NCBI GenBank assembly: GCA_024280855.1
Contig: JAJRPG010000058.1
Span: forward strand, 91,504 to 155,503
Direction: 5' to 3'
DNA from: Planctomycetota bacterium
GTDB taxonomy: Bacteria; Planctomycetota; Phycisphaerae; UBA1845
Length of the DNA: 64,000 nt
Of this stretch, positions 1 to 64,000 are shown piece by piece. The notes beneath the pieces are model-generated. The model did not search any database. It saw only the letters and a program-made list of their open reading frames with translations, and had not been told where the DNA came from. Both the position numbers and the translations under genes were made by a program. Each line of letters begins with the position of its first letter. Within the stretch, counting starts at the first letter, position 1.

Positions 1-781
1 GTAACCCTTTTCGATGCAGGATGTCGATGGCGTGGATGAGATCAATGAAACCTTTCTTTTCAATAAGGCGACCCACGCTGAAGATGGACATGGGCTTACG
101 GGCTGACCCTGTTGGCGCGAAACGAGTGGCGTCGATGCCGTTGTAGAGAACTTTTATTTTTGATGCGTCAACGCCCGGCAGTTGTTTCACCATGTATTGG
201 CGATTGGATTCGCATACCGTTACGGTAAACTGCGAAGCGTTGATCTTATCTCGCAGCAACCGTTTATCCACGTTGTCACGAAAGATGTCGAATGCGTGAA
301 GCGTGAGACTATAAGATAAGTTGCCTAACTTATTCGCCAGCAAGGCGACGGTGGCTTCGTCGGTTCCAAAGTGGACGTGTACATGGTCGATTTTATTTTT
401 GTGAACCCATCTGAGCAGCTCAGATGCCTGGACGAGTTCAAACCATTTTTCGCTACGATGACGCTGAATGAGTCGCATCGCACTGAAGTAGTCGCCAGGA
501 TTTCTTCGCAGCAGTTTCGCTTGGGAGATTAATTGTTTTTTGACATTTCCAATAAAGCGATCGTTAAAATAATTTACCCGAGCGCGAACCCGCGTTGCGG
601 ACTCGTGAAAGACGCCTTCGTTGGGCAATCGTAGCGAGGCGATGTGTAGGTCTACACCTTGATTTTCTAATTCTAGAATTTCATTGACGACGAAGGTTTG
701 GCTAAACCGAGGGTACATGCGCAGCATATAACCTATGCGCTTGTGGTTGGTTTGGGATGTCGTTGATGTCAATGTCTTCAT
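1..781 (-). CDS. Glycosyltransferase family 4 (GT-B), 3' end cut by window edge
   Basis: Reading leftward from ATG at 781, about 260 codons stay open to the window edge, so the C-terminus is missing. The visible part has the GT-B N-terminal domain (MLRMYPRFSQTFVVNEI near residue 19), a central LTLHAFDIFRD segment, VLYNGID at the inter-domain linker, and the start of the second Rossmann domain (FSVGRLIEKKGF). This pattern resembles WcaL/AmsK-type exopolysaccharide glycosyltransferases; sugar donor and acceptor cannot be told. The next gene upstream (797-2080) ends 15 bp away on the same strand, so the three glycosyltransferases at the left edge probably form one transcript for a surface polysaccharide. 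Confidence 0.85.
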   Translation of the reverse strand, partial: MKTLTSTTSQTNHKRIGYMLRMYPRFSQTFVVNEILELENQGVDLHIASLRLPNEGVFHESATRVRARVNYFNDRFIGNVKKQLISQAKLLRRNPGDYFSAMRLIQRHRSEKWFELVQASELLRWVHKNKIDHVHVHFGTDEATVALLANKLGNLSYSLTLHAFDIFRDNVDKRLLRDKINASQFTVTVCESNRQYMVKQLPGVDASKIKVLYNGIDATRFAPTGSARKPMSIFSVGRLIEKKGFIDLIHAIDILHRKGL

Positions 782-796
782 AATGACTCACGATTA

Positions 797-2080
797 TTAT
801 GCAATCCGCCCAAGGCGTTGTTGCGGGTCGTCCGACTGCGATTCAATCGCCCTGCGGTGGATGGCTTTGTCCATTGTACGCATGACATCTATAGCAGCAT
901 GTCGCCAGGTGTATCGGCTACACACTTGGTCGAAGGCCGATTGGCTTAGTTGCTTTCTTAAAGCGGGATTGTCATGGGCGATTTTTAGTTTCGCACAGAG
1001 GTCATCTACGTTGTCAGGCTCAACCAAAAGTCCCGATACGTTATCTTGCAAGATGTCAGCCATCTGTCCAATGCGCGAAGCTACCACGCAAGCACCGGCA
1101 GCCATGTATTCAAACAGCTTAATGGGAGAATAGTAAAACGAGGTCGATTGATGCGACGGCGCGACAGCTACATCCATTGAATTTAATACACGCGGTATTT
1201 CACTGTGGGCGATTGCGCCCATGAAGGTTACGGAGTCTTTAATGCCAAGTTGCGTTACCAGGTTTCGCAAATTTTCTTGCTGTGGTCCCGTACCAACCAG
1301 TAGCAGATGAGCCTTTTTGACGTTACACAATAGTTGAGCGAATGAGTGAATAAGTGTTTCGACACCGTGCCAGGGTTTGAACGTGCCGACAAATCCTACA
1401 GTGAATACGTCAGGTAAATTTAATTCGCGGCGGATTTCGCTGGATGATGACGCGTTGATGAAGCGTTCAATGTTGACGCCATTGGGGATGACATCGATTT
1501 TTTCCGGGGCGATGCCGCGCTGGGATAATTTTTGTGCGAGGCAATCTGACACAGCCATGACCCGGTCAGTTTGTAGTAACACATTGTTTTCGATGCCCGT
1601 AGCTAATCCGTCCAGATGCAGCGAGCGGAATTGGGCGGCTTCTTCGGTGAGGATGGCATTGACTTCGAGAATGTGAGGAATGCCCAGCCGCTTAGCTATG
1701 TCTACGCCCACATGGCCCATGAGCGATAGCCGTTCGATAATCGCGTCTGGAGCAAAATCGTTTATCTGTTGAACGGCTTTTTCATCCCCGGCGCAGATGC
1801 TATACCATAGCGAACGAAACTCTCGTGCGACCCCTTCGCTTAACCCATGCTCGCCGAGCCAGGTTTTCATCTGACGCGGAATTTGTTTGATCGATTTAGA
1901 CGGTGGCATTAGCACGGGGACTGTCGCTTGGTCGTCTCCGTTACCCGGATTGGGAGAAAGGATAGCTACGTCGTGCCCCAACTCTGCGAGGGCTGAGGTG
2001 ATGGAGCGCAGGTGAATCGAGGCTCCTTTCACGCCGCTTACAGGGATGCCGAAATCGCTACAAACGTATAGCAGTCGCAC
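797..2080 (-). CDS. Glycosyltransferase family 4 (GT-B fold)
   Basis: A 427-residue protein of normal length for a family 4 retaining glycosyltransferase. It has the N-terminal acceptor domain with a glycine-rich loop (GIPVSGVKGASIHLR, residues 11-25), VIPNGV at 197-202, the start of the donor domain (FVGTFKPWHG, 230-239) and the SPIKLFEYMAAG segment near 318-329, which carries the conserved nucleotide-sugar-binding glutamates. No signal peptide or membrane segment is seen, so it is probably cytoplasmic. Its start overlaps the end of the upstream gene (2058-3293) by 23 bp, implying translational coupling. The sugar used cannot be read from sequence. Confidence 0.88.
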   Translation of the reverse strand: MRLLYVCSDFGIPVSGVKGASIHLRSITSALAELGHDVAILSPNPGNGDDQATVPVLMPPSKSIKQIPRQMKTWLGEHGLSEGVAREFRSLWYSICAGDEKAVQQINDFAPDAIIERLSLMGHVGVDIAKRLGIPHILEVNAILTEEAAQFRSLHLDGLATGIENNVLLQTDRVMAVSDCLAQKLSQRGIAPEKIDVIPNGVNIERFINASSSSEIRRELNLPDVFTVGFVGTFKPWHGVETLIHSFAQLLCNVKKAHLLLVGTGPQQENLRNLVTQLGIKDSVTFMGAIAHSEIPRVLNSMDVAVAPSHQSTSFYYSPIKLFEYMAAGACVVASRIGQMADILQDNVSGLLVEPDNVDDLCAKLKIAHDNPALRKQLSQSAFDQVCSRYTWRHAAIDVMRTMDKAIHRRAIESQSDDPQQRLGRIA

Positions 2081-3293
2081 TTTCGTGATCCTTATGTTTG
2101 AGCAAGCTGAATCGATGGGCGATACGTTCCAGGCCGTTCAAATCGAGCGAGTGGTCGGAGACGTTCTTGCCGTTTTTTAGAAGGTGTCGAACTTTCTCAG
2201 ATAGCAGTTGGGGCGTAAGATCAGCAGGCTCTATCATTTCGAGGATGCCCAAGTCTTGCCAGAGACGCGCACGAATGAGCTGTTCTTCACGAGGCTGGGT
2301 TCGCGGGATGACGAGCGAGCGTTTTTTATTGATAGCGACTTCGCAGAGCGTGTTATAACCGCCCATGGAAACGACCATCTCGGCATGACACATGCGCTCC
2401 GCAAGGTTTGGCTCAAAAGGTACCCATTCCACATGAGAATTTCGTAGAGCTTTTTCCTGCAATTTTTTACCGGCTTCGGCGGGCAGGTCAGGCCCAGCGA
2501 TAAGCACTGAACGTATACCTTGCTTGGCTAAGTCGTCCGCCGCTTGGTCGAGGTAGTTATGTAGTAGTTCGCCACCATCCGTTCCGCCTCCCACTGTAAC
2601 CAATACATAGGGCGACGCTTTTGCCAAATCGGTTTTTCCGTTTTTTACAGGCGAAGTAGGCACGGAGCGTGTCACATAGCCAACGTACTTGAGCTTGTCC
2701 TGAACATTGGCGGGGAGCTGATAATGGTCGGCCACATCAAAGATGTCTTTCACGCCATAGACCCAAATCTCGTCAAACAACGTGGATAATTTTGCGGGCA
2801 CGCCGAGTTCTTCCCACTGTGCAATAGTGACGGGCGGGGCATCTTCGATGTCGCGCATGCCAAATATGATGCGGGTTTCTGGTCGATTCTCACGAAGCCA
2901 TTCCAGTGCGGAAAGAAGCTCGCCACAAACGCCGATCGGTGCTTTATCAACGATAACAACCGTCGGGTCGAAAAAACGAACGCTGTCACGCAACATGCTT
3001 GCCCGTAACTGCATGACATTTTCTGAAGGCAGCGAGAAAAATTTGCTTTGATAATCGTGGTTATTCGCTTTCACTAGAGCAGGCAATTTGATGTAATCTG
3101 CGTGCTTTAGGCCATCGAACATGGTGACGTAGGGTGTGCCAGTGGCAATTAGAAAACTAGCGTCAGGCAGGTCTTGCCCTATCCGATTGCAGATGGCTGT
3201 AGTGCGCGCTAAGTGCCCGATGCCTACGCCGTCATGGCAATAGGCAAACACGCGAACTTCATTGTTTTGGCACTGCTTTGGATTCATAATCAA
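2058..3293 (-). CDS. MurG-like glycosyltransferase (GT28 C-terminal domain)
   Basis: A 411-residue protein with a GT-B layout. The N-terminus has the glycine/histidine loop HDGVGIGHLARTTAI (about residues 20-34) seen in MurG-type and nucleotide-sugar transferases. The C-terminal half has VTVGGGTDGGELL (near 232) and SMGGYNTLCEVAI (near 309), matching the GT28 C-terminal donor-binding domain. It is longer than MurG and lies outside any dcw context, so it is not peptidoglycan MurG. It is first of three leftward glycosyltransferases with overlapping or 15-bp junctions. ATG 3293 is the only good start. Substrate unknown. Confidence 0.82.
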   Translation of the reverse strand: MIMNPKQCQNNEVRVFAYCHDGVGIGHLARTTAICNRIGQDLPDASFLIATGTPYVTMFDGLKHADYIKLPALVKANNHDYQSKFFSLPSENVMQLRASMLRDSVRFFDPTVVIVDKAPIGVCGELLSALEWLRENRPETRIIFGMRDIEDAPPVTIAQWEELGVPAKLSTLFDEIWVYGVKDIFDVADHYQLPANVQDKLKYVGYVTRSVPTSPVKNGKTDLAKASPYVLVTVGGGTDGGELLHNYLDQAADDLAKQGIRSVLIAGPDLPAEAGKKLQEKALRNSHVEWVPFEPNLAERMCHAEMVVSMGGYNTLCEVAINKKRSLVIPRTQPREEQLIRARLWQDLGILEMIEPADLTPQLLSEKVRHLLKNGKNVSDHSLDLNGLERIAHRFSLLKHKDHESATAIRL

Positions 3294-3658
3294 TTTCGGC
3301 CCTTACTGGCGAATAAATATCCCCTTCAGAATCTACCTGTACACGATCCATTCCACTTAAGATTTGGCTATTTTAATGAAGTTGTCGCGTTTCAGAGCCT
3401 GGAAACATGCTATTGGGTTGGCAGGTTATTTGTTACTGCGAGCGTGGTCGCGGCGCTAGTGAATAAGTGCGAGTAGAGCCACGACTGGCAGACGTTTCGT
3501 CATGGGGTGGGGATAGGTGAAACGCGATATGCAAGCATTGAGGGGGGTAAAGGTTAACGGACTTCGTTTGGCATTGGAATTGCTTTGATAATTCTACAAT
3601 AGGAGCCAACAATGAGCGTAGGCTATTGGGGCCCGATGGATGTTTAGCCTTGTAGAGT
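3294..3658. other. Divergent intergenic region, promoter-bearing
   Basis: This 365-bp gap separates the leftward glycosyltransferase unit from the rightward secreted-protein block, so it must hold promoters in both directions. A weak candidate for the rightward gene is TTGGAA at 3574-3579 with TACAAT at 3595-3600, spaced 15 bp, which is short of the ideal 17. No RNA gene, strong hairpin or credible small coding region was seen. Confidence 0.3.
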
Positions 3659-6600
3659 TTGAAAAGAAGTATATTGGGACGGGGGTCTAAAGAAGTGTAT
3701 AAATCCAACGCCGGTGTGCGCACCTTCGTGTACATGATAGCTATCGCAACCTTTGCGCTTTCTCCAGGGCATAGCCTAGCGCAGGTGTTGGACCATCCTG
3801 TCATCACCGAAGTGTACACTGACCCTGTTGGCTTAAACGACGGTCCTGTCGGTAGCGATGCGGCTAGTCAGCATCAGGAATACATCGAAATATACATACC
3901 CCCATGTGCTGACCTCATGGCTAGTCTTAATTGCAACGCCCTCAATCTCACTTTTTATGAAGTGGAGGGCGATTCGAGTAGCTCTGGCGTTGAGCTTATG
4001 AACTATCGTTTCGACCTACCCACCCTGCAAGCAGGGGCCACGGGGAAGGTCATCGTGGTTGGCTGGTTGAAGTATGTGAATGATCCGCCTACGGCTTTAG
4101 CAGGGACGTCGAACACACGCATCGCAATGGTCAATGGCCAAGTGACGAGTACAGGCGGTGCTTATGATTTCATCGCCATCAACGGCAATCATTTTGGCGG
4201 CGGTGTGACGAATCCAAATTTTTCGGCAGTGCAAGCTGAAAGTTTTATCGCGATTCCTAACGAAACAAGAAGCGGTATTGTTCAAAACGGGTCCGGGGCT
4301 TATCTGCTCGTGAACCGTGACGCGCTTGGATATGTGCAGCTTTGCGACGATAAAAATCTGACGGGCTGTTCTGCTGCGGGCTTCTGCCGTAGCGATTTAA
4401 TCACGGCTTGTTCGCCGGGTAGTACTTGTGGTGACGGGTCAAAGTGTCTTCCTGTCGGCGCACATCCTGTTCTGCCTGACGATACGAAGGGGTTAAGCAC
4501 CAGTGCTTTGTTGGATGGCTACGCGGGCAATAATGACAGCGCATTCAAGGTTGACCAACAGCCTGTGACCTGTATGGATATTCCTGGCAATTGCAACGAC
4601 TTGGAAACTATATTGACTAATGGCGGCGCTTTTAGCCTGTTGGTTCCGCAGATTTCTATTGAAGACACCACGCGACTCACACCAACTGTTGGTAACGGTT
4701 ATGCGCGTAAATATGCCGACATCGCAAAAACAACTGAGGATGCTGGAGTCGCTGATGATCCGGTAGTGGATGCGATGGAGAGTTATCGACTTATTCGTAA
4801 TGTTGGGCCTTTTTATCCGACACCGGGTGTTGCGCCCCTTTCGACTTCCGCGCCGCAGTTAAGTGTCGCCGTTGACGCGGAGCAGACTTTTGAAGTTTTA
4901 TCGCAGACGGTAGGCCGACCTGGTGTGTTCGCGGCTAGTGCTGGTGGTGCGTTCGATATTGATATGTCCGTGTCCGGGGGCACGTCAAGTAATTCTTTTG
5001 TCGCGACGTTCGCGCCTGGTATGACAGATGCAAATGTCGTGGGTCAATCGTTTGGATTCCCTTCGGTAGCTGTAACACCGACAGTTGGGGCTGCTCATTT
5101 ATCTAATGCCTCAGCTAATGTGACGGTGACGGCGACGAACAGTGTTTTTGGTGATCCGGCTGTTCAGAATGCTGCTCAGGCAATTACGGTGACAGCTACA
5201 ATACTCAATCCTACGACAGGATTAGATAAGAATAGTTTGCCTTTTCAAACAACGGTGTTCCTGGCGATTCAACCTCTTAGAGACGATCCCGGTGTCCTGA
5301 ATGAATTTTTAGCTTCAAGTGTGGGTGCGTTTATAGCCGCTCAGCCAAACGCCGCTTTTTTAGGGACGGTAGGCAATGCTTCTTTCCTGCTCGATCCTAA
5401 TGGCGATTTAAGCAACTCTCTGATTTGGAGTGGGATGACTTCGGACTTGCCCGTGATTGGTGAAGAGTGCACCAACTGGATAAATCCGCCAAGCCCAGCC
5501 GGGACTTTGGACTTGGCTACGACAGTGCTTACTTCTGCAGAAGCAACACAGAATCCAATGGTCGCGATTACGAGTTATGCTGGATCGGTTACACAGAACA
5601 CCGTGCTGCTTGGATTGAAGTGTGACGATAACAGCGGCGCTAGTTGTGCCGGGCTGGTTATTGGCGATGGGTGTAATGTTGGCGCGGGACTTTGCATCGC
5701 GGATTGTGGTCTAGGTGCGACAACCAACATTCAGGCGAAATCGTTTAATCATCCTGACATTGTTACTTTTGGAGGCGCTTTTTCCCCTACAGAATTAGTA
5801 TATTTTGCAGATAGTAAAGGCGTAACCGGAAATTTGCGAAGCGGCCTATCGAACGCGACAACGTCCCGGACGTTTGAATTGTTGATCGTGGATTACAACT
5901 CTTTCAGCACAGGCAATAACAGGTACGAGAGCGGATTAACGGACGACTTTGGCATTGTTGTTGAAGTATTGGCGACTGAAATCGGTGCGCCGGTATCCCC
6001 TGGTGAATTTATATTCCTGAGCTTCAGCGGCGGATTTCAAGGCGCAGATATTGATATGTTAGTCGGCTCTGCAGGCGACGTCATAGCCAACCTGATTTTC
6101 CTTGATCTGGATAACCTTCACGACCAGCTAGGCATCATTTCTCTAGAAAGAATATATGTTATAGATGGTAGCGGTTCTGGTGAAATTGATATTTTAGAAG
6201 TCTTTTCTCTGAATCCTATCGGCGGAACGCAAACAACTATTCTATCATCTGTCCCTGCTACCGGGCGTTCGTTGTCTCGCTCGGCTGGGAATGTCATGAG
6301 GCTAACTTTCTCTCAGGATATTACGGTACCGGCGGCGGGTGAAATTGTGATTCAAGAACTGCTGCCATCCGGTGCGTTCGGGGCAGACCTCTCGGCTGGA
6401 TTTTCTGTAACTGTCGATATGGCAAGCCCGCGTGTGTTGCGAATAGAGGATACTGGAGCTGCTGATTTGGTTCATCGGAAATGGTACTCGGTTCGTAATA
6501 CGGGTTCTTGGCCTGGCGTGAGCGCTTTTAATGTGCAACTCGTGGTTCAGGTGGGTGACGCAGATAATGATGGCATTGTTTCTAATATTGATGCCAGTGC

Positions 6601-6745
6601 GATTAATGCTGTAGTGCCAAACTTTGGCCCGGCTGATGACGACCGGCGCGATATTGATGGCGGTGGTTCTGTAGTAAATGCGGACGTGGGTTTTTGTAAT
6701 ACGAATATACCATCGTTTCCAGTGGCTAAGCCAATGGGGCATTAA
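3659..6745 (+). CDS. Secreted lamin-tail-like protein with C-terminal dockerin-type repeat
   Basis: A 1028-residue exported protein. The TTG start gives a long leader with a hydrophobic stretch ending in PGHSLAQ; an in-frame ATG at 3734 would give a shorter, more ordinary signal peptide. After cleavage, HPVITEVYTDP followed by EYIEIYIPP resembles the lamin-tail fold common on secreted planctomycete proteins. The middle is low in charge and rich in Gly, Thr and Ser, with no catalytic motif seen. The last 60 residues carry two EF-hand-like loops (DADNDGIVSNIDA and DIDGGGSVVNADV), a dockerin-type Ca-binding module. Two further secreted dockerin proteins follow. The role is probably at the cell surface or matrix; no enzyme activity is assigned. 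Confidence 0.75.
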   Translation: MKRSILGRGSKEVYKSNAGVRTFVYMIAIATFALSPGHSLAQVLDHPVITEVYTDPVGLNDGPVGSDAASQHQEYIEIYIPPCADLMASLNCNALNLTFYEVEGDSSSSGVELMNYRFDLPTLQAGATGKVIVVGWLKYVNDPPTALAGTSNTRIAMVNGQVTSTGGAYDFIAINGNHFGGGVTNPNFSAVQAESFIAIPNETRSGIVQNGSGAYLLVNRDALGYVQLCDDKNLTGCSAAGFCRSDLITACSPGSTCGDGSKCLPVGAHPVLPDDTKGLSTSALLDGYAGNNDSAFKVDQQPVTCMDIPGNCNDLETILTNGGAFSLLVPQISIEDTTRLTPTVGNGYARKYADIAKTTEDAGVADDPVVDAMESYRLIRNVGPFYPTPGVAPLSTSAPQLSVAVDAEQTFEVLSQTVGRPGVFAASAGGAFDIDMSVSGGTSSNSFVATFAPGMTDANVVGQSFGFPSVAVTPTVGAAHLSNASANVTVTATNSVFGDPAVQNAAQAITVTATILNPTTGLDKNSLPFQTTVFLAIQPLRDDPGVLNEFLASSVGAFIAAQPNAAFLGTVGNASFLLDPNGDLSNSLIWSGMTSDLPVIGEECTNWINPPSPAGTLDLATTVLTSAEATQNPMVAITSYAGSVTQNTVLLGLKCDDNSGASCAGLVIGDGCNVGAGLCIADCGLGATTNIQAKSFNHPDIVTFGGAFSPTELVYFADSKGVTGNLRSGLSNATTSRTFELLIVDYNSFSTGNNRYESGLTDDFGIVVEVLATEIGAPVSPGEFIFLSFSGGFQGADIDMLVGSAGDVIANLIFLDLDNLHDQLGIISLERIYVIDGSGSGEIDILEVFSLNPIGGTQTTILSSVPATGRSLSRSAGNVMRLTFSQDITVPAAGEIVIQELLPSGAFGADLSAGFSVTVDMASPRVLRIEDTGAADLVHRKWYSVRNTGSWPGVSAFNVQLVVQVGDADNDGIVSNIDASAINAVVPNFGPADDDRRDIDGGGSVVNADVGFCNTNIPSFPVAKPMGH

Positions 6746-6778
6746 CGTTCGTCTTTGAAAGTATATGAAAAGCGTAAT

Positions 6779-7453
6779 ATGTTTCGTCAATCGATAAATC
6801 TTTTTGTAGTTTTAGCACTCTCGGCTAACTTGGCTGTTGGTGGGACGGTTACGTTTACGCCGACGACTTCCACAGTCGTTGCGCCGGGCGTAGATGTATC
6901 TTATCAAGTTGAATTAGCGGTTGAATCATTGTCGGCATTCAACACGGCTGATGTGATTATTGGCGCAGACCAATCCAACGATGTGTCGTTTAGTTATAGC
7001 TTTCAATGGTTAATTGCTTTTTCTTCGGGAAACATATCGCCGATTACTCCGGATATAGGGTTTTACACGCAGGATGTTTTTGTGGGCGGTAACAATCCTA
7101 CATCGGTCGGTTCTCAGATGGTTCTTGGTGACGTCACGATTGATACGACGAATATGGTTGGAGGTTGCTATTTGGTGCAAGTGAATCGTGCCGTTGATAG
7201 CAACAGTGGGCTTACGCTCGACATCCTTTCTGAATCGCTTAACGGATCAGCTATGTATATTATTCAAGGCGATTCTGTAGACGGAAATTGCGATGGTAAA
7301 GTTGATGCGCAAGATTTCAATAGCCTGGCTGAATGTTTACAAGGCCCTGGTCAGCCATATCCGTTGGGATGTGGCGCATACGATACGGATGTCGATGGCG
7401 ACGTTGATGCCGCAGATTATTCTGCATTAACTTTACAATACACGGGTTCGTAG
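6779..7453 (+). CDS. Secreted cohesin-like domain protein with dockerin-type tail
   Basis: From ATG 6779 the protein has 224 residues with a clean signal peptide (FVVLALSANLAVGG). An upstream in-frame TTG at 6755 is possible but adds charged residues before the signal. The mature N-terminal domain (about residues 22-175) is a predicted all-beta module that looks cohesin-like: an APGVDVSYQVEL opening, ADVIIGAD, and the paired strands VLGDVTIDTT and YLVQVN. The C-terminus has two Ca-binding loops (DGNCDGKVDAQDF and DTDVDGDVDAADY) typical of dockerins. The next gene (7495-8814) repeats the same N-terminal domain, including GFY(T/S)QDVFVGGNN, so the two are a tandem duplication. The cohesin assignment is inference. 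Confidence 0.7.
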   Translation: MFRQSINLFVVLALSANLAVGGTVTFTPTTSTVVAPGVDVSYQVELAVESLSAFNTADVIIGADQSNDVSFSYSFQWLIAFSSGNISPITPDIGFYTQDVFVGGNNPTSVGSQMVLGDVTIDTTNMVGGCYLVQVNRAVDSNSGLTLDILSESLNGSAMYIIQGDSVDGNCDGKVDAQDFNSLAECLQGPGQPYPLGCGAYDTDVDGDVDAADYSALTLQYTGS

Positions 7454-7494
7454 TTGGTTGGTAAGAGCCGCCATGCAACTTTTAGTATTGTCCT

Positions 7495-8814
7495 ATGGTG
7501 GTGGATTTCACAATGATGCAATCAAATAAAATGCGCGTAGTTAGGGCAAGTACCATAGCCGTTATTCTTGGCGGATTGATGTCTTCGTCATTGTGGGCGG
7601 GAGCCGTCACCTTTACGCCGGTTGGTCCTACTGCTGTTGACGCAGGTACTGACATTGTGATGACGTTATCAGTTACGTCAGTGAGCCTCGCTTCATTTGA
7701 TGCCGCGGATATTATCATCGGCTCTACAGATGCCGCTGACATTGCTTTTGTGTACGACACTGCCTGGACGTCGGCGTTTTCAAATGTTACCACACCTGCG
7801 TTTGACGTTGGATTTTATAGCCAAGATGTATTTGTTGGCGGAAATAACGCGGCGTCCGTGGGTAGTACACTGGTTTTGGGGACGATTACGATTGATACGA
7901 CGGGTATGAGTGGTGGGTCGCATCAGGTGGTTGTGGATAATGCAACGGATGGCTTCAGTCGTCTGGCATTAGCGGGCATGACCGAGCCTCTTACGGGGGC
8001 AGGCATATTTCAGATCAATGGCGTGGCCTGCAGTTCGCCGATCGTGTCAGCGGCTGGTTCCAGATTTATTTCTATTACGCCTCAGCCTGCGGATAGCACT
8101 GACCCGACGCGGTTTTTTATTACGTCGTCAACTTGGCCTTGCGTGGCTAAGTTTGTAGGTGTGCCCGCTCCATTAGACTTGGATGCGAATGGAACTATTG
8201 ACGGCATGGGCGCTAGTCTGGTAGACCTCATTGATGATGCCGGATTGCTAGGTGCGCAGGCGTGGTCTGGCAGCGCTTGCGACAATCTCATGCCGTTTTG
8301 TACAACCAACGCGCAGTGCGCGGTTGGGCAATTGTGTGTGCCTATCATGCGGTGTAGCGAATCTCTGGAGCCGTGCACGACAACGCCGAATTGCCCTGTT
8401 GGGCAGACGTGCATACCCGGCAAGCTGTACATTGCGGGAGCAGCGATTGCGCCAAGTGAACGCAATTTACCGCCTACAGAATATTTTGTGCAAGCCGACT
8501 GCGGGGGTGGTCAGACTCCGCCACAATCTGTGATTATGAAAATCATTGGCGATGCAGACGGTAGTGGAATCGTCAGTGCAACTGACATCACGTTGACAGT
8601 TTTAGGATTCCAGCTCTTTTATCATCGACCTCTTGGCGATCCCAATGGTTCGTTGTCTGTCTCGGTTGACCAGAGAGGAACGAATAACATTTGTGGCACG
8701 ATTTCCCCGCCTATTGTCAATGTAGCTGACATTACCGCAGTTGTGAAGTCATTTCAATTGTCCACATATGCCGCAGAAGCGGCTAATAATGGCTGTACGT
8801 TGCCATGCCCTTAA
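7495..8814 (+). CDS. Secreted cohesin-like protein, paralogue of the preceding gene, with split dockerin-like tail
   Basis: A 439-residue exported protein (signal near VILGGLMSSSLWAGA). Residues about 35-180 repeat the beta domain of the gene just upstream, with VTFTPVGPTAVDAGTDI, ADIIIGST, GFYSQDVFVGGNN and VLGTITIDTTGMSGG. An insertion of about 170 residues follows, with a Cys-rich patch (CTTNAQCAVGQLCVP and CTTTPNCPVGQTCIP) resembling the short Cys knots of planctomycete and myxobacterial surface proteins. The tail has one clear dockerin loop (DADGSGIVSATDIT) and a second, more degenerate half (NVADITAVVKSF). Its stop is 3 bp from the stop of the convergent amidohydrolase gene. Function unknown; the context suggests extracellular adhesion or assembly. 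Confidence 0.7.
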   Translation: MVVDFTMMQSNKMRVVRASTIAVILGGLMSSSLWAGAVTFTPVGPTAVDAGTDIVMTLSVTSVSLASFDAADIIIGSTDAADIAFVYDTAWTSAFSNVTTPAFDVGFYSQDVFVGGNNAASVGSTLVLGTITIDTTGMSGGSHQVVVDNATDGFSRLALAGMTEPLTGAGIFQINGVACSSPIVSAAGSRFISITPQPADSTDPTRFFITSSTWPCVAKFVGVPAPLDLDANGTIDGMGASLVDLIDDAGLLGAQAWSGSACDNLMPFCTTNAQCAVGQLCVPIMRCSESLEPCTTTPNCPVGQTCIPGKLYIAGAAIAPSERNLPPTEYFVQADCGGGQTPPQSVIMKIIGDADGSGIVSATDITLTVLGFQLFYHRPLGDPNGSLSVSVDQRGTNNICGTISPPIVNVADITAVVKSFQLSTYAAEAANNGCTLPCP

Positions 8815-8817
8815 CGA

Positions 8818-11800
8818 TTATCTCCAGGTAATTGCCTTAGGCCCTCGCAGTCCAGTGGCTGGTGGTGGCAGCTTGGGCGCTGGTCGAAGTTTGAATTTTT
8901 CATAGTTGTCAGTTTGAATACTCGTAAGTTCAATCGGTTGGCCATTAATAAATAGATGAGATACCACACTTCCAGTCTGAAGCGGTGAGTCGTTGATAAC
9001 GAAAAGGTCAGCCTTCTTGCCGACTTCGATCGAACCATATTGATTGTCTAGACCAAGAATTTTAGCTGCGCCGAGCGTGAGGCTATATATGGCGCGATCG
9101 GCAGATAGTCCGTGGGCTACCGCCATGCCTGCGGCTGCGCCTAAGTCGTAAGCGTTGCTGGCGCTAGACGAACCAAAACAATAGGCTACGCCTGCTTTGT
9201 CTAATATAGAAGCGCATCGATATACTGAATCCCAAGGCTCATATTCATTACTCGGATAACTAATCGGTGACGCAATGATGACAGGGATATTCTTTTCGGC
9301 TAGGTAGTCCGCAACTTTCCAGGCTTCTTTCGCGCCACTGAGAATGCATTTAAGCTTGTGCTTTTCAACAAAGGCGAGCGTGTCTACGATTTGCTTGTAG
9401 GTGTTTGCATTGAAAATGATAGGCTTTTGTTGCGTGAGGTAGGGGGCCATCGCTTCGAGGTTCAGGTCGAAATCGTAACCCGCACCAGATTTTTGGTCTG
9501 CAAGATGTTTGATCTTTGCATAATGTTTGGCTTTTTCCATGAACGCTGCCAATGTTTTTACGGATTTCTCATGGGCGGTTTTGATGGCTTTCTTTTTCTT
9601 TTTGTCTTTAGGAAGTTGAATGGGTAGCGATGGCACGCGCATGTGTAATGCGAATTTGTCATTGATGGTTAATTCTGGAAAGGTCCAGCCTTCCATGTGG
9701 ATAATCGCACTTTGGCCTGCAATGAGTTTCCCTTTTGGTGCGACGAGTGACATGGTGATGCCAGATGTTCGCGTAGTGCGAAGATGTACGCTATGCGGAT
9801 GGATGGCGCTTGCGGCTAATAAGTGTGCGTTGTAATCGCCGATTTCACGTTGATCGACGGTTCCACGAGCTGCGCCAATTTCAAAAAGACCAACGCCAGA
9901 AGCGGCGTCGATAAGTCCAGGGTATACATGGTGGCCCTTGGCGTCGATTACGCCTGCGCCTGGAGGAATAGCTATGTCTTTGCCGACGGCGTGAATCACA
10001 TCGTTAAGAATGACTACCGTAGCGTTTTCGATAGTTGGTCCACTGATGGTATGAACCGTGGCGTTGGTGATTGCGTACGCCCGATGCCTTGAGGATGGCA
10101 TCGTCATATCCAGTCGATTGGTTGCGACCATGCGATTGGCTGGTGCGGTGGCAGCCGGGTTTTCGTCTTGAAAATAAACTTCGCCATCAATGAGTGTCAT
10201 GATACATTTACTGAATGTGTTGAGCGGGTGTCCATTAAAAATGGCGATGTCTGCATCTTTGCCTACTTCTAAGCTTCCAACACGGTCTTCGATTTGTAGT
10301 TGCCGGGCTGGGTTAATCGTCACCAGGCTCAGTGTTTCGATTTCATTAAGTCCGCCCCAACGTATGGATTTCGCGGCTTCCTGCCCCATGAAGCGAATGG
10401 TGTTTGGTGAGTCTGAGTTGACGGAGCTTACGATGTTCGCATGTGTCAAGAACGCGGCATTGTGCGGGATGGCTTGATAGGCTTCGATTTTATAAGCCCA
10501 GTCGTTGGCGAAAGTTGAGATACCACATCCATGACGCAGGATTTCAGGTGCGATGCGATAGCCCTCAAGTACATGTTGTAAAGTGCCAATGCGAAATCCA
10601 TAGTCCTCAGCTATGTCTATGAGCCGTAGAATTTCTTCGCTACGATAGCAATGTGTGTGAACTGTCAAATCACCGGAAAGCACCCGTGATAAAGCTTCTA
10701 GCCGCAGGTCTCGCCGTGGCGCGACGATGTCCAGCCCTGCCCGTGCGTTTTCGGCGTGGGTATCCCAGGCCTTTTGGTATCGCTTGGCTGCTTCAAAAGC
10801 TAATCGCAGTGTCCCTTCGACGCCCATGCGCGAGTTGGGGAAACGCTTGCCCCAATTTTTATGGAAATTCGATTGGATCACATTTTCACCCAGCGCGAAT
10901 TTGATGGTTGGCGGAGCATCGTGCATGAGCATGTCGGTCGCTGATGCGCCGTACTTTGTTTTCATGATGATATTTTGGCCACCGATAGGATTTGATGACC
11001 CGTGCATGACATGGTGAGTGGTGGTCCCGCCTGCCACAGCCCGATAGAGACCGACATGGTCCGGGCGAATCACGTCAGCCAAGCGCACTTCCGCACTGAC
11101 CGATAGTGCCCCTTCGTTGACACTATCAACGCCTAAATGAGAATGGCAGTCCACAAAGCCGGGAATAACAAATCTTCCAGCAGCGTCGATGATCGCAAAG
11201 CCAGTGGGGGCTTCGAGGTCCGGGCCTATCGCTGCGATTTTTCCGTTACGAACGAGCAACGACGAATTTGTTAACGTCGCAGAGGTTACGGGTATGATGG
11301 TCGCATTAGTAATTATGACGTTGCCGTTTGTATGTAGCGTGGGCTTTCGTGAATCTTTGGTTTCTATTGGCCAACTTGCTTTGGGTAGCGTAGGTAACGC
11401 GAGCAAGTCAGAGATTGTGTCACGGTCATTCGGCGAATTCGATTCGTCTTTTTCTGCGGACAGGGCTGTAGACTTAGTGTCATCAGATGCTAATTTGTCG
11501 ACTGGGGCAGTTGTTGACGGCTTGGTAGGGAGATATTTCTTGCCATCAATGAATAACATTTTAACTTTAGCCGACTTGTTTTCTAGCGCATCGCTCAGCA
11601 GCGTGATGTTGGCTAACTGTCCAGACTTGATGGTTCCCATTTGTCGATGAAAACCCAGGATATTCGCGGGCATCGACGTCAAGGCCGCCACGGCGACATC
11701 GGTCGGCAGGCCTCGTTCGATCACCTTTCGTAACGCTTTGAAAAGGTCCGCCGGCTTTTTCAAGTCACCAGTACGCAACCCAAAGGACACGCCAGCTTTG

Positions 11801-12897
11801 TCCAGTAGAATCATATTCATCACCTGTTCTTCCCACAGACTGCGACGGTGCTGGCGAAGTTCAAGAGGTTCGTATTCGCGTTTATTGGGCTTTGTTTTGG
11901 CCGAAGTGTCAGCCTTGGTCTTTTTCCCGAACTCTGGCTCTTCGTCGAATTTTAAGCTGACGACAACGCCGATATGTTTGTCTTTAAGGAGCTTGGCTAC
12001 TTTCCACGCTTCTCGGCCTCCAGAAATAATGAGGCGCAGATTAAATTCTTCGGTCAGCGCGATAGCCCGTCTGATTTCACGTTCAGTATTAGCCTCAAAT
12101 ATAACAGGCAATTTGCGTGATAGCACGGGTTGCAGCGCATCGAGCGCCGCATCTTCTGGAACCCGGTCCGAAGTATTGGGATGTCGCGCGTGATATTTTG
12201 TCAGTTTCGCGTGTCGCTGTGCGTCGAGCATGACTTGCCGAAATTGTGCGAACATGCCAAGCAGCGTTCGTGGATATTGGCCATCTTCTCCACTGATAAA
12301 TGAGGCGTGCATGCCCACCGCGGGAGAAATGACCGAACGTCGTCGCGGCAGGTCGCCCAATGCGGTGAAGCTGCTGTGGCCTTTGAGAAAGCCATCACGC
12401 GGTACAATGTGGGCGTTGGTAAAGCCTGCCAGGCGGTGTGCGGTTACGTCTTCGGGCTTGGGTTCATAAAGTTTGTAGGCTACGATTTCCGACCTAATGC
12501 CACGACGGTTCGCTAACCTGGTTGAAACTGTAGGCATTTGCGCCTGGTCTGGATTCTCATCTTCAATGAGCAGACGTTGGGCTTCTGTACGTTTGAGTTC
12601 CGCGATTCCCAAGTAGGAGCCGGCATCGATAAATCCTGGATAGGCGACGAGTCCATCCGCATCAATAATCATGGTATTAGGCGGGAGAGGAAGTTTGATA
12701 CCGACGGCTTGAATACGTCCATTTTCTATGAGAATCGTTCCGTTTTCAATCGTTTCTCCGGTTCCCGTGACGATTTTTGCCCCTTGTATAGCTATGGGAG
12801 TTTTGAACTCGGCCCTGGATGGCAAGGCCGTACAGCATAAAAAGGTCATAGTAGCTGCAAGAAACAGGAGCGGTCGGTGTCGCGAAACGTTGTTCAT
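8818..12897 (-). CDS. Exported triple amidohydrolase-like fusion protein
   Basis: ATG 12897 gives 1359 residues with a signal peptide (RPLLFLAATMTFLCCTALPSRA); the longer frame from TTG 12960 adds 21 residues before that signal and is less likely. Three amidohydrolase-like units follow in order. The first (about residues 30-455) has the composite beta start and ends in GTIKSGQLANITLL, but its metal loop reads GFIDAGSYLG with no HxH. The second (about 540-940) is intact: GFVDCHSHLG, later histidines in HTHCYRSEE and LQHVLEG, an aspartate in NSDSPN, and the closing VGSLEVGKDADIAIF. The third (about 965-1320) has GLIDAASGVG in place of HxH but keeps YGSIEVGKKADLFVI. Probably a periplasmic metal-dependent hydrolase or peptidase; substrate unknown. 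Confidence 0.85.
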   Translation of the reverse strand: MNNVSRHRPLLFLAATMTFLCCTALPSRAEFKTPIAIQGAKIVTGTGETIENGTILIENGRIQAVGIKLPLPPNTMIIDADGLVAYPGFIDAGSYLGIAELKRTEAQRLLIEDENPDQAQMPTVSTRLANRRGIRSEIVAYKLYEPKPEDVTAHRLAGFTNAHIVPRDGFLKGHSSFTALGDLPRRRSVISPAVGMHASFISGEDGQYPRTLLGMFAQFRQVMLDAQRHAKLTKYHARHPNTSDRVPEDAALDALQPVLSRKLPVIFEANTEREIRRAIALTEEFNLRLIISGGREAWKVAKLLKDKHIGVVVSLKFDEEPEFGKKTKADTSAKTKPNKREYEPLELRQHRRSLWEEQVMNMILLDKAGVSFGLRTGDLKKPADLFKALRKVIERGLPTDVAVAALTSMPANILGFHRQMGTIKSGQLANITLLSDALENKSAKVKMLFIDGKKYLPTKPSTTAPVDKLASDDTKSTALSAEKDESNSPNDRDTISDLLALPTLPKASWPIETKDSRKPTLHTNGNVIITNATIIPVTSATLTNSSLLVRNGKIAAIGPDLEAPTGFAIIDAAGRFVIPGFVDCHSHLGVDSVNEGALSVSAEVRLADVIRPDHVGLYRAVAGGTTTHHVMHGSSNPIGGQNIIMKTKYGASATDMLMHDAPPTIKFALGENVIQSNFHKNWGKRFPNSRMGVEGTLRLAFEAAKRYQKAWDTHAENARAGLDIVAPRRDLRLEALSRVLSGDLTVHTHCYRSEEILRLIDIAEDYGFRIGTLQHVLEGYRIAPEILRHGCGISTFANDWAYKIEAYQAIPHNAAFLTHANIVSSVNSDSPNTIRFMGQEAAKSIRWGGLNEIETLSLVTINPARQLQIEDRVGSLEVGKDADIAIFNGHPLNTFSKCIMTLIDGEVYFQDENPAATAPANRMVATNRLDMTMPSSRHRAYAITNATVHTISGPTIENATVVILNDVIHAVGKDIAIPPGAGVIDAKGHHVYPGLIDAASGVGLFEIGAARGTVDQREIGDYNAHLLAASAIHPHSVHLRTTRTSGITMSLVAPKGKLIAGQSAIIHMEGWTFPELTINDKFALHMRVPSLPIQLPKDKKKKKAIKTAHEKSVKTLAAFMEKAKHYAKIKHLADQKSGAGYDFDLNLEAMAPYLTQQKPIIFNANTYKQIVDTLAFVEKHKLKCILSGAKEAWKVADYLAEKNIPVIIASPISYPSNEYEPWDSVYRCASILDKAGVAYCFGSSSASNAYDLGAAAGMAVAHGLSADRAIYSLTLGAAKILGLDNQYGSIEVGKKADLFVINDSPLQTGSVVSHLFINGQPIELTSIQTDNYEKFKLRPAPKLPPPATGLRGPKAITWR

Positions 12898-13084
12898 AAG
12901 TTTAGATCCCAATCGTGAGTTCAAAATACGGGGGAGGGGCCGAGCCGTGTTGGGCCTCAATAAAGATTACAGTCTACTAAAACTTGCCCGGCGATAGTCC
13001 GCTAAGTGTAGCGATTCCCCGTGACGGTGTCGATACTGCTCTGATTGGTTTGGCGAAGCGTGAAATTGTTGTATCATAGCCAAC

Positions 13085-14713
13085 ATGCCTATTATTGTGA
13101 GAAATCTTACGTTGCCCCTCGATGAATCGGAGGAGGCATTACCATCAATAGCCGCTAAGCGGATGCGCATCGAGCCAAAAAACATTCGCCATTGGGCGGT
13201 GGTCAAACGGGCTATCGATGCACGTCGGGGTCAAGTTGAGTTCGTCTATCAGATAGAAGTCGCATTAGAAGGTGGCGGGGACGCAGAGCGGAAGTGTATG
13301 CGTAAATTGCGCAAGCAGGATGTCGCTTGGCTTGAGTCCGCAAAGAGTCCGCCGATTGTCTATGGAAATGAGTCGCTACCCGAAAGGCCCGTCGTGATAG
13401 GGTTCGGGCCGGCGGGTATGTTCGCCGCATTGAGATTGGCCGAGCATGGCTATCGTCCAATCGTTCTGGAACGAGGCCGCGAAGTGCGTCGTCGCCATAG
13501 CGATGTGATGGTCAGTTATTACAAAGATCGTCAATTTGATCCCACCTCGAATTTGCTATTTGGTGAAGGCGGAGCTGGAACCTATAGCGACGGCAAGCTA
13601 TATACGCGGCGTAACGATAAGTTGTGTACTACCGTGCTGGAGAAACTATTTCAATTTGGCGCTGATCCAGATATTTTAGTCAATACTAGGCCTCATATCG
13701 GTTCTGACAAGTTGCCCACGATTTGCACCCAGCTTCGTAAAGGTATGGAGTCGCTGGGGGGAGAAATACGTTTTGAACAGCAGGTGACGGACTTTATTGT
13801 CAATGACAAGGCGCTGGCATCTATCGATGTGCAAGACGGTCAGGCTAATGCCTCCAAGAAAATGCGCGTTGGCCCCGTGATCCTGGCTATTGGTCATTCT
13901 GCGCGCGATACGATCATCATGCTATCGACGCGCGGTGTGAAGATTGAAACCAAGCCTTTTCAAATTGGCGTACGCATTGAACATCCCCAGGCGATGGTTG
14001 ACCAGTGGCAATTCGGCGCAGCTGCGGGGCATCAACGTCTTGGCGCAGCTGAATATCATTTAGTGGCCAAGGAAGCCGCCAGTGAACATGGCGACATGTT
14101 TAGTTTTTGTATGTGTCCAGGCGGTATCATTCTACCATCAAACGAAGCGCCGGGACTGATAGCTACCAATGGGGCATCCCGCGCACAACGGTCGAGTTTG
14201 TTCGCTAACGCAGGCTTGGTCATTACGTTAGACCCGGCCAAGATGGGCCTGGGGCCATTGGAGGCGCTGGCTTATCAAAGGAGTTGGGAAGAAAAAGCGT
14301 TTAAGTTAACAGGCTCTTCTTATCGAGTGCCAGTACAGAGAGCTGCGGATTTTCTCGATAGGCGAGACTCGCAAGGCGATTTGGAAACTACTTTCCCGCT
14401 CGGTGGCGCGTGGGCTGACATCCGTGCCACGTTGCCGACAGCTGTGAGCGAGGCGCTTGAAAAAGCGTTGCCCAATCTGGAAAAGAAAATGCCCGGATTC
14501 GCAGGTTCAGATTCCTTAATCACCGCGCCTGAAACAAGAGCGAGTACGCCGATACGCATCCCGCGAGACTCCCAAACCCGCGAAGCGATTGAAACGGCTG
14601 GCTTATATCCTGTTGGAGAAGGGGCGGGGTATGCAGGGGGCATTATCAGTGCTGCTGTGGACGGTATTCGCTCTGCTGACCAAATCATGGCCCGGTACGC
14701 AAAGCCAAGATAA
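13085..14713 (+). CDS. FAD-dependent dehydrogenase of the COG2509 family
   Basis: A 542-residue protein of the usual family length. An N-terminal substrate or RNA-like domain (1-95, rich in Arg/Lys) is followed by the dinucleotide-binding motif VVIGFGPAGMFAAL near residue 103 and GEGGAGTYSDGKLYTR near 160. The closing motif LYPVGEGAGYAGGIISAA, typical of the FAD site, is near 510. It is a cytoplasmic flavoprotein of unknown substrate, distantly related to BaiN/HI0933-like proteins. ATG 13085 gives the standard N-terminus. It faces away from the amidohydrolase gene and is followed 52 bp later by the serine acetyltransferase gene, which may share its transcript. Confidence 0.85.
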   Translation: MPIIVRNLTLPLDESEEALPSIAAKRMRIEPKNIRHWAVVKRAIDARRGQVEFVYQIEVALEGGGDAERKCMRKLRKQDVAWLESAKSPPIVYGNESLPERPVVIGFGPAGMFAALRLAEHGYRPIVLERGREVRRRHSDVMVSYYKDRQFDPTSNLLFGEGGAGTYSDGKLYTRRNDKLCTTVLEKLFQFGADPDILVNTRPHIGSDKLPTICTQLRKGMESLGGEIRFEQQVTDFIVNDKALASIDVQDGQANASKKMRVGPVILAIGHSARDTIIMLSTRGVKIETKPFQIGVRIEHPQAMVDQWQFGAAAGHQRLGAAEYHLVAKEAASEHGDMFSFCMCPGGIILPSNEAPGLIATNGASRAQRSSLFANAGLVITLDPAKMGLGPLEALAYQRSWEEKAFKLTGSSYRVPVQRAADFLDRRDSQGDLETTFPLGGAWADIRATLPTAVSEALEKALPNLEKKMPGFAGSDSLITAPETRASTPIRIPRDSQTREAIETAGLYPVGEGAGYAGGIISAAVDGIRSADQIMARYAKPR

Positions 14714-14765
14714 TCGCGTAACATGTCGATGATTTAATGAGAGACTTAGCCGGTGCGATTGGCTG

Positions 14766-15815
14766 ATGGCACAGTGTTTTTCATTACGCTGGGCCGAAAA
14801 ACGTCAGAATGGATTTGCTTGCAATATGCCCGAAGATTTTGTCATTGGCGCGAAGCTGACTGAGCTTGTTGATCGCATGGTCAAAAGTTACGAAGCTGAG
14901 CCTCGCACGCAGCACATCGACAAGCTTTTTTTACCATCACATGGCAGCATCGTGCAGCTATGCCGAGACATGCTTGAGCTTGTGTTTCCCGGTTTTATCG
15001 GTAGGCAGCATCTCACCAAGCATAACGTCGCTTTTCATGTAGGTGATTTATTGCCGCGTATTGGCGAGTCACTTTTTCGGCAGATATATCTTTGCCTCTG
15101 CTATGTAGACGAACATGAGCATGGTGCAAAACGAAACGAGCCCATTTGCAAAGGCAAGGCCCGCTCGGTCACGTTGGATTATCTTCAGCAGATACCAGCC
15201 ATTAGAGATATGCTCGCTGGTGATGTGCAAGCCGCGTTTGATGGCGACCCTGCGGCGTTAAATCTTCACGAAGTAATCCTGGCCTATCCAGGTATCTTAG
15301 CCATTAGCATTCAGCGGCTCGCTCACGCACTGTATCAGCTAGATGTACCGATTATGCCGCGTATTATGTCAGAGTGGGTACACAATAAGACCGGCATTGA
15401 TATTCACCCCGGCGCGCGAATTGGGGAAAATTTCTTTATCGATCATGGTACGGGTGTGGTCATTGGCGAGACGACAGAAATTGGTGACAACGTCAAAGTG
15501 TATCAAGGCGTGACGTTGGGGGCATTGTCGTTTCCGAAAGACGAGCGAGGCCGAGTTATTCGTGAAGCCAAGCGACATCCCACCGTCTGCGATCATGTCA
15601 CTATCTACGCCAACGCCATCATCCTCGGCGGGGATACGGTGATTGGCGAAAAATCTGTCATAGGCGGATCGGTGTTCGTAACATCCAGCGTGCCACCAAA
15701 TTCTACTGTAACGATCAAGCCACCAGAGCTTCGCTTAAAGCAACGAGGCGCGTCCGCGCCGCCCGATCCTGCGCCGGAAACTTCTTCTGATAGTATGCCA
15801 GACTATATGATCTAA
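14766..15815 (+). CDS. cysE: Serine O-acetyltransferase (CysE/EpsC type)
   Basis: It transfers acetyl from acetyl-CoA to L-serine, the first step of cysteine synthesis. The C-terminal half is a left-handed beta-helix hexapeptide domain with the catalytic segment DIHPGARIGENFFIDHGTG, then VIGETTEIGDNVKVYQGVTLGA. The N-terminal helical domain is long (about 180 residues), as in the EpsC/SATase subgroup. An in-frame ATG at 14826 would remove 20 residues; neither start has a clear ribosome binding site. The C-terminus runs about 30 residues past the last hexapeptide as a proline-rich tail. The next gene is convergent with a 38-bp gap. Confidence 0.9.
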   Translation: MAQCFSLRWAEKRQNGFACNMPEDFVIGAKLTELVDRMVKSYEAEPRTQHIDKLFLPSHGSIVQLCRDMLELVFPGFIGRQHLTKHNVAFHVGDLLPRIGESLFRQIYLCLCYVDEHEHGAKRNEPICKGKARSVTLDYLQQIPAIRDMLAGDVQAAFDGDPAALNLHEVILAYPGILAISIQRLAHALYQLDVPIMPRIMSEWVHNKTGIDIHPGARIGENFFIDHGTGVVIGETTEIGDNVKVYQGVTLGALSFPKDERGRVIREAKRHPTVCDHVTIYANAIILGGDTVIGEKSVIGGSVFVTSSVPPNSTVTIKPPELRLKQRGASAPPDPAPETSSDSMPDYMI

Positions 15816-15853
15816 AATAGCATAATCCGCCGCGCACGCCCGGAATATATCGC

Positions 15854-17173
15854 TTACGAAACCGTCGAAAGCGCCTCATCGAAAACTTTAAGCCCGACAT
15901 CAAGCTGCGTATCGTTGATACAAAGCGGTGGGCAGAAGCGAATACTCGTCTCGCCGCAACCAAGTAATACCAGCCCACGAGCAAACGCGGCATTAAGAAT
16001 GCGCTCTCTAATTTCTGCGCTAGGCTTGCCGGATTTCGTTACCACATCAACCGCGCCCATCAGGCCAAATCCTCTGATATTACTGATGATTTTACGCTTA
16101 TTGGCGATTTCATTAAGGCTGGCGTTCATGCGCACGCCAAGCTTAGCCGCGTTTTCCATCAAGCCATTTTCAATCAGTTCCAGCGTAGCGTTAGCCGAGG
16201 CGCACGCGACAGGATTTCCGCCGTACGTGCTACCCTGAGCGCCCGGAGGCCAGTCCATGACTTCTTCTTTAGCAATAATGGCACCGATTGGCATACCGCT
16301 AGCGATACCCTTAGCCATAAGCACGATATCTGGAATGACATTAAAATGTTCAAACGCGAACCATTTTCCCGTTCGGCCTGAACCAGATTGAATCTCGTCA
16401 CAAACCAACAAAATACCATGCTTGTCGCATAGCGCACGAAGCTTGGGAAGAAACTGCGCGTCAGGAATAATGTAGCCACCCTCGCCCTGGTATGCTTCGA
16501 CAAAAATAGCGGCTACTTCGTCAGGCTGCATTTTGTATTTGAATAATTGATTATCGATCGCTTCAACATCGCCGTAAGGCACATGCTCGATCATCGGTAC
16601 TAGTGGGCCGACGTATTCTTTTTGCCTGGCTTTGGAACAAGTAAGCGACAACGCCCCCATCGTGCGGCCATGGAACGCGCCATGGAATCCGATGATGTAC
16701 TTACGCTTTGTGTGATGTCGCACGAGTTTGATCGCACTTTCCACCGCTTCCGCGCCGCTGTTGGTTAGAAAAATTCGCTTATTGCCTTTGCCCGGAACGA
16801 TCTTATTGAGTCGTTCCATCAACTCGATCATAGGCTCATAGTAAAAATCGCTACCGCAAATATGAATGAGTGTGTTGGCTTGCTTTGTAATGGCTTCGAC
16901 AACTTTGGGATGACAATGGCCCGTCGAGCAAACCGCGATACCGGCTGCAAAGTCAAGGAATCGGTTGCCGTCAACATCTTCCACGACCGACCCGCTCGCA
17001 CGTTTTACAACAAGTGGGTAATCTCGCGTATTAGACGGTGAGCAGTGGCGATGGTCTCGTTCGATCATCGACTTGGCAATAGGGCCTGGAATTTCCGTAG
17101 TAATTTCTGGCGCTGGTCCGATCCATCCTTCGCCGCTGTTTTCATTAGACTCGTTTTGTTGAATGCCTAGCAC
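15854..17173 (-). CDS. Class-III PLP aminotransferase (acetylornithine/4-aminobutyrate type)
   Basis: A 439-residue protein with the fold-type I PLP layout: SGAEAVESAIK for phosphate binding, a HGAFHGRTMGALS segment, EAYQGEGGY, the cofactor aspartate in LLVCDEIQSG, and the PLP-binding lysine in LMAKGIASGMP. It resembles the acetylornithine-family aminotransferases found in archaea and planctomycetes, which have mixed activity on 4-aminobutyrate, ornithine or lysine. No GABA or arginine genes lie beside it, so the substrate is left open. It lies downstream of thyX on the same strand, but 343 bp with several dyads separate them, so it probably has its own promoter. Confidence 0.85.
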   Translation of the reverse strand: MLGIQQNESNENSGEGWIGPAPEITTEIPGPIAKSMIERDHRHCSPSNTRDYPLVVKRASGSVVEDVDGNRFLDFAAGIAVCSTGHCHPKVVEAITKQANTLIHICGSDFYYEPMIELMERLNKIVPGKGNKRIFLTNSGAEAVESAIKLVRHHTKRKYIIGFHGAFHGRTMGALSLTCSKARQKEYVGPLVPMIEHVPYGDVEAIDNQLFKYKMQPDEVAAIFVEAYQGEGGYIIPDAQFLPKLRALCDKHGILLVCDEIQSGSGRTGKWFAFEHFNVIPDIVLMAKGIASGMPIGAIIAKEEVMDWPPGAQGSTYGGNPVACASANATLELIENGLMENAAKLGVRMNASLNEIANKRKIISNIRGFGLMGAVDVVTKSGKPSAEIRERILNAAFARGLVLLGCGETSIRFCPPLCINDTQLDVGLKVFDEALSTVS

Positions 17174-17516
17174 CTGTCACCTCCGTTATCGACTGCGCAT
17201 CCACGTTTCATTCTGGATGCATGAATGTCATGAGTTATGATGTAATCTTGATCGGCCTGACGTTCATGCACGATCGAATCTAGCAGCGAGGATTATTATC
17301 GTTATCCCAAATGATGCAAGTGCTTAATGCCCCCAATGACAACGTCTGAGCGTCATCGCCCTGCATCTAGATGAGATAGTGGCTTTAACGCCGTTAAACG
17401 CAGTTCTATCCGCAGGTGCCCCATTCTTCGAGTACTCTCGAAGGGTGGGGGAAGGATTCTTGCGATAAAATTGTATGGTATCTTCGCAGTCCGGGAATTA
17501 TTCTGCTGATCGAAAA
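17174..17516. other. Intergenic region rich in dyad-symmetric sequences
   Basis: A 343-bp gap between thyX and the aminotransferase gene, both leftward. It holds several inverted repeats: GCATCC/GGATGC (17197-17202 and 17215-17220), GCATGAATGTCA at 17219-17230 with its near-complement at 17258-17269, the palindrome CATCTAGATG (17364-17373), TTTAACG-C-CGTTAAA (17384-17398), and a strong hairpin at 17419-17450 listed separately. The first three are close enough to the aminotransferase start to be operators. No coding frame is credible here. Confidence 0.5.
17419..17450. repeat. Strong 14-bp-stem hairpin, REP-like
   Basis: CCCCA and CTTCGAG on the left pair with CTCGAAG and TGGGG on the right. 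Two T:G wobble pairs sit between the blocks and a TACT tetraloop closes the stem. No T-tract follows on either strand, so it is not a classical intrinsic terminator, although it lies just after the thyX stop. It looks like a dispersed palindromic element or an mRNA-stabilising 3' hairpin. Confidence 0.6.
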
Positions 17517-18293
17517 TTACACTTTTCCATACGCCGTCTTCGCAGCTGTCGTGCCATCTGGAAGATCAACCAATTCGTAATCCCCGAAGATGTTAGGCGC
17601 TTCTTTTTGGAGAATGTCTAAAAACTGAGCCGCTACCAAGCGAATCTCAGTCTCAGCGTGTTCGTTGCAGCGTAGTTCAATAAAATGACGCAGCGCTCGG
17701 GCATTAGCAGTAACGAATATTTTAGTTTCCGTCGCATTAGGAAGCACCGACCGCGCCGCTTGTCTAGCCATTTTCCGCCGCAGTGTGCCCTGTTCAATAT
17801 GAGCAAACTTTTCTTTCAGTCCATTGACCAGTTCGATATAAGAAGCCTGGGCCTGGGTGACAGCCTTCTCCCATATGGCGTGCAACTTTTCGTCGTCGCC
17901 AATGCAATCCGGTTCAACAAAGTCTGCTACGCTTTCATCGACGTATCTCTGTGATAGTTGCGAATAGCCAAAGCCCGCGCGATGTCGCACAAGCTCATGC
18001 GTGAACGAGCGAGACACGCCTGTGATGATGAAATTCCAAACCCCATGCTCTAACACACTACCATGGCCAACCTCTTTAATGTGTCCCAAGTAAGCCGAGT
18101 TGCCGCCTGGTCGAGGCTTCTTAAAACTCATATAACACAATCGCCCAGCCACTTCGGGGAGCGCCTCGGCTGCAACTTTCGTGTCAGTCGTCCAATCAGC
18201 TACATTATGGTCAGCTAAGAACTCGTTAATCTGTGACTGGTGTAACTCTTGACGACCAACCAAATATACTTTGGGGCGACGAATAACCTTCAT
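17517..18293 (-). CDS. thyX: FAD-dependent thymidylate synthase ThyX
   Basis: It makes dTMP from dUMP using methylene-tetrahydrofolate and FAD. The diagnostic ThyX motif RHRxxxxSxxSxR is present as RHRAGFGYSQLSQR near residue 99. The protein is 258 residues, normal for the family. ATG 18293 is preceded by AAGGAG about ten bases upstream, which supports this start. No thyA is seen in the window. It is followed on the same strand by the dyad-rich gap and the aminotransferase gene. Confidence 0.95.
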   Translation of the reverse strand: MKVIRRPKVYLVGRQELHQSQINEFLADHNVADWTTDTKVAAEALPEVAGRLCYMSFKKPRPGGNSAYLGHIKEVGHGSVLEHGVWNFIITGVSRSFTHELVRHRAGFGYSQLSQRYVDESVADFVEPDCIGDDEKLHAIWEKAVTQAQASYIELVNGLKEKFAHIEQGTLRRKMARQAARSVLPNATETKIFVTANARALRHFIELRCNEHAETEIRLVAAQFLDILQKEAPNIFGDYELVDLPDGTTAAKTAYGKV

Positions 18294-18546
18294 CTCTGCT
18301 TAACTCCTTACGGATAATACGCTCGCGACCCACGCCGCCATCATTAGATCAAAGTAGAGTCTACCAACTCTAGCCGCAGTGACTATGCGTATCCAATGAT
18401 TACACAGGCTGTGATTTTGACTACCTCGTATACTGGCTCAGTTTGCTTGCTTCTGCCTGCTTGGATACACTCGTACCTGAATTTATGCACAGGCAGAGGG
18501 GGTGACGGGCTTTCTTGGCTGTGGTATGTGACCAGGCGATTATCGC

Positions 18547-20229
18547 ATGACAGACGCAAATACTTCGACTCCCAGCACCGGCGATAAGCCTCGTGGATGC
18601 ACAGACAAGGTTTTGGTCATAGGCCTGGATGGCGCGACTTTTGACGTGCTGGACCCGCTTATCTCGATGGGACTGATGCCCAGGCTAGCTGCCTGTATGA
18701 AGCAGGGCACGTCAGCCGTCCTTCGGTCTACCACCCCGCCAATCACGCCCGCAGCCTGGACTACGTTTTTAACGGGCAAACAGCCCGGCAGTCATGGCGT
18801 CATCGATTTTGAGCGTTACGACGCCACCACCAACAAGCTACTACTCAATAGTACGCAATCGACGGCCCATGTGCGAAATCTCTGGCAGATTCTCAGCGCA
18901 CAAGGCCTAAAAGTTGGTAGCGTGAATGTGCCCATGACCTACCCGCCCGTACCAGTCAACGGATTTGTGGTCAGCGGATTTGAGACGCCAGGCCCCCAAT
19001 CAGATTTCGTTTACCCCAAGGAAATTCGCGAAGAGATTTTACAGCGTTGGCCCGACCCGACTTTGAAAACCAATTGGCGTCGTTCGCCGATGGGGGGGGA
19101 TCGCCTCTTTGCTGAAAACGTAGATTATATGTCCCGCAGTTTCCACCAAGGCGCGGACATGACAACTTGGCTAGGCGATAAGTTTGGCTGGGATGTCTTA
19201 ATGGTCGTGTTCAAACTCGTGGATAATCTCCAGCATAAAACTTGGAAATATCTTGACCCTCGATGGTGCGATAAAAATCCAAAACGTCGTGACATCGCCC
19301 GAGCCTGTTTCACCGAAGCAGACAAAGCCGTGGGGCAATTGCTTGACTATGCAGATAAACATAACGCAACAGTCGTCATGGTTTCAGATCATGGGCACGG
19401 TAGTTTAGAAGGGAAAATCCAGCCCAATCTGATGCTAAAAGATTGGGGCTATCTGAAGCTTCATGGCGGGGGCGCAAGAGGTGCGACACGCGGTAAGACC
19501 ATGTTAAACCGTTTGCTTGGTCGGCGGGAAAAATTTATTCGCGTCGATGACATTGCCCGCGACTTAGCTGTGGACTTTTCTCAGACCCGCGCATGCGTCA
19601 TGCACGCAGGCATGGCTGGTTTTCTATACTTAAATCTCAAAGGTCGTCAGCCAACGGGTATCGTTGACCAGGCTGATTATGAATCGCTGCGCGACGAATT
19701 GATCGAAAGACTGACCGGCAAAGAATGTCAGACGATTGATCCGAACGGGAATACCATTCCGCTATTCACGGAGGTCCACAAACCTGAGCAACTTTGGAAT
19801 TGTAGCCGGGAAAAGCAGCCTTGGCTCCCAGACTTAATTCTCACACCTTACGACGGCTTAGCGGTGGTAAGAAAAATTCGCGGGTCGAAAGCGATCAATT
19901 GGCTGCCATTTAGGAAATTAGAAGGTACGCACCGTAAAGATGGCATTTTCATCGCATCAGGACCGGGCGTGAACAACGCACCTCGCTTCGCAACCCATAT
20001 TGTAAACTGTGCGCCAACGATTCTAGCCTTGCTCGGTCAGCCTATCCCTGACGACATGGAAGGTGAAGCCATCTTAGATTTATTCGCCACGCCGCCTACT
20101 ATCCTGAAAGAGCGCAGCAAAAAAGTAGAACCAGCCGCATCGCGCCAAACCAGCGACAGCGACGTCTTCTCCGACGACGACATGAAGCGCGTCACGGAGC
20201 GATTAGCTGACCTCGGTTATCTCGAATAG
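18547..20229 (+). CDS. Alkaline-phosphatase-superfamily type I phosphodiesterase/nucleotide pyrophosphatase
   Basis: A 560-residue protein. The N-terminal metal-binding start is VLVIGLDGATFDVLDPL, the nucleophile threonine lies in STTPPITPAAWTTFLTG, and the second metal site is VVMVSDHGHGSLEG near residue 282. This is the AP-superfamily phosphodiesterase pattern (PF01663), whose members cleave nucleotide or phospholipid phosphoesters. No signal peptide is seen, so it may be cytoplasmic. The C-terminal 45 residues are charged and end in a short helix. Its TAG stop directly abuts the convergent stop of the next gene with no spacer. The true substrate cannot be told. Confidence 0.85.
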   Translation: MTDANTSTPSTGDKPRGCTDKVLVIGLDGATFDVLDPLISMGLMPRLAACMKQGTSAVLRSTTPPITPAAWTTFLTGKQPGSHGVIDFERYDATTNKLLLNSTQSTAHVRNLWQILSAQGLKVGSVNVPMTYPPVPVNGFVVSGFETPGPQSDFVYPKEIREEILQRWPDPTLKTNWRRSPMGGDRLFAENVDYMSRSFHQGADMTTWLGDKFGWDVLMVVFKLVDNLQHKTWKYLDPRWCDKNPKRRDIARACFTEADKAVGQLLDYADKHNATVVMVSDHGHGSLEGKIQPNLMLKDWGYLKLHGGGARGATRGKTMLNRLLGRREKFIRVDDIARDLAVDFSQTRACVMHAGMAGFLYLNLKGRQPTGIVDQADYESLRDELIERLTGKECQTIDPNGNTIPLFTEVHKPEQLWNCSREKQPWLPDLILTPYDGLAVVRKIRGSKAINWLPFRKLEGTHRKDGIFIASGPGVNNAPRFATHIVNCAPTILALLGQPIPDDMEGEAILDLFATPPTILKERSKKVEPAASRQTSDSDVFSDDDMKRVTERLADLGYLE

Positions 20230-21597
20230 CTACTCTTTCTCTTTCAATTTAGTAGATTCCGGTCGTGGTGTGCCTCGTTGTTTCCAATATCTTTCAGCTA
20301 GTGCATCCCAAAATTTGATCGCAGATACCGCCACACGATCAACCCGCCGACCGGTGACAAAAATGGTGGGCGTACCCGTAACACCAGCAGCCCCGCCGTC
20401 AGCGATGTCTCTGGCCACAAAATCCTGGGCCTCTTTAGAATCATACGCAAGACGCATAGCCGCCTTATCGAGACCCGCAATTTCGGCGACGACATCTAGA
20501 GGCAAGATGCCTTTATGGAGTCTTTGTTGGTTATCATAAAGTACATCATGAACTTTCCAAAAGCCTTCATTGCCGTTCACGCGACGCGCAGCTTCAGCCA
20601 TCAATGCACCTTCGCAAGCGTGTAAGTGGAACGGTTTTTTAATGCGACTGTTGCACGCCTGATCGAGGGGATAGTGTTTGTAAATAATGTCCAGATTATT
20701 CGCAAATAACGGCTGAACCTTTTTTTCCATGAACGTAGCTATCTTCTTGCACGTCGGGCATTCAAAATCAGAAAACATAATGACCGGCACCGCGGCTTTA
20801 GGGGCGCCGCCATGTCTTCTTATGGGATGCTCATTGGTGATTCGGATAATAGTTGGTGGCGTCTGCTCCCAGTTCTTGAACATGCGGGCGCCATCGTCCT
20901 TGAAGTCTTTAACATAATCCTCCAGTTTGTTAACGTAAGCCTCTCTTGAATGAGCATTTTTTTGCAATTTGGAAGTAACCAATATTTGAAAAGCGCCAAA
21001 AACCGAAAGGCACATGGCCAAGAGCGTGACAGCGACCTGCCGGTTTGATGGATTGGCGCGAGAAGATCGCATCGCAGCCTCGCCTTCAGAAGCGGCATCC
21101 GCCCGACGCTTTCGAGGCATGAGCAAAATCAGGCAAATGGCAATGAGCAGGTTGAGTCCGTGCGTCACAATGCACCAGGGACACCATTGATCCAGTTTGG
21201 TAAACATCACCCATGTAAAAAAAGCAGAACTAGCTAATCCGACGCCAACGCATAGCAATACCAGCGAATGTAGCCATCGCTTAGACCAGGACGGTTTGCC
21301 GACACCGATTAGCCAAATGGAAAGCGCGGCATAATACACCAAGCCGAGAAGTGCGACCGGAACGCCTCCCTTATCTTTATTTGTTCCCACGCGCGGAGGC
21401 CAATAACTCCACGGGCTTGCCAGAACCGCTGCGCAATCGGCTGTTCCCTTTTCCTCGGAAGCCGAGCAGCCCACGTCGAATATCCCCATCGCAAATGAGC
21501 CTGTAAGGTGCTTTTGCAAAAGGTTGTAACTAACAACCAGCGCCGCCAACGCGAGCACAATAGAAGTCCATTCAATAATTGCTGATTTTTTCATCAT
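20230..21597 (-). CDS. VKOR-DsbA fusion: disulfide-forming membrane oxidoreductase
   Basis: From ATG 21597 the protein has 455 residues; ATG 21594 is one codon in and also possible, and the TTG at 21621 is unlikely. The N-terminal half is a vitamin K epoxide reductase homologue with four or five membrane segments, a loop cysteine pair (GCSAS and TADCAAV), and the quinone-side motif QWCPWCIVTHGLN. The C-terminal half is a periplasmic thioredoxin-like DsbA domain with SDFECPTCKK and the cis-proline in GTPTIFV. Such fusions oxidise exported proteins and pass electrons to quinone, which fits the many Cys-containing secreted proteins here. Its last codon touches the last codon of the phosphodiesterase gene. 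Confidence 0.9.
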   Translation of the reverse strand: MMKKSAIIEWTSIVLALAALVVSYNLLQKHLTGSFAMGIFDVGCSASEEKGTADCAAVLASPWSYWPPRVGTNKDKGGVPVALLGLVYYAALSIWLIGVGKPSWSKRWLHSLVLLCVGVGLASSAFFTWVMFTKLDQWCPWCIVTHGLNLLIAICLILLMPRKRRADAASEGEAAMRSSRANPSNRQVAVTLLAMCLSVFGAFQILVTSKLQKNAHSREAYVNKLEDYVKDFKDDGARMFKNWEQTPPTIIRITNEHPIRRHGGAPKAAVPVIMFSDFECPTCKKIATFMEKKVQPLFANNLDIIYKHYPLDQACNSRIKKPFHLHACEGALMAEAARRVNGNEGFWKVHDVLYDNQQRLHKGILPLDVVAEIAGLDKAAMRLAYDSKEAQDFVARDIADGGAAGVTGTPTIFVTGRRVDRVAVSAIKFWDALAERYWKQRGTPRPESTKLKEKE

Positions 21598-21826
21598 TCT
21601 CCGAATAGCAGCCGTTAACAATCTCTGCTGCGGTTACGAGCATTACAAATCTCACTCTGCATCATTGAAAATATAGCTTGTAGACCACATTCGCAACACC
21701 ACAACAGCGTCACAAAGATAATCACGGGACTCGGTAAGCTTCGTAATGAGCCTGCCAGTCCCCGTTTTCACCAGAATAAGCGGGGTTGCTTGTCAATTCT
21801 GGGGCCGTTCCGTATCCTTTTGAACT

Positions 21827-22678
21827 ATGAGCAATCGCACCAGGACAACAATTAGGACACTTCACTCGTGGAAGCGCAATGGCCGAAAGATTTCGATGCT
21901 TACCTGCTACGACTTTGCGACCGCCCGAATCCTCGATGAAGCCGAGATAGATTGCATTCTCGTAGGAGATACCTACGGAGAAGTGTGTTTAGGATACGAA
22001 ACCACCCAGCGGGTGAAGGTCGATCATCTGGTCACCATCACCGAAGCCGTGCGCCGTGGCGCGCCACATGCCTATCTGGTCGGCGATATGCCGTATCTTA
22101 GTTATCAGGTTTCGCCAGAAGAAGCGATTCGCAACGCCGGGAAGTTCATCGCCGACGCCGGCTGTGATTGCGTCAAGGTAGAAGTAGATCGCCGCTTAGC
22201 CGGGACCGTAGAACGCATGGCTGCGGCGACCATTCCCGTCATGGCTCACCTGGGTTTGAAACCTCAGTCGATTCAATCAGCCGGGGGGTATCGCGTGCAG
22301 GGAAAAAATGCAGAAGACGCGAAACTGCTGATCGAGGACGCCAAGATCATGGAGGAAGCTGGCGCGGTCGCGTTACTTCTGGAAGCAGTGCCCACGGAAG
22401 TGGCAGAAATAATTTCACAAGGCACCGAGCTACCGGTCATCGGAATTTGTGCAGGCCCAAGATGTGACGGTCAGGTCTTGGTCTTCCACGACATGGTGGG
22501 GTATGGCGGCGGGCACCCACCTCGCTCAGCCAAACAGTATGCTCAAATATATCAACCGTTGTTAGATGCGTTTCAACAATTTTCGAGCGAAGTGCGCGAC
22601 GGCGTGTTCCCCCCGATGGACACCAGCCCGCAGATGCCCGTGGATCAGAAAGAATTATTACAAAAACTTCTTTCCTGA
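21827..22678 (+). CDS. panB: 3-methyl-2-oxobutanoate hydroxymethyltransferase PanB
   Basis: It makes ketopantoate in the pantothenate/CoA pathway. All family blocks are present: ISMLTCYDFATARI, VGDTYGEVCLGYETT (metal and substrate binding), VGDMPYLSYQVSPEEAIRNAG, KVEVD, MAHLGLKPQS, the catalytic glutamate in LLLEAVPTEVA, and GICAGPRCDGQVLVFHDMVG. Its 283 residues are slightly longer than the E. coli enzyme. The start lacks an obvious ribosome binding site. It is not next to panC or panD. An A/T-only hairpin follows the stop. Confidence 0.95.
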   Translation: MSNRTRTTIRTLHSWKRNGRKISMLTCYDFATARILDEAEIDCILVGDTYGEVCLGYETTQRVKVDHLVTITEAVRRGAPHAYLVGDMPYLSYQVSPEEAIRNAGKFIADAGCDCVKVEVDRRLAGTVERMAAATIPVMAHLGLKPQSIQSAGGYRVQGKNAEDAKLLIEDAKIMEEAGAVALLLEAVPTEVAEIISQGTELPVIGICAGPRCDGQVLVFHDMVGYGGGHPPRSAKQYAQIYQPLLDAFQQFSSEVRDGVFPPMDTSPQMPVDQKELLQKLLS

Positions 22679-22698
22679 TGTATCATGTTATCGCTAAG

Positions 22699-22726
22699 AA
22701 AAATATTTATAAAAATATATTTTTTT
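22699..22726 (+). terminator. A/T-only hairpin with T-run after panB
   Basis: AAAAATAT (22699-22706) pairs with ATATTTTT (22717-22724) around a ten-base loop, and the T-run continues to 22726. The position 20 bp after the panB stop suits an intrinsic terminator, but the stem has no G:C pair, so it would be weak. It may instead be an AT-rich promoter element for the next gene. Confidence 0.3.
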
Positions 22727-22811
22727 CATGCGACGACGTTAGGTTTGGATATTGCTTGACAAGTATGTCCTGCCCGGTAACTTGAATGCAACAGCAAAAG
22801 GATTGCCGAAT

Positions 22812-23210
22812 ATGCTTGTGCGAATGAAGCTGGCTCGCATCGTCATCGTCGACACAGAAGAAGACAAGATGTCGATGATTGTGTTGCAAGAGGATGACGG
22901 CAAGCGCGCTTTCCCTATCCTTATAGGTGTTAACGAAGCTTACGCGATTGATCGAAGATTGCGCGGCGACATTCCTGAAAGACCTTTAACTCACGAACTT
23001 ATTGATCGTGTCATAGATCAACTTGAATGCGAACTCGAAAGAGTAGTTATTCACGAGTTGCGTGATGCAACTTTTTATGCGAAGCTCGTCTTGCGTCGTG
23101 ATGGCGATTTGATCGAAGTTGATTCGAGACCATCCGATGCCATTGCAGTCGGTGTAGGCAGCGACGCACCGATATTTGTGGACGAGTCCATCCTTCAGGA
23201 TGTTTGTTAG
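22812..23210 (+). CDS. Bifunctional nuclease family protein (DUF151)
   Basis: From ATG 22812 the protein has 132 residues. This start is supported by AAGGA about nine bases upstream; the longer frame from TTG 22752 has no such site. Family marks are IVLQEDDGKRAFPILIGVNEAYAI, the segment ERPLTHELI, and SRPSDAIAVGVGSDAPIFV. Members related to plant BBD1 and TM0160 are described as acid-active DNases/RNases; some bacterial homologues are annotated as bifunctional nucleases with unclear roles. The GHMP-like gene starts about 15 bp later, so the two are probably cotranscribed. Confidence 0.85.
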   Translation: MLVRMKLARIVIVDTEEDKMSMIVLQEDDGKRAFPILIGVNEAYAIDRRLRGDIPERPLTHELIDRVIDQLECELERVVIHELRDATFYAKLVLRRDGDLIEVDSRPSDAIAVGVGSDAPIFVDESILQDVC

Positions 23211-23225
23211 CAAAACCTTTAGGAA

Positions 23226-24707
23226 GTGAGTGAAGCGGACATGGCACTAGACGCAAAAGCTGCTACTGTCACAACACCGACCGCATCGGTCGTAGCGACG
23301 CATCGCGCACGAACCCCAGAGACAGATTGGACCGCCTCAAAATTATCAGCCACAGTGCTTGCTGGTCTTGTCGCAAGACATCCAAAATTTATTACCCAAG
23401 CGCCGTTATCTCTTGATGTCCTGGGTGGCATGGGGCAGTTCGTCGGCGCGCTCACGCTTTCGCTACCTCTAGCCGAGCATGTGTGCGTAGCTGTTCAATT
23501 AACTGATGACCAATCACTTTCCGTCTCTCGCACCGCAGCTTCCCAGGATGACTCACCTGAGGTTGTCACCATCGCCGTAGACCGCCTCGTGGTTAATCGC
23601 GGCGTAATCGAAGCTGATGCCATCACACATGTAGCTTCTGAGCTTCAAAACGGCGCAGTTATTTGTGTCGTAGGGGTGCTTGTGGAATGTGTACGACAAG
23701 GTTTACTACCGGTCACAGCCTTGTCGGCTTCCATAAGCTTTGGCCTCACAGGCGGGATTAGTAAAGGCTTGGATTTCGAGGCTTCGCTCATGTCCGGCGC
23801 GGTCATATCCATCGCTAAAGCCTTGGATGTTGAAGTCGAAGTGACCGCGATTCATCAAGCCTGCCTAGAGGTGCAGACAAAATGGATTCAACGAGCCATT
23901 GGTCTGGGGGGCATGGGAGCCGTTCTTAGCGGAGAAGCCCACGCCATATCGCAGGTTCGTTTTGACCCGTACACCTACGTTGGTTCGTTCCCGTTTCCAG
24001 ATGACATAGCTATCGTTGGTATCGACACTGGCGCCAGGCTCGACTGTGCCCATGTAAAATATACCAAGGCTCGTATTGCCGCTCAGATGGGACGCGAACT
24101 CGTTAGCCGTATTGTCGAGCATGATAATATCACGGACATGAGTTGGGATGGCCTGCTATCTCGACTCACTGTAAACGATTACACCGATAGATTTCGCAAT
24201 CGATTGCCGTCCCAAATCAAGGGCAGCGATTATTTAGCCCGTTTTGGCCCTCTAAGTGATCGACTTGCGGTGGTTGAGCCTTCTGTTTTGTACAAAGTGC
24301 GATCTCGAACCGAGCATCACATTTACGAACACGCGCGTTCAGGCCAGTTTATCGAAGCTCTCGCCCGTGCAGTCCGCACCAAAACAACAGCCCCACTGAT
24401 CGAGGCTGGCGATTTGATGTACGCTTCACATTGGAGTTATGGTCAGCGCAGCGGCTTGGGAGCCATCGAGACCGACGTACTCGTCAATATCTTGCGTCAA
24501 TACGGCAGCAACTTCGAAATTTATGGCGCCAAGGTTAGCGGGCGAGGTTGCGGTGGCATGGTCGTCGTTTTGATGCGTCAAACCGAGCAGTCTCGAAATG
24601 CGTTAGACTCCGCCTTAGCTGATTATCGCCAGCAAACTTCTTTAACCCCCACGCTCCTATCCGGCTCCCTGCCAGGTGCGATGGTATCCGGCGCTCGTCG
24701 CGCATAA
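23226..24707 (+). CDS. GHMP-kinase-superfamily protein, L-arabinokinase/galactokinase-like, active site altered
   Basis: A 493-residue protein from GTG 23226; ATG 23241 is an alternative. The N-terminal motif LDVLGGMGQFVGALTLSLP matches the arabinokinase opening (LDVMGGIADYSGS). The C-terminus GDLMYASHWSYGQRSGLG, then GAKVSGRGCGGMVVVL, matches GHMP motif 3. However, the usual P-loop (G-x-G-L-S-S-S) reads SFGLTGGISKGLDFEAS, and the catalytic MDQ stretch is replaced by AIGLGGMGAVLSG. A sugar-binding fold seems kept while ATP and catalytic residues differ, so it may be an inactive or repurposed sugar sensor, or an unusual kinase. It follows the bifunctional nuclease by about 15 bp and precedes moaA. 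Confidence 0.75.
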   Translation: MSEADMALDAKAATVTTPTASVVATHRARTPETDWTASKLSATVLAGLVARHPKFITQAPLSLDVLGGMGQFVGALTLSLPLAEHVCVAVQLTDDQSLSVSRTAASQDDSPEVVTIAVDRLVVNRGVIEADAITHVASELQNGAVICVVGVLVECVRQGLLPVTALSASISFGLTGGISKGLDFEASLMSGAVISIAKALDVEVEVTAIHQACLEVQTKWIQRAIGLGGMGAVLSGEAHAISQVRFDPYTYVGSFPFPDDIAIVGIDTGARLDCAHVKYTKARIAAQMGRELVSRIVEHDNITDMSWDGLLSRLTVNDYTDRFRNRLPSQIKGSDYLARFGPLSDRLAVVEPSVLYKVRSRTEHHIYEHARSGQFIEALARAVRTKTTAPLIEAGDLMYASHWSYGQRSGLGAIETDVLVNILRQYGSNFEIYGAKVSGRGCGGMVVVLMRQTEQSRNALDSALADYRQQTSLTPTLLSGSLPGAMVSGARRA

Positions 24708-24798
24708 TAATTCTCTTCAGCATTCCGTGGCGTTCGTATCTTTCCTCGTTATGATCTAGACTGTGAGATTTACAGCCTTTGGAGCTATAGGTTTTTAT

Positions 24799-25788
24799 AT
24801 GCCTACCGATAGTTTTGGACGACAGATCGATTACCTACGCATATCCCTCACGGATCATTGCAATCTTCGATGCGTGTATTGTATGCCTTTGCAGGGCTTG
24901 ACCTTCGCACCTTCAGACGCCTACCTCACCCCAGCTGAGCTGGAAAAAGTCGTGCGCGCAGCCGCAGGCGTTGGCTTTCGTCGCGTAAGACTCACGGGCG
25001 GTGAGCCTACCTTGCGAGCGGACCTTTTGGACATCGTAAAGCGAATTCGTAGTATCGATGGTATTGAAGAAATAGCCATGACGACCAACGCGGTGCTTCT
25101 ACCTGATTTAGCTAAGCCATTAAAAGAAGCAGGGTTGAATCGCGTGAACATTCATGTGGACTCGCTCGACCCGGAACGCGTACGTCGGGTCATGCGTTTT
25201 GCTTCGTTCGATGAAATCTGGCGCGGCATAACCGCAGCCGAGGACGCCGGACTTACCCCAATCAAAATCAACTCAGTCGTCGTAAGAGATTTCAACGAGC
25301 AAGACGTCGTTGACTTAGCCAAGCTGACTATTCAGCGAGATTGGCATGTGCGCTTTGTCGAGTTAATGCCCTTCGGTAGCGGTGAATGTGCCAGAATATC
25401 GCTGAGTAAATATGTGCCCAACCAGGAAACACGCGAACGCATAGAAGACGCCTTAGGTCTATTAGAAGCTTTACCAAATGAGAATGTGTCCGACGAGTCC
25501 AAAAACTATCAGTTACCCGACGCGCGTGGCGTCGTCGGTTTTATCTCTCCCGTCAGTGAGCCATATTGTGATACTTGCAATCGAATGCGTTTGACAGCCG
25601 ATGGCAAATTCCACTTATGCTTGCTTAACGACGACGAAGTAGACGTGAAAGCTGCCCTCCACAATGGCGGCGATATCGAATCCTTGCGACAAATCCTCCT
25701 CCGCGCCGTTCAATCCAAGCCAACAGGTCATAAACTCCACGAAGGCGTATCCACCCAACATCGACAAATGTTCCAAATAGGCGGCTAG
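24799..25788 (+). CDS. moaA: GTP 3',8-cyclase MoaA (radical SAM, molybdenum cofactor)
   Basis: It catalyses the first step of molybdopterin synthesis with MoaC. The radical-SAM CxxxCxxC is present as DHCNLRCVYCMP near residue 18, and LTGGEPTLR follows. The second cluster is near the C-terminus (CDTCNRMRLTADGKFHLCL), and the protein ends in the functional double glycine (QIGG). ATG 24799 gives the usual MPTDSFGRQIDYLR opening with AGG eight bases upstream; the longer frame from GTG 24763 looks spurious. No other mo- genes are seen nearby. Confidence 0.95.
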   Translation: MPTDSFGRQIDYLRISLTDHCNLRCVYCMPLQGLTFAPSDAYLTPAELEKVVRAAAGVGFRRVRLTGGEPTLRADLLDIVKRIRSIDGIEEIAMTTNAVLLPDLAKPLKEAGLNRVNIHVDSLDPERVRRVMRFASFDEIWRGITAAEDAGLTPIKINSVVVRDFNEQDVVDLAKLTIQRDWHVRFVELMPFGSGECARISLSKYVPNQETRERIEDALGLLEALPNENVSDESKNYQLPDARGVVGFISPVSEPYCDTCNRMRLTADGKFHLCLLNDDEVDVKAALHNGGDIESLRQILLRAVQSKPTGHKLHEGVSTQHRQMFQIGG

Positions 25789-25819
25789 CAACATGGTTCC
25801 ATTCCTTTTCCTCCCGGTC

Positions 25820-25854
25820 GGATGGCATGGGTAAGCCTCAAGCTTCAGCTTGCC
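25820..25854 (+). repeat. Copy of palindromic repeat family B
   Basis: GGATGGCATGGGTAAGCCTC begins a degenerate copy of a repeat also found at 38130-38172 and, inverted, at 51608-51640. It sits between moaA and pilT. The shared core is GGTGGCATGGGTAAGC followed by a complement of GGGTA. Confidence 0.5.
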
Positions 25855-26044
25855 TATATCTTGCTAGCTTAATAGGCCATCTGCGCCACCAGCGCTTATT
25901 TTCACTCATAAAGTTTGATTGCCTTGTAAAGTCTCCCTAGAATTCATTTATCGAGGAACACCGAGAGGCGCGTGATTGGAGTCGCCAACTCGTGCAGGTT
26001 GAGTTTGGTCTGTTTGTTTCGAAATTGTTCTCAGGAGTTTACAA

Positions 26045-27175
26045 ATGTCAGAAGAGATGATGCCCCCTAAGGAAGCTATGGAAAAACTGCTTACGAGCAT
26101 GGGGCAGCTTGGCGCATCAGACCTGCACCTCAAAGTAGGTTTTTCGCCGACTTATCGCGTTGCAGGCCTACTGCGTAAGGTCGGCATGCCGCCATTTCCC
26201 AACAGCGAATATATTGAAGCCATGCTCGAAAACTATATCCCTGAAAAGCGACGGGAAAATTTCCAGGCACAAGGCGACTTGGACTTTTCCGCCGCATCCC
26301 CATCCGGCGACCGCTTCCGCGTAAATATCTTTCGTTCGATGGGGGGCGTTCACGCCGCTATTCGTCGTGTACAAAGTACGATTCCAAACTTTGAAGGCTT
26401 GCGCCTGCCGCCTGTCTATGCAGATGTCATCAGCAAAAGTTTTGAAGGCCTTATTCTCATAAGCGGCGTAACCGGCAGCGGCAAGAGTAGCACCATGGCC
26501 GCCATGATTAACCATATAAACACAACGCGCAGCATGCACATTATTACTATTGAAGACCCCATCGAATATCTTTTTAAGCCGGACAAAGCCATTATCTCGC
26601 AAAGAGAAATCGGCATCGACGTACCCAACTTCCCAGATGCACTAAAATACGTTGTGCGCCAAGACCCCGACTGTATTTTAATCGGTGAATTACGAGACCG
26701 CGAAACCATGTTAGCTGCCATTCAAGCCGCCGAAACAGGGCATCTAGTTTTAGGTTCGCTACATTGCTCAGACGCTCAACAAACTTTCGCCAGAATTTTA
26801 GAATTTTTCCCCCGCTCGGATCATGCGTTCATCCGTTCGTCGCTATCTTCAAGCCTGAAAGCCATCATGTGCCAGCGACTCCTGCCCGGCATTGACGAAG
26901 GCAGTTTGTTTCCTGCCACTGAAGTACTCATAAACAACACCGTCGTCAAAGACAAAATCTCTCGCGAAGAAGACGAAGACATCCCTGCTATCATCGCCCA
27001 ATCTGAAGGCGACGGCATGAGGCCATTCACAACTTCGTTGGTTGAGTTAATCGAATCAGAAAAAGTACACTACGACACAGCTATGGAGTACGCCCCGAAC
27101 CGAGAAGCCCTAGCCGCCGCTGTGAAAGGTATCAAATCGTCCACGCAAGGCATGGTAGGAAGATTGCGCAAGTAG
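26045..27175 (+). CDS. pilT: Type IV pilus retraction ATPase PilT
   Basis: A 376-residue hexameric secretion ATPase that depolymerises type IV pili for twitching. ATG 26045 has AGGAG seven bases upstream. Motifs in order are ASDLHLKVG near residue 19, Walker A GVTGSGKSSTMAAM near 141, the Asp box IEDPIEYLF, Walker B CILIGELRD, and the His box GHLVLGSLH. The family AIRNLIRE-type region is not conserved, and the C-terminal tail (about residues 290-376) is longer and more acidic than in PilT of Pseudomonas, so PilU-like or specialised function is possible. No pilus genes are adjacent. Confidence 0.92.
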   Translation: MSEEMMPPKEAMEKLLTSMGQLGASDLHLKVGFSPTYRVAGLLRKVGMPPFPNSEYIEAMLENYIPEKRRENFQAQGDLDFSAASPSGDRFRVNIFRSMGGVHAAIRRVQSTIPNFEGLRLPPVYADVISKSFEGLILISGVTGSGKSSTMAAMINHINTTRSMHIITIEDPIEYLFKPDKAIISQREIGIDVPNFPDALKYVVRQDPDCILIGELRDRETMLAAIQAAETGHLVLGSLHCSDAQQTFARILEFFPRSDHAFIRSSLSSSLKAIMCQRLLPGIDEGSLFPATEVLINNTVVKDKISREEDEDIPAIIAQSEGDGMRPFTTSLVELIESEKVHYDTAMEYAPNREALAAAVKGIKSSTQGMVGRLRK

Positions 27176-27182
27176 TACCCAC

Positions 27183-27207
27183 GAGCCGCAGGCTTAAGCC
27201 CGCGCGG
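27183..27207. repeat. Palindromic repeat family D
   Basis: GAGCCGCAGGCTTAAGCCCG contains the perfect palindrome GGCTTAAGCC and GC-rich arms. A relative with the same GAGCCGC start lies at 46272-46300. It sits 8 bp after the pilT stop and could act as a 3' mRNA hairpin. Confidence 0.45.
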
Positions 27208-27219
27208 ACTTACTCTCTT

Positions 27220-27395
27220 GTAGGGCAGCGTCGTAGACCTGCCTATACTATAATGTGTCAGCCATGTGACGATGTTCCGAATCGTTGTAAGTAAGTTGGC
27301 ATGATTTTGAAAAAATGGCGCTGGGTTGGTAAGTGCGGCGATAGTTCAGGCAGGTCAACCTTCCGCCAGTAAGCGTAAGAACGACCGTGCCCTAC
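27220..27395. mobile_element. MITE-like element with terminal inverted repeats (copy 1)
   Basis: A non-coding stretch of about 175 bp bounded by GTAGGGCA at the left (27220-27227) and TGCCCTAC at the right (27387-27394), a perfect 8-bp terminal inverted repeat. The left 32 bp recur almost exactly at 51445-51476. The right 50 bp (GTTCAGGCAGGTCAACC, then CGCCAGTAAGCG) recur at 51568-51610 and, inverted, at 29131-29186. No transposase is present, so if mobile it would need a partner elsewhere. Confidence 0.55.
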
Positions 27396-27429
27396 CATTT
27401 TCGGCACGATAGAAGTCTAAGTCTTCGTT

Positions 27430-28323
27430 CTAAATCGACTCCGTCAATTCATGATCGCTAATCGCTTCGGGCAGATATTCCAACATATCAGCCGCGGTCA
27501 TCGCTCGTCGCCCAATTTCTTCCGCCGCAAAGTCCCCGGCTAATCCGTGAAGATAAGTGCCCAAAATAGAGGCTTCAAACGGGTCCATCTTCTGCGCAAG
27601 CAGCGCAGCTATCATGCCTGTCAACACGTCACCCGTCCCAGCCGTCGCCAAGCCCGCATTGCCAGTACCGTTGACGTAAAGACGTTGGCCATTCGTCACG
27701 ACGCTGCCCGCGCCTTTGAGTACGACAGTGCATGAATAAGCTTCGACCAATGCAAGTGCTGCCGTGCCACGCGCGTTTTCACTTTCGCCAACTTCAATGT
27801 CCACATTGCGACCGGCTAACAATCGTCGCGCTTCACCCGGATGCGGCGTGAGTACGGTACGCTTAGCATTAGCCCACTTGAATTCACCAAGCGTCGCCAA
27901 TAGATTCAGCCCATCAGCATCAAGCACCACAGGCATCGTTAATTCAGCAAGTACCGCGGCCAATACCTCTGGCGTGATAGAGCTACCCAGCCCAGGACCA
28001 ATAGCCACCGCATCCGCGCCGTACTCCTTCACGGTAGACAAAATATATTTCGCGTCGTTTTGCAGCACCCTAGCCGTGCTGCATGGAGCCAGCCCAAGCG
28101 CCGCAGGACGAATCGATTCCGGTAAAAACATTTGAACCAGTCCCGCACCAGTTCGCAGCGCAGCATTCGCAGCCAGCGAAGGCGCACCCACCATCATCAC
28201 TTCACCACCGCATCCGCCGATGACAACCACCCGTCCCATTTGCCCTTTATGGGCATGCGCAGGGATAGTAGGTAGCGGTGAAATTTCCTGGGTTATGATA
28301 ATTTCTTGTCTCACGATATTCAC
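27430..28323 (-). CDS. nnrD: ADP/ATP-dependent NAD(P)H-hydrate dehydratase
   Basis: It repairs NAD(P)HX, a damaged form of NAD(P)H. The 297-residue protein contains only the dehydratase (YjeF C-terminal, ribokinase-like) domain: GRVVVIGGCGGEVMMVGAPSLAANAALRTGAG with an altered glycine loop, IGPGLGS, VLDADGLNLLA, LTPHPGEARRL, the nucleotide-binding VVLKGAGSVVT, and the catalytic NAGLATAGTGDVLTGMIAALL. The epimerase domain usual in fused YjeF is absent and must be encoded elsewhere. The start codon overlaps the larB stop by 4 bp, so the two are translationally coupled. Confidence 0.92.
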   Translation of the reverse strand: MNIVRQEIIITQEISPLPTIPAHAHKGQMGRVVVIGGCGGEVMMVGAPSLAANAALRTGAGLVQMFLPESIRPAALGLAPCSTARVLQNDAKYILSTVKEYGADAVAIGPGLGSSITPEVLAAVLAELTMPVVLDADGLNLLATLGEFKWANAKRTVLTPHPGEARRLLAGRNVDIEVGESENARGTAALALVEAYSCTVVLKGAGSVVTNGQRLYVNGTGNAGLATAGTGDVLTGMIAALLAQKMDPFEASILGTYLHGLAGDFAAEEIGRRAMTAADMLEYLPEAISDHELTESI

Positions 28324-29084
28324 CCAGCCTTCGAGTTTCTAGTGCGGTTGATAAGCGTCGCGGCGTATCCCGCACCGAATCCATTATCGATATTAACCAC
28401 CGTCACGCCAGACGCACAGCTATTAAGCATCGCAAGCAGGGCAGCCAATCCGCCAAAGCTAGCCCCGTAACCAACGCTAGTCGGCACTGCGATAACCGGG
28501 CAATCGACCAGTCCACCCACAACGCTTGCCAGCGCACCTTCCATCCCCGCCACCACAATCGCCACCGAAGCCGCCTGTAAATCTTGAGAATGAGCCAGCA
28601 GCCGATGAATCCCCGCCACGCCAACATCGTAGTATGTAGCCACTTTCTGATCCATCATCTCCGCCGTGATGCGCGCCTCCTCAGCTACCCGCGAATCACT
28701 CGTCCCCGCAGAGACCACCGCTATCGTCCCTTCGCTAGGAGCCACTTTGTTCTGACGCAGTGAAATAATACAAGCCGTCTCATCGAACTCAGCCGTGGCG
28801 TGTTGTTGGTGAACGCGGTCAAACAATTCTCTCGTCGCCCGCGTAGCCAATACATTGTCGCCATTAGCCGCACAACGATCGAAAATGGCGCTGGCGTGAT
28901 CGAGCGATTTGCCTTCGCAATAAATCACCTCAGGAAATCCGCAACGAATGGACCGATGGTGATCTATTTTGGCGAAGCCCAGGTCTTCAAAGGGCATCGC
29001 ACGCAATCGCGTCACCGCGTCGTCAACAGTTTCTCGCCCATCTTTGACGGATTCTAATAGCAGTTTCAGTTGTTTAGCATTCAT
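28320..29084 (-). CDS. larB: LarB, nickel-pincer cofactor biosynthesis carboxylase/hydrolase
   Basis: LarB carboxylates the pyridine ring of nicotinate adenine dinucleotide and hydrolyses it, starting the nickel-pincer cofactor of lactate racemase and related epimerases. The 254-residue protein has the PurE-like C-terminal domain: IAVVSAGTSDSRVAEEARIT, YDVGVAGIHRLL, VVAGMEGALASVVGGLVDCPVIAVPTSVGYG and NIDNGFGAGYAA. The N-terminal DLGFAKIDHHRSIRCGFPEVIYCEGK is the family signature. larC and larE are not in the window. It overlaps nnrD by 4 bp and lies 180 bp after nadB on the same strand, so three genes touching the nicotinate/NAD pool are grouped. Confidence 0.93.
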   Translation of the reverse strand: MNAKQLKLLLESVKDGRETVDDAVTRLRAMPFEDLGFAKIDHHRSIRCGFPEVIYCEGKSLDHASAIFDRCAANGDNVLATRATRELFDRVHQQHATAEFDETACIISLRQNKVAPSEGTIAVVSAGTSDSRVAEEARITAEMMDQKVATYYDVGVAGIHRLLAHSQDLQAASVAIVVAGMEGALASVVGGLVDCPVIAVPTSVGYGASFGGLAALLAMLNSCASGVTVVNIDNGFGAGYAATLINRTRNSKAG

Positions 29085-29130
29085 AGCACCCTCAGCGTTA
29101 CCCTGTACGTCATGTTGCTTTGTCTAGTCC

Positions 29131-29186
29131 GGTAGGGCATGTCGTTCTTTCGCTTACTGGCGAAAGGTTGACATGCCTGAACCATC
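29131..29186 (-). repeat. Hairpin repeat (MITE right end), inverted copy
   Basis: On the + strand GGCATGTC (29136-29143) pairs with GACATGCC (29170-29177), and inside it CTTTCGC (29147-29153) pairs with GCGAAAG (29160-29166), with two symmetric GTT internal loops. It is the reverse complement of the repeats at 27344-27395 and 51568-51610. It lies between nadB and larB. Confidence 0.65.
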
Positions 29187-29264
29187 ATCGTGCAATCGAG
29201 TCGCCATTTTTTAATAAGTCCATACAACACATATTATATCACCCAAACGAATTCACGAAGTCGA

Positions 29265-30899
29265 TTATAGTGGCTCTCGTTCCACGCGCGTTTGCGAGCC
29301 ATGCTTGCTAACTAGCACATGATACGGATTCCCTGTTGATTTAGTAGGCGCATCAGAACGAAAATGAACCCCGCGCGATTCATCCCTTTCTCGCGCTGAC
29401 TTAGTCACCATAATCGCCACCGTAAGTTTATTTTGCGTTTGCCACCCAGCCGGGCTATTCAGCGTTTTATCAAGCACATAATGCGCCCAAAATTTAAGAA
29501 TATCATTTGTTTCATCGAGCCTATCCTCTGATCGAATGATGCCAACGTTGCGCCACATCACACTCCTCAATGAATTATCGATGTCGGGAAGGTCAAGCTC
29601 CGTACGCGCGGAACGCGGCGTTTCTTCAACCAAGTCGATGATGCGTGCAGGCTGTTCTTTTTGGCTCGCACGATTCCCCGCAGTCTCTCCACAGGTCGCC
29701 CCAAAAACCAATCCTTCAAGCAGAGAGTTACTAGCCAGCCGGTTCGCGCCGTGAACGCCAGTGCTTGCCACCTCACCACAACACAGCAACCCATCCAAGC
29801 TGGACGTTCCTTGAAGGTCGACCGCGACGCCGCCGATCATGTAATGAGCGCTAGGCCTGACTGGAATTAAATCATGCGCAGGGTCAATTTGAAAATTATG
29901 ACATAACTGGGAGATATACGGAAAGCGTTGCCCAAAATGACGAATATGTCGTACATCCAAATAAGCACACGTCGTTCGAGTTTTCGTAAGATGATCGTGT
30001 ATCGCTCGGCTAACAATATCCCGCGGCGCAAGCTCGCCATCAGGGTGAACGTCTGCCATGATGCGATGACCATCGGCGTCAACCAAATACGCACCTTCAC
30101 CACGCACCGCTTCTGAAATCAGCGCACGACCAGCCCCGGCAATATACAATGTTGTCGGATGAAATTGCACCATCTCCATGTCACGAAGCACAGCCCCCGC
30201 GCGATAAGCAACCGCTGCGCCGTCCGCCGTGGCACAAGGTGGGTTGGTGGTCTCACGCCATATTTGCCCACATCCGCCTGAAGCGAGAATCGTTTGCTTC
30301 GCCCATATGAGTTGATGGCCATATTTTTTATGATAAGTGACAGCACCAAGACACTTGCCCTCTACGGTAATTAAATCTATTAGGAAGCAATGCTCAAACA
30401 CACGAATGCGTGTTTCTGCTTGCACCTTGTCGAACAGTGTTTTCGCTAGAACCCGGCCAGTCTGATCACCCGCCGCGTGTAAGATACGGTTCAAAGAATG
30501 CCCCGCCTCACGACCACGATCCAGTGCGCCGTGACTACGATCAGCTTCCCATCCCCAGGACAAAAGCGTTTCAATTCGCGCCGGTCCTTGCTTAACCAAA
30601 AGATCGACCGCCGCCGCGTTATTCAATCCGCCGCCAACGCGCATGGTATCTTCAAAGTGTAATGTTGGGCTGTCTCCAGGTGCGCTCGCTACTGCAACAC
30701 CGCCCTGAGCGGTCGCCGTGGCGCTCGCTTGAAAATCGCCTTTGGTAATAAGCGTAACCCGGCCAAACTTCGTCGCTTCGATAGCCGCGCTGCTTCCTGC
30801 GACCCCACTTCCGATAACTAAAATATCCGTCAAAACATGTCCGGCTCGTTGTGACCCGAAGTTCGTGATGTATCGCCGATTGTCAGATATATTAGCCAT
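29265..30899 (-). CDS. nadB: L-aspartate oxidase NadB
   Basis: It oxidises L-aspartate to iminoaspartate for de novo NAD synthesis with NadA. ATG 30899 gives 544 residues; the frame runs back to ATG 31004 but the extra 35 residues are unlike the family. Motifs are the FAD-binding TDILVIGSGVAGSSAAIEA, TATAQGGVAVASAPGDS, the substrate loop EAVRGEGAYLVDADG, and SAHYMIGGVAVDLQGTSS followed by GLLCCGEVASTGVHGANRLASNSLLEGLVFG. All are typical. nadA and nadC are not in the window. Confidence 0.95.
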   Translation of the reverse strand: MANISDNRRYITNFGSQRAGHVLTDILVIGSGVAGSSAAIEATKFGRVTLITKGDFQASATATAQGGVAVASAPGDSPTLHFEDTMRVGGGLNNAAAVDLLVKQGPARIETLLSWGWEADRSHGALDRGREAGHSLNRILHAAGDQTGRVLAKTLFDKVQAETRIRVFEHCFLIDLITVEGKCLGAVTYHKKYGHQLIWAKQTILASGGCGQIWRETTNPPCATADGAAVAYRAGAVLRDMEMVQFHPTTLYIAGAGRALISEAVRGEGAYLVDADGHRIMADVHPDGELAPRDIVSRAIHDHLTKTRTTCAYLDVRHIRHFGQRFPYISQLCHNFQIDPAHDLIPVRPSAHYMIGGVAVDLQGTSSLDGLLCCGEVASTGVHGANRLASNSLLEGLVFGATCGETAGNRASQKEQPARIIDLVEETPRSARTELDLPDIDNSLRSVMWRNVGIIRSEDRLDETNDILKFWAHYVLDKTLNSPAGWQTQNKLTVAIMVTKSARERDESRGVHFRSDAPTKSTGNPYHVLVSKHGSQTRVEREPL

Positions 30900-31113
30900 A
30901 ATGTGAGCATCGTATGCTGCGCGCCTTCGGCCCGCAATGCTATTGACTGCTACAGGTTCGTTATTATCGGTTATGCTTGGTGCGTCACAGCCGCGACAAG
31001 CCATTGTCCGTCATGTCCGGGAAAATCGTTTTCTAACGTGCGACAAGCACCTTTCCGATGAATCACGCAAGTAAGATTGCGCCCATAGTCCGTCAACCGC
31101 CCGAAATGAATCC

Positions 31114-32022
31114 ATGATGAGGTTTCCACATAGACAATTTACGCTTGGCATATTTTTCTTATCCTCAATGTGTCTACACGTCTTTGCCCAGCAGGCCGAG
31201 ACGGATAAATCGCTTGCCAGAAAGATACGAGCGTCTGAAAGGCTCATCAAGAATTTTGATTTCGACGAACGCGACGACGGCAACCTGGAGGAAATCCCAA
31301 AATACTGGGAGCCAATGAAAATTCCCGGCTTCCCAAGTTACACGCGAGGCGCGTTCGACACCGAGATGGGCCATGATGCGCCTCCGTCATTCCGTCTTGA
31401 AAGTGAAGGTCGATCGGTAGCCTATCGTTACTTAGGACCAGAGACACGGGTTCGTGTTAATAACGACTATCGAATACAGGCCTATCTAAAACCCGACAAG
31501 CTCAATTCCAGCAAGGCGTGCCTGTGCGCATTTTTCGTGACCCACACTGGCAAACCCATTATGGATACGATGGTACGATCTGTGTATGTGGGTTCGATCA
31601 AACCAGAAAACGATTGGGAATCTGTTGAGCTATACCTGCCGGCTGCGCCGACAAATGCCTATACTATAGGCCTTGCTGTCTGGGTATTACAAGAGTCGCA
31701 GTGGAGTGATGCCCAACGTAGACATCGTCATATTCCCATCTCGGACGTGCATGGTGCTGTTTGGATTGACGACGTGTCTATTAGTTCAATACCGCGCGTA
31801 GCGCTTTCGACAAGCAGTCCTGGAAATGTTCTTGTTGACGGCGAGCCTGCCACGCTCTTCGCAACGCTCTCTGACCGAATGTATGGCCAGCTTGCAGGTC
31901 AGCTTTCAATAACCGGAGCCGCGGGGAACTTAGTCGAAAGCAAATCATCCAAATACGTTCAGATGCTAAATCCAAGCCCGTTGAAATACCGCTCGACCAT
32001 TTGGACGCTGGCATCTACCTAG
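31114..32022 (+). CDS. N-terminal part of a frameshifted secreted protein
   Basis: ATG 31114 begins a signal peptide (LGIFFLSSMCLHVFAQQ). The visible 302 residues include a carbohydrate-binding-like beta domain (FDTEMGHDAPPSFRLESEGRSVAYRYLGPETRV, in part, near residue 90) ending in VWIDDVSISSIP. The frame then reads NLVESKSSKY and soon stops at 32022. The continuation lies in the -1 frame: with one extra G in the GGGG run at 31923-31926 the sequence reads ...GAAGELSRKQIIQIRSDAKS and runs directly into the next ORF. So this and 32001-33794 were most likely one gene of about 890 residues. Function unknown. Confidence 0.6.
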   Translation: MMRFPHRQFTLGIFFLSSMCLHVFAQQAETDKSLARKIRASERLIKNFDFDERDDGNLEEIPKYWEPMKIPGFPSYTRGAFDTEMGHDAPPSFRLESEGRSVAYRYLGPETRVRVNNDYRIQAYLKPDKLNSSKACLCAFFVTHTGKPIMDTMVRSVYVGSIKPENDWESVELYLPAAPTNAYTIGLAVWVLQESQWSDAQRRHRHIPISDVHGAVWIDDVSISSIPRVALSTSSPGNVLVDGEPATLFATLSDRMYGQLAGQLSITGAAGNLVESKSSKYVQMLNPSPLKYRSTIWTLAST

Positions 32023-33794
32023 CTGAGCTTGATGTTTTTGATGGTGACGATTTGGTCATGTCACGACAACTGACTTTCGTGCGCACTTCCCCCGCGAGAA
32101 CTCGTATAAAAACCCGAGGGCGTAATTTCGGTGTGGTCATTTCGCCTTCTCATCGCATGGATTTCCCATCCGAGTATTCTTTGGTCAGTCAGTTAGCCGT
32201 GCGTTCACTGAAACTTCCGGTATGGACCGGCCTCACCGAGCTTTCGCCCATGTCTGTGCATTCGCGCGAATTAGATCGTCATCTGCAAATATTACTCAAA
32301 CATGGATTTGCCTTAACTGGCGTATTTGTTGGCCCACCCTCGGAAATTGTCAGGCAAGATGGACCTTATCAACGGTCACTCATAGATTTATTAGCCGACG
32401 ATTCCACTTCATGGGAACCGCATCTAGCCATGGCAGTCGCGTCTGCCGCCAGCTTTTTTGATCGTTGGCAAGTCGGCGGAAATAGTGGCGACGTGGTAGT
32501 CGATCAGGAAAAATTCCAACTAGCTATCAGCAATTTACGCGGCGCAATGAAGGCCTACATCGCATTGCCCCAAATTGAATTACCCGTGTTTCCGTCGTTC
32601 GAGTTGGGCAAGCAGGCGTGGAAGAGCGAGCAGGCTTCGCTACAACTGGGGTCTGAAATCGCTCAGGAATCTTTTCAGGCTTTGATTGAAGATACGAAAA
32701 AGTTAGGTTATCAACGTGTAGCTGTTTTTTTGGAGACCGCCGAAGTTGAGAGCTATCAGCGTTTACCGAGATTAGCTGATTATGCGCAGCGCGTGATTCA
32801 AGCGCGTTTCGCCGGAGCGGCCACCGTATTTGTAACGCAACCATGGCGCAAGAGAGATACGGTCCGTGGCGGCGTTATGGAGCCGAGCGAGGAATATCTC
32901 GTACTCCGAACGATCGCGGACACCATCGCGGATGCCACGCCAGATGCCAGGATACCCACGTCAGATACCGTACAAGTCCTGGCGTTTCGAGGGTCAACAG
33001 GGATGACTTTAGCCATGTGGGATCCTCAGGCTAAGCCCGGCGGGTCAACTCTTTCTATTCAGCTCGGGAATGCCACCGAGCAAATTGATGTCTGGGGACA
33101 ATCGACGCCAATAACCCGCGACGCACAGGGGCGACACATCGTCAAACTTTCTCAAATGCCGGTGATTATCCCTCATGTTGATTCGGGCCTGATGCGTTTT
33201 CGCAGTGCCATTACCTGGACACCTGAAAAAATAGAATCAGGCACAGAGTTAGTTGAACACCAGTTGGCTCTATCAAATCGGACCAATAAAGCCATGGTCG
33301 GACATGTGGTTTTGGTTGTTCCTGAAACTTGGGAAATCATGCCGCGCAGTGCAGAGTTCAGCTTACTGCCGCAACGAAATCAGGTGTTGGAGTTCCGCGT
33401 AAAATATCCGCACAACGAACCCGCAGGCGTGCGTCGCGTGGTCGCCCAAATCACCATGGCTGATGGCGTCTATATGGAAATTCCGCTTACCGTTGAGGTT
33501 GGGTTAGAGGGGATCGAAATATCCGGCGTCGCGGTCGTTGAGGGGCAGGATTTATTACTGCGCCATGTGGTGACGAACCGGACGCAGGAAGAATTACATT
33601 TCCGAGGTTCAGCCGTAGTCGCCGGACGGGAAAGGCAATATCGACCGCTACCACGCATCAAACCCGGTGACACGCAAGTGACGACGTACAAGTTTCGAAA
33701 CGGAAAATCGCTCATCAATACAACGCTTCGCCTCGAAATGCGAGAGCTTAACGACGGACCAAGAACCCACGTCCTTGAGCTTCGCGTACCCTGA
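32001..33794 (+). CDS. C-terminal part of the same frameshifted secreted protein
   Basis: The frame begins in-line with VEIPLDHLDAGIYLAELDVF upstream of TTG 32001, has no ribosome binding site there, and overlaps the N-terminal part in another frame, so it is not an independent gene. Its 597 residues include a long middle region of unknown fold and a C-terminal run of beta-sandwich-like domains (AMVGHVVLVVPETWEIMPR and VVAGRERQYRPLPRIKPG) like NPCBM-type or Ig-like repeats of surface proteins. No catalytic motif was recognised. Either a real mutation or a one-base sequencing loss joins the two parts. Confidence 0.55.
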   Translation: MDAGIYLAELDVFDGDDLVMSRQLTFVRTSPARTRIKTRGRNFGVVISPSHRMDFPSEYSLVSQLAVRSLKLPVWTGLTELSPMSVHSRELDRHLQILLKHGFALTGVFVGPPSEIVRQDGPYQRSLIDLLADDSTSWEPHLAMAVASAASFFDRWQVGGNSGDVVVDQEKFQLAISNLRGAMKAYIALPQIELPVFPSFELGKQAWKSEQASLQLGSEIAQESFQALIEDTKKLGYQRVAVFLETAEVESYQRLPRLADYAQRVIQARFAGAATVFVTQPWRKRDTVRGGVMEPSEEYLVLRTIADTIADATPDARIPTSDTVQVLAFRGSTGMTLAMWDPQAKPGGSTLSIQLGNATEQIDVWGQSTPITRDAQGRHIVKLSQMPVIIPHVDSGLMRFRSAITWTPEKIESGTELVEHQLALSNRTNKAMVGHVVLVVPETWEIMPRSAEFSLLPQRNQVLEFRVKYPHNEPAGVRRVVAQITMADGVYMEIPLTVEVGLEGIEISGVAVVEGQDLLLRHVVTNRTQEELHFRGSAVVAGRERQYRPLPRIKPGDTQVTTYKFRNGKSLINTTLRLEMRELNDGPRTHVLELRVP

Positions 33795-33961
33795 TTGTCA
33801 CTAATCGTACTTCCCCAATATCAATTTTACCGCCTCTAGCTCCGTGGTCTTATCAATGGTAGCCTAACGGCCTAATCAGCCATGTAGGTCTGATAGGGGC
33901 AGCGTGTCCGAACCCCAGGAGTCTTGGGGCCGTACATTCTATTATAGAGGGAGAGTGACTA

Positions 33962-34531
33962 ATGAAATTATCTTTGAAATTTTCGACGGCCATGCTAGCC
34001 ATAATCGGCGGCGTGCAAATTGTTGGTTGCCAAAGCTTGATTCCTCTAATAGCCATCCCAGTATCTTTAACAGGAAGCCTTGCGAATATCGAGCTAATAG
34101 CAGGCGAACAGTCTACGACTTGTGGATCGGTAAATTTTGCGACGGAAAGCGGCTTTACCATTGGCCGAGGTACTTTTGAAATCGATGCCAATTCGTTGAG
34201 CTTTGCCTCCATAGAAACAATACCAGCAGGTGACGGCTCGGATGAAATGCCGGCCAATCAGGCGGTTGAGAATTCGATCACGCTGACCGCTTTTGTCGCT
34301 GCTGCGGGATTGCAAGACACTGCCACTGAAGTGGGAGACCCGTATGGCCCGTATACCATTTTATTGGATGATAATTTTCAGCCCGTCAGCGTTTCGCCTT
34401 CTTCGATTACGCTCACGCAGGATACCATCGACCTGTTGAATGGAGGCTCGCTTAGCTTGTGTTTGCAAATTGAATCTACCGTGTCTGGATCATTGGCGAT
34501 TTCTTCGTTTACGCTGAATCTTGGACTATAA
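33962..34531 (+). CDS. Small predicted lipoprotein of unknown function
   Basis: A 189-residue protein with a lipobox-like signal (AMLAIIGGVQIVGC, cysteine at residue 22). GGAG eight bases before ATG 33962 fixes the start. The mature part is Thr/Ser-rich and predicted to be beta, with two cysteines (TTCGS near 59, SLCLQ near 170) that could form a disulfide. No family recognised. It is first of a rightward envelope group with DUF1573 and two membrane or transferase genes. Confidence 0.6.
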   Translation: MKLSLKFSTAMLAIIGGVQIVGCQSLIPLIAIPVSLTGSLANIELIAGEQSTTCGSVNFATESGFTIGRGTFEIDANSLSFASIETIPAGDGSDEMPANQAVENSITLTAFVAAAGLQDTATEVGDPYGPYTILLDDNFQPVSVSPSSITLTQDTIDLLNGGSLSLCLQIESTVSGSLAISSFTLNLGL

Positions 34532-34588
34532 ATGATATTTACCTAGCGCAGTCTATCGTGAACGTAATTCGGAAAGAGAAGGTTTTAG

Positions 34589-35965
34589 TTGAAAAAAGTA
34601 AAGTACCTATTTTCCTGGATACTCTTAGCCGGAGCGCTGACGTCGTTTGTGTCTCCTGTTTTTGCTCAGTTGCCTCCTGTGCCGTCGAACTCGGATAAAG
34701 AGTTTCGTGGCCCGCGTATTTTTGTTTCGCAGCGGCATCAAGACCTGGGGACGATCATTGACGGTGAGATTTATCATATCACCTGGACATTGGAAAACCA
34801 CGGAAATGAAGATTTGATTCTCGATGGACTCGGTTCAAGCTGTGGATGTACGGTCGTTAAATTAGACAAAGATAACAGGACCATTGTCCCAGGTGGGACT
34901 TATGAGCTTCAGGCCGACTTCAATACTAAAATGCGCCGTGGCGATCAAGTCAAGAAAGTCATGGTGAAAAGCAACGACCCCGCAGAGCCTGAGCTTACCC
35001 TGGAATTCGTAGCCAGGATCGAAGTCCTTTTTGACGCCAAGCCAGGTGGCGTCATCAACTTGCGTCTGCTTCAGCGGGGTGAGGTTGCCAAACAGGGGCT
35101 CGATCTATATCTGGGCCCAGACAGAAAGAAAATGTCTGTCGTAGATATTAAATTCCCAGATCGATCACCACTAACAGCTACAACCAAGATCGCCAAGCGG
35201 CACGATAAGGACGGGATCGTCATCAACTTTTCGGTCGTCAAAGATGCCCCCGTAGGCCGAATTCACACGAAGGCTACGCTGACATTGGACGTAGACGGGA
35301 TCAAGCGAGAACGTGAACTCGTGATCGTTGGCGAGGTCGTGGGTGATTTGGTTTGGTCGCCTTTGAAGGTTGATGCGACTCGACAGGCATCCAAGCGAGG
35401 TAAAAAGCTTGTGCCTATCAGGGTGCGTGCCCAAAATAAAATGCCGTTTGACATTCTTGGCGTCGAATCGGTTGGTTGGCTGAACGTGTCGTATGCCCCG
35501 GTAGAACGCGCGAAGGCCCGTACTGAATACATCGTCGAAATTGTCATAGGCGACGACGCACCGTCAGGCCCGTTTGGCACGACGCTTCTGATAAAGACCA
35601 GCGCCGCAGATCAGCCTTTGATTTCTGTCCCTGTATTTGGGATCGTGCGTCCGCCGGTGGAAGTGGACCCGCCGGTCGTTTTTCTTACGGCGGATGGCTC
35701 ACAAAATGGGCCTCGGAGGCGGTTCAAGCTACAAGCTTCGCCTCAGGACGAACTAACCATTATTAGTATGTCGTCTGAGATTGAAGGCATCACGATTTCA
35801 GTCAATCAAGCCGCCAGTGCGAAGTATATGCATCTGCGATACCTGGATGTCGTATATCATGGTACACTTTCAGTAGGACGACATGAGTCGAAGCTGATTG
35901 TGACGACCAATATCGCCGGCGCTGAGCGGCTGGAAATTCCAGTTACGGTGGTTGTTCCTTCGTAG
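34589..35965 (+). CDS. DUF1573 domain secreted protein
   Basis: The start is TTG 34589, supported by GAAGG six bases upstream and by a good signal peptide (YLFSWILLAGALTSFVSPVFAQ). After it comes a DUF1573 Ig-like domain: HQDLGTIIDGEIYHITWTLE, then the conserved SSCGCTVVKLD and PGGTYELQADFNT. Two further beta domains follow to residue 458. DUF1573 proteins are common surface or periplasmic proteins of planctomycetes and Bacteroidetes with no settled function. The next gene starts 44 bp later and is likely cotranscribed. Confidence 0.8.
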   Translation: MKKVKYLFSWILLAGALTSFVSPVFAQLPPVPSNSDKEFRGPRIFVSQRHQDLGTIIDGEIYHITWTLENHGNEDLILDGLGSSCGCTVVKLDKDNRTIVPGGTYELQADFNTKMRRGDQVKKVMVKSNDPAEPELTLEFVARIEVLFDAKPGGVINLRLLQRGEVAKQGLDLYLGPDRKKMSVVDIKFPDRSPLTATTKIAKRHDKDGIVINFSVVKDAPVGRIHTKATLTLDVDGIKRERELVIVGEVVGDLVWSPLKVDATRQASKRGKKLVPIRVRAQNKMPFDILGVESVGWLNVSYAPVERAKARTEYIVEIVIGDDAPSGPFGTTLLIKTSAADQPLISVPVFGIVRPPVEVDPPVVFLTADGSQNGPRRRFKLQASPQDELTIISMSSEIEGITISVNQAASAKYMHLRYLDVVYHGTLSVGRHESKLIVTTNIAGAERLEIPVTVVVPS

Positions 35966-36008
35966 TATGGTATTAGTATTAGTATTGAGTATATGGAAGA
36001 ATCCGTAG

Positions 36009-36248
36009 GTGGAAAACCGGAGCCTGAAGTTGACTATGACCGCCACGACTGAAAAACAATTAGACAAACCCGATGTATCGAAATCTGAACCGGGCGTGCA
36101 AGCTTCGTCTTCGGATACTGAAGCCAAGGACGCTCCATTTATTGCAAAGCGTTGGCCTATATATGCGTGGTCGCTTTTGTGGGTCGGTTGGATCGGGTTT
36201 CTGTTTTTCATGATGGTCACTCGCGTACGAAGTGGCCAACCGCTTTAA
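36009..36248 (+). CDS. Small single-pass membrane protein
   Basis: A 79-residue protein from GTG 36009, which has GGAAG nine bases upstream; ATG 36036 is a weaker alternative. The first 45 residues are polar and acidic; then one membrane helix (WPIYAWSLLWVGWIGFLFFMM) and a short basic tail (TRVRSGQPL). No family recognised. It sits between DUF1573 and the glycosyltransferase-like gene and may be an accessory of either. Confidence 0.55.
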   Translation: MENRSLKLTMTATTEKQLDKPDVSKSEPGVQASSSDTEAKDAPFIAKRWPIYAWSLLWVGWIGFLFFMMVTRVRSGQPL

Positions 36249-36265
36249 TTCCCACACGTCAGGAA

Positions 36266-38122
36266 ATGGGCACGCGAATGGAATCGCCTTGGCCAGCTAG
36301 TCTTCAAGATCGATTTACAGAGAATCTTTCCGCTCTTAAAAAAACTCAGCCCGATGTCGCTACACTTGTAGAAAACGCACTGGCCACGACTTCGGTAGCC
36401 CTTGTAACGGGGCGTGATGGTCAGCAAACGTTTCAACTTTCAAACGACAAAAAAATAGTCGAGTGGCTGGGCGCATCGTCCATGCCCAGCGTTAGTGCCT
36501 CTGAAATTCTTTCGCTGGTCGTAGCGACCGACGTCAATGCCATTATCCCCGGCGTTGTGACGGGGTTAGAGCCGCTCATTTTGCTCGAAAATTTCCCCGA
36601 ATGCTCAGCCGTTTTCGTCATCGAGCCTAACCCGCTACTGGTAAAACTCGTTTTTCATTTGTATGACTACGAGCCATATTTCCAGACGGGCAGGCTGATT
36701 GTCGTGACGGGCCAGGATTGGGTAGATCAATTTTGCGCTTTCTTTGAAACTCATCCTGGTTACGATTTGCCCACACAGATGGTCTCCGTTCCGCATTGCA
36801 CAGGGCAACAATTTGCACTCATGCAGCAGCATGTTGAACGCGCAGGGCAAACGGTTTTCGCTACGCAAAGTCAGCAATTGTCGCGTGTTAAGGCCTCGCT
36901 CGATGCTGCGAAGCCGGTGAATTTGGATACGCCTCGTGTAGTGATTATCGCCGCAGATTCCAGGCCCGCAGCGCTTGAAGATATGGAATGCCTTGTTCGC
37001 GCCGCCCAGCAACTAGGCTGGACGGTAGCTAGCTGCCGCGCTGATGTGCCATCGAAGCGGCATCCGACCCATCGGCTGCAATGTGTGCAGCAGATTAACG
37101 CGAACATAGTTATTTCGGTAGGGGGGTGGAGCCAAACGCTTGGGCAACTGTTGCCAGCTAAGGTGTCAACTATTTGCTGGCTGACTTCCTCCAGTGCGCT
37201 GCCCACTCTGGAGACTGCGGATATTTCAAAAATCGATTTCGTGGTTACGCCGACGGCGCGTGTGAAGCAGTATTTTGAGTCTACGCCGATTGATTCCGAT
37301 TCGTTGTTAATAAGCCCGCCAGCTATTAACGCGATAGATGAAGCGACATCAGTCATGTCGTCTAGCGGGAACGACGATTCCGTTGATGTGGTCATGGTTG
37401 CGGATTTGCCCGATGATAGGCCGGAGTCTTTCGGTATTTTGCTACCAAGCCAGTTGCGTCTTTGGCAAGCGATGCAAGACGTCGCAACGGCTCACATTAA
37501 GTCGGGAATTAAGGCCGCCAGTCCGGATGACATGCTTGCAGACGCGCTCAAGAAAAGCGATATTCGACTCAAAGAACGCGCTATTAGCCAGCAATTTGCG
37601 ACCTGGCTTGAGCAACAGATTCTGCCAGCCCGCCGCGCAATCGCCACGGCTGAGGCGTTGCAGCAGGCGGGTATTAGGATGGCACTATATGGCTGGGGCT
37701 GGGCGGAGTTGTCCGACGGACATTTTCAATCGGTGCAGGATTCGTGCTTGCAAGCGGTCCGCAGAAGTGCGATTGCGCGTGCGAAAGCAATCGTCGTGCC
37801 ATTGGTACATGATGTCGAATTACAATTGATGATGGAAAGCCTGCGTCAGGCGAAGCCAGTAATCTGTCACGGGTCAGAACTATCATTTTCAGAGGACTAT
37901 CCTGAGCTTGGGCGCGTTTCTAATTTCGTTGATTTTTACCACGACCTTGATGAGCTTGTTTCAGTCGTGCAAAAAACCATTTGCTTAACTTCAAACGCCA
38001 GTCAAAAATATGCGGATGCAAAATCGTATGTGTTGCGCGAGCACACTTGGAAGCTTCGCCTACAAAGCGTCGTTAATAATTTAGTGAAACATAAACAGGC
38101 GACCGTGGTCGTCGCAGGTTGA
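36266..38122 (+). CDS. Glycosyltransferase-like protein with CgeB-type C-terminal half
   Basis: From ATG 36266 the protein has 618 residues; the longer frame to 36152 overlaps the membrane protein gene and has no site, so it is rejected. The N-terminal half (SLQDRFTENLSALKKTQP, then CSAVFVIEPNP) resembles the Maf/DUF115-like N-terminal domain of flagellin-type glycosyltransferases. The C-terminal half has MALYGWGWAELSDG, VVPLVHDVELQLMMESL and a closing YVLREHTWKLRL, like CgeB and family 1 glycosyltransferases. It is cytoplasmic and probably acts on a surface glycan or protein; donor and acceptor unknown. Confidence 0.6.
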   Translation: MGTRMESPWPASLQDRFTENLSALKKTQPDVATLVENALATTSVALVTGRDGQQTFQLSNDKKIVEWLGASSMPSVSASEILSLVVATDVNAIIPGVVTGLEPLILLENFPECSAVFVIEPNPLLVKLVFHLYDYEPYFQTGRLIVVTGQDWVDQFCAFFETHPGYDLPTQMVSVPHCTGQQFALMQQHVERAGQTVFATQSQQLSRVKASLDAAKPVNLDTPRVVIIAADSRPAALEDMECLVRAAQQLGWTVASCRADVPSKRHPTHRLQCVQQINANIVISVGGWSQTLGQLLPAKVSTICWLTSSSALPTLETADISKIDFVVTPTARVKQYFESTPIDSDSLLISPPAINAIDEATSVMSSSGNDDSVDVVMVADLPDDRPESFGILLPSQLRLWQAMQDVATAHIKSGIKAASPDDMLADALKKSDIRLKERAISQQFATWLEQQILPARRAIATAEALQQAGIRMALYGWGWAELSDGHFQSVQDSCLQAVRRSAIARAKAIVVPLVHDVELQLMMESLRQAKPVICHGSELSFSEDYPELGRVSNFVDFYHDLDELVSVVQKTICLTSNASQKYADAKSYVLREHTWKLRLQSVVNNLVKHKQATVVVAG

Positions 38123-38129
38123 ATTCCGG

Positions 38130-38172
38130 TTGGGTGGCATGGGTTAGCTACTGCTTACCCGTGGCGAAAGTG
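38130..38172 (+). repeat. Copy of palindromic repeat family B
   Basis: TTGGGTGGCATGGGTTAGCT is followed by CTTACCCGTGGCGAAAGTG. GGGT and ACCC arms pair, as in the copies at 25820-25854 and 51608-51640 (inverted). It lies just after a stop codon, the usual place for REP-like elements in this window. Confidence 0.55.
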
Positions 38173-38236
38173 TTATGCCGAGAGACGCTACGCATACGGA
38201 TGATTGTTAGAATATAGTAAACAGGAGGATTGGCCT

Positions 38237-39034
38237 TTGCCCCTTTGGTCGATGATTAACGGTACAGTCGTGAACGTGTTTACCGTCATGGCTGGTAGTC
38301 TTGCCGGCATTGCTATGTCGGGCAGATTGCCAGAAAGATATCGCAGCATTGCACTCAACGGGCTTGGGTTGGTGACAATTACGCTCGGCATTGACGCCAG
38401 CGTACTCAAACTATCCGAGACAGTCAGCCATTATGCGCCGCTATCAGATTCTCCCAATACCTACGGCGCACGAGTCGCCATGGCTATGATTGCCTCCCTC
38501 ATCCTCGGCTCGCTGATAGGCACTGCCCTGCGTTTGCATGAACGCATCGAGTCCATCGGCGCATGGGTACACGGAAAATTTGGAGGCCAGGATGCCCATC
38601 GCTTCGCCGAGGGTTTTTTGACAGCTAGCATTATTTTTTGCGTCGGCCCACTGACCTTGTTGGGATGTCTTAGAAATGGTGCAGATGGCAATCCAGACTA
38701 TTTGTACATCAAATCATTGCTGGACGGCTGCTGCTCAATCGCCTTAGCCTCGTCTCTGGGATGGGGGGTTTTTGCCAGCGCGGGGGTCGTTTTAAGCCTG
38801 CAGGGGAGCTTATCTCTGTTGGCTGTGGTAGTTGCTGAGCCGCTGGACGAGCTGTCCTTAGCCCTGATGACCATGGTCGGCGGCGTTGTGATGCTGGCTA
38901 CCGCCTTGATGATTTTGGACATTAAGCAGCTACCCGTAGCCAATTTTATCCCCGGCATATTTTTAGCGCCGCTTATCGTCGGCGTATGTGGTATGATATC
39001 ACCAGGGTGGTTGTTGCCATTGTCCCCAGGATAA
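38237..39034 (+). CDS. DUF554 family membrane protein
   Basis: DUF554 (YqgA-like) proteins have about eight membrane segments and no proven function. Opening NGTVVNVFTVMAGSLAGIAMSG and middle GFLTASIIFCVGPLTLLG are family marks. The start is decided by a perfect AGGAGG at 38223-38228, eight bases before TTG 38237; ATG 38252 is too far from it (23 bases). That gives 265 residues, close to family length. Confidence 0.85.
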   Translation: MPLWSMINGTVVNVFTVMAGSLAGIAMSGRLPERYRSIALNGLGLVTITLGIDASVLKLSETVSHYAPLSDSPNTYGARVAMAMIASLILGSLIGTALRLHERIESIGAWVHGKFGGQDAHRFAEGFLTASIIFCVGPLTLLGCLRNGADGNPDYLYIKSLLDGCCSIALASSLGWGVFASAGVVLSLQGSLSLLAVVVAEPLDELSLALMTMVGGVVMLATALMILDIKQLPVANFIPGIFLAPLIVGVCGMISPGWLLPLSPG

Positions 39035-39070
39035 GATGCCAGGTAGGGATGTCGGATTTTCGTTAAGCTC

Positions 39071-39814
39071 ATGAACGAATCAAATGCTGCCCAACATTTA
39101 CGCACGACGCCAAGGCCCGCGCCTGACGGGGAGCGTCCCTTAACGCCAGAATCTCCCTGTCCGTATTTGCCAGATAAACTTTCGCGTAACGAAGCCTACT
39201 GGGCTGATGTTTTGGAAGGCGACCATTACCTGAGGCTCATGGAAAAAGGATTTCGCCGCAGCGGGCACGTCGTGTATAGGCCCAGGTGCGCGGGGTGTCA
39301 GGAGTGTCGTCAGTTGCGCGTTCGGGTTAATGATTTCGCCATGACACATTCCATGAAGCGCGTTTGGCTACGAAACCAGGACGTCTCGATGGAATCAAAC
39401 CTACCAGCGTTGACGGACGAAAAGTATGCGATGTTTTGTCGCTATCTCGAATTTCAGCATGATGAGACGATGAGCCGAGACTTGCAAACTTGCCGGGAAT
39501 TTTTATACAGCTCGCCGACATCTACATTGGAAATGTCTTATCGTATTGGCCAGCGCCTTATTGGCGTAAGTATCGCCGATGTCGTGCCCGGGGGATTAAG
39601 CAGCGTCTACATGTACTTTGAGCCGGAGTTCGCAGGGCGAAGTATGGGGACGCTTTCCATTTTGCGTGAGATCGAACATTGTAAGCAGTCGGCGCTAGAC
39701 TATTATTACTTAGGATTTTTCGTAACCGGGGCAAAAACGATGGCTTATAAATCACGATTTCGCCCCAATGAAATTCTCGCCGGAGACAACTGCTGGATCA
39801 CATTTCGTGAGTAA
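39071..39814 (+). CDS. bpt: Aspartate/glutamate leucyltransferase (Bpt/ATE family)
   Basis: It transfers leucine (or arginine) from tRNA to N-terminal Asp/Glu of proteins for N-end-rule degradation. The 247-residue protein has CPYLPDKLSRNEAYW, the CAGCQECRQLRV cysteine cluster, and a GNAT-like C-terminal half with VSIADVVPGGLSSVYMYFEP, LSILREIEHCKQ and YYYLGFFVTGAKTMAYKSRF. Bpt is typical in Gram-negatives. ATG 39071 gives the expected N-terminus with a 28-residue polar lead. No aat or clpS gene is near. Confidence 0.9.
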   Translation: MNESNAAQHLRTTPRPAPDGERPLTPESPCPYLPDKLSRNEAYWADVLEGDHYLRLMEKGFRRSGHVVYRPRCAGCQECRQLRVRVNDFAMTHSMKRVWLRNQDVSMESNLPALTDEKYAMFCRYLEFQHDETMSRDLQTCREFLYSSPTSTLEMSYRIGQRLIGVSIADVVPGGLSSVYMYFEPEFAGRSMGTLSILREIEHCKQSALDYYYLGFFVTGAKTMAYKSRFRPNEILAGDNCWITFRE

Positions 39815-39852
39815 CGACTCCTTGATATGTCTCACATACCCCTTCAACGCCT

Positions 39853-40935
39853 ATGAATAGCCTATCATATAAGCGAATTCTACTGATTAAACCAAGTTCG
39901 CTCGGTGACATCATACATGCACTGCCCGTGCTGTGCGGGTTGCGTAATCGCTATCCGGACGCGCGGATCGATTGGTTAGTCAGTTCAAGTTTCGCCGGTT
40001 TGTTGCAAGGCCATCCTGATATTTCAAATGTCGTAGAGTTTGACAGAAAACGCTATTCGGGCGTTGGCGTTAGCCCAAGGGCGACGAAAGATTTCTATCT
40101 GTTCGTTCGTCAGTTGCGGGGCTCGCGCTATGATTGTGCGATAGATTTACAAGGATTATTTCGTTCGGGTTTTCTCGCGTGGTCTACTGGCGCTTCGGTT
40201 CGATTAGGTTTCGCCCAGGCCAGGGAAGGCGCTAGGCTGTTTTACAATCGCCGCGTGCGCGTCAACAAAAACGATCACGCCGTTGATAGAAATATGCAGC
40301 TCCTGAAATCGCTGACCGGTCACGATGAAGAAGTATCGTTTCCATTGTCATTGAATGCAACGGACGCTGACACTGCTGCGGCTATCCTTAGCGAATTCAA
40401 CGTCGATATAAATCAAAGTTTCGTAGCCGTAGTTCCGGGTGCAAGATGGGAAACAAAAATTTGGCCTTCAAAACATTTTGCCCAGACCATTGACACATTG
40501 GCTACTAAGTTTGGCGTCCCCGTGGTTTTGCTAGGCGGCCCGGAAGACGTATCGCGCTGCCAGGCTATCGCCGATAACCGCCAACAAAAGCCGGCCCACC
40601 TCGCCGGGCGAACCAGCATCCGCCAATTTGCCATCATGATAGAAAAAGCTGCGTTGGTCATTTGCCACGATTCCGCAGCGATGCACATCGCCGTCGCCTA
40701 TCACCGTCCGCTGGTAGCCATGCTGGGGCCCACTAATCCTGCCCGCACAGGCCCGTATCAGCGCCCAAAATCAGTCGTCCGCCTGGACCTCGACTGCTCA
40801 CCTTGTTATCTAAGAAACCTGTCCCAATGCAAGCATCATCACCGTTGCATGGAAGAATTATCCGTCGATAGGGTAGTCTCAGCCGCGACCAATGCGATGC
40901 AGAATCACGATTCACGCACGACGGCGCAGACGTAA
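39853..40935 (+). CDS. LPS heptosyltransferase (GT9)
   Basis: A 360-residue GT9 family glycosyltransferase that adds heptose to the LPS core. KPSSLGDIIHALPVL near residue 13, AIDLQGLFRSG, VVPGARWETKIWPSKHFAQ (near 195), and LVICHDSAAMHIAVAY (donor binding) are all family motifs. The GPTNPARTGPY segment is also conserved. It is closer to WaaC than WaaF by general appearance, but the exact position in the core cannot be told. The heptose enzyme (44.7 kb) and LptF/LptG are in the same 6 kb, so this is an LPS module. Confidence 0.9.
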   Translation: MNSLSYKRILLIKPSSLGDIIHALPVLCGLRNRYPDARIDWLVSSSFAGLLQGHPDISNVVEFDRKRYSGVGVSPRATKDFYLFVRQLRGSRYDCAIDLQGLFRSGFLAWSTGASVRLGFAQAREGARLFYNRRVRVNKNDHAVDRNMQLLKSLTGHDEEVSFPLSLNATDADTAAAILSEFNVDINQSFVAVVPGARWETKIWPSKHFAQTIDTLATKFGVPVVLLGGPEDVSRCQAIADNRQQKPAHLAGRTSIRQFAIMIEKAALVICHDSAAMHIAVAYHRPLVAMLGPTNPARTGPYQRPKSVVRLDLDCSPCYLRNLSQCKHHHRCMEELSVDRVVSAATNAMQNHDSRTTAQT

Positions 40936-41022
40936 TCGGTCGTCTAAGCTACAGTATGAGTTAGTTAAAAGTAGCCACATGCGTCCAGGCTACATATTTG
41001 AGAGCAAGTGAGGTCGTTGGTA

Positions 41023-41598
41023 GTGTCTCGGATCGTATTACGCACACGAAAATTCGTCGTCGGCAACGTGCTGCACGCCAACGATACGCCTCATCAAATC
41101 GCGTTAGGTGTAGCCCTGGCGATGTTCATCACGTTCCTGCCGATCGTAGGCATCCAAACTTTCGTCGCTGTAGGTGTCGCCGCACTATTCCGAGCTAACA
41201 AAGCCGTGTGCATTCCGATCGTCTGGATTACAAACCCCTTTACCATCTGGCCAATATACGGCGCGTGTTGGGTCATCGGCCATTGGGCAGTTGCGGACCC
41301 AGGCGCCGTCGGTCAACACGAAGTACTCGCCCACTTACAAGCAGTAGATGCGACCACTACGAGTTTCTTCGAGTTAGCTTATTGGAAAGGATTGCTCGAT
41401 CAAATGCTGAGTTTCGGCGTCGAGCTATGGGTTGGCTGCGCTTTGGTGGGTGTCATCTTCGCCGTCATATCATACTTCTTCGCCTTGTGGGGCGTCGTGC
41501 GATATCGTGAAAAGCGTCGTCAGCGTATCCTTCGCCGGGAACTTCTGCGATCTCATGCTCGATCAGAAAAGGTAAGCCGACGAAGTGAGCCAGTGTAG
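41023..41598 (+). CDS. DUF2062 membrane protein
   Basis: A DUF2062 protein of about 191 residues with two or three membrane segments: NVLHANDTPHQIALGVALAMFITFLPIVG, in part, then AALFRANKAVCIPIVWITNP. The start is probably GTG 41023, with GAGG nine bases upstream; GTG 41008 is the longer alternative. DUF2062 proteins often sit beside glycosyltransferases and LPS genes, as here. Function unknown. The C-terminus is strongly basic (RYREKRRQRILRRELLRS). It is convergent with lptG, with 33 bp between stops. Confidence 0.82.
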   Translation: MSRIVLRTRKFVVGNVLHANDTPHQIALGVALAMFITFLPIVGIQTFVAVGVAALFRANKAVCIPIVWITNPFTIWPIYGACWVIGHWAVADPGAVGQHEVLAHLQAVDATTTSFFELAYWKGLLDQMLSFGVELWVGCALVGVIFAVISYFFALWGVVRYREKRRQRILRRELLRSHARSEKVSRRSEPV

Positions 41599-41631
41599 AT
41601 ATTTCCCACACTAAGCGTTCAATCTTTTCAT

Positions 41632-42768
41632 CTAGGTACGAATGCGGTCGATGAGTATCATCGCGATAGTCGAAAAAACAAAAATAGGAATCCACGCAGG
41701 CAGTGCGGACAGCGTTTCCGTTTTCACATTCTGCGCGACAAAAGTCACGACATAGCACAAGCTACAAACGATCATGCACTTACCGGTATCATTAAGCAGA
41801 TTAGACGGAGACCGATCTAGGAAAAAAGGCAGGCCAAGCAGCAACAGCACCATGCCCACAAGCGGAGCCGCGATGCGTCCGTGTCGAATTTGAATAATCT
41901 CCGCCCGATCAGCAGATCCACTGTCTTGCAAAGCCCTTAACTCCGCGAGACTAAGGTATCGAATCCACCCCTTCGCCTGACGAAGTTCAATCGCGGCCGG
42001 GCTAAGATCGCTTTCGAGTAGGTCCACCAGCCTAACTTCGACACCGCCCGTTGGCCCAAGCCCTTGCGCTATCGCAGCGTTTCGCGTGCGTTCTACGCCG
42101 CGCTCCAGTCGCCAATGGCCAATCGGGTTCGTGCTACTCGGCGGCTCCCACTCGGCATGGTCAGCCTCAATCGTCTGGACCACTTGGCCAGACTCATCTC
42201 GAACCAGCGCCAGCAATCTCGTGAGGTCATTGCGAATAGGGTGATACTGCCTCGCTGATAACAGCACGTTGTTCCTGTCCGGCATGAATAACACTTCGTA
42301 AGCCTGATTGCCATCGGCATCGTCGTGATCCCTAGCCAGCAGATGGGCAATCGAAGGTACGATGACTTCGGTATCCAAAACCAGCAGCGTGGTTGTGACG
42401 ACACCAAAAGCCATGACGGGCGCAGCCAAGCGATACAAACTCACCCCCGAAGCAAGCACAGCCGTCAATTCGTTTTGCTGTCGCGCCCGTGCCAGCGTCG
42501 CCATACAAGCCACCAGTGTGATGATGCCGGATAATTGAGAAAAATACAGGAACATGTTAGGCCAATAGTAGCTCAGCATGTTCAAGGCGATTTTCCACAC
42601 GGGATAGCCCTGCTCCGTGAACTCGTCCATATTCACGAACATATCGAGTACGATGTACAAGCTAAGCATCACCCCCAGGCCAATTAAATAATTGACTATC
42701 AGCGAGCGTAGAAGATAACGATCCAGAACGGTCAACACAGCCTGATCCCTTGCCTCATCATATGCCAT
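41632..42768 (-). CDS. lptG: LPS export permease LptG/LptF family (second gene)
   Basis: A 378-residue permease of the YjgP/YjgQ family that joins LptB in pulling LPS from the inner membrane. It has the six-helix layout with a large periplasmic jellyroll domain between helices 3 and 4. The opening LTVLDRYLLRSLIVNYLIG and the MATLARARQQNELTAVLASGVSLYRL signature are family marks. The frame also allows TTG 42786, but ATG 42768 fits better. It lies after lptF on the same strand, 66 bp from it. Assignment as G rather than F rests on order and size. Confidence 0.85.
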   Translation of the reverse strand: MAYDEARDQAVLTVLDRYLLRSLIVNYLIGLGVMLSLYIVLDMFVNMDEFTEQGYPVWKIALNMLSYYWPNMFLYFSQLSGIITLVACMATLARARQQNELTAVLASGVSLYRLAAPVMAFGVVTTTLLVLDTEVIVPSIAHLLARDHDDADGNQAYEVLFMPDRNNVLLSARQYHPIRNDLTRLLALVRDESGQVVQTIEADHAEWEPPSSTNPIGHWRLERGVERTRNAAIAQGLGPTGGVEVRLVDLLESDLSPAAIELRQAKGWIRYLSLAELRALQDSGSADRAEIIQIRHGRIAAPLVGMVLLLLGLPFFLDRSPSNLLNDTGKCMIVCSLCYVVTFVAQNVKTETLSALPAWIPIFVFSTIAMILIDRIRT

Positions 42769-42834
42769 ACATGTGGCATCGCACAAAAATTTTGAATACC
42801 TTCACACATAACTCACCGGGTAAATGCCATTTTC

Positions 42835-44433
42835 TTATCGGCGCAGGACTCGTGTCATCGTCCAATAGTCCAGCACCGCGACCACCACAATCCCTGTCCA
42901 TATCAATGTCAGCCCTATACCATGCGATGAATCATTCTGGGCCATCTGTCGTCCCATCACGATGGTAACAATCACGCATAGGAACGGGATAAAACTAATA
43001 CCAAACGCAGTCAGTACATGAGACCCTCGCATGATAATGCCCAACGCAGCCCCAAGAATAACCAGGACGAGCACGCTGGCACTAAAGGCTATGCGTTCGT
43101 GAACCGTACCCGTGATGCGATGAATCGTATCTCGCTTTACTTGCGAGACTTGTATCAACTGCCTGCCTAACAGGCTTTTCGGATTGGCTTCCATCGCCTC
43201 GTTCGACAAATCAGCCGTAGAAAAATTCATCGTTTTTTCGATAATGCTACCTTTGATGCGATAAGGGCCAACTGTTTCGTTGGCGCGATCGAATTCACGT
43301 CCTCCATCTGAAACATGTACATCAAAAAGCTGCAATTCAATACCCCGGTTGCCCAGAGCGTCGCCGCGGGAAAGTTCTAATAGGCCTCGTTTCGCCGTAT
43401 AAAAACGCTTTTCGCCATCACGACGGTCTTCGAGTTTTATGCCGGAAAATTCCAATCCGCCCTGGTCAACAACCCGCGCCGCCGCCTCGGTGCGAAACGT
43501 GCAATCTCCGTGTTCGCCGGACAGGTTAATCGTTTTGTCTTTCTGAATCCATTCATCGACCAGTGCGTCATACAGCACCTTTTGCCCCACAAGCTGCCGC
43601 AGCTTTGAAAATTCTTCCTGCACCTCGCGCCACTGCGTAGGCTCAGACCAATAGTGTAGCAATTCTGTGAGCGTAAGAAATTTGATTTCCTGCGGCATTA
43701 AACTCGGTAAATTGTTGACGGGGATGGACAGCCTTTCCGTGTCCATGAACTGCCCCTTCTCACGGTCATAATAACTCAGCCCCAGCATCTCACCGCTAAC
43801 GTATGGCGTCTCAACATCTTGAACAAACTGCAAAATGACTTGGTCCGCCGTGCCAAATCTCACCCACGCATCCGCATCACCTTCTACAAAAGTAATGCCG
43901 CCAAGTGCGATGCGACTGGAATCTCCGGGGTCAACAATACATTCATCAGCCCGGATACGCATTTTGCCCTGCAAGCTAATGCCGCGAGGCCGGTTGAGCC
44001 TCTGCTGAATCATGGATGCAATGTCAGATTGAACGAACTCATTCAAATTCCGCACCATGCCAGGCACTAAATAATTGCTGAACGCAAACGTCATCGAACC
44101 CGTCACCAGGCTAACCAGCACGCAGGGTATAAATAAAACGTGGATGTTAATGCCGCCGCTGCGACACGCGACAAATTCGTTGTCGGCGCTCAATCTGCCG
44201 TAAGTTTGTGCTGCGCTAAATAACGCTGCGATAGGAAGCGTGAACCCGGCTGCCACTGGTAGTATCATGCCGATGAGCTGGAGCAATTGCATCGGCGTCG
44301 CAGAGCCTAGCTTGATGAGATTCATCACACCGCCACCAAGCCCCAGCACCGCCGTCAGCGCCACCGCCGACATGATAAAGCTTCTTCCCATCTCGCGGAA
44401 GATATAGCGTTGTAATGTCCAAAGCGGAATCAT
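42835..44433 (-). CDS. lptF: LPS export permease LptF family (first gene)
   Basis: A 532-residue YjgP/YjgQ-family permease, longer than usual because the periplasmic domain (about residues 125-430) is expanded. LQRYIFREMGRSFIMSA opens helix 1; YGRLSADNEFVACRSGGINIHVLFIP is the conserved cytoplasmic coupling helix region that contacts LptB. The three C-terminal helices end in WTMTRVLRR. It heads the leftward lptF-lptG pair. LptF/LptG here and heptose genes nearby show the organism makes LPS. Confidence 0.87.
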   Translation of the reverse strand: MIPLWTLQRYIFREMGRSFIMSAVALTAVLGLGGGVMNLIKLGSATPMQLLQLIGMILPVAAGFTLPIAALFSAAQTYGRLSADNEFVACRSGGINIHVLFIPCVLVSLVTGSMTFAFSNYLVPGMVRNLNEFVQSDIASMIQQRLNRPRGISLQGKMRIRADECIVDPGDSSRIALGGITFVEGDADAWVRFGTADQVILQFVQDVETPYVSGEMLGLSYYDREKGQFMDTERLSIPVNNLPSLMPQEIKFLTLTELLHYWSEPTQWREVQEEFSKLRQLVGQKVLYDALVDEWIQKDKTINLSGEHGDCTFRTEAAARVVDQGGLEFSGIKLEDRRDGEKRFYTAKRGLLELSRGDALGNRGIELQLFDVHVSDGGREFDRANETVGPYRIKGSIIEKTMNFSTADLSNEAMEANPKSLLGRQLIQVSQVKRDTIHRITGTVHERIAFSASVLVLVILGAALGIIMRGSHVLTAFGISFIPFLCVIVTIVMGRQMAQNDSSHGIGLTLIWTGIVVVAVLDYWTMTRVLRR

Positions 44434-44718
44434 CTACTACTGTGTCCCTTATCATCAGCGCTTCGCTAACCCTAATTGTGGCAGATGGTAAGAACTACAG
44501 CCGCAATTGGAAAGCGCCCATTTGTCATTGACAATTGTCATTGGCAAAAGAATAATTTTTAGGTGTCGATAATTGGCTGCAAACGCCGAAAAGGCTATGA
44601 GATGGACAAGCTTGAGGTGCGCCCACAATGAAAAGGGCATGACGATTTCAATGCCAAAGAAAATTACGGACAAATTGTTGATCTACCTGCCCTGGTAGAA
44701 ATCGCTGCGAAAGCAAGA

Positions 44719-46254
44719 TTGCAGCAAAAAACGGTCGTGCAATGTCATGGCTGCTTCGACATTGTCCACCCAGGCCATGTCCGCTATCTGGAATTTGCCC
44801 GCCAACAAGGCGACCTGCTCATCGTCTCGCTCACCGGCGACGCCAATATCAGCAAAGGGGACCAAAGACCCTACATCCCCCAGGAGCTACGAGCCGAAAA
44901 CCTCGCGGCTCTGATGTTCGTGGACTACGTCCTCGTCACCGATACCCCCACCGCTATTGAGGTGTTGGAGCAGATTAAGCCCGACATGTACGTCAAAGGC
45001 CGCGAATACGAACATGCCAACGACGCGGGCTTTTTATCCGAGAAGGGAGTCGTAGAGGGGTATGGAGGCCGGATTATTTTTTCCAGCGGCGAGGTCGTCT
45101 TTTCATCCACTGCCCTCGCCCAACACTCAGCCGTCAGCGACGAATTCGAGGCCCAGCGTCTCTGCCTCATGTGCAACAGATACAATCTGACCCGCGACAC
45201 GATGGAAGCCTCGCTAAAACGCTTTCGAGACCTGCACGTCGTCGTCGTAGGCGATACCGTCATCGACCGTTATGTCTTGTGCGACGCTATGGGGATAGCC
45301 CACGAATCCCCCATGATTAGCTTAGCCCAGCGCGACGAGCGAACCTTCATAGGCGGGGCAGCTATCGTCGCTCGACACGTCGCTGCGCTTGGCGCACACA
45401 CCTTTTTGCTCACCAGTGGGGGGGAAGATGACTATTCCCACGAAGTGACAGGTCAGCTCAAAGCAGAGGGCATTCACGTCAACATGATTAAGTCCAGACC
45501 TTCGCTGGTGGAGAAAACTCGTTTCCTCGTAGACGAAGACAAACTATTCAAAGTCGACAAGGCCCAGGCGCTGCCTTTGGATTCCGTCGCAGAGCGTCGG
45601 GCTGCCCTGATTTTAGAGCAGCAGTCCAAAGTCGCTGACGCGGTCATCTTCTGTGATTTCGGTTACGGCATGATTACCGGGGGGTTGTTAAATCGTGTGC
45701 TTCCCACGCTTCGTCAAAACGTCAACATCCTAGCCGCCGACGTCAGTGGAGGCCGGGCGAACCTACTCAACTTTGAGCATGTGGATTTATTGTGTCCGAC
45801 TGAAAGAGAAGTTCGTTCTGCGCTCAACGACTACGAAAGCGGCCTATCCAACGTCGCCTGGCAACTACTGCAAAACACTCAGGCCCGACACTTAATCGTC
45901 ACGCTTGAAAAACGGGGCATGGTCATCTTCGAGCGGCAATCACAAAACCGTACGGATAAAGCTTGGTCAGGAAGACTCCGATCCGAACACTTGCCATCCT
46001 TCGCCACGCGTACCGTAGACCGTCTAGGCTGCGGAGACGCTGCACTAGCTGCCGGTACGTTGTCCCTAGCCGCGGGAGATTCGCTGATGCAAGCCGCTTA
46101 TACCGGTAACGCGACAGCCGCGTTAGAAATTGCGCAATTAGGCAACCATCCCATTAGCTCTATCCAATTGTCAAAATGGATACGGTCTCGAGGCGAGTTA
46201 GTCTCAACCTTCGCCAGAAAAGAAGTCCCCAAAGACGCCGTCCCCACATTATAG
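44719..46254 (+). CDS. hldE: Heptose nucleotidyltransferase-kinase (HldE-type) with reversed domain order, 5' end probably frameshifted
   Basis: It makes ADP-heptose for LPS. The N-terminal half is the nucleotidyltransferase domain (CHGCFDIVHPGHVRYLEFA, VKGREYE); the C-terminal half (from about residue 172) is a PfkB sugar kinase (VVVVGDTVIDRYVL, FIGGAAIVARHVAALGA, DRLGCGDAALAAGT with the catalytic aspartate). E. coli HldE has kinase first, so the order is reversed. TTG 44719 has no ribosome site, and coding continues upstream (GQIVDLPALVEIAAKAR). The real start is probably ATG 44651: one extra A in the AAA at about 44672 would read MPKKITDKIVDLPALVEI and restore frame. Confidence 0.85.
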   Translation: MQQKTVVQCHGCFDIVHPGHVRYLEFARQQGDLLIVSLTGDANISKGDQRPYIPQELRAENLAALMFVDYVLVTDTPTAIEVLEQIKPDMYVKGREYEHANDAGFLSEKGVVEGYGGRIIFSSGEVVFSSTALAQHSAVSDEFEAQRLCLMCNRYNLTRDTMEASLKRFRDLHVVVVGDTVIDRYVLCDAMGIAHESPMISLAQRDERTFIGGAAIVARHVAALGAHTFLLTSGGEDDYSHEVTGQLKAEGIHVNMIKSRPSLVEKTRFLVDEDKLFKVDKAQALPLDSVAERRAALILEQQSKVADAVIFCDFGYGMITGGLLNRVLPTLRQNVNILAADVSGGRANLLNFEHVDLLCPTEREVRSALNDYESGLSNVAWQLLQNTQARHLIVTLEKRGMVIFERQSQNRTDKAWSGRLRSEHLPSFATRTVDRLGCGDAALAAGTLSLAAGDSLMQAAYTGNATAALEIAQLGNHPISSIQLSKWIRSRGELVSTFARKEVPKDAVPTL

Positions 46255-46271
46255 AATGCGCGTGTGACCAA

Positions 46272-46300
46272 ACCAGAGCCGCACGGCGCAAGCCTGCGGG
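46272..46300. repeat. Palindromic repeat family D, diverged copy
   Basis: AGAGCCGCACGGCGCAAGCC then TGCGGGCA, similar to 27183-27207 with GC-rich self-complementary arms. It lies after the heptose enzyme stop. Confidence 0.35.
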
Positions 46301-46424
46301 CACGTCCTATACCCGTTGGCATGTAAAACAGGTTGTTCACAAGTTAGTCGCTCGGTTAAGACTGTCACCAGGTTCGCGCCAAGTGCTCTGAATGATTCCC
46401 ATCCGCAGCAATCAACAGAAGTCT

Positions 46425-46712
46425 TCAAATTGGCTCACCACATTCTGGGCATCGGGGTTGAGAGAGTCCCCTGAGAATGTGGCTACATTTACGACAGCGG
46501 GTTTCGCCATCACCGCGGGCTGCACAGAGCGTTACGAGCACCCAGCCAAGACCACACATAGCCGTGAACGCAATTGGTATCATTCGCGCAATATACTGGG
46601 AAAAATCATAACTTTTGGTTATTATCCGGCGATTGCTGTACGCAAAATAAATCCACATGATCGCGGTCAGAACGCTCAACGCAATAGTGACAATTCCGTT
46701 TATCTTTCGCAT
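46425..46712 (-). CDS. Small membrane protein with C-terminal zinc ribbon
   Basis: From ATG 46712 the protein has 95 residues; the frame continues to TTG 46733, which would sit inside the terminator of the upstream gene. It has two membrane helices (VTIALSVLTAIMWIYFAY and MIPIAFTAMCGLGWVLVTL) and ends in a zinc ribbon, CRKCSHILRGLSQPRCPECG. This ribbon (CxxCxYxLRGLxxxRCPECG type) is repeated across many membrane proteins of Phycisphaerae-like planctomycetes. Function unknown. Confidence 0.65.
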   Translation of the reverse strand: MRKINGIVTIALSVLTAIMWIYFAYSNRRIITKSYDFSQYIARMIPIAFTAMCGLGWVLVTLCAARGDGETRCRKCSHILRGLSQPRCPECGEPI

Positions 46713-46731
46713 GCGCAATAGCTTTTCATCC

Positions 46732-46770
46732 AAAAAGGGCCTGCCTCATCTCTCATCAATAAGGCAGGCC
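46732..46770 (-). terminator. Intrinsic terminator of the Cys-rich secreted protein gene
   Basis: GGCCTGCCT (46738-46746) pairs with AGGCAGGCC (46762-46770), a perfect 9-bp GC-rich stem with a 15-base loop. On the minus strand a T-run of five follows (46736-46732). It lies 20 bp after the stop of the 46790-47611 gene, so it is well placed to end that transcript. Confidence 0.8.
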
Positions 46771-46789
46771 ATATGGCAGATTCTTATAA

Positions 46790-47611
46790 CTACTTTCGAT
46801 TTGTTATACACTGAGCCAACTCTTGCTCTGTACCTTTGAGGCAAGCCTTTAATCCGCCAGGGTCTCCCGCAAAGACATTTTCACAAGCATCCCGGTTTTG
46901 TCCCAGCTCATCCTTACAAATCTTGAATGTTCGCACGGACAACGGCGCTCTTAGAAACAACGGTGACGTTTCCCCATCCCCCGCTCCTTTCACTCTCCCG
47001 CTAGCAGGGCGTTCAACGCTATCTATCGTCACCTGCATATCCTCAGCTTTGTCGAGAATTAAATGTAGTGTGAACAGAACATGCGCTGGCGAAATACGTG
47101 AAGTCCCAGCCTTGAAATCTATTGAACTTAAAAATCTTTGGACCACGCCGGTGCCCACGCAAACCCAAAACCCCTCGGAGTCTTCTTCACCCGGCGTGAG
47201 TAAGGCGTTGGCGCATGCCTCTATGTTGTCCAGCGCGTTCAGTGTGGGTTTATTAAAAGGAGCCTGGGCCTCAACCGTTGATATAGTATCTCGTGTAGTT
47301 TGACCGACGTTTTTAGGGCTTCGCACCGCAATACTGGTGGGAATACAGGCCCTCATACAGTCCGAACTTTTGCAATCGGAGAAACACTCCGCCAGTTGCG
47401 TCCGCTGCTGCTTGGCCTTGGCGGCAGCTTCGATGCTTGCGGCGTCACGGGCCACACGTCGGATGCAGTCCTCAAAACTCTCGCCAGAATCTCGTACACC
47501 AAAACAATTGGCCGAAGCTTCCGCAACGGCATCCGGAGTTTGTTCGTCCGCATAAATACTTGTAGCAATCCCCATCCCAAACACAGCTACCAAAGAAATG
47601 ATCATTTTCAT
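46790..47611 (-). CDS. Secreted cysteine-rich protein, unknown family, under a candidate phase-variable promoter
   Basis: A 273-residue protein with a signal peptide (MIISLVAVFGMGIATSIYA). The mature part has about a dozen cysteines in CxxxCxxxxC-like spacing (CFSDCKSSDCMRACIP near residue 75; CKDELGQNRDAC near 232), suggesting a disulfide-rich fold. No family was recognised. ATG 47611 has AGGGAG eight bases upstream. The promoter region holds a 16-base homopolymeric tract between -35 and -10 boxes, and an intrinsic terminator follows the stop, so it is a stand-alone transcription unit. Confidence 0.65.
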   Translation of the reverse strand: MKMIISLVAVFGMGIATSIYADEQTPDAVAEASANCFGVRDSGESFEDCIRRVARDAASIEAAAKAKQQRTQLAECFSDCKSSDCMRACIPTSIAVRSPKNVGQTTRDTISTVEAQAPFNKPTLNALDNIEACANALLTPGEEDSEGFWVCVGTGVVQRFLSSIDFKAGTSRISPAHVLFTLHLILDKAEDMQVTIDSVERPASGRVKGAGDGETSPLFLRAPLSVRTFKICKDELGQNRDACENVFAGDPGGLKACLKGTEQELAQCITNRK

Positions 47612-47676
47612 AACTCGTACTCCCTTACAGAATGTGATGCGAATTCGAGTGGTCCCCCCACCCGAACGATCTGCAA

Positions 47677-47713
47677 GCTATAATTTCGTCCCCCCCCCCC
47701 CCCCCATTGTCAA
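47677..47713 (-). promoter_or_regulatory. Candidate phase-variable promoter with 16-bp poly-G spacer
   Basis: On the minus strand a perfect TTGACA (47713-47708) is followed by AT, sixteen Gs (47705-47690), ACGAAAT and the TATA-like hexamer TATAGC (47682-47677). The spacer is now 25 bp; eight fewer Gs would give the ideal 17 bp. The start codon at 47611 is 65 bp further. A shorter G-run (GGGTGGGGGG) lies in the leader. The geometry matches poly-G/poly-C switches that change expression by tract slippage. Confidence 0.6.
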
Positions 47714-47750
47714 GGAAAAAACACAAAAAAATTGTTTTATATGCCGTTTT

Positions 47751-47889
47751 TCACTAAAACCGAGCGGCAAGCGCCAGCGCCCCGTGTTTTTATGAACTGT
47801 AAAGGCCCTACAGTCCAATCGTGTTTCGCAACATCTTAACCATCCCAAGACACGGGGCGCTGGCGCTTGCCGCTCGGATTTAGTAGTGA
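47751..47889. repeat. Long perfect inverted repeat (28-bp arms)
   Basis: CCGAGCGGCAAGCGCCAGCG plus CCCCGTGT at 47760-47787 is perfectly complementary to 47850-47877, with a 62-base spacer, and weaker complementarity (TCACTA and TAGTGA) extends outward on both sides. It could form a strong stem or be a MITE-like element. No coding frame fits. It lies between the phase-variable promoter and the thioesterase gene. Confidence 0.75.
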
Positions 47890-47994
47890 ATTCCTAGCAT
47901 TTCCAAGAGGGCGTTAGCGATTTTCGACATTCCGCATTATTATACATCGCATGGCGCGTCGCGTTTTCGCGCACGCTATGAAAGAATAAATTGA

Positions 47995-48507
47995 GTGCTG
48001 ACCTTTATTGATAAGCAATGGTTGCGCCAACTATTGACAAGGAAAATCGTAGTGCCATCTGAATCCTCCATATTCGACTCGCCGCAGTTCCAGGCTATCT
48101 GGTCGCGCATTCGACACATCCCGATTGTCGAAACTTTACAGATAAAAATCGAAGAATTCTCAGATGGCTATTGCGTCGCGTCTGTGCCCAGGGACAAAAA
48201 ATATGACGGGATTTACGCCTCCCTGCACGGCGGATTGTTGATGACCATAGCCGATAGCATCGCGTGTTTCGCCATCATGACCATGACAGGCCCGGACCAG
48301 GCGCTAACCACCACAGACATGAACATCCGTTTTCTCGCACCATGCTTAACAGACGTCACAGCTAAGGCTAAAGTTATCAAGCTCGGCCGGTCGCTTTGCC
48401 CGGTCGGCGTAGACTTATTCGATGCGTCGAGCAAACAAGTTGCCGTCGCTCAGGTGACGTATATGCGATTAGACGGAACACCAAAACATTTTAACGAGAC
48501 GAGCTAA
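47995..48507 (+). CDS. Hotdog-fold thioesterase (PaaI family)
   Basis: A 170-residue acyl-CoA thioesterase-like protein. The catalytic segment SLHGGLLMTIADSIACFAIMT is the PaaI-type HGG motif with the usual aspartate, and TTTDMNIRFLAP and VTYMRL complete the fold. The start is GTG 47995, the only good codon in frame at the right length, although its ribosome site is weak. The N-terminal 30 residues are longer than usual. Substrate unknown. It is 7-16 bp from the next gene, so the pair is probably cotranscribed. Confidence 0.8.
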   Translation: MLTFIDKQWLRQLLTRKIVVPSESSIFDSPQFQAIWSRIRHIPIVETLQIKIEEFSDGYCVASVPRDKKYDGIYASLHGGLLMTIADSIACFAIMTMTGPDQALTTTDMNIRFLAPCLTDVTAKAKVIKLGRSLCPVGVDLFDASSKQVAVAQVTYMRLDGTPKHFNETS

Positions 48508-48523
48508 CGAGGGAGTGAAAGCC

Positions 48524-49522
48524 ATGACAACTGACGGAAACTGGTATTACATAAAAGACGAAGAGACGATTGGCCCTGTCACCCGTGACGCGCTGATACC
48601 GGTGATTCGGTCGGGCGAAGGCCCGCACACGCTCGTATGGGGGCCAGGCGTTTCGGAATGGACCGAAGCCCGGCACGTCGTCGCGTTAGGCGTAGGAAAA
48701 GCCAGGCCTGCGCCGCCACCACGTCGCGGTAAAACCATCCGCGCGGACGAAATTGATTACGAGCTATACGGCGACGACATGCAGTTCGTTGAGGTAACGC
48801 TCGACCCGGGTGAGGTTGTTATTGCTGAAGCGGGGGGCATGATGTACATGACAGAAGGCATCCAAATGCAAACCGTCTTCGGCGACCCCAGCAAAGAGCA
48901 AGGCTTTCTGGGCAAGCTTTTCGACGCCGGAAAGCGCATGGTCACGGGCGAATCACTTTTTCTCACCACCTTTGGAGCCGTGTCAAATAAGCGGGAGCAG
49001 GTCGCTTTCGCCGCCCCGTATCCAGGGAAAATAATCCCCGTCCATCTGGACGAAGTCGGCGGCGAGCTAATTTGCCAAAAAGACGCTTTCCTCTGTGCAG
49101 CTAAGGGCGTAGAGATCGGAATTGCTTTTCAGAAGAAAATTTTAGCAGGATTATTCGGCGGGGAGGGGTTCATCCTGCAAAGGCTTCGAGGCGATGGCCT
49201 AGCCTTCATTCACGCTGGCGGCACGATTCATCGGATGGAATTAGAATCTGGAGAAACCCTACGACTCGACACCGGCTGTCTAGTCGCGCTTCAGCCAAGC
49301 GTTGATTATGATATTTCCATGACTGGCGGTATCAAAAATGCTGTTTTTGGTGGTGAGGGCCTGTTCATGGCTACTCTTCGCGGGCCAGGTACAGTCTGGC
49401 TGCAATCCCTGCCATTCACTCGTTTAGCCGGGCGTATCCTCGCTAACATCAAGCCAGGCGGCGGCAAGGGCGAGGGTTCGGTCATCGGTGGCTTAGCCAA
49501 TATATTTGAAAGTCGAAATTGA
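48524..49522 (+). CDS. GYF_2 domain fused to AIM24/TIGR00266 protein
   Basis: ATG 48524 gives 332 residues and has AGGGAG eight bases upstream, so it is preferred over GTG 48515. Residues 1-60 form a GYF_2 protein-binding domain (WYYIKDEETIGPVTRDALI, then WGPGVSEWTEA). Residues about 75-325 are an AIM24/TIGR00266 beta-prism: VIAEAGGMMYMTEGIQMQT, LFLTTFGA, VYPGKIIPVHLDEVGG-like, FGGEGLFMATLRGPGTVWLQSLP. AIM24 proteins have unclear roles. GYF_2 usually mediates protein contacts at membranes, so the fusion suggests recruitment. Confidence 0.85.
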   Translation: MTTDGNWYYIKDEETIGPVTRDALIPVIRSGEGPHTLVWGPGVSEWTEARHVVALGVGKARPAPPPRRGKTIRADEIDYELYGDDMQFVEVTLDPGEVVIAEAGGMMYMTEGIQMQTVFGDPSKEQGFLGKLFDAGKRMVTGESLFLTTFGAVSNKREQVAFAAPYPGKIIPVHLDEVGGELICQKDAFLCAAKGVEIGIAFQKKILAGLFGGEGFILQRLRGDGLAFIHAGGTIHRMELESGETLRLDTGCLVALQPSVDYDISMTGGIKNAVFGGEGLFMATLRGPGTVWLQSLPFTRLAGRILANIKPGGGKGEGSVIGGLANIFESRN

Positions 49523-49615
49523 GAGTGATTGTTGGGGTTGACGATTTGGCTGGATGAATTAAAGTGCGTGGCTCTATTGTAGTGTTTTCAGTATTTGGTT
49601 TGGAAGTAGAAAACG

Positions 49616-50083
49616 ATGTCGAGTTGTAGACTATCTAGTTACCTAGCGAAGGCGTCCACGCTTGATCCCAAGTGGTATCAAGTCGATGCAACGGATCAAA
49701 TTTTGGGTCGGTTAGCCACCAAAGTTGCTACGGTGTTAATGGGGAAACATAAACCCACTTACACGTCGCATGTGGATACCGGCGATTTTGTCGTTGTGAC
49801 TAACGCGCCAAAAATCAGAGTCACAGGCCGCAAGGCAGAGACCATGATTTATCCACGGTATTCTTATCATCCTGGCGGTTACAAGGAAATCCCTTACGAA
49901 CGTGTTTTGGATCGTCACCCTGATCGTATCATCACAGAGGCCGTGCGACGCATGCTGCCTAAGAATGCGCTAGGCCGACAGATGCTCACCAAGTTAAAAG
50001 TTTTTCCTTCAGATGAGCATCCTCACGGTGCCCAGCAGCCCAAGGCTTTCTCAGAATTAGATTATTTTAAGGAAACGAAGTGA
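49616..50083 (+). CDS. rplM: 50S ribosomal protein L13
   Basis: The 155-residue protein has DPKWYQVDATDQILGRLATKVATVLMGKHKPTY, in part, and VTGRKAETMIYPRYSYHPGG, all L13 marks. GGAAG nine bases before ATG 49616 supports the start, which includes a 15-residue N-terminal extension over E. coli L13 (SSCRLSSYLAKASTL). It is followed by rpsI with a 4-bp overlap, the conserved rplM-rpsI operon. Confidence 0.97.
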   Translation: MSSCRLSSYLAKASTLDPKWYQVDATDQILGRLATKVATVLMGKHKPTYTSHVDTGDFVVVTNAPKIRVTGRKAETMIYPRYSYHPGGYKEIPYERVLDRHPDRIITEAVRRMLPKNALGRQMLTKLKVFPSDEHPHGAQQPKAFSELDYFKETK

Positions 50084-50586
50084 CAGATACACCTAATCCT
50101 AGCCCAGAACCGATTATTCCAGCTTCGGAGGCTATTCCAGAAGTCGCGCCAGCGCCTGTACTCACCATGGTTCAGCGGCGTAAAAAGAACAATGTCATCA
50201 ACCCCTATGTGTGGGGCACAGGCCGACGTAAGAGTTCGGTCGCTCGCGTTCGTATTAAGCCCGGTGACGGCAAGTTTTTTGTCAACAAGAAAAAGGTTGA
50301 CGAATTTTTCTGCTTGAGTCAGGACCGTCGAGCGGTGCGTCAGCCTTTATTAGCTACCGATACAATGAAGTCGTATGACGTGTGGGTCAATGTTGGCGGC
50401 GGGGGCACAACCGGCCAGGCTGGTGCGATAGTGCTAGGCCTAGCTAGGGCGCTGTTATACACCAACGGCGATTATTTGCCTGCACTACGAGACAATAATC
50501 TGCTCACACGAGATGCCAGACGCGTCGAGCGTAAGAAGTATGGCCAGCGCGGTGCTCGTCGTAAGTTCCAGTTCTCCAAGCGATAA
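50080..50586 (+). CDS. rpsI: 30S ribosomal protein S9
   Basis: The start is GTG 50080, overlapping the rplM stop. The C-terminal 130 residues are S9: WGTGRRKSSVARVRIKPGDGKFFVN, in part, NVGGGGTTGQAGAIVLGLARAL, and the basic end ARRVERKKYGQRGARRKFQFSKR, whose tail contacts the P-site tRNA. The first 45 residues are an acidic, proline-rich extension (PNPSPEPIIPASEAIPEVAPAP) not present in E. coli S9. A terminator follows. Confidence 0.97.
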   Translation: MTDTPNPSPEPIIPASEAIPEVAPAPVLTMVQRRKKNNVINPYVWGTGRRKSSVARVRIKPGDGKFFVNKKKVDEFFCLSQDRRAVRQPLLATDTMKSYDVWVNVGGGGTTGQAGAIVLGLARALLYTNGDYLPALRDNNLLTRDARRVERKKYGQRGARRKFQFSKR

Positions 50587-50623
50587 TCGCTTGCGGCTAC
50601 TGCTGCTTATTCAGAATATTATT

Positions 50624-50659
50624 AAAAACTCCCTGCTGTTATCAGTGGGGAGTTTTTTT
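50624..50659 (+). terminator. Intrinsic terminator of rplM-rpsI
   Basis: AAAAACTCCC (50624-50633) pairs with GGGAGTTTTT (50648-50657), and the T-run extends to 50659. It lies 38 bp after the rpsI stop and has both stem and U-tract of a standard terminator. Confidence 0.88.
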
Positions 50660-50754
50660 ATGCTCATCGTGTGCAGTGTAGCAGGCAATGGCTCATTGGA
50701 GTTTCATATTTCTTATGGCTCGCAATATCGTAGTGAAATGATTACGATCCCATT

Positions 50755-51369
50755 ATGAACACCATCGTTACCGATCTGCCGTTGAGACATCAGACGCCGA
50801 GCGAATGGGTTGCGCTTGTGATGAAAGATCCGCTGGCGCTGCTTAACGATCACGCTCATCTGGAAAAAAAGGCTGCGGGCAATGCGCTAGATCTGCTCAG
50901 CCGTTGGCCAGAGCCTAACCCGCCGGAAAATTGGGTGAAGGTGATGACCGCTATCGCGCGGGACGAAGTTGAACATCTAGCCATCGTCGTCAGACTGCTG
51001 GCCAGACGGGGTGGGGAACTCACGCGATATCATCGTAACCCTTACGCGGCGCAGCTTCATCAGTTGGTCCGCATGGGACAAGGTCGAGACGAACTGATGG
51101 ACCGACTCATGATTAGCGCGCTCATCGAGGCACGCTCCTGCGAACGGTTTGCAGTCATGGCTGAGCATTGCCAGGACCAGGAGCTGGCTAGACTATACGC
51201 CGATCTTTACACCTCCGAAGCTGGGCATTATCAAATTTTCATCGGACTCGCCCGCGAGCTACCGCAAATTGATAAAGTCGATCAGCGATGGGATGAAATG
51301 CTCGACGCCGAAGCGAAGATTATTTCAAGTCAACCGCCTGGGCCTAGCATGCACAGCGGGCTGTCATAA
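50755..51369 (+). CDS. miaE: tRNA-(ms2io6A)-hydroxylase MiaE-like
   Basis: A 204-residue diiron hydroxylase acting on the modified adenosine at position 37 of some tRNAs. LLNDHAHLEKKAAGNALDLLSRWP, in part, IARDEVEHLAIV (metal-ligand EExxH type), LIEARSCERFAVMAEH and YADLYTSEAGHYQIFIGLA give the four-helix diiron bundle with its Glu/His ligands. The N-terminal TPSEWVALVMKDPLALL is also typical. ATG 50755 fits the family start. miaA/miaB are not in the window. Confidence 0.88.
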   Translation: MNTIVTDLPLRHQTPSEWVALVMKDPLALLNDHAHLEKKAAGNALDLLSRWPEPNPPENWVKVMTAIARDEVEHLAIVVRLLARRGGELTRYHRNPYAAQLHQLVRMGQGRDELMDRLMISALIEARSCERFAVMAEHCQDQELARLYADLYTSEAGHYQIFIGLARELPQIDKVDQRWDEMLDAEAKIISSQPPGPSMHSGLS

Positions 51370-51444
51370 AACGCACATTTTGATACCTTAACATACGCAA
51401 CCATAGAACACACATAAGACTACGGTGGCAAATGAATTTTCCTC

Positions 51445-51611
51445 GTAGGGCAGCGTCGTAGACCTGCCTTTACTATTACGCCGAAACTGTCACATGCGTG
51501 ACATCCACAAAGCCAATGTTTTTTTGGAATCGTTGGTCGTGGGGCGCCAATAGATTGAGTTCGTCGATGGTTCAGGCATGTCAACCTTCCGCCAGTAAGC
51601 GGAAAGACACG
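51445..51611. mobile_element. MITE-like element, copy 2 (partial)
   Basis: Starts with the 32-bp block GTAGGGCAGCGTCGTAGACC, then TGCCTTTACTAT, which matches 27220-27251 at all but one base. Ends with GGTTCAGGCATGTCAACC and the hairpin CTTCCGC/GCGGAAAG. The inner stem has changed on both sides relative to the 29131 copy (CTTTCGC/GCGAAAG), a compensatory change. The right terminal repeat is replaced by a family B repeat. Confidence 0.55.
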
Positions 51612-51640
51612 GGTAGGCTGAGGCTTACCCATGCCACCCA
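51608..51640 (-). repeat. Copy of palindromic repeat family B, inverted
   Basis: CACGGGTAGGCTGAGGCTTA then CCCATGCCACCC: GGGTA and TACCC-type arms around CTCA. It is the reverse complement of the copies at 25820 and 38130, and directly abuts the MITE-like element. It lies just before the stop of the VOC gene. Confidence 0.6.
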
Positions 51641-51687
51641 AACCCAATAATTATGCCAACCAATATCGATAACTATGCTATGCCGTA

Positions 51688-52194
51688 TTAGTCCTGACAG
51701 GCGGAACCATTTTCAGCCATTTCTTTGAAAAACGTTTCGGCACCTTGGCCAATTTCCTCTGGCGTTAAATTTTTGATCCGGGTCGCAATGCCCCACACGT
51801 GGCCAAAGGGGTCTTGGATTTTTCCATAACGATCACCCCAGAAAGTATCCATCGCGGGCATGGTTGCCGTCGCGCCAGCCTTGACCGCTTGGTCATATAC
51901 GGCGTCCACATCTTCAACATACAAATGAATAGATACAGTCGTACCATCGAGCGTCTGAGGAGATTTCGGGCCTGCAAATTGAGGCATTTCAGCAGCTAGC
52001 ATGACTATAGAATTTCCGATACGCACCTCGGCGTGCATAATGCTTTCCCCGTCCGGGCCTGGCATACGAAAAATTTCCTGGGCGCCAAACGCCTGCTTAT
52101 AATACTCAATCGCCTTAGCCACATCCTGAAGGACCAAATGTGCGGAAACACTATTAAACCCCTCTGGGATTGGATTAACTGTAGCCATGATCAT
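51688..52194 (-). CDS. VOC/glyoxalase-fold protein (PhnB-like)
   Basis: A 168-residue VOC-superfamily protein: VSAHLVLQDVAKAIEYYKQAFGAQEIFRM, in part, HAEVRIGNSIVMLAAEMPQF, HLYVEDVDAVYDQAVKAGATATMP, and WGDRYGKIQDPFGHVWGIATRI. Such PhnB-like proteins have no settled substrate and often accompany AHSA1/SRPBCC proteins. It is last in the TetR-led leftward operon, 101 bp after the SRPBCC gene. Confidence 0.87.
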   Translation of the reverse strand: MIMATVNPIPEGFNSVSAHLVLQDVAKAIEYYKQAFGAQEIFRMPGPDGESIMHAEVRIGNSIVMLAAEMPQFAGPKSPQTLDGTTVSIHLYVEDVDAVYDQAVKAGATATMPAMDTFWGDRYGKIQDPFGHVWGIATRIKNLTPEEIGQGAETFFKEMAENGSACQD

Positions 52195-52295
52195 CTGCTC
52201 CTAATCGTTGTTTCAATCTATTACCAAACTACTGTATCCTAACACATACCAAACATAAAGTCAAGCACAAAACATGCGTCACTTTTCCGGAATTT

Positions 52296-54395
52296 TCATT
52301 CAGCTTCGCCTGCGCTATCAAAGCTTGCAGCTAAACTCTTGAGTACATTACTCCATGCTCGATCAAAATAAGTGTAATAGGCGTCCCAATCTTCGCCATC
52401 CCCAATTCCAATCTGAGACAACGTTAGCTGTGTATAGCCATCAGTTTGTGCTTTAATTTGCAGGATTACATGTGTGCGGGCATTTGCATCTCTTAGACGA
52501 GGGATGGATGGCGGGGCGTTCCAGGTAAACGCTAGCAGCTCGTAAGGTGCGTAGGTGAGAATCTCGCAACCCTCACCCCCGCGCTTTCCAACTGGTGCAT
52601 TCATATCAAAGTAGAGTTCGTATGCACCACCGATGCGGAAATCGATATTGGTATGCTTGGAAAAAAAACTGCCAAGCCCGTCTGGCGTCGTCCACCTGTT
52701 CCAAACCTCTTTAGGCGATGCCTTGAGCAATACTTGTTTCTCCAGTGTGCGCCCGGGCCAGGTAGTTTTTGTCACGGGTGGTAAGGGCTTGACCACCACT
52801 CCGCGAGCCTGCCAATCGATTGGTCCGTTCGTGAATCTTTTATACAGCATTTCAAAATAGACGGGGTTGTTCTTGATGAAGTATTCGAAAGCTGTACTCC
52901 ACTCTTCACTCGCGGGCCAATCGACCATGGACATGCGCACGCGCGTGTGCTCATTATCAACTTCATCCATTATCGTTACCCATCGCGTCTTTTCTTTTCG
53001 CACCTGAGGAAACATTGGCGGGGCACTACCTGTACCGGCTAACATCTGCATGGGTAGTAGTGTAAATAGTTTCGTTCCTTCCATACCTCTCTTACCCGGT
53101 GGGGCGTCTGGCATGAAGTGATATTCGTACACGCCGCCTGGCTCTAAAACAATTTGTCCACCTGGGCAATAAAATTCTCTAACGCCATCTACAGTCGTAA
53201 GCGCATGCCAAACTTGCTCACGAGTCGCAGGAATTTCGATTTCAAAGTCCAGCCGTTTCTTTGGACTTTTTGTAATTGTTACTTTGACATTGCCATGCTC
53301 GTACGAAGTTGAACTCGCGTCCTTCGCTCCCTGTTTCTCGACGGCAGTTTGGCTTGCAGGTTTCGAAGATAAATATTTACTTAATTCCCTCAGCGTCCAA
53401 TCATTTCCAACATCAAAGAACTGCTTCATCTTTTGAGATTGCTCGCTGGTATCGTATCCCATGCCCACGATGCGAATGCGCGTACGACTCAAGGACAATT
53501 TCTCGAAATACATGACTGACCAGGTGTTTGCGATAGCGTCCTTAAATGGAAAAGTTGCAGGGGGCTTAGCTACTTTTAGCGAAATCATTCGCAACGGGTC
53601 GTAACAGATAACTGTATTCACGATTGTTTCCGGGTCGCCAAGTCGGCCAGCGGGGTTATAATTCGCCATCATTTTCCCGCCTACTCTCATATCGATTGTT
53701 GCAAGCGGAGCCATCCACTCAGCCATGCTTTTAGAGGTTGAAAAGGCATCCCAGACTAAAGGCAATGGTGCATCAATTTCAATCGTTTGGATCAATGGAG
53801 GAATGCGTTCGACATTATTTTTCTGCGAGGCATCCGTTATTGGATTTTTCACAATACGCGGATTCGTATCAACCGCTGCGGAGGCTGTTTGCAGATATTC
53901 ATTCAGCCGCTGCAACTTGCTTTTGTTACCCTTTTCAAAAGAAGCTAGCATCTGCTGGGCCGATTCACTCGGGCCATATCCGTGACTGGAAACGCGCACG
54001 CGCGTTTGACTTTTACTCAGGCTATCGAAATAAACAATCGTCCATATTTTCATATAGGCATCACGCGAAGGTAAATCCTTTGGCACTATCACCGGCTGAA
54101 AGGCGATCATGCGGTTAGTTTCGAAGGTCAGGATGCGTGTCTCAAAGGTACTTTCATCACCAAGCACGGCACTGGCGTCATAGCTTGTGCGAATGAGTCC
54201 GCTGACGCGCAGGTCCACTTCAGCTAACTTGACCGACCACTTTGTTAAATCAGCCGGGTCGGTGAAAGCTTGCCACACTCTCTGGATAGACGCATCGATG
54301 ACTGACTCAACCTGGAAGGAATCGCGTTGGGCTAACGCATCGGCCTTCAACAATAGGATAAACGCGAACATCAACATTTTTGATTTAATAAACAT
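52296..54395 (-). CDS. Exported protein with four tandem SRPBCC/AHSA1-like domains
   Basis: A 699-residue protein with a signal peptide (MLMFAFILLLKADALAQ). Four START/AHSA1-type modules follow: about 24-150 (ESVIDASIQRVWQAFTDPAD), 200-345 (IQTIEIDAPLPLVWDAFSTS), 385-535 (DFEIEIPATREQVWHALTTV) and 555-690 (LEKQVLLKASPKEVWNRWTT). Each has the V-W-(x)-A/R-F/L-T entry and conserved W later. Domains 1 and 2 are closest to each other (GYGPSESAQQM and GYDTSEQSQKM). SRPBCC folds bind hydrophobic ligands; AHSA1 proteins are normally single-domain and cytoplasmic, so an exported tetramer-in-one is unusual. It lies in the TetR-led operon, 39 bp after DUF1761. Confidence 0.85.
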   Translation of the reverse strand: MFIKSKMLMFAFILLLKADALAQRDSFQVESVIDASIQRVWQAFTDPADLTKWSVKLAEVDLRVSGLIRTSYDASAVLGDESTFETRILTFETNRMIAFQPVIVPKDLPSRDAYMKIWTIVYFDSLSKSQTRVRVSSHGYGPSESAQQMLASFEKGNKSKLQRLNEYLQTASAAVDTNPRIVKNPITDASQKNNVERIPPLIQTIEIDAPLPLVWDAFSTSKSMAEWMAPLATIDMRVGGKMMANYNPAGRLGDPETIVNTVICYDPLRMISLKVAKPPATFPFKDAIANTWSVMYFEKLSLSRTRIRIVGMGYDTSEQSQKMKQFFDVGNDWTLRELSKYLSSKPASQTAVEKQGAKDASSTSYEHGNVKVTITKSPKKRLDFEIEIPATREQVWHALTTVDGVREFYCPGGQIVLEPGGVYEYHFMPDAPPGKRGMEGTKLFTLLPMQMLAGTGSAPPMFPQVRKEKTRWVTIMDEVDNEHTRVRMSMVDWPASEEWSTAFEYFIKNNPVYFEMLYKRFTNGPIDWQARGVVVKPLPPVTKTTWPGRTLEKQVLLKASPKEVWNRWTTPDGLGSFFSKHTNIDFRIGGAYELYFDMNAPVGKRGGEGCEILTYAPYELLAFTWNAPPSIPRLRDANARTHVILQIKAQTDGYTQLTLSQIGIGDGEDWDAYYTYFDRAWSNVLKSLAASFDSAGEAE

Positions 54396-54434
54396 GTAAG
54401 ACTCCTAATAACCTTTAAGCTGGACTCATTCTCG

Positions 54435-54854
54435 TTATTGCCATCCACCGATGATGGCTCCCACCGTAGCGAGGCAGGCCAGCTCGTGAAACGTGTCAAT
54501 AAAAAATGCGGGGATCGACTTGCTATATGCGGCGTTTCTAGCAGCGCCAAGCGTGGCGGCTATTCCCAACCACAACATCGCCCCAATATATGCCCCTTGC
54601 ATGGCACTCGTAACTCCTAACTTCGCATAAACCAGTGAGATTACCGTAGCCATGATTACATCTCCAATTAAGAATACGCCGAAGTTGCGTAACTGCTGTT
54701 TCTGCATGATGGCTAATTCATCTTCTGCAAAGCCATGAACGCTAACCCAGGCTTTCGCAAAAATCGCTCCGTACCAAGCACCGCCGATGAAAAACGCCAC
54801 GACGGCAGAAACTATCACGGCTAACCAATTTACTGAGTTGAAATCTAAAGCCAT
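54435..54854 (-). CDS. DUF1761 membrane protein
   Basis: A 139-residue DUF1761 family protein with four membrane segments: NWLAVIVSAVVAFFIGGAWYG, FLIGDVIMATVISLVYAKLG, QGAYIGAMLWLGIAATLGAA and ELACLATVGAIIGGW. The GGAWYGAIFAKAWVSV opening is diagnostic. Function unknown; DUF1761 often sits with TetR regulators and SRPBCC or VOC genes. It starts 12 bp after tetR. Confidence 0.88.
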   Translation of the reverse strand: MALDFNSVNWLAVIVSAVVAFFIGGAWYGAIFAKAWVSVHGFAEDELAIMQKQQLRNFGVFLIGDVIMATVISLVYAKLGVTSAMQGAYIGAMLWLGIAATLGAARNAAYSKSIPAFFIDTFHELACLATVGAIIGGWQ

Positions 54855-54866
54855 TGATCTGCTCTC

Positions 54867-55538
54867 CTAATCCAATTCATTTCCACTTTTTCCATCACGA
54901 TTGTACAGCAACTTCGAGATGAATATCCGCAACATATCCACGCTATCATCGAATGGTTCTATGCGCCGGTAAGAACGGGCTAGCATGACGCCGCCTTCCA
55001 TTGTTGTCAGTATGAATGTCGCCAGCTTGTCACGATCAATGTGCTGCGGAAGCCTCTCATGCGCTTCCTCGAAGCATTGTCGAATAGCTAAACGCCACCC
55101 TTCAAAATTGTCTGCGATGCCCTGGCGTACCACGTCGCTGCGGCCGCTCATTTCCAATGCAAGGTTTCCTATAGGACAGCCATGAGTGAACTGAGTCATT
55201 TCGAGCATCTGTCGGTATCCGTTTAGAATTTCAAAGATGCGGTCGATGGGATCAGAAACGCGCTGAAAAACCGGCTCGATGACCATAGGCCAAAGCATGG
55301 TCTTGTACTTGTCCAGCACCGCGACCAGCAGGTCTTCCTTCTTTGGAAAGAAGTAGTAAAGGCTGCCACTATTCACGCCAGCCTGAGCCAAGATTTCCTT
55401 GACGCTGGTTTTTTCGAATCCTTGCAAAAGAAAAAGCTCACGGGCGGCTTCGACAAGGCGATCCTTGGTAGAAACGAGTTCGACAGGTTTACCATCTTGA
55501 CCTGCTGGATTTTTATTATCAATAACTCGATTTACCAT
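54867..55538 (-). CDS. TetR/AcrR family repressor
   Basis: A 223-residue TetR regulator. The N-terminal helix-turn-helix (VEAARELFLLQGFEKTSVKEILAQAGVNSGSLYYFFPKKEDLL, in part) is at about residues 28-70. The ligand domain fits the AcrR-C/TetR_C pattern. A leading extension of about 25 residues precedes the HTH. It is first in the leftward unit with DUF1761, the four-SRPBCC protein and VOC, so it probably controls that unit and itself. A candidate operator is at 55608-55623. Confidence 0.9.
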   Translation of the reverse strand: MVNRVIDNKNPAGQDGKPVELVSTKDRLVEAARELFLLQGFEKTSVKEILAQAGVNSGSLYYFFPKKEDLLVAVLDKYKTMLWPMVIEPVFQRVSDPIDRIFEILNGYRQMLEMTQFTHGCPIGNLALEMSGRSDVVRQGIADNFEGWRLAIRQCFEEAHERLPQHIDRDKLATFILTTMEGGVMLARSYRRIEPFDDSVDMLRIFISKLLYNRDGKSGNELD

Positions 55539-55607
55539 AATTTCATACAGGCCTAAATCTACGTTCTTAGCCTAACTACATCGATTAGTCGTAGGAAAAA
55601 TCGAATG

Positions 55608-55623
55608 AGTTGAACGATCAACT
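55608..55623. promoter_or_regulatory. Candidate TetR operator palindrome
   Basis: AGTTGA-ACGA-TCAACT is a perfect 6-bp-arm palindrome 70 bp upstream of the tetR start, in the region divergent from the beta-propeller gene. TetR proteins commonly bind such dyads. Its role is inference from position and symmetry. Confidence 0.4.
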
Positions 55624-55915
55624 ATGATGTTAACCAACAAGAGGCCATTCGTCAAGCGAAATAGTAATCGCTATCGGTGTTCCGCTGAAAATCGACTGTA
55701 AATGGGAGTGAATACGGGGGATAGACGGCCTTGGTAAATAAAAAACCTTGTATTGTGTAAACGAAATTGGTAGGTTGAGGATATCGGTCGGTCTTTCGGT
55801 TCCGACCTTGGTTGTTAGAACTGGGGCTAATCAGCCCGGATTGGTGCAAAAACGAGCGTCGTCAATTTTGGCTACCATGCTTCGTTGCGTACTTGGAATT
55901 AGGAAGAAGATAATT

Positions 55916-58804
55916 ATGATCGATCATCCTACACGTTCGATGACGTGCCTTTCGGCAATACCATTTTTCAGCAGAAGTGTCGTCATGGCGATGGCACTGC
56001 TTACGATGACGTCAGCTGTTCATGGTGCGCAGTGGACTGAAATTATGGACATCGCTGGTGATGGCGTCGGTAAAGGCTTTCTATTCTTGCCTGTCGCGAT
56101 TGATGTGGATAGTGCTGGAAATGTATTCGTCGGTGGCCGGGGTTCAGCCAATGTTCATCGGATTGCGCCTGATGGTACGATCCAACAAGTCATCGGGGCT
56201 AACGTCGAGGGGGTAAATTTTAGACTCGGCGGTCTCAAAGACATCGCTGTGGGTGACACTGGTAACTTGTTCATTGCGGGTGGCACTTCGCAAAATGTCA
56301 TCAAGGTGGCACCGGATGGCACGGCCACTATGATATTTAACAGGCAGATGGGTGACGGCTCCGGCCACTTTATTGACTTTCCAGAAAGTATAGCCGTTGA
56401 TGCCGCTGACAATGTGTATGTCTCAGGTGGTATTAGCAGCAACGTCTTCAAAATTACGCCTGCGGGGGCAATCACACAGGTCATCGACACGACCGGCGAT
56501 GGGTTAGGCAACACGCTAAGTAAGGCGAACGGCTTGTCTGTTGATAGTATGGGCAATGTTTATGTTGTCAGTGGCAACAGCGATAACGTATTTAAGATTA
56601 CGCCCGGTGGCACGATCACATTACTCCTTGATTCGTCAGGGGACGGTGTCGGAAATACGTTCGATAATCCCCTTGACTCGGCCATAGACAGCTTGGACAA
56701 TCTATATGTAGCGGGCGCACTAAGCAACAATGTTTTCAAGATTACACCCGCTGGAAATGTTTCTCTCGTGATGGACGTAACCGGAGATGGTATCGGCAAT
56801 CTATTGTCTTACGCTGCTGCACTGACTATCGACGATAATGATAACCTTTATGTAGCTAGTCGTGGCAGCGATATCGCTTTCAAAATTACACAATCTGGCG
56901 TCATTTCCGTCATTATAGCAGCGGATGGTGATGGCGCTGGCCACATCCTCGATGCACCAGAGTCCATTAGCGTAGATACTCTGGGCAATGTCTTTGTGGG
57001 CGGCAACAAATCAAATGATGCATTCAAAATTACGCCATCAGGAGTTATCACGCAGATTATTGACGAAATGGGTGACTTAATAGGTAATTCACTGAGAGGA
57101 CCAAGCGACGTAGAGTTCGATAGCTTCAGAAATATTTATGTGTCAGCAACCGGTACTAAGAAAGTTTTTCGTATTGACACGGCAGGCGTGATTTCGGTCA
57201 TTCTGGATGAAACCGGTGATGGGCTGGGTAATACCTTCAGCTTCAATTCAGGACGTTTGGCTATTGATGAAAATAACAATGTGTATGCTGTAGGTTTTAA
57301 CAATGTTTTCAAGATTTTTCCCGATAGCACCATTACCAACATCCTCAATAGTACAGGCGATGGTATGGGCCAGACGTTTTCCGGCGGGAGCAACGTAGCC
57401 CTCGACAGGGATGGGAATGTCTTTGTCTCGACCAGTAGCGGAAAAGTGTTCAAGGTGACACCTTCGCAAGTCGTATCTGTCATCATAGATAGTACGGGCG
57501 ACGGTATGGGAAATGGACTTAGTGGTCTACTCAGAGGCTTAGCTACAGACGCATCCGGCAATGTCTTCGTGAGTGGTTTTAGTACGGATAATGTTTTCAA
57601 AATAACCCCTGCTGGCGTCATCACAGAAATCATCGATGCGACTGGCGACGGTATGGGAAACATACTGAATGCTGCGTACGGATTAGCTGTTGATGGCGAT
57701 GATAATGTGTTCGTAGTGGGGTATAACAGCGACAATCTTTTTAAGATCACCCCGGCTGGTGTTATCTCACAAATCCTTGACAGGCCAGGCGCTGGCGGCG
57801 TTGACCTTTATGATGTGCCTACTTATATAACCGTTGACGCAGTGGGAAATGTCTATGCCATGTCGGGCAATACAAGCCCATTTTTTATACCTCGGCTATT
57901 GAAGGTTGAACCCAATGGCGCTATCAGTGTAGTTATCAATGAAGCTGAGGATGCATTTGATAATGACTTACGAGGTATTAGAGGAGTGGCAGTAGACCCT
58001 TCGGGTAACGTAGTTGTGACGGGAGTTGGTTCTTTCAACGTCGTTCGTGTAAGTCTTTGCGAAACTGACAACGACGGCGATGGGTTTGGCGCGCCGGGTA
58101 GTCCGGGATGCATCGGCGGGCCTGAAGACGATTGTGATGATACGGATGACGTCATCTATCCCGGCGCTCCAGAGACGCCGGACGACAGCATCGACCAAGA
58201 CTGTAATGGTGTAGACGCAATTACATGTTTCGTCGATGCCGACGACGATGGATTCGGTAGTATGGACACGCTTGTTGCGCTAGACGGAGACTGCCTTGAT
58301 AGTGGCGAATCAGACATTGATGGCGATTGTGACGACGCTGATGAAACCAGCTATCCCAATGCGCCAGAAACGCCGGATGACAACATCGACCAAGATTGCA
58401 ACGGTGTTGATGCGACGACCTGTTTTGTTGATGCAGACAACGATGGTTTTGGCAGTGCGGATACACTGTTGGCGCTCGATGGCGACTGTTCTGATAGTGG
58501 TGAATCTAACGTCAGTGGCGATTGCGACGACACTCGTGATACGGTTTATCCCAACGCATTAGAGTTGTGCGATGGGTTGGACAACGACTGTAATGGCATT
58601 GTCGACGACAACGGCGATAGTGATGGTGATGGCGTGCATGATTGCGATGATTTGTGTATGGGCGTTGATGACGCTGTTTTCGCACCTGAATGCGCAGGTA
58701 AAATTCCAACAACCTCTAATTGGGGCTTAGTCGTACTGACCCTTCTACTCTTCACTGCAAGCAAGGTTGTCTTTGGCCGTCAATCACGCGCAGTCTCAAA
58801 CTGA
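55916..58804 (+). CDS. Secreted beta-propeller protein with MopE-type metal-binding repeats and IPTL-CTERM tail
   Basis: ATG 55916 has AGGAAG nine bases upstream and starts a signal peptide (VVMAMALLTMTSAVHGAQW); the frame extends back to 55748 without support. The 962 residues hold about 13-14 repeats of 48 residues (144 bp each) like VFKITPAGVITEIIDATGDG, most with a TGDGxGN loop, an NHL/Vgb-lyase-like propeller. Then three MopE-like repeats (DCDDTDDVIYPGAPE, DADNDGFG, DQDCNGVD). The end IPTTSNWGLVVLTLLLFTAS is an IPTL-CTERM sorting signal. It is probably exported and anchored or released at the surface. Confidence 0.85.
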   Translation: MIDHPTRSMTCLSAIPFFSRSVVMAMALLTMTSAVHGAQWTEIMDIAGDGVGKGFLFLPVAIDVDSAGNVFVGGRGSANVHRIAPDGTIQQVIGANVEGVNFRLGGLKDIAVGDTGNLFIAGGTSQNVIKVAPDGTATMIFNRQMGDGSGHFIDFPESIAVDAADNVYVSGGISSNVFKITPAGAITQVIDTTGDGLGNTLSKANGLSVDSMGNVYVVSGNSDNVFKITPGGTITLLLDSSGDGVGNTFDNPLDSAIDSLDNLYVAGALSNNVFKITPAGNVSLVMDVTGDGIGNLLSYAAALTIDDNDNLYVASRGSDIAFKITQSGVISVIIAADGDGAGHILDAPESISVDTLGNVFVGGNKSNDAFKITPSGVITQIIDEMGDLIGNSLRGPSDVEFDSFRNIYVSATGTKKVFRIDTAGVISVILDETGDGLGNTFSFNSGRLAIDENNNVYAVGFNNVFKIFPDSTITNILNSTGDGMGQTFSGGSNVALDRDGNVFVSTSSGKVFKVTPSQVVSVIIDSTGDGMGNGLSGLLRGLATDASGNVFVSGFSTDNVFKITPAGVITEIIDATGDGMGNILNAAYGLAVDGDDNVFVVGYNSDNLFKITPAGVISQILDRPGAGGVDLYDVPTYITVDAVGNVYAMSGNTSPFFIPRLLKVEPNGAISVVINEAEDAFDNDLRGIRGVAVDPSGNVVVTGVGSFNVVRVSLCETDNDGDGFGAPGSPGCIGGPEDDCDDTDDVIYPGAPETPDDSIDQDCNGVDAITCFVDADDDGFGSMDTLVALDGDCLDSGESDIDGDCDDADETSYPNAPETPDDNIDQDCNGVDATTCFVDADNDGFGSADTLLALDGDCSDSGESNVSGDCDDTRDTVYPNALELCDGLDNDCNGIVDDNGDSDGDGVHDCDDLCMGVDDAVFAPECAGKIPTTSNWGLVVLTLLLFTASKVVFGRQSRAVSN

Positions 58805-58920
58805 TGGCTCGACGCTAAGTTATGCTATAGCATGATGAACGTAGGGATGATCTTTGGCGTTGACGCGCAAGCGATCGCGGTGGGCAACGGCTCCGCTATA
58901 CGATAAATTGTCGGCTGGTC

Positions 58921-60834
58921 TTACTGGTCTTCGGTTGGAATTTCCAGGTTGCGCAGGCTTACTTCTATGTCCATAGCCCCGGATGAAACTAGGGCGCATT
59001 GCTTGTGGAGTTGCATGCGAACGACTTTTCCCTTTCGCTTTAGGGGGGCGATGAAGACTTCGTCGCCGGGGATTAAGTCGTTTACCCACTTGGTCCAACT
59101 GTTGAACTTTTCCTGCGATTGTTTCATATCGCGGTCGGCTGCTTCGAATTTCTCTCGCTCTTTTTTGGCTTCTACGACTGCGTCGCGGGCATCTTTCCTG
59201 GCTAACTCTGCTTTACGGCGAGAGGCTAGCGTGCCTTCAATGGCTTGACTCAAGGCGCGGGTTTGATCGTCTAAATAACTTTTCGCCCGTGCAATCATTT
59301 TCTTGGACATGCCCAATCGCTGGGCGATGATGAGCGCGTTGCTATTGCCCGGTTCACCGAGTCGCAAATGATAGGTTGGCTCTAACGTCTCCGGGTCGAA
59401 TTCTACCGAGGCGTTATCAACCCGCTCGGTCGTAAAAGCTATGGCTTTTAGCGCGGATAAATGAGTGGTGATTAGGGCCTTCACGCCGCGCGACAGCAAT
59501 TCCGTTACGACCGCTCGCCCGATAGCTGCCCCTTCATCGGGGTCCGTGCCAGCGCCTACTTCGTCTATTAAAACCAGTGATTTATCGTTGCAACTATTTA
59601 GCATTTTCAAAATGTTGGACAGATGGCCACTGAACGTGCTGAGCGATGATTGTAAACTTTGCTCGTCGCCAACGTCAATAAATATCTGGCCAAAAATCGG
59701 CATGCGCGACCCCTCACCCGCTGGAATGGGCATGCCGCACTGTGTCATCACAGCCATTAGCCCGACGGTTTTGAGTGTCACGGTCTTGCCACCCGTGTTG
59801 GGGCCTGTAATCATGAGTACATCGAAGTCGTCGCCGAGTCGCACATCAATGGGCACGACCTCTTGCGGCTTTTCGTTTTCCTGTGCCCTTTGCTCGAATA
59901 ATTCTATGAGTAGCGGATGCCGGGCTTCGTGTAGGTCCATGACGCCATGCTCATCAATCTCTGGGCATATGCAGTGGCGCTTTTGCGCGTAGCGACACTT
60001 GGCTCCGATGACATCGATCACGCCCACCGCTCGCAGGGTATCCAAAATGGGTTTGGCACTAACCTGTACATGTTGCGTGAGGGCGCGAAGGATTTTGGTG
60101 ATCTCCTTACTTTCTTCGTCACGCAGGCGCACGATGGTGTTGTTTAGTTGAACGGCTTCGGACGGTTCGACGAATAGTGTCGCGCCAGTGTCAGAAGTTC
60201 GGTGAATAATGCCGGGGATTCGTCCGCGATATTGGGATTTGAGAGGTAGTACGGTGCGGTCGGCATGAAGCGTGGCTCCGCCGTATTGCAGCATTTTAGT
60301 GAGCGCAGGCTGTTTGAGTAGCCGGTCGAATACTCTTTTTACCTGATCCTTGGTTTGTTCGATGGTACGGCGAAGCGAGGCGAGCTTGGGGCTTGCGTAA
60401 TCCAGGATTTGCCCGCGTGCGTCGATGGATTCGTTTATCACGGTTGAGATGGCGCTTAAATCTTCGATGCGTTGGCCAACGTGGATAAGCAAATCCGATT
60501 CTTCACCCAACTGATCGAACCATTGACGCATAGCTGAGGTGACGACGAGTGTCTCGGCGATGTCAGCTAATTCGTGGGCCTCAAGGGGTATGGGAGACAT
60601 GGACCTGCGGACATATTCGCGCACGTCGTGAACACCAGCCATCGGGGGGTAATTTCGGTCCTCGACCACGCGCATCATCTGCTCGACCTGCCCTAACCAT
60701 TCACGAATGAGGTCGATTTTATGGGTCGGTGTGAGCGACAGCGCGAGGCGTTTGCCCAGTCGCGTGGCACAATGAGCCGCGTAAAGTTCTCGAACGGCCT
60801 CGAATTCAAGCTTTTTTAGAACTGTTTCGTCCAC
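58921..60834 (-). CDS. MutS2-like ATPase lacking the Smr domain
   Basis: A 637-residue protein from GTG 60834. It has the MutS2 core: N-terminal helical lever, Walker A MITGPNTGGKTVTLKTVGL near residue 298, Walker B LVLIDEVGAGTDPDEGAAI, then the coiled-coil (SQAIEGTLASRRKAELARKD). A KOW-like beta-barrel (PGDEVFIAPLKRKGKVVRM) ends the protein. MutS2 normally continues for about 140 residues with an Smr nuclease domain; here the stop at 58921 removes it and the 116-bp gap to the next gene has no Smr. MutS2 is known in recombination suppression and ribosome splitting; the Smr-less form may keep only the clamp function. Confidence 0.88.
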   Translation of the reverse strand: MDETVLKKLEFEAVRELYAAHCATRLGKRLALSLTPTHKIDLIREWLGQVEQMMRVVEDRNYPPMAGVHDVREYVRRSMSPIPLEAHELADIAETLVVTSAMRQWFDQLGEESDLLIHVGQRIEDLSAISTVINESIDARGQILDYASPKLASLRRTIEQTKDQVKRVFDRLLKQPALTKMLQYGGATLHADRTVLPLKSQYRGRIPGIIHRTSDTGATLFVEPSEAVQLNNTIVRLRDEESKEITKILRALTQHVQVSAKPILDTLRAVGVIDVIGAKCRYAQKRHCICPEIDEHGVMDLHEARHPLLIELFEQRAQENEKPQEVVPIDVRLGDDFDVLMITGPNTGGKTVTLKTVGLMAVMTQCGMPIPAGEGSRMPIFGQIFIDVGDEQSLQSSLSTFSGHLSNILKMLNSCNDKSLVLIDEVGAGTDPDEGAAIGRAVVTELLSRGVKALITTHLSALKAIAFTTERVDNASVEFDPETLEPTYHLRLGEPGNSNALIIAQRLGMSKKMIARAKSYLDDQTRALSQAIEGTLASRRKAELARKDARDAVVEAKKEREKFEAADRDMKQSQEKFNSWTKWVNDLIPGDEVFIAPLKRKGKVVRMQLHKQCALVSSGAMDIEVSLRNLEIPTEDQ

Positions 60835-60995
60835 AATTTTCCCCAGAAATCACAACCTTAGACAAAGCCCCTGGCTTGCCCTTTTGACCATTATGCTAGA
60901 AAAAAGTCTATTTGTGCAAATTTTCACAAAAGTTTTAGTAGGTACATCGTCCGATTCTATTACAAGATTATCCATATTCGTACAGGCGAAGTGGC

Positions 60996-61001
60996 TATAA
61001 T
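60996..61001 (+). promoter_or_regulatory. Candidate -10 box of the HtrA-like gene
   Basis: A perfect TATAAT, 84 bp before ATG 61085, in a gap divergent from mutS2. No good -35 hexamer sits 17 bp upstream, so an activator or alternative sigma factor may be used. Confidence 0.45.
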
Positions 61002-61084
61002 ACTAAGTTGGGCACGCGGTTCGGACGGTAGAAATGATCCGGACGTGTAGCTTATACGGTGAAAGTTGAGAGGCTGAGAAGATC

Positions 61085-62227
61085 ATGACTAAATTATCGA
61101 AACCATTCACGCGACGCATCTGCCAATTGTCACTCGTGCTGATTTCTGCGCTGGCTATCTGGCATGCGCCGACTGCTCAGGCAGAGTTGCCAGGGAAATA
61201 CCGCGTAGCAGACCTCAAGGTGATTGAAAAAGCGTTTATAGCTGTGGCGGATTCAGTTCAACCGTCGGTCGTGGCGATTAGAACTTTCCTGGTGAATGAT
61301 CCAAATAATATCGACGCAAGATTTCCTGGTATCAGTATTAGTCAGGGGAGCGGATTTCTCGTGAGCGACGATGGGTATATCGCAACTAACCGCCATGTGC
61401 TTGAGGAAGCGAATCATTTCAAAGTGACTCTACACAATGGACTACAGTACTCGGCGACGCTTGTGGAGTCTGACCCGAGAAACGATTTAGCTGTGTTGAA
61501 AATTGAAGCTGAAGGCTTAACGCCGGTCGTTTGGGCTGAGAATAAAAATATCAAAGTTGGTCAATGGACTGTCGCAGTGGGGAATCCGTTTGGCCTGGCG
61601 AATCGCGTGGGCAGACCTTCGGTTACTTTTGGCACCGTAAGTTCGCTAGGCCGAAACATGACTGCGCGATTAGCGAAGGACAGAAGCATTCAGTATTACG
61701 GTAATCTCATCGAAACCTCGTCTACCATCAATCCTGGTAGTAGCGGCGGACCTTTGTTTAATATCGATGGAAAAATGATTGGCATTGTCACGGCTATCGA
61801 GACCAGTTCCGGTGTGAGTGAAGGGGCTGGCTTTGCGATTCCCGCGAACGAAAATATTCACCGCGTGATCTCGACGTTGAAAAAAGGCGTGCTTCCTCGA
61901 TACGGGTTTATGGGTATTAAACTTAAAAACATAGTGGCTAAAACGGTATCCAGCGAAGTCATCAAATCTCGTATCTACAAGGGGACCGAGATTGAATCTA
62001 TCACAACAGCTGATGGTCCTGCTGCGCTGGCTGGGCTTAAGCCGCGCGATGTGATTATCGAGGTCAACGGGCAGACGGTGGAAGATTCCGATCATCTCGT
62101 GCGATTGGTGAGCTTTTCTACGGTCGGCTCTAAGATGGCTATCACCTATCTACGTCATAATGTGAAGCGAAAAACGACCGTGACGCTGGGCGATCGATAT
62201 AAGATGCTCGGCGTGGCGCTGCCGTAG
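61085..62227 (+). CDS. HtrA/DegP-like serine protease with PDZ domain
   Basis: A 380-residue exported protease (signal near SLVLISALAIWHAPTAQA). The trypsin-like domain has the triad histidine in ATNRHVLEE, aspartate in DPRNDLAVLKIE, and serine in INPGSSGGPLFN, so it is expected to be active. One PDZ domain follows (about 285-375), with DGPAALAGLKPRDVIIEVNG. DegS-like single PDZ but with a full signal peptide, so soluble in the periplasm. Likely role: quality control of exported proteins, useful with the many secreted proteins here. Confidence 0.93.
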   Translation: MTKLSKPFTRRICQLSLVLISALAIWHAPTAQAELPGKYRVADLKVIEKAFIAVADSVQPSVVAIRTFLVNDPNNIDARFPGISISQGSGFLVSDDGYIATNRHVLEEANHFKVTLHNGLQYSATLVESDPRNDLAVLKIEAEGLTPVVWAENKNIKVGQWTVAVGNPFGLANRVGRPSVTFGTVSSLGRNMTARLAKDRSIQYYGNLIETSSTINPGSSGGPLFNIDGKMIGIVTAIETSSGVSEGAGFAIPANENIHRVISTLKKGVLPRYGFMGIKLKNIVAKTVSSEVIKSRIYKGTEIESITTADGPAALAGLKPRDVIIEVNGQTVEDSDHLVRLVSFSTVGSKMAITYLRHNVKRKTTVTLGDRYKMLGVALP

Positions 62228-62332
62228 AACTTTCTTTTTCTTAGCCAAATAGATCAGCGTAAATTTTAGTGGGTTCGTTGTGCGCTGAACTTACTGCCAC
62301 GGCGACTATCGCCATTGGTGAGCGACCAATCT

Positions 62333-63103
62333 TTAGCGCTTAGGGAAATACAGAACGCAGCCATTAGTGAATCCGACTCGGTCGAGGTGCCCCATGACAG
62401 GCGGGTCAATATCTACCAGCACATGAGTGTGCATTATCGACCCGTGATGAGTCATTACACCTTCCTGATTTTCGGTAAGAAAGCCGACTAACCTCGCGGA
62501 CGAAGTTTCCCATGATTTACGAAGGGGTTGGCGCAGCGTCGTTTTGGCGCGCCCATGAGATGCGGCTAATGGACAGACGCCTGCGATAATGTGCAGTTTG
62601 ATGTCTACTAGCGCACCTGTCACCATAAATGGAACGGTTTTTTTCGGGTTAAATCCGGCGACACGCGCAGCATCGATAAGAAACGTTTCAACTTCTGACG
62701 CCGGCACGTCATGGTCGATGAGAATCTCTCGCCACTGCGTAACATGGGCGGCGGTGAGCAACGTCGCGCGATCATTGCGAGCGGCACCGCGCGTCGTATT
62801 GGCCTGGCCAAGGTCATTCACCCGCGACAGCCAAACGTCGCCGTCTACGATAACCACTTCGCCAGACAATCCCTCAAGCGCTCCAACAGCAACCATGTCA
62901 TCAACGCCGTTAAAATCAGCCAACTGCACCCGCCCCTCTGTCCGCCCTTCGTGCAGTACCTCTCGCATACTCCCCCAGCGTTGAACAGACTGCGAGGCAC
63001 AGCCCAGCGTAGTTGAGGCGAGCATGACTGCCCCGGCTATGAGCGGGAAAATTACGCGGGCGATTGGCGAATCGCTATGTAGAAAAGTAGCTCGATGATG
63101 CAT
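62333..63103 (-). CDS. Acetolactate-decarboxylase-like lipoprotein
   Basis: A 256-residue protein with a lipobox (AVMLASTTLGC, cysteine near 35). The body resembles alpha-acetolactate decarboxylase: FNGVDDMVAVGALEGLSGEVVIVDGDVWLSRV, in part, and a histidine-rich metal-site-like segment MTHHGSIMHTHVLVD then GHLDRV. ALDC is normally cytoplasmic; here a lipid anchor implies periplasmic location. The histidine spacing differs from BudA, so it may have another activity. It is on its own. Confidence 0.6.
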   Translation of the reverse strand: MHHRATFLHSDSPIARVIFPLIAGAVMLASTTLGCASQSVQRWGSMREVLHEGRTEGRVQLADFNGVDDMVAVGALEGLSGEVVIVDGDVWLSRVNDLGQANTTRGAARNDRATLLTAAHVTQWREILIDHDVPASEVETFLIDAARVAGFNPKKTVPFMVTGALVDIKLHIIAGVCPLAASHGRAKTTLRQPLRKSWETSSARLVGFLTENQEGVMTHHGSIMHTHVLVDIDPPVMGHLDRVGFTNGCVLYFPKR

Positions 63104-63405
63104 GGTTCGTTCCTTGGTTTATGATCGTTTAGTGTATCTACGGATATTCTATGCAGTGCTAGCAACAATGGCCAACCTTGACGAATGCTGAAGTCCGGCG
63201 TCTGAAGGTAAACAATGGCCTCTGGCATATGGTCATCCCCTTATAAGTATTGGCTAATGAAATGGCCAATTCGGCGGTCATCGCATTTTCGCCGGAAAAT
63301 CGTGCTGGCCATCTTGGCGGTTGGGCACGGGAATTGTATGATGCAGGTCGTCCCCAACAAGGGGGTTAGGCTATTGAAACTACTCGCACCGAGAGGCATC
63401 ATACT
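63104..63405. other. Intergenic region before malate dehydrogenase
   Basis: A 302-bp gap divergent between the lipoprotein gene and mdh; it must carry both promoters. GAGAGG sits nine bases before the mdh start. No hairpin, RNA gene or repeat copy was recognised. Confidence 0.4.
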
Positions 63406-64000
63406 ATGAAGAGAGCAAAACTTACCATCATCGGCGCTGGCAATGTCGGCGCTAGCTGCGCATTCTGGGCTGCGACTAAAGAAATCGGCGACATTGTGTT
63501 GATTGACATCCCGGATTTTGCTGACAAGACAGCCGGCAAAGCACTCGACCTCGCCCAATGCGGGCCAATTGACCGTTTCGACTGTCACATCACCGGCACC
63601 TCAGATTACGAGATGGCGAGAGATAGCGACGTGGTAATTATCACGGCTGGGCTTCCGCGCAAACCGGGCATGAGTCGAGACGACCTGATTCAAAAAAATG
63701 TGGGCATTGTAGGTTCGGTCGCGGAAAAAATTAGCCAGGTCGCGCCAAACTCTGTGCTAATTGTCGTCTCGAATCCGCTCGATGCCATGGTATACACCGC
63801 TTGGAAGAAAAGCGGGTTCCCGACTAACCGCGTAGTGGGACAAGCCGGCTGCCTGGACATCGCTCGCTATCGCACCTTCATAGCTATGGAAATTGGTTGC
63901 AGCGTGGAAGACATCTCCGCATTGCTCATGGGTGGTCATGGCGACGACATGGTTCCGCTACCACGATACACCAGCGTCTCCGGCATTCCTGTCACGCAAC
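63406..64000 (+). CDS. mdh: Malate dehydrogenase, 3' end cut by window edge
   Basis: It interconverts malate and oxaloacetate with NAD. ATG 63406 has GAGAGG nine bases upstream. The visible 198 residues include IIGAGNVGASCAFWA for NAD binding, ITAGLPRKPGMSRDDL with the substrate-loop arginine typical of malate (not lactate) enzymes, VVSNPLDAMVYTA, and GQAGCLDIARYRTFIA, and MGGHGDDMVPL with the catalytic histidine. It is the LDH-like MDH type found in many bacteria. The C-terminus is outside the window. Confidence 0.95.
   Translation, partial: MKRAKLTIIGAGNVGASCAFWAATKEIGDIVLIDIPDFADKTAGKALDLAQCGPIDRFDCHITGTSDYEMARDSDVVIITAGLPRKPGMSRDDLIQKNVGIVGSVAEKISQVAPNSVLIVVSNPLDAMVYTAWKKSGFPTNRVVGQAGCLDIARYRTFIAMEIGCSVEDISALLMGGHGDDMVPLPRYTSVSGIPVTQ

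Follow-up and report, generated by a model that had tools for sequence, protein, structure and literature searches.

A poly-G run as promoter spacer and candidate phase-variable switch of a secreted protein gene in a planctomycete

Here, we asked what role a run of 16 Gs plays upstream of a gene for a secreted protein in a planctomycete genome, within a window of 64,000 nt (the whole stretch of DNA that was analysed). We propose, with a probability of roughly two in three (0.68), that this gene has a sigma-70-type promoter whose spacer is the G run and which is switched by slippage: the length of the run would set the distance between the -35 and -10 elements and hence promoter strength, slipped-strand mispairing at replication would add or remove Gs, and the distance would move into and out of a working range of about 17-20 nt, so that some cells would express the gene strongly and others weakly or not at all. 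The role of the G tract as a promoter spacer is well supported; phase variation at this spacer is likely, judging from the sequence, and we infer that tract lengths change fast enough for switching within a population. The original prediction of a phase-variable promoter has stood in part: the spacer role of the tract and the secreted product are supported, tract length does vary between copies, and the arrangement recurs in the lineage in a strand-specific manner, but the proposed -10 element and the number of Gs to be lost are not supported as first stated.

On the minus strand, the promoter region reads TTTTTTCC-TTGACA-AT-G16-ACGAAATTATAGC, i.e., the T tract TTTTTTCC (47714-47721) directly 5′ of the -35 hexamer TTGACA (47708-47713), followed by the G16 tract (47690-47705; its length taken from one assembly), which forms the main part of the -35/-10 spacer. 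Downstream of the tract come ACGAAAT and then TATAGC (47682-47677), so that TTGACA, 16 Gs and TATAGC with a 25-nt spacer (47707-47683), as originally described, are indeed present. As a -10 element, TATAGC is less likely: it matches the consensus at 4 of 6 positions but lacks the final T and is not conserved in congeners. Given this lack of conservation in the alignment, AATTAT (47680-47685; spacer of 22 nt) is favoured as the better -10 candidate; at the same position 3′ of the tract, the congeneric loci and the window have TATTCT (twice), TATACC and AATTAT, at spacings of 15, 22, 18 and 22 nt, respectively. The promoter would then carry three to five Gs in excess, rather than the eight whose loss had been thought necessary. 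The -10 is weak under every assignment tried, and because the 22-nt spacing with AATTAT is at the long end of the range, the assembled state is predicted to be weak or OFF. With either hexamer, a homopolymer of at least 8 nt separates -35 from -10, and the same holds in congeneric copies.

The ATG of the 273-aa open reading frame (46790-47611, minus strand) lies 78 nt downstream of the G16 run and is preceded by the ribosome-binding site AAGGGAG (47620-47626), with AGGGAGAG at the equivalent site in congeners. Just 3′ of the expected transcript start, an inverted repeat (47643-47667) may form a hairpin in the 5′ leader (z -2.5); hairpins made of different bases occur in two congeneric leaders as well (z -2.2 and -1.5). 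The product is, as anticipated, Cys-rich and preceded by a predicted signal peptide, with 12 Cys in its mature part. Its gene is followed, on the same strand, by an intrinsic terminator (46738-46770; a 13-pair stem with a T run) and a gene for a small membrane protein with a C-terminal zinc ribbon (46425-46712), which likewise follows the congeneric G-tract cassettes. An ortholog of the secreted protein, 55% identical, is encoded in one congener, and none was found in the other congener or in 57 further relatives; searches of Pfam, NCBIfam and PDB assigned the protein to no family, Rfam yielded no matches in the window, and the AlphaFold model, built with three sequences, is poor (pLDDT 43). 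An inverted repeat located 40 nt upstream of the -35 (47753-47884; 38-nt arms, ACTAAAACCGAGCGGCAAGCGCCAGCGCCCCGTGT, and a 56-nt loop) is not part of the switch; it is a dispersed repeat, of which the genome contains about 20 more copies, full or half, and a diverged copy is also present upstream of another G tract, on contig C102.

The run goes beyond what chance would give. Pattern searches, by which all genome-wide work was done, identified G16 as the longest G run in the 4.56-Mb genome, which has five runs of at least 12; the window contains one other G8 run, and shuffled sequences are expected to yield 0.89 G8 matches. Three congeneric genomes together contain 25 runs of at least 10 Gs; TTGACA lies at most 8 nt upstream of five of these, against 0.055 expected by position counting (25 × 9/4096). 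A run of different placement, G13, lies inside the signal-peptide codons of another secreted protein gene in the same genome (locus L009, 1501-1513; C46:31991-32003); with 13 Gs, the reading frame from the ATG is out of register, the signal peptide of congeners is in frame and free of a G tract, and the run is a candidate translational switch.

Searches for TTTTTCCTTGACA and for G runs together with CCTTGACA uncovered five loci in two congeneric genomes that share the T tract, the -35 hexamer and an identical flank, TTTTTTCCTTGACAA, and differ in their G tracts: G16 in the window, G12 after CCCCC on C102 of the same genome, and three tracts in genome G002, of which the one at the ortholog of the window gene is interrupted (GGGGAGGGGG, G4AG5) and the others are G11 and G13. 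Thus, the comparison of tract length across related genomes that had been suggested as a check gives 16, 12, 11, 13 and an interrupted tract behind an invariant -35 flank, a difference between otherwise identical promoters that is seen between paralogs and species. Because the interrupted tract of the ortholog in the closest genome should slip little, switching is not conserved at this particular gene. The secreted gene is missing from the C102 cassette, and this gene and promoters of this kind are both absent from the third genome of the genus. The gene on C104 of G002 has in common with the window gene the signal peptide and the small downstream gene, and the mature proteins are essentially unrelated; the cassettes L075 (289-1348) and L021 share the leader, the signal peptide and the 3′ zinc-ribbon gene and encode essentially unrelated mature secreted proteins. 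Separately, two congeners carry an apparently orthologous tract of G11 or G10 flanked by TATAGCCTGG and TAGGAGG (L123, G000 C109:3882, and L109, G001 C80:49283).

The arrangement is concentrated in the family, yet it is found outside as well. Of 51 family genomes, 11 have TTGACA followed within 0-8 nt by G10, at about 20 loci in all, and neither the reversed pattern nor the strand control with C10 in place of G10 occurs even once among the 51; in a sample of the phylum, 21 of 392 genomes contain it, compared with 5 for the reversed control. A scan of the genome collection for TTTTCCTTGACA plus G8 recovered, beyond the congener, scattered single matches in other phyla, several of which have the same layout and no relation to the window locus. 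Unrelated metagenome-assembled genomes from other phyla (L084, L089, L093 and L096) have TTGACA, a run of G11-G16 and an abutting -10, the L084 promoter being TTGACA-ATTTAA-G16-TATAAT. At L222 (G368 C12:244195 and 247318), two neighbouring paralogous genes for Cys-rich secreted proteins each stand behind TTGACACTT-G11/G12 with TAGACT at a spacing of 16. Finally, TTGACATC-G13/13/15-CTTGGTAGGCTGA is repeated near contig ends in two genomes behind unrelated upstream sequence (L176, L177 and L179), and resembles the terminus of a repetitive or mobile element.

A -10-like hexamer (A at position 2, T at position 6 and at least 4 of 6 matches; typically TAGACT or TAGAAT) begins no more than 4 nt from the tract at 25 of 47 distinct TTGACA loci, a few of them from outside the phylum and detected by the TTTTCCTTGACA plus G8 scan, compared with 3 of 22 tracts without TTGACA (p=0.0015); two or three family loci (G030 and G066) and the C102 copy are without an abutting -10. 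A -10 could be assigned at 32 planctomycete loci (by alignment in the window and the second C11 locus of G002, and by rule elsewhere); there, the spacing is 14-22 nt with a median of 19, and tract length varies inversely with the non-G part of the spacer (Spearman -0.56, p=0.0009), which keeps the spacing near 18-20 nt across loci. Permuting the tract lengths raises the variance of the spacing from 4.9 to 9.6 (P=0.0026); the trend loses strength when the test is confined to the 15 family loci (P=0.06). Thus, spacer length appears to be constrained through compensation between its G and non-G parts, and this compensation is the strongest sign of selection on the -35/-10 distance itself. The spacing preferred by ordinary promoters was not readable from 201 other TTGACA sites, where the signal was too noisy.

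According to a home-made heuristic predictor (with start codons set by rule or by visual inspection, and with some paralogs, a few, among the loci), the first gene below the tract encodes a signal peptide at 27 of 39 loci, the window gene being likewise positive, compared with 26 of 126 flanking genes (p=4e-8); the fraction is 14 of 16 in the family loci and 10 of 48 among genes of the window. Several of the products are small and Cys-rich.

Could the spacers be tuned without being switched, their length being adjusted over evolutionary time and stable within a population, with no ON/OFF states? Selection for a fixed working distance would be expected to leave just such a compensation towards about 19 nt, the tract of the ortholog carries a stabilising A, and mismatch repair is present. 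However, a pure run of 10-17 Gs makes a poor stable spacer, such tracts being generally hypermutable (PMC5084427), a link to secreted products as strong as this is what contingency genes typically show, and in both G035 and G195 paralogs with near-identical flanks differ by a single G (11 versus 12), so that we regard tuning alone as unlikely. Loss of mismatch repair as the cause of instability was itself rejected: the genome encodes MutS, and a general repair defect is therefore not the explanation.

The coding-strand runs are all of G and none of C, which invites another interpretation, namely, that a G-quadruplex or R-loop on the non-template strand blocks transcription or promotes gene conversion between the cassettes with a common leader, signal peptide and downstream gene. 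A run of 16 is long enough for four G3 runs, and the congeneric cassettes combine a shared signal peptide and 3′ gene with unrelated mature proteins. Moreover, 12 of 38 TTGACA-poly-G tracts in the family and phylum are no more than 320 nt away from a contig end, versus 0.95 expected by chance, an excess that fits repeated or heterogeneous sites. Yet a quadruplex requires neither an abutting -10 nor a compensated distance from TTGACA, and a G10 tract on its own is too short for folding, which makes this interpretation quite improbable. Still harder to defend is the idea that the tracts are a by-product of chance G-run expansion in the lineage, with the promoter decaying: a G13 run did arise within signal-peptide codons that lack it in congeners, and the C102 cassette has lost its secreted gene, but the window ORF is intact, and strand and position bias relative to matched controls, the abutting -10 and length compensation are unexpected under neutral expansion. 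An assembly or sequencing artefact, such as the poly-G produced by two-colour Illumina chemistry, can be dismissed despite the apparently draft source (112 contigs) and the uncertainty of homopolymer counts in assemblies, because the tract is contiguous within a 160-kb contig and the same flank with G tracts recurs at paralogous loci and in the assembly of another species.

The reading that we prefer, a poly-G spacer promoter switched by slippage, has close parallels. In Neisseria meningitidis, homopolymers of at least 8 nt are predominantly variable (PMC5084427), and the poly-G between -35 and -10 of porA alters their spacing (PMC7864442, PMC2791445); the poly-G spacer promoters of porA and of Treponema pallidum respond to length (PMC7864442). 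The tp0126 gene of T. pallidum, encoding an OmpW homolog, has the same poly-G between -35 and -10, its length setting the spacing and thereby transcription, with an optimum of 17 nt and, as here, a surface or secreted product (PMC7864442). It differs in belonging to another phylum and in that the dependence of expression on tract length is measured there and predicted here; furthermore, the planctomycete spacings cluster at 18-20 nt, in a layout common to many unrelated loci. The porA case is a single locus encoding an outer-membrane porin, with switching proven there and predicted here. In Neisseria opc, the tract is coding-strand poly-C and reaches the -35 (PMC7864442), whereas only coding-strand G was found here. 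Relative to porA and tp0126, then, the planctomycete promoters stand apart in their lineage, in the many unrelated loci, in the exclusive orientation of G and in a spacing near 19 nt. Both opc and Bordetella fim share with them a promoter-region homopolymer that changes the expression of a surface protein. In Bordetella fim, the coding strand carries poly-C. A search of the openly licensed literature found no report of phase-variable promoters in Planctomycetota; the mechanism is of a known kind, in a lineage for which we found no description of it.

Most known cases of promoters switched by G or C runs come from host-associated pathogens, in which they are usually explained by immune evasion. 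We put at even odds the broader proposition that environmental planctomycetes possess a set of contingency loci in which coding-strand G-run spacers, usually with an abutting -10, independently switch unrelated, often Cys-rich secreted proteins. If true, lineage-wide switches in these environmental bacteria would have to be explained by another selective force, be it phage, grazers, neighbours or surfaces, and counts of Gs in metagenome reads would provide a simple read-out of switching. Such loci would amount to a bet-hedged secretome beyond the host-associated bacteria in which switches of this type are known.
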